Source: Clostridia bacterium
GTDB taxonomy: Bacteria > Bacillota > Clostridia > Oscillospirales > CAG-272
DNA: 35,102 nt
Reading direction: 5' to 3'
Assembly: GCA_017503865.1 (NCBI GenBank)
Contig: JAFVSI010000049.1
Coordinates: 1-35,102, forward strand
Shown in pieces: positions 1-35,102 of this stretch. The first letter of the stretch is position 1. Each line of letters starts with the position of its first letter. A program made the translations under genes and the position numbers. Under the pieces are notes generated by a model that was not told the DNA's origin, did no database searches, and worked only from the letters and a program-made list of their open reading frames with translations.

Positions 1-408
1 CATAAATACAACGATTGCGGGAACGCCAACCTGACGAGCAAGAAGAACGTGCTCACGAGTCTGCTGAAGAGGTCCGTCTGTACCTGCAACAACGAGGATT
101 GCACCGTCCATCTGTGCTGCACCGGTGATCATGTTCTTAACGTAGTCAGCGTGTCCGGGACAGTCAACGTGTGCGTAGTGACGAGTTTCGGTCTCGTACT
201 CAACGTGTCTTGTGTTAATTGTGATACCTCTTGCTCTCTCTTCGGGAGCGTTGTCGATCTGGTCGTATGCCATAAACTCAACATTACCGTTCATAAGACC
301 GAGAGTCTTTGTGATTGCAGCGGTAAGAGTTGTTTTACCGTGGTCAACGTGACCGATGGTACCAATGTTTACGTGGGGCTTTGTGCGTTCAAATGTAGCC
401 TTTGCCAT
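1..408 (-). CDS. tuf: Elongation factor Tu, N-terminal part (runs off the left edge)
   Basis: EF-Tu delivers aminoacyl-tRNA to the ribosomal A site as a GTP complex in the cytoplasm. The 136 codons present form an open frame from an ATG at 408 to the window edge. They show the family N-terminus ([20 protein letters not shown]), the P-loop GHVDHGKT at about residues 19-26, the switch I region with RGITI at about 60-64, and the G3 motif DCPGH at about 82-86. The ribosome binding site GGAGG lies 8 nt before the ATG. It is the last visible gene of the rpsL-rpsG-fusA-tuf unit, 51 nt after fusA, and no promoter or terminator is visible between them. The G domain is cut before the NKxD motif, so the rest of the protein lies outside the window. 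Confidence 0.97.
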
Positions 409-459
409 TTTGAATTTCCTCCATAATATTTTTTAATAAATTTTTGTTTTGATTTTTAA

Positions 460-2580
460 TTAGTTCTTAGTTCTTGCGGAGATGATCTGCTCCTGAATGG
501 ACTTAGGCACTTCTGCGAAGTGGCTGGGCTCCATTGAGTAGAGACCACGTCCCTGAGTCATAGAACGAAGGTCGGTTGCGTATCCGAACATTTCGGAAAG
601 CGGAACCATTGCGGTAAGCTCCTGAACACCGTTCTGAGATTCCATAGACTGGATCTGTCCACGGCGGGAGTTGAATCCGCCCATTACAGAGCCGAGGTAC
701 TCGTCGGGAACGATTGTAACTACCTTTGTAATAGGCTCTGTGAGTACGGGGTTCGCCTTTCTCATTGCCTCCTTGAATGCCATAGATCCTGCGATCTTGA
801 ATGCCATTTCAGAGGAGTCAACCTCGTGGTAAGAACCGTCGTAAAGTGTTACCTTAACGTCAACAACGTTGTAGCCTGCGAGAACACCGTTCTGCATAGC
901 TCCCTGGATACCCTGGTTAACAGGCTCGATGAATTCCTTAGGAATAGCACCGCCGGTAACTGCGTTGATGAACTCGTATCCCTTACCGGGCTCGTTAGGC
1001 TCAAGAATGATCTTAACGTGACCGTACTGACCGGAACCACCGGACTGACGCTTGTACTTGCACTCATGGTCAACTCTCGCACGGATAGTTTCCTTGTATG
1101 CAACCTGAGGCTTACCAATGTTAGCCTCAACCTTAAACTCACGAAGGAGTCGGTCAACGATAATCTCGAGGTGAAGCTCACCCATACCTGCGATAATGGT
1201 CTGTCCGGTTTCCTCGTCAGTATAGGTACGGAAGGTGGGGTCTTCTTCTGCAAGCTTTGCAAGAGCAATACCCATCTTTTCCTGACCTGCACGAGTCTTA
1301 GGCTCGATTGCAACGCTGATAACAGGCTCGGGGAATTCCATATTCTCAAGTATTACGGGATTCTTCTCATCGCAGAAGGTATCACCCGTTGTTGTATTCT
1401 TTACACCTACAACCGCTGCGATATCACCACAGTAGCAAATGTCGAGGTCGGAACGGTCGTTAGCGTGCATCTGAAGAATACGGCCAAAACGTTCTCTAGA
1501 CTTCTTGCTGGAGTTGTAAGCTGTTGTACCTGCAGCAATATTACCCGAATATACGCGGAAGAAGCAAAGCTTTCCAACATAGGGGTCGGTCATAATCTTG
1601 AATGCAAGTGCGGAGAAAGGCTCTTCATCAGATGCCTTTCTTTCTACCTCTTCCTCAGTGTCGGGGTTTACACCCTTGATAGCGGGAATATCGGTAGGAG
1701 CGGGCATATAGTCGATAATTGCATCAAGCAACTTCTGTACGCCCTTATTTCTATAAGATGTTCCGCAAACAACGGGAACGATCTTGTTGTCGATGGTAGC
1801 CTTTCTAAGAGCAACCTTAAGCTCGTCAATGGTGATCTCCTCACCATCGCAATACTTCATAAAGAGCTCTTCATCAGTCTCACAAATGGACTCGATCATT
1901 GCGCTGCGGTATTCCTCAGCCTGCTCACGCATATCTGCGGGAATCTCCTCAACACGCATGTCCTTTCCGAGATCGTCATAGTAAACGTCGGCTTCCATAG
2001 TCATAAGGTCGATGATACCCTTGAAGGTAACTTCCTTGCCTATGGGGAGCTGTATCGGAACGGCATTTGCCTTAAGTCTGTCCTTCATCATGCCAACAAC
2101 ACGGTAGAAGTCGGCACCTGTGATGTCCATCTTGTTTACGTATGCCATACGGGGTACGCCATACTTGTTAGCCTGACGCCAAACGGTCTCAGACTGGGGC
2201 TCAACTCCGCCCTTTGCACAAAGAACTGTAACAGCTCCGTCAAGGACACGAAGCGAACGCTCAACTTCAACTGTGAAGTCAACGTGTCCGGGGGTGTCTA
2301 TGATGTTTATTCTGTGTGTGTTCTTCTTAACATCAGCGGGGTTATCGTGATACTTCGAGTGTGCCCAATAACATGTGGTAGCCGCAGAAGTAATGGTAAT
2401 ACCTCTCTCCTGCTCCTGAACCATCCAGTCCATTGTAGCCGCACCCTCGTGGGTCTCACCTATTTTGTGTGTTTTACCTGTGTAAAACAAAATTCTTTCT
2501 GTTGTAGTCGTCTTACCGGCGTCAATGTGAGCCATGATACCGATATTACGAGTACGTTCAAGTGAATATTCTCTTGCCAT
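460..2580 (-). CDS. fusA: Elongation factor G
   Basis: EF-G is the GTPase that drives tRNA and mRNA translocation on the ribosome and, with ribosome recycling factor, splits post-termination ribosomes. The 706-residue product has the usual full length. Its P-loop AHIDAGKT lies at residues 17-24, followed by the switch I segment RGITITSAA and the G3 motif DTPGH. The long C-terminal part carries domains III-V, including the segment [10 protein letters not shown]. The ATG at 2580 is preceded by AAGGAG with an 8-nt spacing. The gene lies 29 nt downstream of rpsG and 51 nt upstream of tuf, the classical str operon order, so it is probably co-transcribed from the rpsL promoter. No truncation or frameshift is seen. 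Confidence 0.98.
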
Positions 2581-2609
2581 TAATTTGTCTCCTTATTTAT
2601 CAAGACAGA

Positions 2610-3080
2610 TTAATATCTGTAGTGAGCAAACGCCTTGTTTGCTTCTGCCATACGATGGGTTTCTTCCTTCTTCTTGAATGTTCCACCTGTGCTGTTCTTT
2701 GCATCGAGAATCTCTGCTGCAAGACGCTCAGCCATTGTTCTCTCGGAACGGTTTCTTGAATAAGTTACGAGCCATCTGAGTCCAAGTGTCTGACGACGCT
2801 CAGCTCTTACCTCCATAGGCACCTGATATGTTGAACCACCTACGCGGCGAGCCTTGACCTCAAGGACAGGCATAACATTCTCAAGTGCTTCCTTGAAGAC
2901 TTCAAGCGGATTCTGTCCAACTTTAGCTTCGATAGATGCGAATGCATCGTATACTATTTTCTGGGCAACGCCCTTCTTGCCGTCATACATTACGTTGTTG
3001 ATAAGCTTTGTTACAAGCTTAGAACCATACATAGGATCCGGCAAAACATCTCTTTTGGATATACGACCTCTTCTCGGCAC
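2610..3080 (-). CDS. rpsG: 30S ribosomal protein S7
   Basis: S7 is a primary 16S rRNA binding protein that nucleates assembly of the 30S head and lies near the E site. The start chosen is a GTG at 3080, giving [15 protein letters not shown] and 156 residues, the normal S7 length. An in-frame ATG at 3098 is rejected because it overlaps the Shine-Dalgarno GGAGGG (3088-3093), which is correctly placed for the GTG. The middle holds the conserved segment [18 protein letters not shown], and the tail ends in FAHYRY. The gene sits 144 nt after rpsL and 29 nt before fusA. In other bacteria S7 represses its own operon by binding the rpsL-rpsG spacer; the long spacer here leaves room for that, but I did not identify the site. 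Confidence 0.97.
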
Positions 3081-3224
3081 TGTACTTCCCTCCTTCATTA
3101 ATAATTATGAATTCATAGGTACTCAAAAGCATTCTTCTGTAAGCGCGCGCTGCGTTGTTTATATAAACATTAAATTACATTAACGTCAGTCGGCTTCTTG
3201 CTTTATACCTTTCTTGTGGCTCTC

Positions 3225-3641
3225 TTATTTCTTCTTAGGAGCCTTTGCACCGTATTTAGAACGGCTCTGGTTACGGTTTGCTACTCCCTGTGCATCAAGT
3301 ACACCACGGATGATGTGGTAACGCACACCGGGGAGGTCACGTACTCTTCCTCCTCTTATGAGGACAACTGAGTGTTCCTGAAGGTTGTGACCGATTCCGG
3401 GAATGTAGGTGGTAGCCTCAAGTCCGTTTGTAAGTCTTACTCTTGCTATCTTACGGAGAGCGGAGTTAGGCTTCTTAGGGCTGGTTGTGGATACCTTGGT
3501 ACATACGCCACGCTTCTGGGGAGAAGACTGGTCGGTTGCACAGTTGTTCAGGGCATTGAAACCTTTCTGAAGTACAGGAACCTTAGACTTATAGGTCTTG
3601 TCCTTGCGGCCCTGTCTTACAAGCTGGTTAAAGGTTGGCAT
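3225..3641 (-). CDS. rpsL: 30S ribosomal protein S12, with Arg at a streptomycin-linked position
   Basis: S12 sits at the decoding centre of the 30S subunit and controls translational accuracy. The 138-residue product has the Gram-positive length and carries the conserved segments [20 protein letters not shown] and [17 protein letters not shown]. The lysine of PKKPNS (about residue 56, E. coli K42) is kept. The lysine of the normal GGRVKDLPGVRY segment (E. coli K87/K88 by numbering convention) is replaced by arginine at residue 101, codon CGT at 3339-3341. This is the position of known streptomycin-resistance substitutions. The start at 3641 is preceded by a GGAGG-type site. The gene is the first of the rpsL-rpsG-fusA-tuf unit, with its own promoter about 110 nt upstream. 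Confidence 0.97.
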
Positions 3642-3683
3642 TCTTCCTTTTTTCCTCCTTCTTTGAAAATTTAATGTTTATAT

Positions 3684-3713
3684 ACAGACGCACGGAAAGC
3701 CGCACGGTTCTGT
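3684..3713 (-). promoter_or_regulatory. Hairpin in the rpsL operon 5' leader
   Basis: In the minus-strand leader RNA, ACAGA pairs with UCUGU as an outer stem. An inner seven-pair stem (CGUGCGG with CCGUGCG, two G-U pairs) closes a CUUU loop. It lies between the promoter and the rpsL ribosome binding site. A weaker hairpin precedes it near 3725-3742. A regulatory role is only inferred. Confidence 0.4.
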
Positions 3714-3752
3714 CTTTTTTGCATAGTGCACCCAAGCACACAATTACAAGAT

Positions 3753-3781
3753 ATTATAGCATTTTTACTGATTTTTGTCAA
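3753..3781 (-). promoter_or_regulatory. Sigma-A promoter of the rpsL-rpsG-fusA-tuf unit
   Basis: On the minus strand TTGACA (3781-3776) and TATAAT (3758-3753) are separated by exactly 17 nt. The -10 is preceded by TGC, an extended -10. Transcription should start near 3746, giving a leader of about 105 nt. The stretch 3642-3950 between rpsL and rpoC holds only this promoter, the leader hairpins and the hairpin at 3881-3915; no gene is seen there. Confidence 0.85.
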
Positions 3782-3880
3782 CAATCAGCAAGGAGAGTGC
3801 AAAAATTCTCTCTTTTGCACAATATTTTTAAAAATTGTGCATATTTTTTGCTTATTTTATACACTTTTCAGCTATTTTTA

Positions 3881-3915
3881 AGGGCTGCCGAGTGCTTTCG
3901 GCAGCCCTTTTTTTG
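3881..3915 (+). terminator. Strong hairpin between rpoC and rpsL, U-tract on the plus strand
   Basis: An 11-bp perfect stem AGGGCTGCCGA / TCGGCAGCCCT (3881-3891 and 3898-3908) has a 6-nt loop. It is followed by seven T on the plus strand. On the minus strand, the direction of rpoC, the stem is followed by UUAAAAAUAG, which is not a proper U-tract. By the textbook rule it would stop plus-strand (antisense) transcription better than rpoC transcription. It is still the only candidate end for the rpoBC transcript. Confidence 0.65.
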
Positions 3916-3950
3916 TTTGAATTAGGAATTTTAAGCTTTTTTTAGCTCAA

Positions 3951-6900
3951 TTACTCCTCGGTTTTCTCACCGTTTTGGTCATTCTTAACAACGCCAATGT
4001 TGTGATAGCATCCCATACCTGTACCTGCAGGAATAAGCTTACCGATAATAACGTTTTCCTTAAGTCCAACGAGATTATCGACCTTACCCTTGATAGCCGC
4101 CTCGGTAAGAACCTTGGTGGTCTCCTGGAAGGATGCGGCGGAGAGGAAGGACTCGGTCTGGAGAGCAGCCTTTGTGATACCGAGAAGAACGGGAGTTCCC
4201 TCTGCAAAACAAAGATTTGCCTCACCTGCATCGATTCTCGCCTGAATGATCTCGTTCTTTTCCTCGAAGTCTACCATATCAACGTTAGAGCCGACAAGCA
4301 TTTCGGTGCTTCCGCCGTTTGTTACGCTGATCTTTCTCGTCATCTGACGTGCAATGATCTCAATGTGTCTGTCGTTTACATCAACACCCTGAGAACGGTA
4401 GGTCTTCTGGATCTCCTTTATGATATACTCATAAACGGCATCAAGACCGAGAATGTTCATAATGTCGTAAGGCGACTTGTTACCCTCAGTGAGAGCCTGA
4501 CCCTTGATAACGTGATCACCGTCATTTACAGCAAGTCTCATACCGTAAGGAATCTGGTAGTTGACGACCTTATCCTTCTCATCGGTAGTAAGAATTACCT
4601 CACTCATATTGGGAACGTCACCCGTATGGATACGTACGTGACCGTCAAACTCAGAGAGAACAGCAGGCTTCTTGGGAATTCTCGCCTCGAAGAGCTCTTC
4701 AACTCTGGGAAGACCCTGTGTAATATCGCTTCCTGCGACACCACCTGTATGGAAGGTACGCATCGTAAGCTGTGTACCGGGCTCACCGATAGACTGAGCT
4801 GCGATAATACCGACAGCCTCACCGACGTTTACGGGAAGTCCCGAAGAAAGGTCGGAGCCGTAGCAGTGTGCACAGATACCCTGCTTTGCGTGACACTGAA
4901 TAGCGGTTCTTATATAAACCTTATCAATGCCTGCCTTAGTGATTCTATTAGCCTGCTCCTCGGTGATCATCTCATCGTCTGCGACAATGACCTCACCCGT
5001 AGCGGGATCAACGACAGCACCGATGGTGTATCTGCCGATTATTCTATCCTTAAGAGGCTCGAGAACATTTCCTTCTTTTTCATCAATTATCTCGCTTACC
5101 CAAGCACCCTTAGTGGTATCACACTTGACCTCGCGAACGATAACCTCTTGTGATACGTCAACAAGACGTCTTGTAAGGTAACCCGAGTCAGCCGTCTTAA
5201 GAGCGGTATCGGAAAGTGCCTTACGGGATCCCTTAGCACCCATAAAGTACTCGAGAATGTTAAGACCTTCACGGAAGTTCGACTTAATAGGAAGCTCGAT
5301 AGTCTTACCGTTGGTAGCAAACATAAGTCCACGCATACCTGCGAGCTGACGCATCTGCTTTTCGGAACCTCTCGCTCCGGAGTCTGCCATGATCTTGATC
5401 GGGTTGTACTCGTCAAATCCGTGCTGGAGTGCTTCGGTTACGTCCTTGGTGGTCTTATCCCAGACCTTGATAACGTTGTTGTAACGCTCCTCGTTTGTGA
5501 GCTGACCTTCCTCGTAGAACTGGTTGATTCTGTCAACCTTCTTCTGCGACTCTTCGATTATTCCCTTCTTTTCCTTAGGAATAGTCATATCGTAAACAGA
5601 GATTGAGAAGGATGCTCTTGTGGAGTAATGGTAACCCATCTCCTTAATATCGTCAAGCATATTAGCACAAACAGATGCACCGTGCTTCTTGATACAGTGG
5701 TCAATGATCTGTCCAAGCTCTTTCTTTTTAACGACCTTCTGGATCTCAAGCTCGAACATATCGTCCTCGGTCTTTCTTTCGATAAATCCGAGGTCCTGAG
5801 GAATAGGCTGGTTGAAGATAAGACGTCCGAGAGTAGCCTTGACGATCTTCGAAACCTTCTTACCGTCAATTTCCTTAGTCAATCTTATTCTTATGGGAGC
5901 GTGGAGACCGAGCGTTCCGTTCTCGTAAGCCATAATAGCCTCATTGAAGTCACGGAAGCATCTGCCCTCACCGGGCTCACCGGGCTTATCCATAGTAAGA
6001 TAGTAAGAACCGAGTATCATATCCTGTGAAGGAACTGCAACAGGGCGTCCGTCAACAGGCTTTAAGAGGTTGTTTGCAGAAAGCATAAGGAAACGTGCCT
6101 CTGCCTGAGCCTCTGCTGAAAGCGGTACGTGAACAGGCATCTGGTCACCGTCAAAGTCTGCGTTGAACGCAGTACATACAAGGGGATGGAGCTTGATTGC
6201 TCTACCCTCAACGAGTACGGGTTCAAACGCCTGAATAGAAAGACGGTGAAGCGTAGGAGCACGGTTAAGAAGAACGGGGTGTTCCTTAATAACGTTTTCA
6301 AGTGCATCCCAAACGCAAGGATTCTCATGTGCCTTTTCTATCTTCTTTATTGCGTCCTTAACTCCGGGAACCTTGCCCATCTCCTCAAGACGCTTAACAA
6401 CGAAGGGCTTGAAGAGCTCGAGTGCCATCTCCTTAGGAAGTCCGCACTGATAGATTTTAAGCTGAGGACCAACGACGATAACCGAACGTCCCGAGTAGTC
6501 AACACGCTTACCGAGAAGGTTCTGACGGAAGCGTCCCTGCTTACCGCGAAGCATTTCGGAAAGTGACTTGAGAGGACGGTTGGAGGGACCTGTAACGGGC
6601 TTTCCTCTACGGCCGTTGTCGATAAGTGCGTCTACTGCTTCCTGAAGCATACGCTTTTCGTTACGTACGATCATTTCGGGAGTACGCATCTCAAGAAGCT
6701 TTTTAAGACGGTTGTTTCTGTTTATAACTCTACGGTAGAGCTCGTTAAGGTCGGAAGACGCAAAGCGTCCGCCGTCAAGCTGTACCATAGGACGGATCTC
6801 AGGGGGAAGAACGGGAATAGCGTCGAGAATCATCCACTCGAGCTTGTTACCCGACTTCTTGAAGGACTCAACGACCTCAAGTCTCTTGATGACCTTGATC

Positions 6901-7691
6901 TTCTTCTGTCCGCTCGAGGATTCAAGCTCAGCCTTAAGCTCTTCCGAAAGCTTTTCAAGACCTGCACTGTAAAGTGCCTCAAGCTCTTTTGCCTCATCCT
7001 CGCTAAGAGCTTCTGCAAGAGCCTCGTCCCAAGTGAGTGCAACTATCTCGCCCTCTTCCTTCTTAGCTGCTTCGTATTCAGCCTTGAAGTCCGAGACCTT
7101 CTTTTCGAGCCCATCGCGACGCTTGATCTGATCATCGTCAAGACCTACGTTACGAAGAAGCTCCTTGATAGCCTCAGCTCCCATTCCTACACGGAAGTCG
7201 GAGCCGTACATTTCTCTGTACTCTACGTACTGACTCTCGGTAAGAACAGTACCCATAGCGATATTTGTCTTACCGGGATCGAGAACTACGTTCTGAGCAA
7301 AGTAGAGCACCTGCTCAAGCTGCTTGGGAGAAATATCAAGCACGAGAGCCATTCTCGAAGGAATAGCCTTGAAGTACCAGATGTGCGAAACGGGACAAGC
7401 AAGCTCGATGTGTCCCATTCTCTCACGTCTTACCTTTTTGGTAGTGACGTCAACTCCGCACTTTTCGCACTTGTGGGGCTCTTTGTTATGAGAATTCTTA
7501 TATTTTCCGCAAGAGCAAGCTCCGTCCTTTTGAGGACCAAAGATACGCTCACAGAAAAGTCCGCCCACTTCGGGCTTGAGAGTTCTGTAGTTGATAGTCT
7601 CGGGCTTTGTTACCTCACCGTAAGACCACTCTCTTATCATCTCCGGAGATGCCAGACCTATTTTTATCGAATTAAATTCATTATGCTCCAT
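3951..7691 (-). CDS. rpoC: DNA-directed RNA polymerase subunit beta'
   Basis: This catalytic subunit of RNA polymerase is 1246 residues long, of the Gram-positive type. The start is the ATG at 7691 ([16 protein letters not shown]) with AAAGGAG 8 nt upstream; the in-frame TTG at 7709 overlaps that site and is rejected. The N-terminal zinc ribbon is present (CSCGKYK followed by CEKCG). The catalytic Mg-binding motif NADFDGDQM is intact. Immediately after it the residue is proline (MPVHVPLS) where I expect alanine. The trigger-loop region includes [20 protein letters not shown]. The gene starts 18 nt after rpoB and is co-transcribed with it. A strong hairpin lies about 40 nt past its stop codon. 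Confidence 0.98.
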
Positions 7692-7709
7692 ATCTGTTTC
7701 TCCTTTCAA

Positions 7710-10700
7710 TTAGTCCTCAAAGCCGTCGTCGTTAGAATCGAACTCAAGCTCTGTTCCGTAAAAATCATCATCATCTTCACCGTCAAGAGTATCCATCTCC
7801 TCGGTTACGAAATTCTTTTCGATCTCGTCAGTGCTACCGACGTACTCTTCCCTGAGAGCCTCGTCCCTCTTGTTGGAGTAAGGCATAACCTCATCATCGT
7901 TGCACAGGCTCGAGATCTGTACCTTGTTGCCGTCCTTATCAAGCACACTGATATTGAGTGCGAGAGACTGAAGCTCCTTGACAAGAACCTTGAAAGACTC
8001 GGGAACTCCGGGAGTAGGAATGTTCTGTCCCTTGATAATTGCCTCGTAAGCCTTACGGCGTCCGTTGATATCGTCGGACTTAACGGTAAGTATTTCCTGA
8101 AGTGTATAAGCTGCTCCGTACGCCTCGAGAGCCCAAACTTCCATCTCTCCAAATCTCTGTCCACCAAACTGTGCTTTACCGCCGAGAGGCTGCTGAGTAA
8201 CGAGAGAGTAAGGACCGTTAGAACGGGCGTGGATCTTATCGTCAACGAGGTGGTGGAGCTTGAGGTAGTACATTATACCAACAGTTACGGGATTGTCGAA
8301 GGGCTCACCCGTTCTACCGTCGTAAAGTATAGTCTTACCGTCAATTACCTTGACCTTATTTTCTGCGAAGATAGCAGCCATTCTTTCAGCATCTGCACGA
8401 ACCTCGGGCTCGATACGCTGAAGATCCTTCTTGCCTTCTTCGTCTGTGGTTTCTATGAAGAGCTCCTTGCCGTCAACGTTCTCACCGGGACAAATGTCAC
8501 GAGCAAAGCCCGCCATACGCAAGCACTCTATAATATCCTTCTCGTTTGCACCGTCGAATACGGGTGTCATTATCTTCCATCCGAGTTTTCTTGCTGCAAT
8601 ACCGAGGTGAACCTCGAGAACCTGTCCGATATTCATACGCGAAGGAACGCCGAGGGGGTTAAGAACTATGTCAAGAGGTGTACCGTCAGGAAGGAAAGGC
8701 ATATCCTCGGGGGGAAGAATACGGGAAACGACACCCTTGTTACCGTGACGTCCTGCCATCTTGTCTCCGACAGAGATCTTTCTCTTCTGAGCGATATATA
8801 CGCGAACTACCTTGTTAAGACCTGCGGAGAGGTCGTCGCCTGCTTCACGGGAAAGCACCTTAACGTCAACTACTATACCCGATTCACCGTGAGGCAAACG
8901 GAGAGAGGTATCTCTTACTTCTCTTGCGTTCTTACCGAAGATAGCACTGAGAAGTCTTTCCTCTGCGGTCTGCTCGGTCTCACCCTTAGGAGTGACCTTA
9001 CCTACGAGAATATCTCCCGCACGAACCTCAGTTCCCTTCTTAACTATACCGTCAGCGTTAAGATCCTTAAGTGCATCCTCACCGACGTTGGGAATTTCTC
9101 TCGTTATCTCCTCCGGGCCGAGCTTTGTATCTCTTGCCTCGTGGGTATGCTCCTCGATATGAAGCGAGGTGTAAACGTCGTCTCTAACGAGTCTCTCGTT
9201 AAGGAGTACAGCGTCCTCGTAGTTGTAACCTTCCCAAGTCATAAATCCGATAAGAGCGTTCTTACCGAGCGAGATCTCACCGTTGCAGGTTGCAGGACCG
9301 TCGGCAATGACCTGTCCCTCAGCTACAACGTCACCCTTGTTTACAAGAGGTCTCTGGTTATAACAGGTGTTCTGGTTAGTTCTCTTAAATTTAATAAGAT
9401 CGTAAATATTCTTTGTGCCGTCGTCAGCTACAACAACTATCTTAGTTGCGTCAACCTTTTCAACGACGCCCGCCTTCTCGGCAAGGATAACTACGCCCGA
9501 ATCGACCGCAGCCTTGTACTCCATACCGGTACCGACGATAGGATTGTCCGTTACCATAAGCGGAACTGCCTGCTTCTGCATGTTAGATCCCATAAGAGCA
9601 CGCGAGTTGTCGTCGTTCTCAAGGAAGGGGATCATTGCGGTAGCGACAGACACTACCATCTTAGGCGAAACGTCCATGAAGTCAACCTTAGTTGCTTCCA
9701 TCTCTACAAACTCGCCCTTGTCTCTTGCGGTAACCTTCTTATTTATAAAGTAACCGTTCTCGTCGATGGGCTCGTTTGCGGGAACTACGACGTAGTTATC
9801 CTCTACGTCAGCAGTCATATATACAACCTCGTCGGTAACTCTTCCGTTCTCTATCTTGCGGAAGGGTGCCTCGATGAAGCCGTAATCGTTTATCTTTGCG
9901 TATGTCGTAAGATAAGAAATAAGACCGATGTTAGGACCTTCAGGTGTCTCGATAGGACACATACGGCCATAGTGCGTATAGTGAACGTCACGGACGTCGA
10001 AGGAAGCTCTGTCACGGGAAAGTCCGCCGGGACCGAGAGCCGAAAGTCTACGCTTATGAGTAAGCTCAGCGAGAGGGTTGTTCTGGTCCATGAACTGCGA
10101 GAGCTGCGAAGAACCGAAGAACTCACGAACTACCGTTGTGATAGGTCTTATATTGATAAGTGCCTGAGGAGTGAGCTTTTCGTTATCCTGTGTGGTCATT
10201 CTCTCCTTAACTATCTTATCCATTCTTGTAAAGCCGATGCGGAGCTGGTTCTGGAGCTGCTCACCGACAGAACGAATACGACGGTTGCCGAGGTGGTCGA
10301 TATCGTCGACGTTTCCTATACCGTAAGGAAGGTTGAGAATGTAGTTGATGGATGCGAAAATATCATCCTTAGTTATATACTTGGGGCAAAGCTCAGCAAT
10401 GTTTTCCTTAGCCAAAGCCTTGATGGCATCAACGTCTCCGCCGGACTTCTCAAGTATCTCGAGAAGCACGGGAATACGTGCCTTTTCTGTAACACCGCAA
10501 TCCTCAAGACCAAAGCCGAGAATGTGCTCGGGATAAATGGTGTTGTTTGAAAATACCTTAACTATCTTTCCGTTGTCAAGCTTGAGGCTGACCTCGTTAA
10601 CAGCGGCATTTTCGATGGTCTTTGCCTTCTCGTTGTCAAGAAGAGTACCTGCCTCAAAGAGAAGCTCTCCCGTGAGAGGGCTAACAACGTCCTCTGCAAG

Positions 10701-11597
10701 AACGTGGTAACGAATACGGCTGTGAAGAGCAAGCTTCTTGTCGTACTTGTAACGGCCAACAGGGGCAATATCGTATCTTCTTACGTTGAAGAAGAAGTTA
10801 TTGATAAGTGTCTGTGCGGACTCAACGAGAGGGGGCTCACCGGGACGGAGCTTCTTGTATATCTCCTTGAGTGCCTCAACACCGACAGTAGACTTGTTAT
10901 GCTCTGCAAGCATCTCACTCTCGTCCTTTTCAAAGGTCATAGCAAGACAGTCGTCCTCGCCGAACATAGCGTAAATATCCTCTCTCGACTCAACGCCGAG
11001 AGCTCTTATAAACATAGTTAATGGCAACTTACGGTTTTTGTCTATACGAACGTACATAACACCGTTTATATCCGTCTCGTACTCAAGCCAAGCTCCTCTG
11101 TAAGGAATTATAGTTGCACTGAAGGTCGTTTTGCCCGACTTATCTATGTCGGAAGCATAGTACATACCGGGAGAACGGATGATCTGAGAAACGATAACTC
11201 TCTCAGCTCCGTTGATAACGAAGGTACCCGTCTTAGTCATAAGCGGGAACTCGCCCATAAATATATCTGTTTCCTTAACTTCACCGGTCTGCTTGTTTGT
11301 AAGACGCACCTTCACCTTAAGAGGTGCCGCATAGTTTGCGTCTCTCTCCTTGCACTCCTCAACCGTATATCTCGGCTTCTGGTCGAAGGAATACGAAAGG
11401 AACTCGATTATAAGGTTGCCCGAATAATCGGTTATAGGCGATGCCTCTTCAAGAACTGTTTTGAGTCCCTCGTCAAGAAACCACTTAAAGGACTTCGTCT
11501 GAACCTCTACAAGATTAGGAAGCTCAAGCGAGAAATTAGATCTTGAAAAGCTCATTCTCGTATTCTGACCAAGCTTTTGCTCTTTTACGTTGACCAT
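7710..11597 (-). CDS. rpoB: DNA-directed RNA polymerase subunit beta
   Basis: This is the beta subunit of the core RNA polymerase, 1295 residues. The ATG at 11597 ([14 protein letters not shown]) is preceded by GGAGTGA at 7 nt; an adjacent TTG at 11600 is less likely. The rifampicin pocket reads [20 protein letters not shown] followed by RLSALG. The residues equivalent to E. coli D516, H526 and S531 are wild type, so rifampicin sensitivity is predicted. The C-terminal half carries [17 protein letters not shown] and the beta' contact region [20 protein letters not shown]. The acidic tail is rich in Asp and Glu. Unlike most bacteria, no rplJ or rplL precedes it: rpoBC has its own promoter and a structured leader, and the upstream neighbour is a divergent hydrolase operon. 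Confidence 0.98.
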
Positions 11598-11635
11598 CAA
11601 TCATTCACTCCATTCAAAGTAATAATCACACATCC

Positions 11636-11742
11636 TGCGTCGCTTATCGGTGCTGACGCAAAGACGCCGTTTCAACTCGCCTATATATAATAGTTTTATT
11701 GAAACAAACGTCTGCTTACCCGCAATTTGGGCAAAGTAAGCA
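11636..11742 (-). ncRNA. Structured 5' leader of rpoBC: three abutting hairpins
   Basis: The minus-strand RNA between the promoter and rpoB can form three consecutive stems. The first is TGCTTAC with GTAAGCA (11736-11742 with 11713-11719). The second is GACG plus GTTTCAA with TTGAAAC plus CGTC (11663-11675 with 11699-11712), broken by a small internal loop. The third is TGCGTC with GACGCA (11655-11660 with 11636-11641). The first two stems abut exactly and the third follows after 2 nt. I know no named RNA family that matches. A role in autoregulation or mRNA stability is inference. Confidence 0.5.
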
Positions 11743-11760
11743 ATTATAATGCAGTTTAAG

Positions 11761-11789
11761 ATTGTAGCACATTTGTCAAGGATTGTCAA
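11761..11789 (-). promoter_or_regulatory. Sigma-A promoter of rpoBC
   Basis: On the minus strand TTGACA (11789-11784) and TACAAT (11766-11761) have a 17-nt spacer, with TGC directly before the -10. A second TTGACA lies inside the spacer. The predicted start near 11754 gives a leader of about 155 nt. The whole divergent gap 11598-12068 holds this promoter and leader, an AT-rich stretch with runs of A and T (11790-11960) without a supported gene, and the promoter of the plus-strand hydrolase operon. Confidence 0.85.
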
Positions 11790-11961
11790 GAGATTTTTGT
11801 ATTATTTTTTAATTTTTTTGTATAAAATAACAAAATGCAAAAAAATGCCTTCCCCGCCCCCGCCGTTTTGCGTGACTTTTTTAGTCTTTGTCGGGGTAAA
11901 AAGCACCAAAAAGCAGGGTGTTTTTTTGGCAAAAACGGCAAGAAAAAAGTCTTGATTTTGC

Positions 11962-11991
11962 TTGACACACCGCTTCTTATGATGGTATAAT
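11962..11991 (+). promoter_or_regulatory. Sigma-A promoter of the four-gene ceramidase-like operon
   Basis: TTGACA (11962-11967) and TATAAT (11986-11991) are separated by 18 nt. The transcript should begin near 11998, about 70 nt before the first start codon. No operator-like palindrome is evident, so the sequence suggests strong housekeeping expression rather than an obvious switch. Confidence 0.8.
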
Positions 11992-12068
11992 GTTGAGTAA
12001 GAAACAGGCATTTTGCCGCTTCTGCCGAAAAGAAGGCATTTTTGTTAATTTCAAGGAGAAAAAACATT

Positions 12069-13448
12069 ATGAAAGCTGGATTTGCAAGACTTGACATCAC
12101 ACCGCCTTTTGGCACCAACCTTGTTGGATATTTTCACCAAAGACCTGCCGATGACATCATCACTCCCCTTTACGTTAACGCAGTTGTAGTTGACGACGGC
12201 GAGAGACGTGCAGCTCTTATCACCCTTGACGCTGAGGGTGCTACCGCTGAATGTACCGCCACAATTAGAGAATACACCTCCGAAATGACGGGCCTTGACC
12301 CCGATTCGATATTCATAAGTTGCATACATACCCACCAAGGTATAGGACTTTACAGTCTTAACGGATTCAACAATATCGTTAAGACGCGTGTTGCCGATGC
12401 CGTACAGCTCGCAATTTACGACCTTCACGAGGCAAAGGCTTACGTTGCCCGTGCAGAGGCTAAGGGCGTCGCCTTTATCCGTCTTTACAGAATGAAGGAC
12501 GGCTCTACAAAGACCAATCCCGGTATGCCCTCTAAGGACAAGGTGCTCGCTCCTATCGGCACTCCCGACGAGACCGCTCAGCTCATCAAATTCAAGAGAG
12601 AGGGTGCAAGCGATATAGCAATCGTAAATTTCCAGATGCACCCCGACGTAATAGGCGGCACAAAGATTTGCCACGACTGGCCCGGATTTGTCCGCACCTA
12701 TCTCGAGGCAGCACTCAATGATGAGGCTGACGGCAAGGGCGTTAAGGCAATTTGCTTTAACGGTGCTCAGGGCGATACCGCTCACATCGACCGCACTCGT
12801 CTTAGCGAGGGTATTCTTCCTAAGTGGGGCGGAGTTGCACACTCTAAGCACATCGCAAGGGTTATCGTCGGTGCTCTTATCGGTGCTTATACCTATGCCA
12901 AGGAAGTAAACTCCGACAAGGTATTCTATAAGAGACAGCCCGTTATCATCAACAGTGCCACAAAGCCCACGCCCGAACAGCTTGAAATAGCTTACAAGGT
13001 ACGTGATGCTTACAACGCAGGCGTTGAAAAGGCAAAGGCGGAGGGACGTTCCGAATGGGACGGTGGAAACGAAGCTGTTAAGGACTTCCCCTTCGGTCTT
13101 GTTCCCGCAAGAAGATTTATCAGCCTCTCGAAAGAGCCTGATACTTATACGCTCTACCTCTCGTCTGTTGGATTTGGCGACGTTTGCTTCGTCGGATTCC
13201 CCGGCGAGCCCTTTACCGAGATAGGCAGACAGACAAAGGCGCGTTCTCCCTTTGAAATGACCTTCACCTGTTGTATGACCAACGGACAGGAAGGCTACTT
13301 CCCGATGAAGGAAGTTTTCGGTGAGGTAAACGGCTACGAGGCGTCCGCTACCCGTTTTGAGGTAGGTACTGCCGAGAAATTTATTGAGGCGGCTGTTGCT
13401 CTTACAGAGGAGCTTAAGGCGGAAAACCCCACACCCGCAGCTGAGTAA
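12069..13448 (+). CDS. Neutral/alkaline ceramidase-like hydrolase, paralog 1
   Basis: This 459-residue protein matches the catalytic domain of the neutral/alkaline non-lysosomal ceramidase family, zinc amidases that split N-acyl sphingosine. Putative metal ligands are H87/H89 (CIHTHQG), H191 (MHPDVIGG), E380 (FPGEPF) and Y410 (NGQEGYFP). The late motif GYEASAT at 422-428 also fits. The segment that is GDVSPN in true ceramidases reads GDTAHI (235-240), so the catalytic serine is replaced by alanine. There is no signal peptide, and the C-terminal Ig-like domain of secreted ceramidases is missing. The ATG at 12069 is chosen because AAGGAG lies 10 nt upstream and the paralogs all begin MKAGFA; an upstream in-frame TTG at 12042 is rejected. 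It is the first of four tandem paralogs. The substrate is unknown. Confidence 0.85.
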   Translation: MKAGFARLDITPPFGTNLVGYFHQRPADDIITPLYVNAVVVDDGERRAALITLDAEGATAECTATIREYTSEMTGLDPDSIFISCIHTHQGIGLYSLNGFNNIVKTRVADAVQLAIYDLHEAKAYVARAEAKGVAFIRLYRMKDGSTKTNPGMPSKDKVLAPIGTPDETAQLIKFKREGASDIAIVNFQMHPDVIGGTKICHDWPGFVRTYLEAALNDEADGKGVKAICFNGAQGDTAHIDRTRLSEGILPKWGGVAHSKHIARVIVGALIGAYTYAKEVNSDKVFYKRQPVIINSATKPTPEQLEIAYKVRDAYNAGVEKAKAEGRSEWDGGNEAVKDFPFGLVPARRFISLSKEPDTYTLYLSSVGFGDVCFVGFPGEPFTEIGRQTKARSPFEMTFTCCMTNGQEGYFPMKEVFGEVNGYEASATRFEVGTAEKFIEAAVALTEELKAENPTPAAE

Positions 13449-13474
13449 TTTACACTTATTCCAATATAACGATT

Positions 13475-14842
13475 ATGAAAGCCGGATTTGCAAGACTTGA
13501 TGTAACCCCACCCTTCGGGTATAACCTCGCAGGCTACTTTTTTCCACGTCCTGCCGATGGGATACTCACTAATTTATACGTAAATGCAGTAGCAGTTGAC
13601 GATGGTGAGAGGCGTGCCGCACTTGTAACTATCGATGCTTGCAGTGCAATCGAAAAATGTACCCGTGAGATAAAGGAGTATACCTCGAGTCTCACGGGAC
13701 TTGAGCCCGACTCGATATTTATAAGCTGTACGCATACGCATCAAGGACTCGGACTTTATAATTTCAACGGATTTAACGATACCGTAAAGACACGTATTGC
13801 CGATGCCGTAAAGCTTGCACTCTTCGACCTCAAGGAAGCAAAAGCATATATAGCCCGTACGGAGGCTAAGGGCGTTGCATTCCTACGTCTTTTTAAGATG
13901 AAGGACGGTACGACCAAAACAAATCCCTCTCTTGCCGATAAGGATAACGTTCTATGCCCCTTCGGCGAGCCCGATGAGACAGTTCAGCTCGTTAAGCTTA
14001 AAAGAGAGAATGCCCCCGATATAGCTATCGTAAACTTCCAGATGCACCCAGACGTAATAGGCGGTACAAAGATATGCCACGACTGGCCGGGATTTGTTCG
14101 CACATATCTTGAAGAAGCACTCTCTGACGAGGCTGACGGAAAGGGTGTGCGTGCAATATTCTTTAACGGAGCTGAGGGCGACACGGCACACAATAACCGC
14201 AACCGTCTTTCCGAAGGGGTTTTTACACTTAGAAAAGGTATCGAGCATTCAAGGCACATCGCAAGAGTAATAGTCGGTGCTGTTATCGGTGCTTATACCT
14301 ATGCAAAAGAGGTAAACTCAGACAAGGTATTTTACGGAAAACAATCACTTCAAATAAACAGCAAGAGAAAACCCACTGCCGAAGAGCTTGAGGTTGCATA
14401 CAAGGTTCGTGAAGCTTACACCTTGGGAGCAGAAAAGGCAAAGGAAGAGGGCGTCTCCGAGTGGATAGGCGGCAGAGAGGCGGTAAAGGATTACCCCTTC
14501 GATATTGTCACGGCAAGAAGATATATAAATCTCTCTAATGCTCCCGACACATATACACTCTATATAAGTGCGGTCGGCTTTGGCGACGTTTGCTTCGTAG
14601 GATTTCCAGGTGAGCCCTTTGCCGAGATAGGCAGACAAACAAAGGCAAAGTCACCGTTTGAGATGACCGTGCCGTGCTGTAATACCAATAACTCTGCAGG
14701 CTACTTCCCTATGAAAGAGGTCTTCGGGGACGTAAACGGATACGAGGCTTCCACCACTCCGTTTGAAATGGGTGCTGCCGAAAAACTTATAGATGGGGCA
14801 CTTGCCCTGACAAACGAACTGAAAATTTTTCAGCTAAACTGA
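13475..14842 (+). CDS. Neutral/alkaline ceramidase-like hydrolase, paralog 2
   Basis: This 455-residue paralog is colinear with the gene 26 nt upstream. The presumed zinc ligands are conserved: H87/H89 in CTHTHQG, H191 in MHPDVIGG, the Glu of PGEPFAEIG and the Tyr of NNSAGYFP. The serine-nucleophile segment reads GDTAHN, so Ser is absent. It also lacks a signal peptide. The early segment TLDAEGAT of paralogs 1 and 3 is TIDACSAI here, so the active-site rim may differ. No convincing Shine-Dalgarno sequence precedes the ATG (the upstream bases are AT-rich), so translation may depend on coupling to paralog 1. The start is fixed by the MKAGFARLD N-terminus shared by all members. Function is inferred only as hydrolase of unknown substrate. 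Confidence 0.84.
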   Translation: MKAGFARLDVTPPFGYNLAGYFFPRPADGILTNLYVNAVAVDDGERRAALVTIDACSAIEKCTREIKEYTSSLTGLEPDSIFISCTHTHQGLGLYNFNGFNDTVKTRIADAVKLALFDLKEAKAYIARTEAKGVAFLRLFKMKDGTTKTNPSLADKDNVLCPFGEPDETVQLVKLKRENAPDIAIVNFQMHPDVIGGTKICHDWPGFVRTYLEEALSDEADGKGVRAIFFNGAEGDTAHNNRNRLSEGVFTLRKGIEHSRHIARVIVGAVIGAYTYAKEVNSDKVFYGKQSLQINSKRKPTAEELEVAYKVREAYTLGAEKAKEEGVSEWIGGREAVKDYPFDIVTARRYINLSNAPDTYTLYISAVGFGDVCFVGFPGEPFAEIGRQTKAKSPFEMTVPCCNTNNSAGYFPMKEVFGDVNGYEASTTPFEMGAAEKLIDGALALTNELKIFQLN

Positions 14843-14856
14843 AAGGATATAAACTT

Positions 14857-16236
14857 ATGAAAGCAGGATTTGCAAGACTTGATATAACACCTCCCTTCGG
14901 CTACGGACTTGTCGGTTATTTTCATGCAAGACCTACCGACGGTCATATTACCCCTCTTTACGTTAATGCAGTAGTAATCGACGACGGTGAAAGACGTGCC
15001 GCCCTCGTAACTCTTGACGCAGAGGGAGCTACCGCAAATATGACACGTATCATGAGAGAATATACCGCAGAGAGAACGGGAATGGATCCCGACGCAATAT
15101 TCATAAGTTGCACTCACTCTCATACCGCAATAGGTATTTACTCTATGAACGACCCCTTCCACCACATCGTAAAGACACGTGTGGCGGACGCGATAGAGCT
15201 CGCTATAAAGGACCTCAAGGAGGCTAAGACATACGTTGCAAGTGCCGAGGCAAAGGGCGTTGCTTTCGTTCGCCTTTTCAAGATGAAGGACGGCTCTACA
15301 AAGACCAATCCGGGACTTAAAGACAAGGACAACGTTCTTTGTCCCTTTGGAGACCCCGATGAGACAACTCAGCTTATACGACTTAAGCGTGAGGGTGCAA
15401 GTGACATTGCTATCGTTCAGTTCCAGACACACCCCGACGTTATCGGCGGAACCAAGACCTGCTACGACTGGCCTGGATTTGTTCGCTACTACCTCGAGCA
15501 GGCACTTCGCGACGAGGCTGACGGAAAGGGTGTAAATGCAATTTGCTTCAACGGTGCACAGGGCGATACCGCAACCACAGACCGCTCGGAGCTTATTTCA
15601 AAGGGCGTTCTTGTAAAGAGAACGGGTGTTGCTCAGTCAAAGCACATCGCAAAGGTCATCGTCGGTGCTCTTCTCGGTGTTTACACCTATGCTAAAGAAG
15701 TTAACTGCGACAAGGTATTTTATAAGAGAAAGCTCGTTCTTATAAACAGTGCTCCCAAGCCCACACCCGAGCAGTACGAAATTGCAGGACAGATAGTAAA
15801 GGCTTACAAAGAAGGCTGCGAAAAGGCAAAGGCAGAGGGACGTTCCGAGTGGGACGGCGGTGCTGAGGCTATCAAGGACTTCCCCTTCGGTATCGTTCCC
15901 GCAAGAAAGTTCCGCTCTATCGTTGACGAGCCCGACGTTTACGAGCTTTATCTCTCTTGCGTAGGCTTTGGTGACGTTTGCTTCATAGGCTTCCCCGGTG
16001 AGCCCTTTACCGAGATAGGCAGACAGACAAAGGCTCAGTCTCCCTTCGCTATGACATTTCCCTGCTGTATGACAAACGGTCAGGAGGGATACTTCCCGAT
16101 GAAGGAAGTTTTCGGTGACGTAAACGGCTACGAGGCATCTGCAACCTTCTTCGAGATGGGTGCTGCCGAAAAGCTAATGGCTGCGGCAATTGACCTCACA
16201 AAGGAAATGCAGAATGCAGGAAAGAACGAAGAATAA
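14857..16236 (+). CDS. Neutral/alkaline ceramidase-like hydrolase, paralog 3
   Basis: This 459-residue product is very similar to paralog 1 over its whole length, so the pair probably arose by a recent duplication. Ligand positions are H87/H89 (CTHSHTA), H192 (THPDVIGG, shifted by a one-residue insertion near 100), the Glu of FPGEPF and the Tyr of NGQEGYFP. The expected catalytic serine motif is GDTATTD, again without Ser. The histidine loop differs from paralogs 1 and 2 (SHTAIGIYSMNDPF against THQGIGLYSLNGF), which suggests a different substrate preference. The gene starts only 14 nt after paralog 2, with AAGGAT about 10 nt before the ATG. No signal peptide is present. It belongs to the same operon. 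Confidence 0.85.
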   Translation: MKAGFARLDITPPFGYGLVGYFHARPTDGHITPLYVNAVVIDDGERRAALVTLDAEGATANMTRIMREYTAERTGMDPDAIFISCTHSHTAIGIYSMNDPFHHIVKTRVADAIELAIKDLKEAKTYVASAEAKGVAFVRLFKMKDGSTKTNPGLKDKDNVLCPFGDPDETTQLIRLKREGASDIAIVQFQTHPDVIGGTKTCYDWPGFVRYYLEQALRDEADGKGVNAICFNGAQGDTATTDRSELISKGVLVKRTGVAQSKHIAKVIVGALLGVYTYAKEVNCDKVFYKRKLVLINSAPKPTPEQYEIAGQIVKAYKEGCEKAKAEGRSEWDGGAEAIKDFPFGIVPARKFRSIVDEPDVYELYLSCVGFGDVCFIGFPGEPFTEIGRQTKAQSPFAMTFPCCMTNGQEGYFPMKEVFGDVNGYEASATFFEMGAAEKLMAAAIDLTKEMQNAGKNEE

Positions 16237-16265
16237 TTTTCCATTCGAAAGGATTTTAAAAAACT

Positions 16266-17582
16266 ATGAAAGCTGGATTTGCAAAGCTTGAGATAACTCC
16301 CGCTCTCGGCTCAAACCTTAACGGATACTTCCGTGTAAGACCTGCCGAGGACATTCTCGAGCCCATATATGCGAACGCTCTCGCCTTCAGCGACGGAGAG
16401 AACACCGCACTCGCAATAAGTCTTGATATTTCGGAGATAATTCAAAAGGATACCGACGTTATGCGTAACATTATCTCCGAGGCAACGGGCGTTCCCTTCG
16501 AGGCTGTATTTATCGCGTGTATCCACACGCATACCGCTCCCGTTATAAGCGAGATAGGCGGATTTTTCAAGAGAGACCCCCACTATTTCGATTTCTTCTG
16601 CAAGAAGGTACGTGACTGTGCAATCCTCGCAATTGAGGATATGAAAGAGGCTGTTCCCTCGATAGCAAGGGGCGAGGCAAAGGGCGTAGCCTTCGTTCGC
16701 CGCTTCAGACTCAAGGACGGCACTACCGTAACGAATCCCGGCATCGCTAAAATGAAGGACGTCGTAGGCCCCGTCGGTGAACCCAATGAGACGGTACAGC
16801 TCGTAAAACTCAAGAGAGAGGGTGCGTCCGATATTGCCATTGTAAACTTTGGCTGTCACCCCGACGTTGTCGGCAAAAACGTTCTTTGCCCCGACTGGCC
16901 CTGCTATCTTCGTGACACTCTCGAGAAGGCACTCTTCGACGAGGCAGACGGCAAGGGCGTAAACGTTATCTTCTTCAACGGTGCTCAGGGCGACGTTGCC
17001 AACACCGACAGAATGGGCGGTGTAAGACGTAGCGGCCCCGTATATTCAAAGCACATCGGTCGTGTTATCGCAGGTGCGGTAATGTCGATTTATCAGTACA
17101 CCGAGCCCGTAGCGTGCGACAAGGTGTTCTTCAAGCAGAATATGACACAGGCAGCTCTCGCTAAGGGTACTCCCGAGCAGGTCGCAATTGCAAAGGAGAT
17201 AGACGCAAAATTCCTTCGAGACGAGGATATTTCAGACTGTCCCTTCAACATAACTCTCACCCGTAAATATCTCAGAAATGAAAACGAGCCCGAGATAGTT
17301 GACCTCAACGTTGTCTGCGTCGGATTTGGCGACGTAGCTTTCGTCGGTCTTCCGGGCGAGCCCTTTACGGCAATAGGTAATGCTATTAAGGAAAATTCTC
17401 CTTTCACGATGACTATTCCCTGCTGTAATGCTAACGGCTCTGCGGGCTATTTCCCGACAGACGATGCACTTACCAGCAACGGCTACGAGTCGGCAAGCTC
17501 TCCCTTCAAACCGGGAATTGCGGACAATATGATAAACACCTCGCTCCGCACACTTAACGAACTTAAAGAGGAGCTCAAATAA
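16266..17582 (+). CDS. Neutral/alkaline ceramidase-like hydrolase, paralog 4 (most divergent)
   Basis: At 438 residues this is the shortest and most divergent copy, although it begins with the shared MKAGFAKLEITP. It keeps the His pair (CIHTHTAP, 87/89), the third His (GCHPDVVG), the Glu (LPGEPFTAIG) and the Tyr (NGSAGYFP). The serine segment is GDVANTD: valine is restored, but alanine still replaces the nucleophile. The region after the His pair (ISEIGGFFKRDPHYF) differs from the other three, as does a shortened stretch around residues 300-330. It lies 29 nt after paralog 3, with AAAGGAT upstream, and is the last gene of the operon. A strong hairpin follows 14 nt after its stop. Cytoplasmic location is inferred from the lack of a signal peptide. 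Confidence 0.83.
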   Translation: MKAGFAKLEITPALGSNLNGYFRVRPAEDILEPIYANALAFSDGENTALAISLDISEIIQKDTDVMRNIISEATGVPFEAVFIACIHTHTAPVISEIGGFFKRDPHYFDFFCKKVRDCAILAIEDMKEAVPSIARGEAKGVAFVRRFRLKDGTTVTNPGIAKMKDVVGPVGEPNETVQLVKLKREGASDIAIVNFGCHPDVVGKNVLCPDWPCYLRDTLEKALFDEADGKGVNVIFFNGAQGDVANTDRMGGVRRSGPVYSKHIGRVIAGAVMSIYQYTEPVACDKVFFKQNMTQAALAKGTPEQVAIAKEIDAKFLRDEDISDCPFNITLTRKYLRNENEPEIVDLNVVCVGFGDVAFVGLPGEPFTAIGNAIKENSPFTMTIPCCNANGSAGYFPTDDALTSNGYESASSPFKPGIADNMINTSLRTLNELKEELK

Positions 17583-17596
17583 GCAAAAAACAATGT

Positions 17597-17644
17597 CCCG
17601 ACGCCTACGTCGGCGTCGGGGCTTCGACTCTGAAAAAATTTTTT
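17597..17644 (+). terminator. Hairpin ending the ceramidase-like operon
   Basis: A 9-bp stem CCCGACGCC / GGCGTCGGG (17597-17605 and 17612-17620) with a 6-nt loop lies just past paralog 4. The T run (TTTTTT near 17639-17644) is separated from the stem by about 18 nt that include AAAAAA, so it is an imperfect intrinsic terminator. Confidence 0.5.
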
Positions 17645-17665
17645 AGAAAAAATATCAAAAACCAC

Positions 17666-17694
17666 TTGATTTATTATTTATTTTGTGGTATTAT
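17666..17694 (+). promoter_or_regulatory. Sigma-A promoter of rpsT
   Basis: TTGATT (17666-17671) and TATTAT (17689-17694) are 17 nt apart. The predicted start near 17701 gives a leader of about 78 nt containing a small possible hairpin (GCGTG at 17715 with CACGC at 17732). Confidence 0.7.
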
Positions 17695-17778
17695 ATTTGA
17701 CTGTATGGACGATGGCGTGTAACCTCTCATGCACGCATAAGACAGAAACAAGGCAAAAACTTACGGAGGTGAATACTT

Positions 17779-18039
17779 GTGGCAAACATTAAAAGCGCAA
17801 AGAAGCGTATTCTCGTAAACCAGACTAAAGCTCTTCAGAACAAGATGTTCCGTTCTGCTCTTAAGACTGACATAAAGAAGTATTATGCAGCAGTTGAAGC
17901 TGGTGACGCTGCTCTCGCACAGGATACCTACAAGGCAGCTGTTAAGAAGATTGACCAGGCAGCAGCAAGAGGAATTATCCACAAGAATGCGGCAGCTCGC
18001 AAGAAGAGCCAGTTCACAAAGGCACTCAACAAAATGTAA
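17779..18039 (+). CDS. rpsT: 30S ribosomal protein S20
   Basis: S20 is a helical protein that binds 16S rRNA at the bottom of the 30S body early in assembly. The 86-residue product begins ANIKSAKKRILVNQTKALQN, typical of S20, and is rich in Lys and Ala throughout. The start is a GTG at 17779 with GGAGGT 8 nt upstream; a non-ATG start is common for S20 and can make translation sensitive to feedback. The gene stands alone between its own promoter and a strong terminator. S20 genes in Clostridia often sit next to spore-protease and other sporulation genes; here the neighbour is the convergent YtvI-like permease. Confidence 0.96.
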   Translation: MANIKSAKKRILVNQTKALQNKMFRSALKTDIKKYYAAVEAGDAALAQDTYKAAVKKIDQAAARGIIHKNAAARKKSQFTKALNKM

Positions 18040-18043
18040 TTAT

Positions 18044-18088
18044 AAGTCGTATGCAGACTCTCACCTCTGCGTACGACTTTTAATTTTT
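18044..18088 (+). terminator. rpsT intrinsic terminator
   Basis: A 14-bp stem (18044-18057 with 18066-18079, one G-U pair) has an 8-nt loop. It is followed by TTAATTTTT. It lies 5 nt after the rpsT stop codon. Confidence 0.85.
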
Positions 18089-18134
18089 CCCTGATTTTCA
18101 CTTTTGTAACTAAAACATTGTTTCAAATTTGGAT

Positions 18135-19184
18135 TTATCTGCCTTTCATCATTTCAGAGACTATAAATGCTATGGCGGGGCCTGCTATCATACCGAAAAT
18201 TCCAAATAGGCGGAGACCTGCATAGGTTGAAAAGAGGGCGACGAGAGGGTGAAGTCCTATCGTGTTTCCCACAACGTGTGGCTCTACTATCTGCCGAATT
18301 ACTGTAACTATCCCGTAAAGAATGACAAGCCCAAGCCCGAGTGATGTATTACCCGTAAAAAATAAAGCAACCGCCCAAGGAATAAGAATACTGCCCACCC
18401 CAAGCACAGGGAGAATATCAACAGCACTGATAAGAAGGGCGAGCAAAAAAGAATATTTAACCTTAAGCACCGAAAGCCCAACGAAAACCTCAACAAAGGT
18501 TATAAGCATCAAAAGAAGATATGCCTTAGCATACTTTTTTATTGCAAGAACGCCGAGCGAGGCGGTGCGAGCGACGTTATCTCTGTATTTTTGAGGTAAC
18601 GCCTTTTTTATTCCTTCGCGTAGAGAAGCACCGTCAGTACAAAAATAATAGGTAGAGACGACCGTAACGGCAATTCCTATAAATATAGACGGAGCTTTCG
18701 ACACGGCGGACGAAAGGGTGTCGGCAACAAAACCGCTCGTAATTTCAAACATTTTGCCCTCAAATGAGCCCGCTATTTTTTCAAATGTAGACGTCCCTTC
18801 TATACCAAGTTTGTTAAAAATGAACTCAAACGGGCGTTTTGCAGTTGAAATCAAACTCGCAACTCCCGAAAATCCGCTCTCACCGCCCGAAATAAGTTCC
18901 CTCGCTTCTTCCATAAGCCTTGAAACTCCAAACGAGACAAGTGCCACTATCAAAGCTATAGCCACGCTTACGAAAACTGCGGCACAAAGCTTTTTCGGCA
19001 TCTTCGTTTTCTCGGCAGCTTTTTGGGCAAGGGGCGTGATTATGAGCGAGACTACGTATGATAATGCAAACGGCAAAAGTACTGCCATCGCATACTTAAA
19101 AACAAGATAAATAACGAGTGCAAAAAATCCGATACAAAACAGCTTTGCCGCTAAAGCATTTGCGTCTTCCCTTCCTTGCTCCAT
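18135..19184 (-). CDS. AI-2E family (YtvI/PerM-like) integral membrane protein
   Basis: The 349-residue protein belongs to the AI-2E transporter/PerM family of polytopic membrane proteins, which includes the sporulation protein YtvI of Bacilli and Clostridia. Visible hydrophobic spans include LFCIGFFALVIYLVF and AMAVLLPFALSYVVSLI near the N-terminus, two more around residues 65-85 and 155-175, and a C-terminal cluster containing SAVDILPVLGVGSILIPWA. That cluster is followed by the family signature in which a conserved Pro-rich turn joins helices. The start is the ATG at 19184, about 9 nt after GGGGG; a GTG at 19193 abuts that site and is rejected. The gene is convergent with rpsT and divergent from the isomerase gene. 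The substrate is unknown; a sporulation role is inferred from family similarity only. Confidence 0.8.
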   Translation of the reverse strand: MEQGREDANALAAKLFCIGFFALVIYLVFKYAMAVLLPFALSYVVSLIITPLAQKAAEKTKMPKKLCAAVFVSVAIALIVALVSFGVSRLMEEARELISGGESGFSGVASLISTAKRPFEFIFNKLGIEGTSTFEKIAGSFEGKMFEITSGFVADTLSSAVSKAPSIFIGIAVTVVSTYYFCTDGASLREGIKKALPQKYRDNVARTASLGVLAIKKYAKAYLLLMLITFVEVFVGLSVLKVKYSFLLALLISAVDILPVLGVGSILIPWAVALFFTGNTSLGLGLVILYGIVTVIRQIVEPHVVGNTIGLHPLVALFSTYAGLRLFGIFGMIAGPAIAFIVSEMMKGR

Positions 19185-19219
19185 TTTCCTCACCCCCTAA
19201 AAATATTATTGCTCCGTCC

Positions 19220-19248
19220 TTGACATTATAATAAAAATCTGCTAAAAT
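19220..19248 (+). promoter_or_regulatory. Sigma-A promoter of the cyclophilin lipoprotein gene
   Basis: TTGACA (19220-19225) and TAAAAT (19243-19248) are separated by 17 nt, with TGC before the -10. The start near 19255 lies about 25 nt before the ATG. Confidence 0.8.
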
Positions 19249-19279
19249 ATTTTTATATCAAGCTATGAGGTAAAATACT

Positions 19280-19846
19280 ATGAAAAAGATTATTGCTTTA
19301 ATTCTCGCACTTCTTGTGCTTTCTTCTATGCTCGTTTCCTGCTATAAGGAATCCGACACAGAGACCAATTTTGTTCTTATCGACGTCAAGGACTACGGAC
19401 AGATAGTTGTCGAGCTTTATCCCGAGGTCGCTCCCATAACGGTTGAAAACTTTAAAAAGCTCGTCTCCGAAAAGTTTTACGACGGACTTATCTTCCACCG
19501 TGTCATCGAGGGCTTTATGATACAGGGCGGCGGAATTACCGAAGATTATCAGCAGAAAAAGGCAGCCGAAATCAAGGGCGAGTTTGCTGAAAACGGAATT
19601 CCTAACTCCCTTAATCACACAAGAGGCGTTATCTCGATGGCAAGGACCGACGTTATGGATTCAGCCACCTCGCAGTTCTTCATTATGCACCAGACCACTC
19701 CTGGCCTTGACGGAAAGTACGCCGCATTCGGTATAGTTATCGAGGGAATCGAGGTCGTTGACAAGATAGCGGCAGTTTCCACCGACATTTACGATATGCC
19801 CTATGAGAACGTAGTTATAAACTCTATAAGATTTATTGAAAAGTAA
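19280..19846 (+). CDS. Cyclophilin-type peptidyl-prolyl cis-trans isomerase, lipoprotein
   Basis: This 188-residue protein has a lipoprotein signal peptide ending in the lipobox LVSC, with the modified cysteine at residue 21, so it should be anchored outside the cytoplasmic membrane. The rest is a single cyclophilin domain with the active-site segments FHRVIEGFMIQGGG and ATSQFFIMH, followed by PGLDGKYAAFG. The catalytic arginine of FHRV is present; the Trp and His found in human cyclophilin A are not. It catalyses proline isomerisation and probably helps fold secreted proteins. The ATG at 19280 has TGAGGT 8 nt upstream. It is a single-gene unit bounded by its own promoter and a bidirectional terminator. 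Confidence 0.93.
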   Translation: MKKIIALILALLVLSSMLVSCYKESDTETNFVLIDVKDYGQIVVELYPEVAPITVENFKKLVSEKFYDGLIFHRVIEGFMIQGGGITEDYQQKKAAEIKGEFAENGIPNSLNHTRGVISMARTDVMDSATSQFFIMHQTTPGLDGKYAAFGIVIEGIEVVDKIAAVSTDIYDMPYENVVINSIRFIEK

Positions 19847-19894
19847 CAAACAAAAAACGCAGAGCGACTCACCTCGCCCTGCGTTTTTTGTTTG
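19847..19894. terminator. Bidirectional terminator shared by two convergent genes
   Basis: A perfect 16-bp stem (19847-19862 with 19879-19894) encloses a 16-nt loop and carries A/T runs on both sides, so it can work in either direction. The stop codon of the minus-strand gene (TGA at 19869-19871) lies in the loop and its last coding codons form one arm of the stem. Confidence 0.85.
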
Positions 19895-20282
19895 TTTTCT
19901 CTTTTCTCGGTCTTATCATCAGCTTGCCCTCACTGTCCCAAAGGTGAGTCTCCGAAAATCTTGCAAGCACTCTTTTCTTTCCCACTTTGAGTGAAACGTC
20001 ACACTTTACTGCTAAATGGGTTTCTTCCTTCGTCAAATAAAAGTTTGCTTCGTAGTGGCAGACCTCTTGCCTGAATCTCTTTTTTGAGTCACCGTCAGCC
20101 TCATACTTCGCACGAAGTGTCTCGCAAAGCTCCCCCGAAAACCACTCGAACGAGCTTTTCGTCAGTTCCCCGTAAAAATCACTGACGTTTGGATATTCTG
20201 CTTTTGACGGATACCTTCCCACAAAGCTCGCAAGCTCAACTCCCTCATAGAAAAACCGCTTCCTTATCTCCTCATGCTCCAT
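19869..20282 (-). CDS. Hypothetical protein, 137 residues
   Basis: I do not recognise this family with confidence. The start chosen is the ATG at 20282 (MEHEEIRKRFFYEG), about 9 nt after AGGAGAG; a GTG at 20303 lies upstream of that site and is rejected. The product is soluble, without signal peptide or membrane span. The early segment YPSKAEYPNVSDFY followed by a run of helical acidic and aromatic residues and then alternating beta-like segments (EANFYLTKEETHLAVKCDVS) vaguely recalls the DUF3298 type of fold. The tail KEKTNKKRRAR is strongly basic. It lies 67 nt downstream of recG on the same strand and may be co-transcribed. Its ribosome binding site can be hidden in a hairpin, and its 3' end forms part of a terminator. 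Confidence 0.65.
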   Translation of the reverse strand: MEHEEIRKRFFYEGVELASFVGRYPSKAEYPNVSDFYGELTKSSFEWFSGELCETLRAKYEADGDSKKRFRQEVCHYEANFYLTKEETHLAVKCDVSLKVGKKRVLARFSETHLWDSEGKLMIRPRKEKTNKKRRAR

Positions 20283-20291
20283 ATAAAAAGT

Positions 20292-20337
20292 CTCTCCTCG
20301 CACGTATATAAAAATATATGCACAAGGAGAGTTTTTT
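20292..20337 (-). promoter_or_regulatory. Possible Shine-Dalgarno-sequestering hairpin
   Basis: In the minus-strand RNA, CUCUCCU (20331-20325) can pair with AGGAGAG (20298-20292), which is the ribosome binding site of the gene starting at 20282. An AU-rich inner stem caps it. On the plus strand the same stem is followed by six T and would look like a terminator, but no plus-strand gene lies upstream. Confidence 0.4.
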
Positions 20338-20348
20338 ATTATTTCTTT

Positions 20349-22484
20349 TCAGTTTATTTGTGCCGTATCGAAGCAAAACATTTCGTCAATGGCGGCACGA
20401 AGCTCTGGGTATTCGCGAAGCTCGGGAGAGCTTGAAACAAGCTCAGCGGCATCGGCAAAGGCACGGGAGAGCAGTCCCGTATCGTCGCAAAGCTCGGCAA
20501 GCTTAAAGCGAAGTCCGCCGCTCTGTCTGACGTGAGACGCGTCAGCACCTCTTATAAAGTCACCGGGGCCTCTCATGACAAGGTCCTTTTCGGCAATCTC
20601 GTAGCCATTGTAGACGTTACACATCGTCTTAAGTCTGTCACTCGAGGTGCTTCCCTTGCCAACAGAGTCAGAAACAAGCACGCAGTAGGATTTTCTCTTT
20701 CCTCTTCCAACTCGTCCGCGAAGCTGATGAAGCTGTGAAAGACCGAATCTCTCGGCATTCTCAACTATCATAAGCGATGCGTTCGGCACGTTTACACCGA
20801 CCTCAATAACGGTGGTCGAAACAAGCACGTCCGTCTTACCCGCTGCAAAATCAAGCATTACCTTATCCTTCTCCGCCGACTTCAGCTTTCCGTGCATAAA
20901 TTCAATGCGTAGCTCCGGCAACCTCTTTTTGAGTTCCTCGGTGTAAGGCACTGCCGCCTTAAGCTTCGGACGGTCCTTTTTTACGTTTCCTTCACTGTCT
21001 ACGTCGCTAAAGAAGATGTCGACCTCTTCGTCCTCCTCGTCGATTGACGGGCAAACCACGTAGACCTGTCCGCCTCCGTCTACCTGCTTTTTGATGAAGG
21101 CATCGAGCCTTTCCCTATAACTCTCGTCAACGGCATAGGTGTCGACCTTCTGGCGTCCGGGGGGCATCTCGTCGATCTTCGAGACGTCAAGGTCTCCGTA
21201 AACGGCAAGAGCAAGCGTTCGAGGAATTGGCGTTGCACTCATAACGAGCATATGCGTATCCTCGCCCTTTTCCTTCAGCAGACTTCTCTGCGAAACACCA
21301 AAGCGGTGCTGCTCGTCAGTCACGACAAGTCCCGCTCGGTAAAATTCCACTCCCTCTGAAAGAAGGGCGTGCGTGCCTATAATTACGTCAATTCTCTTTT
21401 GTTTATCCTCGCTCGCAAGAGCCTCGTAAATTTTTCTCTTTTTGGCGGGAGTGAGCGAGCCGCAAAGAAGCTCACATCTTATTCCAAGAGGAGCGAAAAG
21501 CTCGCTTATATCGGCAAAATGCTGTCTTGCAAGTATCTCGGTCGGTGCCATAAGAGCCGCCTGCATTCCGTTTTTGACGGCAATATACATCGCCGCCGCC
21601 GCACAGACCGTCTTACCGCTTCCAACGTCACCGACAAGTATTCGGCTCATCGCGTTACTTTTCGACATATCCGCCGCAATCTCTGAACAAGCCCTAATTT
21701 GTGCCGAGGTAAGAGTGTAAGGAAGTCTTGCCGTGAGCGGCGAAATATCTGTGTCGGGGCAAGGTACGGCAATACGCCGCCTATTCTTTCTACCCTCTAT
21801 TGCGAGACCTGTCGCAAAGGTGAAAAATTCATCGTAAATCAGTCTCTTTCTTGCTGCCGCAAGCGAGACGAAATCACTCGGAAAATGTATATTTCGAAGG
21901 GCAAAAGCAAGTGTGCAAAGCTTGTTTTTCTGCCTTAGAGCGTCGGGAAGAATATCCCTCACGTCGCCCTCTGCGGTAGTGCCCGCAAGGGCACTCGTAA
22001 TATCCTTTGTTATCTGCTTACGGCTTATTCCCTCGGTAAGCGGATATATCGGCACAAGGGGCAAAAGCTCACGGTCGGGCGAAAATGGCTCGATCTCGGG
22101 AGAGGACATAAAATATTTATTACCCTTCTGCTCGACCGCCCCCCAAAAGCGGTACTCACCGCCGCAAACGATTGAGCTCTTGAGATAATTTTGATTAAAG
22201 AAGGTAACCTCGCACGTGGCACTGTCATCGTACGCCTTGAATTTTAAGAGACTCATTCCCCTTCGTATCATTTGTACTCGAGGCTCGGTGGCAACCACGA
22301 GAACGAGAGAGTGCTTTCTTCCTGCCTCGCATTCACTAAGCAGACGCACGTCAGCCCTGTCCTCATATCCACGCGGATAGTGGCAAAGAAGCTCTCCTAC
22401 GTTGTTTATTCCCATACGTGAGTATGCCTCTGCCTTGACCTTTCCCACACCTGAAAGTGCAGTTACGGGAGTCCTTGAATTCAT
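20349..22484 (-). CDS. recG: ATP-dependent DNA helicase RecG
   Basis: RecG is a double-stranded DNA translocase that reverses stalled forks and processes branched recombination intermediates. The 711-residue protein has an N-terminal wedge domain, Walker A GDVGSGKT at residues 285-292, the DEQH box at 390-393 (VVTDEQHRFGVSQR), motif III MSATPIPRTLAL, and the late motif QLHQLRGRVGRG. The ATG at 22484 is chosen because GAGGTG lies 5-6 nt upstream; the in-frame ATG at 22517 has no such site and would be almost leaderless from the promoter. Length is slightly above the usual 680-690. Its own promoter lies upstream, in the gap to the divergent leucine-rich-repeat gene. Confidence 0.96.
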   Translation of the reverse strand: MNSRTPVTALSGVGKVKAEAYSRMGINNVGELLCHYPRGYEDRADVRLLSECEAGRKHSLVLVVATEPRVQMIRRGMSLLKFKAYDDSATCEVTFFNQNYLKSSIVCGGEYRFWGAVEQKGNKYFMSSPEIEPFSPDRELLPLVPIYPLTEGISRKQITKDITSALAGTTAEGDVRDILPDALRQKNKLCTLAFALRNIHFPSDFVSLAAARKRLIYDEFFTFATGLAIEGRKNRRRIAVPCPDTDISPLTARLPYTLTSAQIRACSEIAADMSKSNAMSRILVGDVGSGKTVCAAAAMYIAVKNGMQAALMAPTEILARQHFADISELFAPLGIRCELLCGSLTPAKKRKIYEALASEDKQKRIDVIIGTHALLSEGVEFYRAGLVVTDEQHRFGVSQRSLLKEKGEDTHMLVMSATPIPRTLALAVYGDLDVSKIDEMPPGRQKVDTYAVDESYRERLDAFIKKQVDGGGQVYVVCPSIDEEDEEVDIFFSDVDSEGNVKKDRPKLKAAVPYTEELKKRLPELRIEFMHGKLKSAEKDKVMLDFAAGKTDVLVSTTVIEVGVNVPNASLMIVENAERFGLSQLHQLRGRVGRGKRKSYCVLVSDSVGKGSTSSDRLKTMCNVYNGYEIAEKDLVMRGPGDFIRGADASHVRQSGGLRFKLAELCDDTGLLSRAFADAAELVSSSPELREYPELRAAIDEMFCFDTAQIN

Positions 22485-22525
22485 ATCGTCACCTCGCTTT
22501 GCCTTAAATTCTTTCATCTATAACA

Positions 22526-22554
22526 ATTATAACTTCACCGATAAAATATGTCAA
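22526..22554 (-). promoter_or_regulatory. Sigma-A promoter of recG
   Basis: On the minus strand TTGACA (22554-22549) and TATAAT (22531-22526) are exactly 17 nt apart. The predicted start near 22519 supports the recG start codon at 22484. Confidence 0.8.
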
Positions 22555-22603
22555 CGAAAAATAAAAAAATATATTTTACGCCCCCTATTTCTATATTTAT
22601 CTA

Positions 22604-22632
22604 TTGACAATTTTTAAATATTGCGTTATAAT
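22604..22632 (+). promoter_or_regulatory. Sigma-A promoter of the leucine-rich-repeat lipoprotein
   Basis: TTGACA (22604-22609) and TATAAT (22627-22632) are separated by 17 nt. It lies about 31 nt before the ATG at 22663, back to back with the recG promoter. Confidence 0.8.
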
Positions 22633-22662
22633 AACTATAACTGATTTTTCGGAGGTTACCAA

Positions 22663-23478
22663 ATGAAAAAAATTCTTGCTATTCTTATCGCATTGCTTAT
22701 GATAGCAACCCTCGTTGCTTGCGGTGAAGAAACAGATGATGAAAATTCGCTCGAAACTATTAAATCTGATGAAAACGTTTTCTCCAACAACAACGTTGGT
22801 GCTTTTACATATGCAGTAAGTGCGGACGGTCACTACGAGATCACAGGCTATGAGCTTAACACAGCCGTTGAGCACGAGCTCGTCATTCCCGAGTCTATCG
22901 ATGACGTTCTCGTTACCTCTATTGCCGACGACGCTTTCAAGTCCGTCACCTCTATTACGTCTCTTACAGTTCCCTCTTCCGTTAATCATATCGGCGAGTT
23001 TGCATTCTATGATTGCGACAAGCTCACAAAGGTAACTCTTGCTGATTCCGTTGTTGAGATCGGTGTTGGAGCTTTCTCAAACTGTGACGCTCTCACAGGC
23101 ATTACCCTTCCCAAGAACCTCGAAGTTGTCGAGGATCAGCTTTTCTGGGACTGCCCCGTTCTTTCCGAGGTAGTTTTCCCCGAGGCTCTTAAGGTTATCG
23201 GCGAGGGTGCGTTCTACAACTGCGATGCACTTACGTCTATCGCTATCCCCGAGGGTGTTACCGAGGTTAAAAAGACAGCCTTCTACGGTTGTGATGCTCT
23301 CACTTCGGTTACCGTTCCCGCATCTGTAAAGACAATAGGTGAGGCTGCTTTTGCAGGCTGCAAGGCGGAGAAGGTAGTATTTACCGCAAAGGCTGATTCC
23401 TACTTTGCTTCTTATTTTGCAGAGGCTTTCGCTCCTAACGGCGACGAGTACGCTCACTACGAGTTTAAAGCTAACTGA
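22663..23478 (+). CDS. BspA-type leucine-rich repeat lipoprotein
   Basis: This 271-residue protein has a lipoprotein signal with lipobox LVAC (Cys20), then an acidic linker (GEETDDENS) and, from about residue 72 to 250, about seven tandem repeats of 22-24 residues. The repeat core looks like LTSVTVPASVKTIGEAAF and ends in a Cys-Asp or similar turn (FYNCDALTS), which is the LRR_5/BspA pattern. Such proteins are surface-exposed and often bind host or matrix proteins, but the partner here is unknown. The repeats form a right-handed solenoid in known relatives. GGAGG lies 7 nt before the ATG. It is a single-gene unit with its own promoter and a perfect terminator; it ends shortly before the iron-uptake operon. 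Confidence 0.88.
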   Translation: MKKILAILIALLMIATLVACGEETDDENSLETIKSDENVFSNNNVGAFTYAVSADGHYEITGYELNTAVEHELVIPESIDDVLVTSIADDAFKSVTSITSLTVPSSVNHIGEFAFYDCDKLTKVTLADSVVEIGVGAFSNCDALTGITLPKNLEVVEDQLFWDCPVLSEVVFPEALKVIGEGAFYNCDALTSIAIPEGVTEVKKTAFYGCDALTSVTVPASVKTIGEAAFAGCKAEKVVFTAKADSYFASYFAEAFAPNGDEYAHYEFKAN

Positions 23479-23493
23479 TTAAATTTTGTCAAT

Positions 23494-23528
23494 AAAAATC
23501 GCACGGAAACTTCTGTGCGATTTTTTTA
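23494..23528 (+). terminator. Terminator of the leucine-rich-repeat gene
   Basis: A 14-bp stem (23494-23507 with 23512-23525, one G-U pair) has a 4-nt loop. It is followed by a run of T on the plus strand. Confidence 0.85.
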
Positions 23529-23546
23529 TTTTTTTTAAAAAAGGTC

Positions 23547-23575
23547 TTGACAAATTATTCTCTTGGGTGTAAAAT
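23547..23575 (+). promoter_or_regulatory. Sigma-A promoter of the feoAB operon
   Basis: TTGACA (23547-23552) and TAAAAT (23570-23575) are 17 nt apart. The predicted start near 23582 lies immediately before a pair of iron-box-like sites. Confidence 0.8.
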
Positions 23576-23584
23576 ATGACAGTG

Positions 23585-23634
23585 GTTAGCGAAGGCTAAC
23601 TCGATTTTATAGCATTGAGTTAGCCTAAACTAAC
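23585..23634. promoter_or_regulatory. Two inverted DtxR/IdeR-like iron boxes controlling feoAB
   Basis: The 50-bp dyad begins GTTAG and ends CTAAC. It contains two halves, each resembling the DtxR/IdeR consensus TTAGGTTAGSCTAACCTAA. The right box (23615-23633) matches 16 of 19 positions read directly. The left box (23586-23604) matches 13 of 19, and its core GGCTAACTC is the reverse complement of GAGTTAGCC in the right box. Lying just downstream of the start site, binding of an iron-loaded repressor would block elongation or clearance. The regulator is not encoded in the window. Confidence 0.7.
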
Positions 23635-23666
23635 TAAACAAATCAACTTCCCATAAGGAGTAAAAA

Positions 23667-23888
23667 ATGAGAACGCTTAAGGATGCAAAGATCGGCGAAA
23701 CGGTACGTGTTGTCAAGCTTCACGGTGAGGGTGCGGTAAAAAGAAGAATAATGGATATGGGCATTACGAAAAAGGTTGAAATATACATTCGTAAGGTAGC
23801 TCCTCTCGGAGATCCCATAGAGCTTAATCTTCGCGGATACGAGCTTACTCTCCGCAAGGCTGATGCCGAAATGATCGAGATCGAGTAG
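23667..23888 (+). CDS. feoA: Ferrous iron transport protein A
   Basis: FeoA is a small cytoplasmic SH3-like protein that works with the FeoB ferrous-iron permease, probably by binding FeoB. The 73-residue product has the FeoA pattern, with GETVRVVKLHGEGAVKRRIM and then a hydrophobic beta barrel ending GYELTLRKADAEMIEIE. The MGITKK segment fits the family consensus MGI.KG. The start at 23667 has AAGGAG 6 nt upstream. feoB follows 26 nt later, so both are one unit. The operon begins with two DtxR-like boxes, which points to repression when iron is plentiful. Confidence 0.93.
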   Translation: MRTLKDAKIGETVRVVKLHGEGAVKRRIMDMGITKKVEIYIRKVAPLGDPIELNLRGYELTLRKADAEMIEIE

Positions 23889-23914
23889 AGCGAAAAACTA
23901 AAAAGAGGTATTAT

Positions 23915-26056
23915 ATGAGCATTAGAATTGCACTTGCGGGTAACCCTAACAGCGGAAAAACCACGATGTTCAACGCGCTTACAGGTTCTAATCAGTACGT
24001 TGGAAACTGGCCCGGCGTTACCGTTGAGAAAAAGGAAGGAAAGCTTAAAAAGAACGATGATGTTATTATCACCGACCTTCCGGGAATCTATTCCCTTTCC
24101 CCTTACACACTCGAAGAGGTCGTTGCGAGAAATTATCTTCTCGGCGAGCGTCCCGACGCAATACTTAACATAGTTGACGGAACAAACCTTGAGAGAAACC
24201 TTTATCTTACAACACAGCTCAAGGAAATAGGAATCCCGGTAGTTATCGCTATCAATATGATGGACGTCGTCGAGAAAAACGGTGATAAGATAGATATTGC
24301 CGCACTCTCAAAAGCACTTGGCTGTCCGATAATAGAAATATCGGCACTCAAGGGAACGGGAATACTCGAGGCTGCTGACATCGCGATAGAGGCGGCGAAG
24401 AAACGCACGATTCCCCGCCACATCTTCTCGGGAACGGTCGAGCACGTGCTTGCTCACATCGAGGAAGCTGTGCTTCACGATATGCCCGAGGAAATGCAGA
24501 GATGGTACGCCGTAAAGCTCTTTGAGAGAGACGAAAAGGTGCTTGAGGAGCTGTCTATTCCCGAAGCGAAGAAGACTCACATCGAGGCGGATATTGCCGC
24601 GGTTGAGGAAGAGCTTGACGATGACTCCGAGGCAATAATCACCAACGAGCGTTACGAGTACGTGGCAAGGATACTAAAAAACACGTACAAGAAAAAGCAC
24701 GCGGGAAGGCTCACTCTTTCCGACAAGATAGACCGCATAGTAACCAACAGAATTTTGGCACTTCCTATATTCGTTGGAGCAATGTTCCTCGTTTACTTCC
24801 TCTCAATAGGCTCTATCGGCGACTGGACAGTCGGCTTTATGAACGACACCCTCTTTGGCGAGTGGATAGTGCCCGGTGTTGCGGCAGGACTTACCTCGCT
24901 CGGCTGTGCTGAATGGCTCGTCGGTCTTGTTGCTGACGGAATCGTCGGCGGTGTCGGTGCCGTGCTCGGCTTTGTCCCCCAGATGCTCATTCTCTTCACG
25001 CTCCTCTCAATACTTGAGGACTGCGGATATATGGCTCGTATCGCGTTTATTATGGATAGACTCTTCCGCAAGCTCGGTCTTTCGGGAAAATCCTTTATCC
25101 CTATGCTCGTGGCAACGGGCTGCGGAGTACCCGGAATTATGGCTTCCCGTACTATCGAGCAGGACAGAGACCGTAAGATGACGATAATGACAACAGGCTT
25201 TATTCCCTGCGGTGCTAAAATGCCTATCGTGGCATTTATCGCGGGTGCACTTTTCGGCAACTCTCCCCTTATTGCGACCGCCGCATACTTTATAGGTATC
25301 GGTGCTGTCGTTATCTCCGGAATTATTCTTAAGAAGACAAAACCCTTTGCGGGTAAGCCTGCTCCCTTCGTTATGGAGCTTCCCGCATATCACGCACCTC
25401 TTGCTAAAAACGTGCTAAGAGCTACTTGGGAGCGAGGCTGGTCATTTATTAAGAGAGCAGGCTCGGTCATCGTTGTAGCAAGTATTATAATCTGGACTCT
25501 CAACAGCCTTTCCTTCGAGGGCGGCTTCCACTATATAACCGAGACTGACGGCGGTGCTTCAATTCTTGAAGTAATAGGCGGAGCTATCGCACCTGTGTTT
25601 GCTCCTCTTGGATTTGGAACTTGGCAAGCGGCTGTTGCTACTATCCTCGGTCTTGTTGCAAAGGAAGAGGTAGTCGGAGTATTCGGTACGCTTGGCGGTA
25701 TGGAAGACCTTATGGGCGTTGTCGAGGCGGGTGACCTCACACAGCTCGAGAAGGCAGGATACTTCTTCTTTAACGGAAACTCGCTTGCAGGATTTTCGTT
25801 TATGATATTCAACCTTCTCTGTGCCCCCTGCTTCGGTGCTATGGGTGCAATCAAGCGTGAGATGAACAACTGGAAGTGGACTGTCGGCACGATAGCCTAT
25901 ATGTGCGTTTTCGCATACCTTGCGTCTCTCATAGTTTATCAGCTCGGCGAATGGTTTATCGGTGGCGGAAATATAATAGGAACAGCCTTTGCCGTTGCGG
26001 CTCTTCTCTTCGCTCTCTACCTTATCTTCCGTCCCAATAAAAATAGAATTAAATAA
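23915..26056 (+). CDS. feoB: Ferrous iron transport protein B
   Basis: FeoB is the membrane permease that imports Fe(II), with an N-terminal GTP-binding domain. The 713-residue protein shows G1 GNPNSGKT (residues 9-16), the switch-region motif NWPGVTVEKKEG, G3 DLPG, and G4 NMMD. The C-terminal half carries the gate segments, including GCGVPGIMASRTIEQDRDRK and PCGAKMPI, and about eight or more hydrophobic spans. Its start follows AGAGGT by about 6 nt. Length is typical for FeoB without a fused FeoA. The stop is followed by one copy of a dispersed repeat and then a small cysteine-rich peptide gene of the same operon. Confidence 0.96.
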   Translation: MSIRIALAGNPNSGKTTMFNALTGSNQYVGNWPGVTVEKKEGKLKKNDDVIITDLPGIYSLSPYTLEEVVARNYLLGERPDAILNIVDGTNLERNLYLTTQLKEIGIPVVIAINMMDVVEKNGDKIDIAALSKALGCPIIEISALKGTGILEAADIAIEAAKKRTIPRHIFSGTVEHVLAHIEEAVLHDMPEEMQRWYAVKLFERDEKVLEELSIPEAKKTHIEADIAAVEEELDDDSEAIITNERYEYVARILKNTYKKKHAGRLTLSDKIDRIVTNRILALPIFVGAMFLVYFLSIGSIGDWTVGFMNDTLFGEWIVPGVAAGLTSLGCAEWLVGLVADGIVGGVGAVLGFVPQMLILFTLLSILEDCGYMARIAFIMDRLFRKLGLSGKSFIPMLVATGCGVPGIMASRTIEQDRDRKMTIMTTGFIPCGAKMPIVAFIAGALFGNSPLIATAAYFIGIGAVVISGIILKKTKPFAGKPAPFVMELPAYHAPLAKNVLRATWERGWSFIKRAGSVIVVASIIIWTLNSLSFEGGFHYITETDGGASILEVIGGAIAPVFAPLGFGTWQAAVATILGLVAKEEVVGVFGTLGGMEDLMGVVEAGDLTQLEKAGYFFFNGNSLAGFSFMIFNLLCAPCFGAMGAIKREMNNWKWTVGTIAYMCVFAYLASLIVYQLGEWFIGGGNIIGTAFAVAALLFALYLIFRPNKNRIK

Positions 26057-26102
26057 TTCAAATTTTGCAGACAAAGTTTCTACCTTTAGGTAGATTATCA
26101 AT
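26057..26102 (+). repeat. Dispersed repeat, copy 1 (between feoB and the Cys-rich gene)
   Basis: The stretch reads TTCAAATTTTGCAGACAAAG followed by TTTCTACCTTTAGGTAGATT. It matches two other places in the window (26666-26700 and 34924-34972) over about 36 nt, with a few mismatches. The part ACCTTTAGGT is itself a small palindrome. No coding role is seen. Confidence 0.75.
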
Positions 26103-26129
26103 CAAATTTTTAGAAAGTGAGGACTCTTT

Positions 26130-26297
26130 ATGAACCCACCTACGATAATAGTGGCGTCAATAATTGCCGCAATATTCGTTTTTATAATAGTCAAGGGTAT
26201 CTTGGACAAAAAGAAAGGAAAGTCCTCTTGCTCTTGCGGTGGCTCGTGCGGTGCTTGCGGCATGGGTTGCCATCAAAACAAAGAAACGGAAAATAAA
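26130..26297 (+). CDS. FeoB-associated Cys-rich membrane protein, 55 residues
   Basis: This small gene encodes one N-terminal membrane span (IIVASIIAAIFVFIIVKGI), a lysine-rich positive stop, and a tail with six cysteines: CSCGGSCGACGMGCH. This is the pattern of the FeoB-associated cysteine-rich membrane family, often found after feoB and thought to assist iron transport or bind metal. The ATG at 26130 is preceded by GTGAGGA. It lies 73 nt after feoB with one repeat copy in between, and a strong terminator follows directly. Co-transcription with feoAB is inferred from spacing. The exact job of the family is unknown. Confidence 0.85.
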
Positions 26298-26306
26298 TAA
26301 AAGATA

Positions 26307-26345
26307 CACCGACTTGCAGGGCAAGTCGGTGTGTTTTTGTTTTTC
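26307..26345 (+). terminator. feo operon terminator
   Basis: A perfect 12-bp stem (26307-26318 with 26322-26333) with a 3-nt loop is followed by GTTTTTGTTTTT. It starts 10 nt after the Cys-rich gene. Confidence 0.92.
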
Positions 26346-26412
26346 GAAAACCACCCGCTAATCGGGAGGTTCCGTAGAGGCTTTTGCCGTTGAGCAAACC
26401 CGCCGCAGCGGT

Positions 26413-26530
26413 AGGCTCCCCTGTGTAAGGGGAGCTGTCAGCGAAGCTGACTGAGGGGTTGTTTGAGAATGTTTTTTACAATCCCTCCGTCACGGCAAGC
26501 CGTGCCACCTCCCTTTACACAAGGGAGGCT
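26413..26530. repeat. MITE-like inverted-repeat pair in the feo-ATPase gap
   Basis: The left half (26413-26461) begins AGGCTCCCCTGTGTAAGGGG and contains GTCAGCGAAGCTGAC. The right half (26479-26530) is its approximate reverse complement, beginning CAATCCCTCCGTCACGGCAA and ending CACAAGGGAGGCT. Each half can itself fold. The mismatches between the halves keep the internal pairing. Similar sequences, as I recall, are scattered in gut Clostridia; no transposase is present. The gap 26298-26712 (415 nt) otherwise holds the feo terminator, further small hairpins and a copy of the dispersed repeat; no gene is seen. Confidence 0.75.
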
Positions 26531-26634
26531 GAAAATAGCAGCACATTTGTGGCGGTAGGGCGAGTTTGCAAGCGTCAAATGCTTCGGCGGGCTTTCGGCC
26601 CTGCCAGCAATATGCCCTTATAGGGCTGAGCAAG

Positions 26635-26653
26635 CCACCGGCTTAGCCGGTGG
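26635..26653. repeat. Palindromic hairpin in repeat region
   Basis: CCACCGGCT, one T, then AGCCGGTGG forms a near-perfect palindrome. A second small stem (GCCCT / AGGGC) lies just before it near 26614-26626. There is no T-run, so it is not a terminator. Confidence 0.6.
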
Positions 26654-26665
26654 TCATGACTTATA

Positions 26666-26700
26666 TTTTCAAATTTTGCAAACGAAGTTTCTACCTTTAA
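26666..26700 (+). repeat. Dispersed repeat, copy 2
   Basis: The sequence TTTTCAAATTTTGCAAACGA followed by AGTTTCTACCTTTAA is almost identical to copy 3 at 34924, then diverges. It ends about 12 nt before the 3' end of the minus-strand ATPase gene. Confidence 0.75.
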
Positions 26701-26712
26701 CCAATTTGTTTT

Positions 26713-27786
26713 TCAATTGTTAAAAAGATTATTTAAAAAGTTATTACAAAAGACTTCCTTTGAGCCAAAGTCCATACACTCTTCGTATATTTTCTCAAGC
26801 TCGAAGTGGTGCTTGCCTGCCTCACGAAGCTTCTCTTCGGCTGAGGAAAGCAATGCCTCGTAAAGCTTTTCGTTGAATCTGTACTCGCTACGCACTAAGG
26901 ATAGAGCGGTGTTGTCGACAAACCGACGCATATTTATAACGGCATCACGCGGCAGTATATCCCCCTCTCGACCGAGCAAAAACGCCTTTTTATCGTTCGG
27001 GAAGAAAACTGCATTCGGGCTGATTGTGTCCAAAGGATCATAAGATACTCTCACGGGCGTGTCGGTCTCTATCGCCTTCATTATAATAAGACGCAAATAG
27101 AGTGCCCCAACTCCGTAAAAATCGTCGACAAGATAGACCTTGTCGGCAAAATGCTCGTAGGTGTCAAAACGCACCCTTCCCTTCATACTCACCGAGCATA
27201 TCATGCCAACGCTGAGGCTGTGAGAACCGCCCTTCTTAATCTCTCCAAAAATACGGTCGACTGCTCCCTTCGCCTTATTTTCGAGAAAGGTGGGAAGTAT
27301 AAGTCGGTTGTTTATTTCCCGCACGTTCTCCGCCGCCTCAAGATAGCGGTATGCCCTCTTGTAGCACTTCGATTTTTTCTTTGAAAGCTCCTTTATTTTA
27401 TCCAAGCTTTCCGCGAGCCGATCTGAGTCCCAAAATGCACCGAGGTTTATTATCTCCTCTCTCGCTCCCGCACAACTTGCTTCGACCGTGTGCGGTGCAG
27501 TACCGTCGAGAAGAGCGTATTTTCCGCCTATAACGACGGCATCGAGCGAGTCGGGGTCTGACGAACAGTAATACCTCTCGACCGAATACGAAAGCTCCTC
27601 AGCTCTCTTGGCGGCATCTCCCATAAAGCGACTCTTACCCGTTCCGGGACCGCCCTTGATTATGTAAATTTTCTCTATTTTTTCGTCATTCAGTATTGTA
27701 TCGTAAAAGCTAACAAAGCCCGAAGCACTGTTTGCCCCCACAAACAACCGTCCACCGTCAAACTCATATCTCTTTGAAATCTTCAT
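26713..27786 (-). CDS. P-loop ATPase-like protein of unknown function (PRK06851-type)
   Basis: The 357-residue protein has a clear Walker A, GGPGTGKS, at residues 45-52 after a hydrophobic strand (KIYIIK). Later come YYCSSDPDSLDAVVI and ALLDGTAPHTVE, which are characteristic of an uncharacterised clostridial/bacillar family known as PRK06851. In that family two such domains may occur; here the second half carries no obvious second P-loop. It is soluble, with no membrane span. The ATG at 27786 follows GGGGGT by about 5 nt. It is 105 nt downstream of spoIIIAH on the same strand, with a stable inverted repeat between them and no clear terminator, so co-transcription with the sporulation operon is possible but not shown. 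Confidence 0.75.
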   Translation of the reverse strand: MKISKRYEFDGGRLFVGANSASGFVSFYDTILNDEKIEKIYIIKGGPGTGKSRFMGDAAKRAEELSYSVERYYCSSDPDSLDAVVIGGKYALLDGTAPHTVEASCAGAREEIINLGAFWDSDRLAESLDKIKELSKKKSKCYKRAYRYLEAAENVREINNRLILPTFLENKAKGAVDRIFGEIKKGGSHSLSVGMICSVSMKGRVRFDTYEHFADKVYLVDDFYGVGALYLRLIIMKAIETDTPVRVSYDPLDTISPNAVFFPNDKKAFLLGREGDILPRDAVINMRRFVDNTALSLVRSEYRFNEKLYEALLSSAEEKLREAGKHHFELEKIYEECMDFGSKEVFCNNFLNNLFNN

Positions 27787-27792
27787 TCTCTA

Positions 27793-27855
27793 CCCCCACA
27801 CAAATTACTTCAATGTAAAGATATGCAAAAGACGCATATTTTGCTTTTGTGTGGG
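27793..27855 (-). promoter_or_regulatory. Inverted repeat covering the ribosome binding site of the P-loop gene
   Basis: CCCACACAAA (27795-27804) and TTTGTGTGGG (27846-27855) are perfect 10-nt inverted arms, with a nested ATATGC / GCATAT stem at 27821-27839. In the minus-strand RNA the right arm holds the GGGGG Shine-Dalgarno of the gene starting at 27786. The fold would therefore hide the site. No U-tract follows, so it is not an intrinsic terminator. Confidence 0.5.
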
Positions 27856-27891
27856 AAGAATTTTTTGCTTTTAATAAATATAAATTTGTTT

Positions 27892-28470
27892 TTATCTCTC
27901 GGTGATATTGATGTTTACGGGCAGGATACCTGCTGTGTCGTAAACGATTTCGTTGATTTGAGAAATCTGTGCTGGGAGAATATCACTCGTCGACGAAACA
28001 ACGATATTTGCCTTGTCTCCGCTGATTACGGCAACACAATTCTCAAAACCCTTAGCGATAACGAGTGTCTCTATGTTCGACTCATTTTCCATGATCTTTG
28101 CAAGATTATTTATCTCTGCAAGAGCCTCGTTCTTTGCCGTCTCGGTGGCAGATGCATTGTCAACTACCGCCTGAAGTACCTCAATCGCCTCGTCTCTCGT
28201 TCTCTGACGGGAGACCTCGATGCTTGAAAAATAAGCATCGTTCGACACGTCGGTATCCTTTGGTGCGTCGACGTCCTCGGTAGGCGTGCTATCCTGCATA
28301 CCTACGCCCGTGCTGTAATCAAAGCCGTCGTCTGCCCTTGACGAAAGCACCGCCCAATTGATACAAACGGCAATACCGATAAGAAGCACCGCACCTGCGA
28401 TAATGAAGTTACGCTTTCCGATCTTAATACAAAAGACCTTGAAATTCTCTTTTACTTTTTCAATTTTCAC
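27892..28470 (-). CDS. spoIIIAH: Stage III sporulation protein AH
   Basis: SpoIIIAH in the mother-cell membrane joins SpoIIQ from the forespore to form the channel across the intermembrane space. The 192-residue product has a short cytoplasmic start, one membrane span (FIIAGAVLLIGIAVCINWAV, about 22-41), a low-complexity linker, and then the YscJ/FliF-like ring-building domain (TRDEAIEVLQAVV to the end, ILPVNINITER). Translation starts at a GTG at 28470 with GGAGG 9 nt upstream. There is a 75-nt gap after spoIIIAG. It is the last of the eight-gene spoIIIA set. The proposed partner SpoIIQ is not in the window. Confidence 0.93.
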   Translation of the reverse strand: MKIEKVKENFKVFCIKIGKRNFIIAGAVLLIGIAVCINWAVLSSRADDGFDYSTGVGMQDSTPTEDVDAPKDTDVSNDAYFSSIEVSRQRTRDEAIEVLQAVVDNASATETAKNEALAEINNLAKIMENESNIETLVIAKGFENCVAVISGDKANIVVSSTSDILPAQISQINEIVYDTAGILPVNINITER

Positions 28471-28545
28471 AATTATTTTCCTCCGAAAATTATTTCTACG
28501 TTACCACTATATTTTGCCGTAACGTAAAATATTACAAATTCTTAA

Positions 28546-29040
28546 TTATTTACCGCCCGCAACGTAAATTTTATTTGTCGGAAGATCGAGCAGAGCCGAA
28601 ACCAGCGATATTATCTCGGCACGCACCCCCTTATTTTCTCCCCCCTCGCAAACGATAGCCACACCGAGTATCTCGGGCGGAGAGTAGCCGAGCAGAAGTG
28701 CTTTTTCAGAGGAACCGCTCCCAACAAGAAAATACTCACGTCTTGAGTTTTCCCCCGCCGCAAGATTTTGTGCGTATACGGCACGGTAGCTCCCGTCAAG
28801 CGTCACGGCAACCTTGACCTCTCCCGCCCCTCGAACCTTCTTGCACACTCCTTCAATCTTATTCACAAGCTCCTCTTCGTATAATGCCTCATCGTAGACC
28901 GAGCTGTTTGATGCCGCGAGCGACTCTTCCCTCTCGAACGTATCCCCGTTTCCAAGAAAAAGGAGAAGCAGTCCCACAACAGCCCCTATCACAATTATCA
29001 CGAGCCTCGTTTTTCCATTCTCTTTTTTACCGTTATCCAC
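28546..29040 (-). CDS. spoIIIAG: Stage III sporulation protein AG
   Basis: SpoIIIAG forms a large ring in the spore channel, related to type III secretion and flagellar MS-ring proteins. The 164-residue product has a basic N-terminus, one membrane span (LVIIVIGAVVGLLLLFLG, about 13-30), and an extracytoplasmic domain containing IEGVCKKVRGAGEVKVAVTL, typical of the family. The segment LLGYSPPEILGVAIVCEGGE is the conserved end of the ring fold. A GTG at 29040 with GGGGG about 7 nt upstream is used as start. It lies 11 nt after spoIIIAF and 75 nt before spoIIIAH. Confidence 0.93.
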   Translation of the reverse strand: MDNGKKENGKTRLVIIVIGAVVGLLLLFLGNGDTFEREESLAASNSSVYDEALYEEELVNKIEGVCKKVRGAGEVKVAVTLDGSYRAVYAQNLAAGENSRREYFLVGSGSSEKALLLGYSPPEILGVAIVCEGGENKGVRAEIISLVSALLDLPTNKIYVAGGK

Positions 29041-29051
29041 AAAAACGCCCC

Positions 29052-29537
29052 CTAAGTATATACTATCTCACACTCACAAGAAAGAAGCTTACTTACGTAT
29101 TCCTTTATCTCGTGCGGATCTTTTGTTATCCCACCACCCGAAAGCAAGAGCGTTACCGAGCTGAGTTTGTATTCCCCCTCGTGCAAGGATAACTCGGCAT
29201 ATGCACGGATATCCCCACGCTTGGTGTCAAACTCACGGCACAAAAGCTCCTCGATGTTCTTAGCTATCTCCGCTTCGTTTGCCTCGCAAAGCGTGTCTCC
29301 GTATATTTTCTCAAGAAACTCCCTGTTTTGAGAGGTATCGGAAGCAAAATCGCCTATTTTAAGCTCATGCAAAGCATCGATAAACGATGCAACGGGAGAT
29401 ATTGCCACCGAAAGTACGCAAAGAGAGGCTACGAGCCTCGTGTATCCGCCTATTCCCTTCTCGCCCTCGGGCGTTAGAATAAGCGACAGCGAGCATACAG
29501 CGGCAGTTATTATCAAGGTCATAACGTATTGCTTCAT
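29052..29537 (-). CDS. spoIIIAF: Stage III sporulation protein AF
   Basis: SpoIIIAF is a mother-cell membrane protein of the SpoIIIA-SpoIIQ channel. The 161-residue product has two hydrophobic N-terminal segments (VMTLIITAAVCSLSLIL and LVASLCVLSVAISPVASFI) followed by a soluble domain with a beta-rich C-terminal half. The start is the ATG at 29537 with AGGAT about 9 nt upstream. Sequence is weakly conserved in this family, so the call rests strongly on position between spoIIIAE and spoIIIAG. It starts 7 nt after the spoIIIAE stop codon. Confidence 0.88.
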   Translation of the reverse strand: MKQYVMTLIITAAVCSLSLILTPEGEKGIGGYTRLVASLCVLSVAISPVASFIDALHELKIGDFASDTSQNREFLEKIYGDTLCEANEAEIAKNIEELLCREFDTKRGDIRAYAELSLHEGEYKLSSVTLLLSGGGITKDPHEIKEYVSKLLSCECEIVYT

Positions 29538-29544
29538 ATCTCCC

Positions 29545-30723
29545 CTATCCTAAGGCTATACCGCACCTTAAAAATATCGTGATCGCAAGAATAAACATAA
29601 CCGAGCACATAGTCACGACGGCAAGCAGTATTCCGTAAACAGAGCCAAGCTCGGTGAGAAGCTTGCCCTCACTCTCACAGCCTACAAGGTCGGCAACGGA
29701 CGACGCAAACAAAAACACTCCCCTCACAAGCAAAAGCTTTATAAGAATTGGAAGCACGAGAAGAAGAATAAAGATTATCCCCCCTATTCCGCAAACGCTT
29801 TTTAAGTATCCGACCGATGAGGAGACTGTGCGTACGGTGTCTCCGACAGACGAGCCAACAATAGGAATAACGTTTGAGGCTACAAGCCTTGCCGCCCTTG
29901 CGGAAACGGTGTCTGCAGCAGAGGACAGCAAGGTCTGAGAGGAAAGGACTGCAATAAGCAAGGTCATAATAAGCCCGAGCAGGAAGGTATAGCTTTTTTT
30001 GAGGGCGGACGAGAGCCCCACAAGCTTTATGCCACCCGATACCGAGCCGGAGAGAGCAAATGCCGTCGAGACAGCCGCAACGGGCAACACGCTCACCCTC
30101 AACACCTCTTCGCAGAAGGCAAGAAAAATATAGAGCGTTCCGCTACTCGCAACGGCGGTGCTGACGTTACCGCCCATCGCATATATAATGCTCACGACAG
30201 GTATCATTCCGTTCATAATTATACCTATCCTCTCGAAAAACTCTTCAACCCTCAAAAAATGCTCGGAGCCCTCAGACAAAACCGACGCAAATATTGCGGC
30301 ACTCGAGCAAACTGTGAGCACCCTTGCACCATTCTGAGAAAAGGAAGTCTTAAAGGCGGAAAATACCGCTGACAGCACAAGTATTCCGCACAAGGTAGCA
30401 AAGAGGGACAAGGCATCTTCAAGTCCTACCCCGAAGCTCTCTTTAAGGTACGAGAAAAGATATTCGGGCGTACTTAACTGTCCAACCGCCTCGCCAAGCT
30501 CGTCTACGTCGCCCGAGTGGAGCTTTTCGGGAAGCTCACCCTCTGAAAACACCTTTCCGTCAAGCTCGTCTATAAGAAGCGAATATTCAAGCGGTACGCT
30601 CGGCTTATCCTCTTTTGCAAAGGCAACGACGCTAAAGGCAAGAGCGAAAAGTAAAAGTGTCACGGAAAATCTTGCGAAAAAAATGATTTTTCGCCCCGTT
30701 TGTTTTAAAATCGCACTCTTCAT
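29545..30723 (-). CDS. spoIIIAE: Stage III sporulation protein AE
   Basis: SpoIIIAE is the large polytopic membrane component of the channel complex. The 392-residue product begins with a cleavable-looking signal (ALAFSVVAFAKEDKP, near residue 35), then an extracytoplasmic domain and about seven to eight hydrophobic spans, including LSLFATLCGILVLSAVFSAF and FILLLVLPILIKLLLVRGVF. The conserved family stretch AARLVASNVIPIVGSSVGDT is intact. Its ATG overlaps the spoIIIAD stop codon as ATGA, which implies translational coupling. Confidence 0.94.
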   Translation of the reverse strand: MKSAILKQTGRKIIFFARFSVTLLLFALAFSVVAFAKEDKPSVPLEYSLLIDELDGKVFSEGELPEKLHSGDVDELGEAVGQLSTPEYLFSYLKESFGVGLEDALSLFATLCGILVLSAVFSAFKTSFSQNGARVLTVCSSAAIFASVLSEGSEHFLRVEEFFERIGIIMNGMIPVVSIIYAMGGNVSTAVASSGTLYIFLAFCEEVLRVSVLPVAAVSTAFALSGSVSGGIKLVGLSSALKKSYTFLLGLIMTLLIAVLSSQTLLSSAADTVSARAARLVASNVIPIVGSSVGDTVRTVSSSVGYLKSVCGIGGIIFILLLVLPILIKLLLVRGVFLFASSVADLVGCESEGKLLTELGSVYGILLAVVTMCSVMFILAITIFLRCGIALG

Positions 30724-31127
30724 CCGACACTCATTATCTCGTTCGCAAAACCGATAATTTTTTCGATTATGGGCAAAGAAAGAAGAACTATCTCAAGCTT
30801 TGCCGTAAGTATTACAGCACTGCCGACCGAGGCGTGTCCCGCGTCCTTGCAGATATCAGCCGAGACGTGCGAAAGAATGGCTATTCCCGTAGCCTTAAGC
30901 ACAACTCCCACATACTCTCCAAGTGCCGCCTCGCCGCTTGTAAGTGCGATAAGTGATGAGATAACGTCCTCAAAAATCACCGCTATCCCGCTGAAGATCA
31001 GCACCGCTCCCGCGAGCCTCACAGCAAAAGAAAGTGATGGTGAGACCTGCGAGGTGAGTGCGTAGACCGTGAGGCATAAAACAGACAAAGCACAAATTTT
31101 AATAAACATAGCTACCTCAAAATCCAA
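30720..31127 (-). CDS. spoIIIAD: Stage III sporulation protein AD
   Basis: SpoIIIAD is a small polytopic membrane protein of the channel, related to SpoIIIAC. The 135-residue product has about four hydrophobic stretches, among them ICALSVLCLTVYALT, AGAVLIFSGIAVIF and LEIVLLSLPIIEKIIGFANE. The middle segment GIAILSHVSADICKDAGHAS is a signature of the family. Its start at 31127 overlaps the end of spoIIIAC by 11 nt and its end overlaps spoIIIAE by 4 nt, so expression is tightly coupled. Confidence 0.93.
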   Translation of the reverse strand: MDFEVAMFIKICALSVLCLTVYALTSQVSPSLSFAVRLAGAVLIFSGIAVIFEDVISSLIALTSGEAALGEYVGVVLKATGIAILSHVSADICKDAGHASVGSAVILTAKLEIVLLSLPIIEKIIGFANEIMSVG

Positions 31128-31311
31128 ATATCGACCTTATCGAAAGAAAAAGCTCTCCTATCTCCCCGACAAGCATAAGCATTACAACAACTATCCCCGC
31201 AAGACCGACAAACATCGCCTGCTCGTCTCTTCCCGATTTACCGAGTATCGACGAGGCTACTCCTACAAGTATCCCTATCCCCGCCACCTTCAGTATTAGA
31301 CTTACATCCAT
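31117..31311 (-). CDS. spoIIIAC: Stage III sporulation protein AC
   Basis: SpoIIIAC is a two-span membrane peptide of the channel. The 64-residue product starts MDVSLILKVAGIGILVG, has a short central loop (LGKSGRDEQAM), and a second hydrophobic span (FVGLAGIVVVMLMLVGEIGE). The GRDEQA loop is the family signature. The ATG at 31311 has AAAGG about 5 nt upstream; a TTG just before it is rejected. A 137-nt structured gap separates it from spoIIIAB, while its end overlaps spoIIIAD. Confidence 0.94.
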   Translation of the reverse strand: MDVSLILKVAGIGILVGVASSILGKSGRDEQAMFVGLAGIVVVMLMLVGEIGELFLSIRSIFGF

Positions 31312-31369
31312 CAAGACCTTTCCTTTCTTTTAATCTTCAAATTGGTATTTATGAGTATGTTAATGTAGA

Positions 31370-31434
31370 TGCGGGGGAGCCGCCTTTTTTAGAAAAATAG
31401 CTTCGTCGCGATGAAGCCGTCTCCTCCCCCCGCA
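31370..31434 (-). promoter_or_regulatory. Stable stem-loop in the spoIIIAB-spoIIIAC gap
   Basis: TGCGGGGG (31370-31377) pairs with CCCCCGCA (31427-31434), and part of the inside pairs as well. Nested within is GCTTC-TCGCGA-GAAGC-like pairing at about 31399-31417. No U-tract follows on either strand, so it is not a classical terminator. It fills the only sizeable gap in the first seven spoIIIA genes. Confidence 0.5.
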
Positions 31435-31448
31435 TAATAAACACATTT

Positions 31449-31937
31449 CTAAATCAAAAGAATAACAAGAGCGGCGGCAGCGGAGAGAGCGAGGGTATAG
31501 CTCATTTTCTTTTTGTTATGCACGTCGCCGCGGAGTACATCTCTCCTTGCTTCAAGCACCGCAATACTCGCGTCACACCTTTTTAGTTCTTCTTCCCTGT
31601 AATTGTGTCCGAAATCCGAGCAAAACTCAAAAATCTCTTTATATGCCACCCTATCCTTTATCCTCTTTCCGCCTGCCCCCGAAAACAGAGAAAGCAGGTC
31701 CTCGGGCGTCTTGTCTTCCTCTTTGCCGCACCTCAAAAGCAGCTCCCCGTCGCACCTTTTTAATATCTCGTCTATTGGCAAGGCATAGATGTCGACCTCA
31801 GTACGCACCTGCCTTATAAGCTCGATATATCCCTCTATAGTGAGAATTTCAAGCTCATACGTGCGACTGAGGGTTCGTGCCGCCTCGAAGGCACTGAGGA
31901 CTAAAAAAAGAGCTCCTAAAGCCTTACAAACAACCAT
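31449..31937 (-). CDS. spoIIIAB: Stage III sporulation protein AB
   Basis: SpoIIIAB resembles the type II secretion/pilus inner-membrane protein family and is required for channel assembly. The 162-residue product starts MVVCKALGALFLVLSAFEAA, a hydrophobic N-terminal anchor, and ends with a second hydrophobic stretch (YTLALSAAAALVILLI). The helical middle has charged segments as in relatives, with RTYELEILTIEGYIELIRQV. The ATG at 31937 is preceded by GAGTGAGG at a short spacing; a GTG at 31946 is an alternative start. The gene overlaps spoIIIAA by 14 nt, suggesting coupled translation. Confidence 0.9.
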   Translation of the reverse strand: MVVCKALGALFLVLSAFEAARTLSRTYELEILTIEGYIELIRQVRTEVDIYALPIDEILKRCDGELLLRCGKEEDKTPEDLLSLFSGAGGKRIKDRVAYKEIFEFCSDFGHNYREEELKRCDASIAVLEARRDVLRGDVHNKKKMSYTLALSAAAALVILLI

Positions 31938-32850
31938 AAGCCTCACTCGAATCTAAAACGGTATAGCTCATTTCTCCAAAATCGTTTCTTTTAAGAGCGA
32001 CGTAATGGGCAAAGACTCCTGCCTCGTGGAGCAACCTTATAGGCGTCCTTTGGAGCAAACCCGATATGTCCCTCGCGTGTGCGGTCGCAAGAAAAGGAAC
32101 GCCCGTGTTTTGTGCTGAAATGATTGCTTTCGCCTCACCCTCGTCCCCTATCTCGTCGCAAACTATAAGCTCTGCGTTCATCGTGCGAGTGGCAATCTCA
32201 ATCCCGAGCCCTCGCGGATATCCCGAAAGCATATCAAGGCAAAGCCCTTTGTCTTTTAGCGGATACGCAAGCTCGCCTCGAGTGTCTATCACACACACGC
32301 GGATAGGATTCTCCCCCGACGCCATTTTTGCACTTACTGCCGCCACAACGGTCGTTTTTCCTTCTCCGGGCGGTGCAAAAACGAGAACTCCCCTGCCCTC
32401 TCCTGCCTCGATCTGCGAGCGAAGAAGCCTACATATAGGCTCGCCGAGGCGACGAACGACAGTAGGTATCCTTATATTCATAGAGCTTACGTTGTGAATG
32501 CCGAGAAGCACACCGCCGTCAACGGTGGCACTTCCGCATATTCCAACGCGAATGCCGCCCTCAAGCGTTACGTAGCCGCTATTTATAGTCTCCCTGTGTG
32601 CATAGAGCGAATTATTGCAGATAAGGGACAAAAAGGCGTCCATCTCCTCTCTCGTTAGAATTGACGAGAGAACGATATTTTTCTTTCTCACCGTTATCGA
32701 GGCACACCGCTCACACCGCAGTCGTATCTCCTCGATATGCCCCGAGGGAGCAACTCTGCGTATCTCGTCCGAAAGCCTGTACGGGAGTACGTGCAATAGA
32801 CTCGCGGGTATGCTGCCCCCCGCCCTTTCGCTGTTTATTTTAAGTGCCAC
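31924..32850 (-). CDS. spoIIIAA: Stage III sporulation protein AA (ATPase)
   Basis: SpoIIIAA is the cytoplasmic ATPase of the SpoIIIA channel, related to secretion ATPases. The 308-residue product has Walker A APPGEGKTT at about residues 159-167 and the Walker B-like LIVCDEIGDEGEAKAI. The family-specific segment NSGYVTLEGGIRVGICGSA is intact at about 90-108. The start is a GTG at 32850; the ribosome binding site is weak, with AAGGA at 12 nt. It is the first gene of the operon and is preceded by a plausible sigma-E promoter. Confidence 0.94.
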   Translation of the reverse strand: MALKINSERAGGSIPASLLHVLPYRLSDEIRRVAPSGHIEEIRLRCERCASITVRKKNIVLSSILTREEMDAFLSLICNNSLYAHRETINSGYVTLEGGIRVGICGSATVDGGVLLGIHNVSSMNIRIPTVVRRLGEPICRLLRSQIEAGEGRGVLVFAPPGEGKTTVVAAVSAKMASGENPIRVCVIDTRGELAYPLKDKGLCLDMLSGYPRGLGIEIATRTMNAELIVCDEIGDEGEAKAIISAQNTGVPFLATAHARDISGLLQRTPIRLLHEAGVFAHYVALKRNDFGEMSYTVLDSSEAYGCL

Positions 32851-32893
32851 AAGCCCTACCGTTCCTTTTCTTTACCTGTGATTATTACTCTAA

Positions 32894-32922
32894 ATTATAT
32901 TGCCCGTCCGCCCTCTTTATGA
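32894..32922 (-). promoter_or_regulatory. Possible sigma-E promoter of the spoIIIA operon
   Basis: On the minus strand TCATAAA (32922-32916) and AATATAAT (32901-32894) are separated by 14 nt. This resembles the mother-cell sigma-E pattern (-35 near ATA, 14-nt spacer, -10 CATACAAT), with 6 of 8 matches in the -10. In B. subtilis this operon is transcribed by sigma-E, which supports the reading. Confidence 0.45.
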
Positions 32923-33108
32923 CAAAAACGGAAAAGTCGGCAAGACAAGTCTACCTCAAAATACACGCATTTTTCTTTTTTCTTCTCACTACATATTGTT
33001 ATGTTCATTATTTGTTAATAGTTTTTTAATAATATATTGATGTAAAAAAAAGGCTTGTATGATAAAATTACTATGTATATTTGTAAACAAATCCAAAGGA
33101 GAATATAT

Positions 33109-34866
33109 ATGCTCTTAAAAAATACGTTTCGTCCGGCATACGCAGGTGTGACACCGATGGACAACAGAGCTTCCCGTGACAGTAAAAATCAAAGTATTTC
33201 TTTTGATAATTCGGGCAGAGGTGATTTTGAAGCTTTTTCGTCAAGTCCCTCTTCGCGTCCCTCGCCCGCCCAAAGACCGCCGAGAAGGACACCGCCAAAC
33301 AGAGTTCCCGTAACTCTCGAGATACCCGGTCGCACTCTCTTGATCGCGGCGGGAGTTTTGGTCGGAATAATACTTCTCATCATACTTTGCGTTTCCCTTC
33401 TTTCGGGCTCGGCAAATGCCATCGAATATGAGGACAACGCCTTCGCCTCTTATATAGACACTGACGGCTCTTACCGCGTAGCTATGAACGGCAAGACGCT
33501 TGACAAAAAATTTGAGAACGAGGTAACTCTTACCGAGGCTGCCGACTGCTCCTTTGCTTACGTCGTTAGCGAGGTAGACGGTGCAACAAACGTTTACACT
33601 CTTAAGGCAGGCAAGCTCGAGCTTCTCTGCGAGAAGATAGACAAGCCCATCGCATTTTGCGAATACAAGCCGGGTGTCGTATACAAATACGGTGACCGAA
33701 TCGAGTACAGCTTCGACGGAACCGAGACCACTCTCTCAAAGAAAAACGATGCTCTCCCCGAGAACTTCGTTATCTCGCCTGACGGAACTGCTCTTGCCTT
33801 CACGATAAAGGGCGACTCCGATATAAACAATCTCTATCTTTACACCGAGGAAATGGCAACGCCTAAGGCACTCTCAAACGGTGCTAAGAACACAATTCCC
33901 GTATCGGTATCCAACGGCGGCGAACAGGTGGTGGCATACACCGAGGACGGTGAGGTAAAGGATCTTTACCTCTTTGTCGGTACTGAGGACTATAAGATAA
34001 ACGAGATAATGGGCTCGTTTGACAGCCTTGTCGCAAAGAATGCAGACTCGACCGAGATAGTCTTTACCACCAAGCGAGAGTCCGATTACTATACATACGT
34101 TTATGACTCTACCGAGCTTAAAAAGGACATCACAGTAGCCCACTACGTAAGCAACGGCTATGCTGTTCCCGATTACGTTGACGGCAAGATAGCGACTCCC
34201 GCTACCTTTAAAAAGACCTATTTCAAGAACGTCACCTCACCGATGACGGTTTATATCAACAAGAAGTACGAGCATCACGATATTTACAATTATATCGGTC
34301 AGATAGATCCCGAAGGAAAGTATCTTTACGTAATCGTTTCCCACCTTGACAACACGCTCGCTCAAATCGAGCTTCTCGGTGAGAATAACGGAAAAGAGAC
34401 CAATAACAAGACCGTTATAGGAACCGACGTAACCGACTTTATCGTGACCGAAAAGGGCAACATTTACTATATCGACGGCTACGGAGACCTCTATTTTTAC
34501 AAGCTTTCAAAGGGTAAACCCACAAGAATTACGAACGACGTTACCGCTCTTATGTTCTACACATATGCAAACGAGCTTTATTTCGAGCGAGTTGACACTG
34601 TCGAGGAAAACGGAATTTACCACACCTCAGAGGGCTCCGACCACGAGCAACTCAAGTTTGGCAAGACCGAGATCAAGCACTCGCCTACAGTTGCAAATCC
34701 CTACTCAAAGAAGAGCTACGCATACTACTATAATAAGGACGAGGACACCTATTCCCTCTTCTACACCTCAAACGGCCGCTCCTTCAAGCAGGTAAACGAC
34801 TGCAAAGAGCTTGTCTTCGTACACGAAAACCCCATCGATTCTCTCGTTGAGGATATTTTAAAATAA
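33109..34866 (+). CDS. Single-pass membrane protein with large C-terminal domain, unknown
   Basis: I do not recognise a named family. The start chosen is the ATG at 33109 with AAAGGAG 7 nt upstream; the upstream in-frame ATG at 33055 has no such site. The 585-residue protein begins with about 75 cytoplasmic residues rich in Ser, Arg and Pro (SRPSPAQRPPRRTPPNRVPV), then one hydrophobic span at about 76-99 (LLIAAGVLVGIILLIILCVS). The remaining 480 residues are outside the membrane and show repeated short beta strands with SPDGTALAFTIKG- and YLYVIVSHLDN-like patterns, suggesting a TolB/WD40-like beta propeller of the DUF5050 type. It diverges from spoIIIAA and ends with its own terminator. A role in spore or envelope assembly is only a guess. 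Confidence 0.7.
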   Translation: MLLKNTFRPAYAGVTPMDNRASRDSKNQSISFDNSGRGDFEAFSSSPSSRPSPAQRPPRRTPPNRVPVTLEIPGRTLLIAAGVLVGIILLIILCVSLLSGSANAIEYEDNAFASYIDTDGSYRVAMNGKTLDKKFENEVTLTEAADCSFAYVVSEVDGATNVYTLKAGKLELLCEKIDKPIAFCEYKPGVVYKYGDRIEYSFDGTETTLSKKNDALPENFVISPDGTALAFTIKGDSDINNLYLYTEEMATPKALSNGAKNTIPVSVSNGGEQVVAYTEDGEVKDLYLFVGTEDYKINEIMGSFDSLVAKNADSTEIVFTTKRESDYYTYVYDSTELKKDITVAHYVSNGYAVPDYVDGKIATPATFKKTYFKNVTSPMTVYINKKYEHHDIYNYIGQIDPEGKYLYVIVSHLDNTLAQIELLGENNGKETNNKTVIGTDVTDFIVTEKGNIYYIDGYGDLYFYKLSKGKPTRITNDVTALMFYTYANELYFERVDTVEENGIYHTSEGSDHEQLKFGKTEIKHSPTVANPYSKKSYAYYYNKDEDTYSLFYTSNGRSFKQVNDCKELVFVHENPIDSLVEDILK

Positions 34867-34870
34867 AAAG

Positions 34871-34911
34871 AAAAAGCCACACGGCAGATGTTCTGCCGTG
34901 TGGCTTTTTTT
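34871..34911 (+). terminator. Terminator of the large membrane-protein gene
   Basis: An 18-bp stem (34871-34888 with 34892-34909, including A/T ends) with a TGT loop ends in a T run on the plus strand. It starts 5 nt past the stop codon. Confidence 0.92.
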
Positions 34912-34923
34912 GATGATTTTCTG

Positions 34924-34972
34924 TTTTCAAATTTTGCAAACGAAGTTTCTACCTTTAGGTAATTTATCGAAC
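34924..34972 (+). repeat. Dispersed repeat, copy 3
   Basis: TTTTCAAATTTTGCAAACGA and the following AGTTTCTACCTTTAGGTAAT repeat copies 1 and 2. This copy extends further, with TTATCGAACGGATT. It begins 15 nt past the terminator of the large membrane-protein gene. Confidence 0.75.
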
Positions 34973-35003
34973 GGATTGGGAAAAGTGGTTTAAAAGTTTT
35001 TGC

Positions 35004-35070
35004 GTCTCTTTTTTCAAAAAGAGACCGCAATCCAACGCGCGTAGCGTTGGTCGCTCGTCGCAACGAGCGA
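35004..35070. repeat. Three consecutive hairpins at the right edge
   Basis: GTCTCTTTTT / AAAAAGAGAC (35004-35025), CCAACGC / GCGTTGG (35032-35050) and TCGCTCGT / ACGAGCGA (35051-35070) are perfect inverted repeats in a row. They directly follow copy 3 of the dispersed repeat and appear to be part of a longer intergenic element that continues outside the window. No gene is supported here. Confidence 0.65.
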
Positions 35071-35102
35071 AACTCCCCTATCGTTCGAAACGCCACGAAG
35101 GG

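Follow-up and report, generated by a model that had tools for sequence, protein, structure and literature searches.

Here we report that a Clostridia bacterium carries four tandem genes between rpoB and rpsT that encode single-domain proteins of the neutral-ceramidase fold, in which the predicted zinc ligands are kept and the ceramidase serine is lost. What appears to be undescribed is the single-domain branch, which has no ceramidase Ser and has repeatedly been tandem-amplified; the fold itself is known. We see an even chance that the four proteins use zinc to hydrolyse amides or esters in compounds derived from glycans. The window referred to below is the whole stretch of DNA that was analysed (35,102 nt).

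Four tandem genes at the rpoB-rpsT junction

The features of the region are as follows.
11962..11991, plus strand: promoter TTGACA-18-TATAAT upstream of copy 1 (consensus match only)
12069..13448, plus strand: copy 1, ceramidase-fold protein, 459 aa (ORF; PF04734 at 22 bits)
13475..14842, plus strand: copy 2, ceramidase-fold protein, 455 aa (ORF; PF04734 at 30.5 bits)
14857..16236, plus strand: copy 3, ceramidase-fold protein, 459 aa (ORF; PF04734 at 23.3 bits; AlphaFold2 model)
16266..17582, plus strand: copy 4, the most divergent, 438 aa (no Pfam match; nearest kin L079/L080)
17597..17620, no strand assigned: GC-rich hairpin between copy 4 and rpsT (T-run on the minus-strand side)

The ORF check bore out an earlier note on this DNA, which had described four full-length, colinear genes at these positions; they lie on the same strand, are separated by 26, 14 and 29 nt (copies 1/2, 2/3 and 3/4) and all begin with MKAGFA. 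The strong promoter claimed in that note is a full-consensus sigma-70 match upstream of copy 1 (12 of 12 hexamer positions, 18-nt spacer, TG before the -10 hexamer), and the total of promoter-like sites in the region was not above chance (9, against 6.8 in shuffles, sd 2.8). Spacing, strand and promoter together make the four copies a putative operon. The terminal hairpin of the note is present, but its role as terminator of the operon is unproven and uncertain because the T-run paired with it sits on the minus strand; it may be the terminator of the other strand, or none. A weaker stem lies on the plus strand at 17616-17633. No Rfam family matched the window at gathering thresholds.

The four genes occupy most of the 6182 bp between rpoB and rpsT (11598-17778). 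The same junction was inspected in 14 of the 22 other genomes of the genus with an rpoB match. In 13 of them rpsT faces rpoB, at a start-codon distance of 390-2155 bp in 12 genomes and 6.6 kb in one; rpsT was not found at the junction in the fourteenth (L201), and a ceramidase-fold gene was found there in none of the 14. The content of the junction seems to vary within the genus, with extra ORFs in four of nine mapped regions (L196, L203, L204, L207): lipoprotein-like ones of 501 and 293 aa, one of 163 aa, and other genes over 6.6 kb.

Fold, lost residues and origin of the copies

A profile search of the PDB and an AlphaFold2 model of copy 3 support the ceramidase fold, so that the family assignment of the earlier note holds for the catalytic domain (structure modelled for copy 3 only). 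The predicted zinc site is also in place: the positions of the His, His, Glu and Tyr that are the zinc ligands of neutral ceramidase are conserved in all four copies. The Ser of the G-D-x-S motif, the catalytic Ser of that enzyme, is replaced by Ala in all four copies; among 158 family rows the position is Asn in 138 and Ser in 1. Neutral ceramidases are secreted or membrane-bound and have a C-terminal domain after the catalytic domain. The window copies (438-459 aa) have no such domain, the alignment ending at Pseudomonas residue 491 and human residue 624, and judged from the alignment they start at the first core strand of the fold. As this leaves no room for a signal peptide, none is expected, and the cytoplasmic location proposed earlier appears probable.

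The window copies thus have the same fold and zinc-ligand positions as the neutral ceramidases of Pseudomonas aeruginosa (2zws, 2zxc) and human (4wgk) and as PF04734, but they are only 15-17% identical to the three structures, lack the C-terminal domain, catalytic Ser and secretion signal, stand in tandem and score below the Pfam cut-off. Copies 1-3 did not reach the gathering cut-off of PF04734 (Ceramidase_alk; 32.1 bits), and a weak match of copy 3 to DUF2070 (19.8 bits) stayed below its cut-off of 30. In NCBIfam, copies 2-4 had no match and copy 1 had one at chance level. A phmmer search of the PDB with copy 3 returned no relative and the profile of alignment A2 did find relatives there; the window copies score 517-544 bits with this profile, whose 32 rows include the window copies themselves. 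Likewise, a single-sequence search of genome contigs with copy 3 gave no confirmed relative and alignment A3 did find them. Phage records searched with copy 4 alone gave no match, and viral contigs scanned with A3 gave no confirmed relative. One paper, in passages on alkaline ceramidases, groups neutral ceramidase with enzymes whose active sites are alike (PMC9436119).

Pairwise amino acid identity is 75.3% between copies 1 and 3, 73.4% between 1 and 2, 67.3% between 2 and 3, and 48-49% between copy 4 and each of the others. Copies 1 and 3 are therefore the closest pair by a small margin and copy 4 the most divergent, as had been noted. Since dS among copies 1-3 is 1.2-1.6 at a dN of 0.18-0.25, the duplications are not recent, and purifying selection has acted on the copies; dN is far below dS in all copy comparisons. 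The loop after the HxH motif is shorter by 7-8 residues in copies 1-3 than in copy 4 in the alignment; of the divergence of the active-site rim suggested earlier, such loop differences are the part that was seen.

In a quick tree of the 158 rows (SH-aLRT supports), the four copies fall not into unrelated clades but into one supported clade of seven rows with L079, L080 and L038 (98). Within it, copies 1-3 form one clade (99) and copy 4 groups with L079/L080 of genomes G276/G185 (100). The tandem expansion proposed earlier therefore stands for copies 1-3, which look like a local duplication series, but not for copy 4, whose closer kin are single genes in another family. The identity of copy 4 to the G185 protein is 66%, G185 being a genome of another family of the same order; for RpoB of the window genome and of G185 the identity is 64% over residues 4-1031 and 71% over residues 1086-1271. 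As RpoB usually evolves more slowly than metabolic enzymes, horizontal transfer is the more likely explanation of this value. The GC content and base composition of the operon are not deviant and 66% falls within the 64-71% of RpoB, so that acquisition of the copy 4 lineage, or of the operon, by transfer is no more than suggested by these sequence comparisons; loss of the genes in other species is a possible alternative.

The family in this and other genomes

The earlier note knew of no described system like this, and no description of tandem ceramidase-fold arrays or of a Ser-less subfamily was found in the open-licence PMC papers searched. As a unique set, however, the operon does not stand, since similar arrays recur in other Clostridia. 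Matches were found in 21 of 59 genomes of relatives (own genome included; E 0.001), in 43 of 394 genomes of the order (1e-20) and in 24 of 299 genomes of the phylum. By record title, the best 80 of 245 relatives came mostly from MAGs of Clostridia or Oscillospiraceae, many of the titles referring to a site in the ruminant gut; MAGs of Kiritimatiellae, Lentisphaeria and Victivallales were also among the sources, as was the isolate Oligosphaera ethanolica. A selection of 18 genomes with strong or numerous matches had 1 to 71 matches each, the highest number being the profile matches, listed in part, of a 2.1-Mb genome (G219).

At least two family genes in a row were present in 22, and at least three in 11, of 106 distinct loci, all fetched because they matched and some for tandem matches, so that array sizes are not a prevalence. 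Arrays of 3 to 18 genes were found in Clostridia MAGs (L082, L095/L151, L096, L149, L152, L175 and G219). The 18-gene array of G219 (C19:137190-165022; L180-L182) spans 27.8 kb with a largest gap of 886 nt and a pairwise identity of 40-71%, and is followed after 93 bp by a GH28 gene. Members of L082, L095, L149 and L175 have the same kind of start as the window copies and no signal sequence, whereas the G219 array consists of lipoproteins (lipobox in 17 of 18 genes). On the tree, array members tend to group with others of their own locus (35 label changes over 25 groups; mean of shuffles 64.7), and many arrays therefore arose separately. Members of L091 and L092, and those of L084 and L085, interleave, and these arrays look shared by descent.

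The genome of the window (2.14 Mb) has 19 family matches. Five are on contig C4 and one on contig C14; as C4 matches part of C71 at 99.99% identity, and C14 matches the window at 99.97% over 3309 bases, both were taken as redundant assembly copies (C14 not as a strain variant) and left out of the count. The remaining 13 members are the four window copies, a tandem row of six lipoproteins on C71, one lipoprotein of 780 aa on C38 and two giant ORFs on C85 (lipoprotein signals judged by eye), and the nine outside the window form a separate clade (99). In the 780-aa lipoprotein (L035:4294-6636) the ceramidase-fold domain is preceded by about 350 residues of no recognised kind, and Pfam at E 0.01 found nothing in it. 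One giant ORF (L036:6230-19612; 4460 aa) also has a DUF4886 domain, the other (L037:21-9329) has at least 3102 aa and is open at the contig end, and both carry the ceramidase-fold domain in their last quarter. Shortly upstream of the C71 array, on the opposite strand, are genes for a phage major head protein, portal and terminase (L032:664-6854; PHROGs).

Gene neighbourhoods and proposed function

The earlier note named no partner genes. The flanks of the operon are rpoB and rpsT, and partner or sugar-catabolic genes are absent beside it. Many single-copy relatives, however, do have partners, and these point to sugar catabolism. The 120 operon neighbours that were compared came from 162 genes (140-1200 aa, not cut at a contig end), of which 151 were left after removal of near-identicals and those of 160-600 aa were kept; the control was a random draw of 120 from 189 distant genes of the same loci in the same size range. 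Both sets rest on mechanical ORF calls, so that some genes in them may be shadow ORFs. No neighbour family was commoner than the Gfo/Idh/MocA oxidoreductases, with 14 genes among the 120 neighbours and at most 1 among the 120 distant genes (p 0.0007 or lower, with neighbour rows from related genomes not independent). The excess was suggestive only for amidohydrolases (9 neighbours, 2 distant genes) and for DHDPS-family genes (7 neighbours, at most 1 distant gene; p about 0.06 each), and the NagA-family gene of L038, several genes away and hence in the distant set, is a weak spot of the control. Nine NagA-like amidohydrolases picked by eye (eight from Clostridia loci, that of L038 included, and one from a Nitratireductor plasmid) were all nearest to NagA, the N-acetylglucosamine-6-phosphate deacetylase, with three of the nine exceeding the NCBIfam cut-off; at least one of the nine amidohydrolase neighbours in the comparison above, that beside L157, is of the adenine-deaminase type. 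Other neighbours were GH4, GH20, GH29, GH39, M55 D-aminopeptidase, GDSL, glucuronoyl-esterase-like, xylose-isomerase-like and NAD-epimerase genes, and in some neighbourhoods sugar kinases or isomerases. One cluster recurs around single copies (L135, L158, L166, L171, L173; names partly by eye), with GH4, a NagA-family or S9-like gene and the ceramidase-fold gene, and in most cases an NAD-epimerase and a DHDPS-family gene.

RefSeq proteins named 'neutral/alkaline non-lysosomal ceramidase N-terminal domain-containing protein' from Nitratireductor and haloarchaeal plasmids are also short (420-449 aa in the regions inspected) and 24-27% identical to copy 3. Unlike the isolated tandem operon of the window, their genes occur at one place per record and near sugar genes in the six records inspected of 12 that matched. 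Two Nitratireductor clusters have, in order, 6-phosphogluconolactonase, an SIS protein, an amidohydrolase, the ceramidase-fold gene and a sugar ABC transporter; Gfo/Idh/MocA genes are present in all four haloarchaeal regions inspected, of eight matching records. Cytoplasmic arrays like that of the window often sit among housekeeping genes: L175 is flanked by lactate/malate dehydrogenase and SRP54, L095 by S11 carboxypeptidase and type II topoisomerase, and L082 by a glycine transporter. Among the seven array loci inspected, L149 has a Gfo/Idh/MocA gene directly after the array.

Service in sugar catabolism is most likely for the family, and because the relatives' genes are often found among sugar-digestion genes, the enzymes probably split sugar-derived molecules and not ceramide. 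We propose that each window gene encodes a single-domain cytoplasmic zinc enzyme corresponding to the catalytic domain of neutral ceramidase alone. Going by the fold, a zinc ion with two His, one Glu and one Tyr as ligands would activate the water that cleaves an amide or ester. The substrate would most likely be a sugar with an N- or O-acyl group, or some other compound derived from glycans, that the cell has taken up, a proposal that follows from the relatives' neighbourhoods and from the loss of the ceramidase Ser and C-terminal domain. A single substrate class for all family members is uncertain because neighbourhoods vary between clades, and no activity measured on a close relative is known to us. 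The operon or its founder genes would have entered the rpoB-rpsT junction, probably from another family of related bacteria; tandem duplication on the spot would then have produced copies 1-3, and their divergence, under purifying selection, would have left a small set of enzymes whose loops next to the metal site differ. The four copies may divide the work among themselves. Elsewhere in the genome the same family has expanded into the six tandem lipoproteins and into domains of larger proteins.

True ceramidases or lipid amidases, acting on ceramides or N-acyl lipids of the host, the diet or neighbouring Bacteroidetes, would explain why the fold and zinc-ligand positions are kept, but this is improbable given the Ala in all four copies, a Ser in only one family row, the lack of C-terminal domain and signal peptide, and the many sugar genes beside relatives. 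The frequency of Gfo/Idh/MocA neighbours, along with DHDPS, xylose-isomerase-like and NAD-epimerase genes, and the Asn of most family rows would suit zinc enzymes of sugar oxidation-elimination, such as lactonases or lyases of oxidised sugars, that act together with Gfo/Idh/MocA dehydrogenases and hydrolyse no amide. We regard this as unlikely, though deserving of some weight, since NagA-family deacetylases are recurring partners as well and the members of the fold with a known activity are amidases.

Amides in peptidoglycan-derived amino sugars might be cut instead, in the recycling of or attack on cell-wall fragments. At one related locus, NagA-family, M55 D-aminopeptidase and GDSL genes follow one another upstream, and the Nitratireductor clusters contain SIS and NagA-family genes; but with GH4, GH20, GH39, GH28 or glucuronoyl-esterase-like genes and sugar kinases or isomerases in other neighbourhoods, we give this little credence. 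Duplications are common in the family, and the tandem copies could be largely redundant or decaying without diversified function. The low dN relative to dS, the intact metal-ligand positions of all four copies and the full-consensus promoter make this very doubtful.

Beyond the preferred reading of glycan-directed zinc hydrolases, we tentatively suggest, as something rather less probable, that the Ser-less branch is a new carbohydrate amidase/esterase family of gut Clostridia, amplified in tandem up to the row of 18, whose cytoplasmic, lipoprotein and giant forms each serve a different acylated glycan product. Ceramide-based database names are probably misleading for such proteins, because the ceramidase residues are lost and the genes often lie among sugar genes. 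That expansions reach 71 family matches in a 2.1-Mb genome indicates that the activity matters to these bacteria. The bacteria with large expansions are known mostly from metagenomes, and four small, sequence-diverged cytoplasmic copies in one putative operon offer a compact test set for the substrate and its division among tandem copies.
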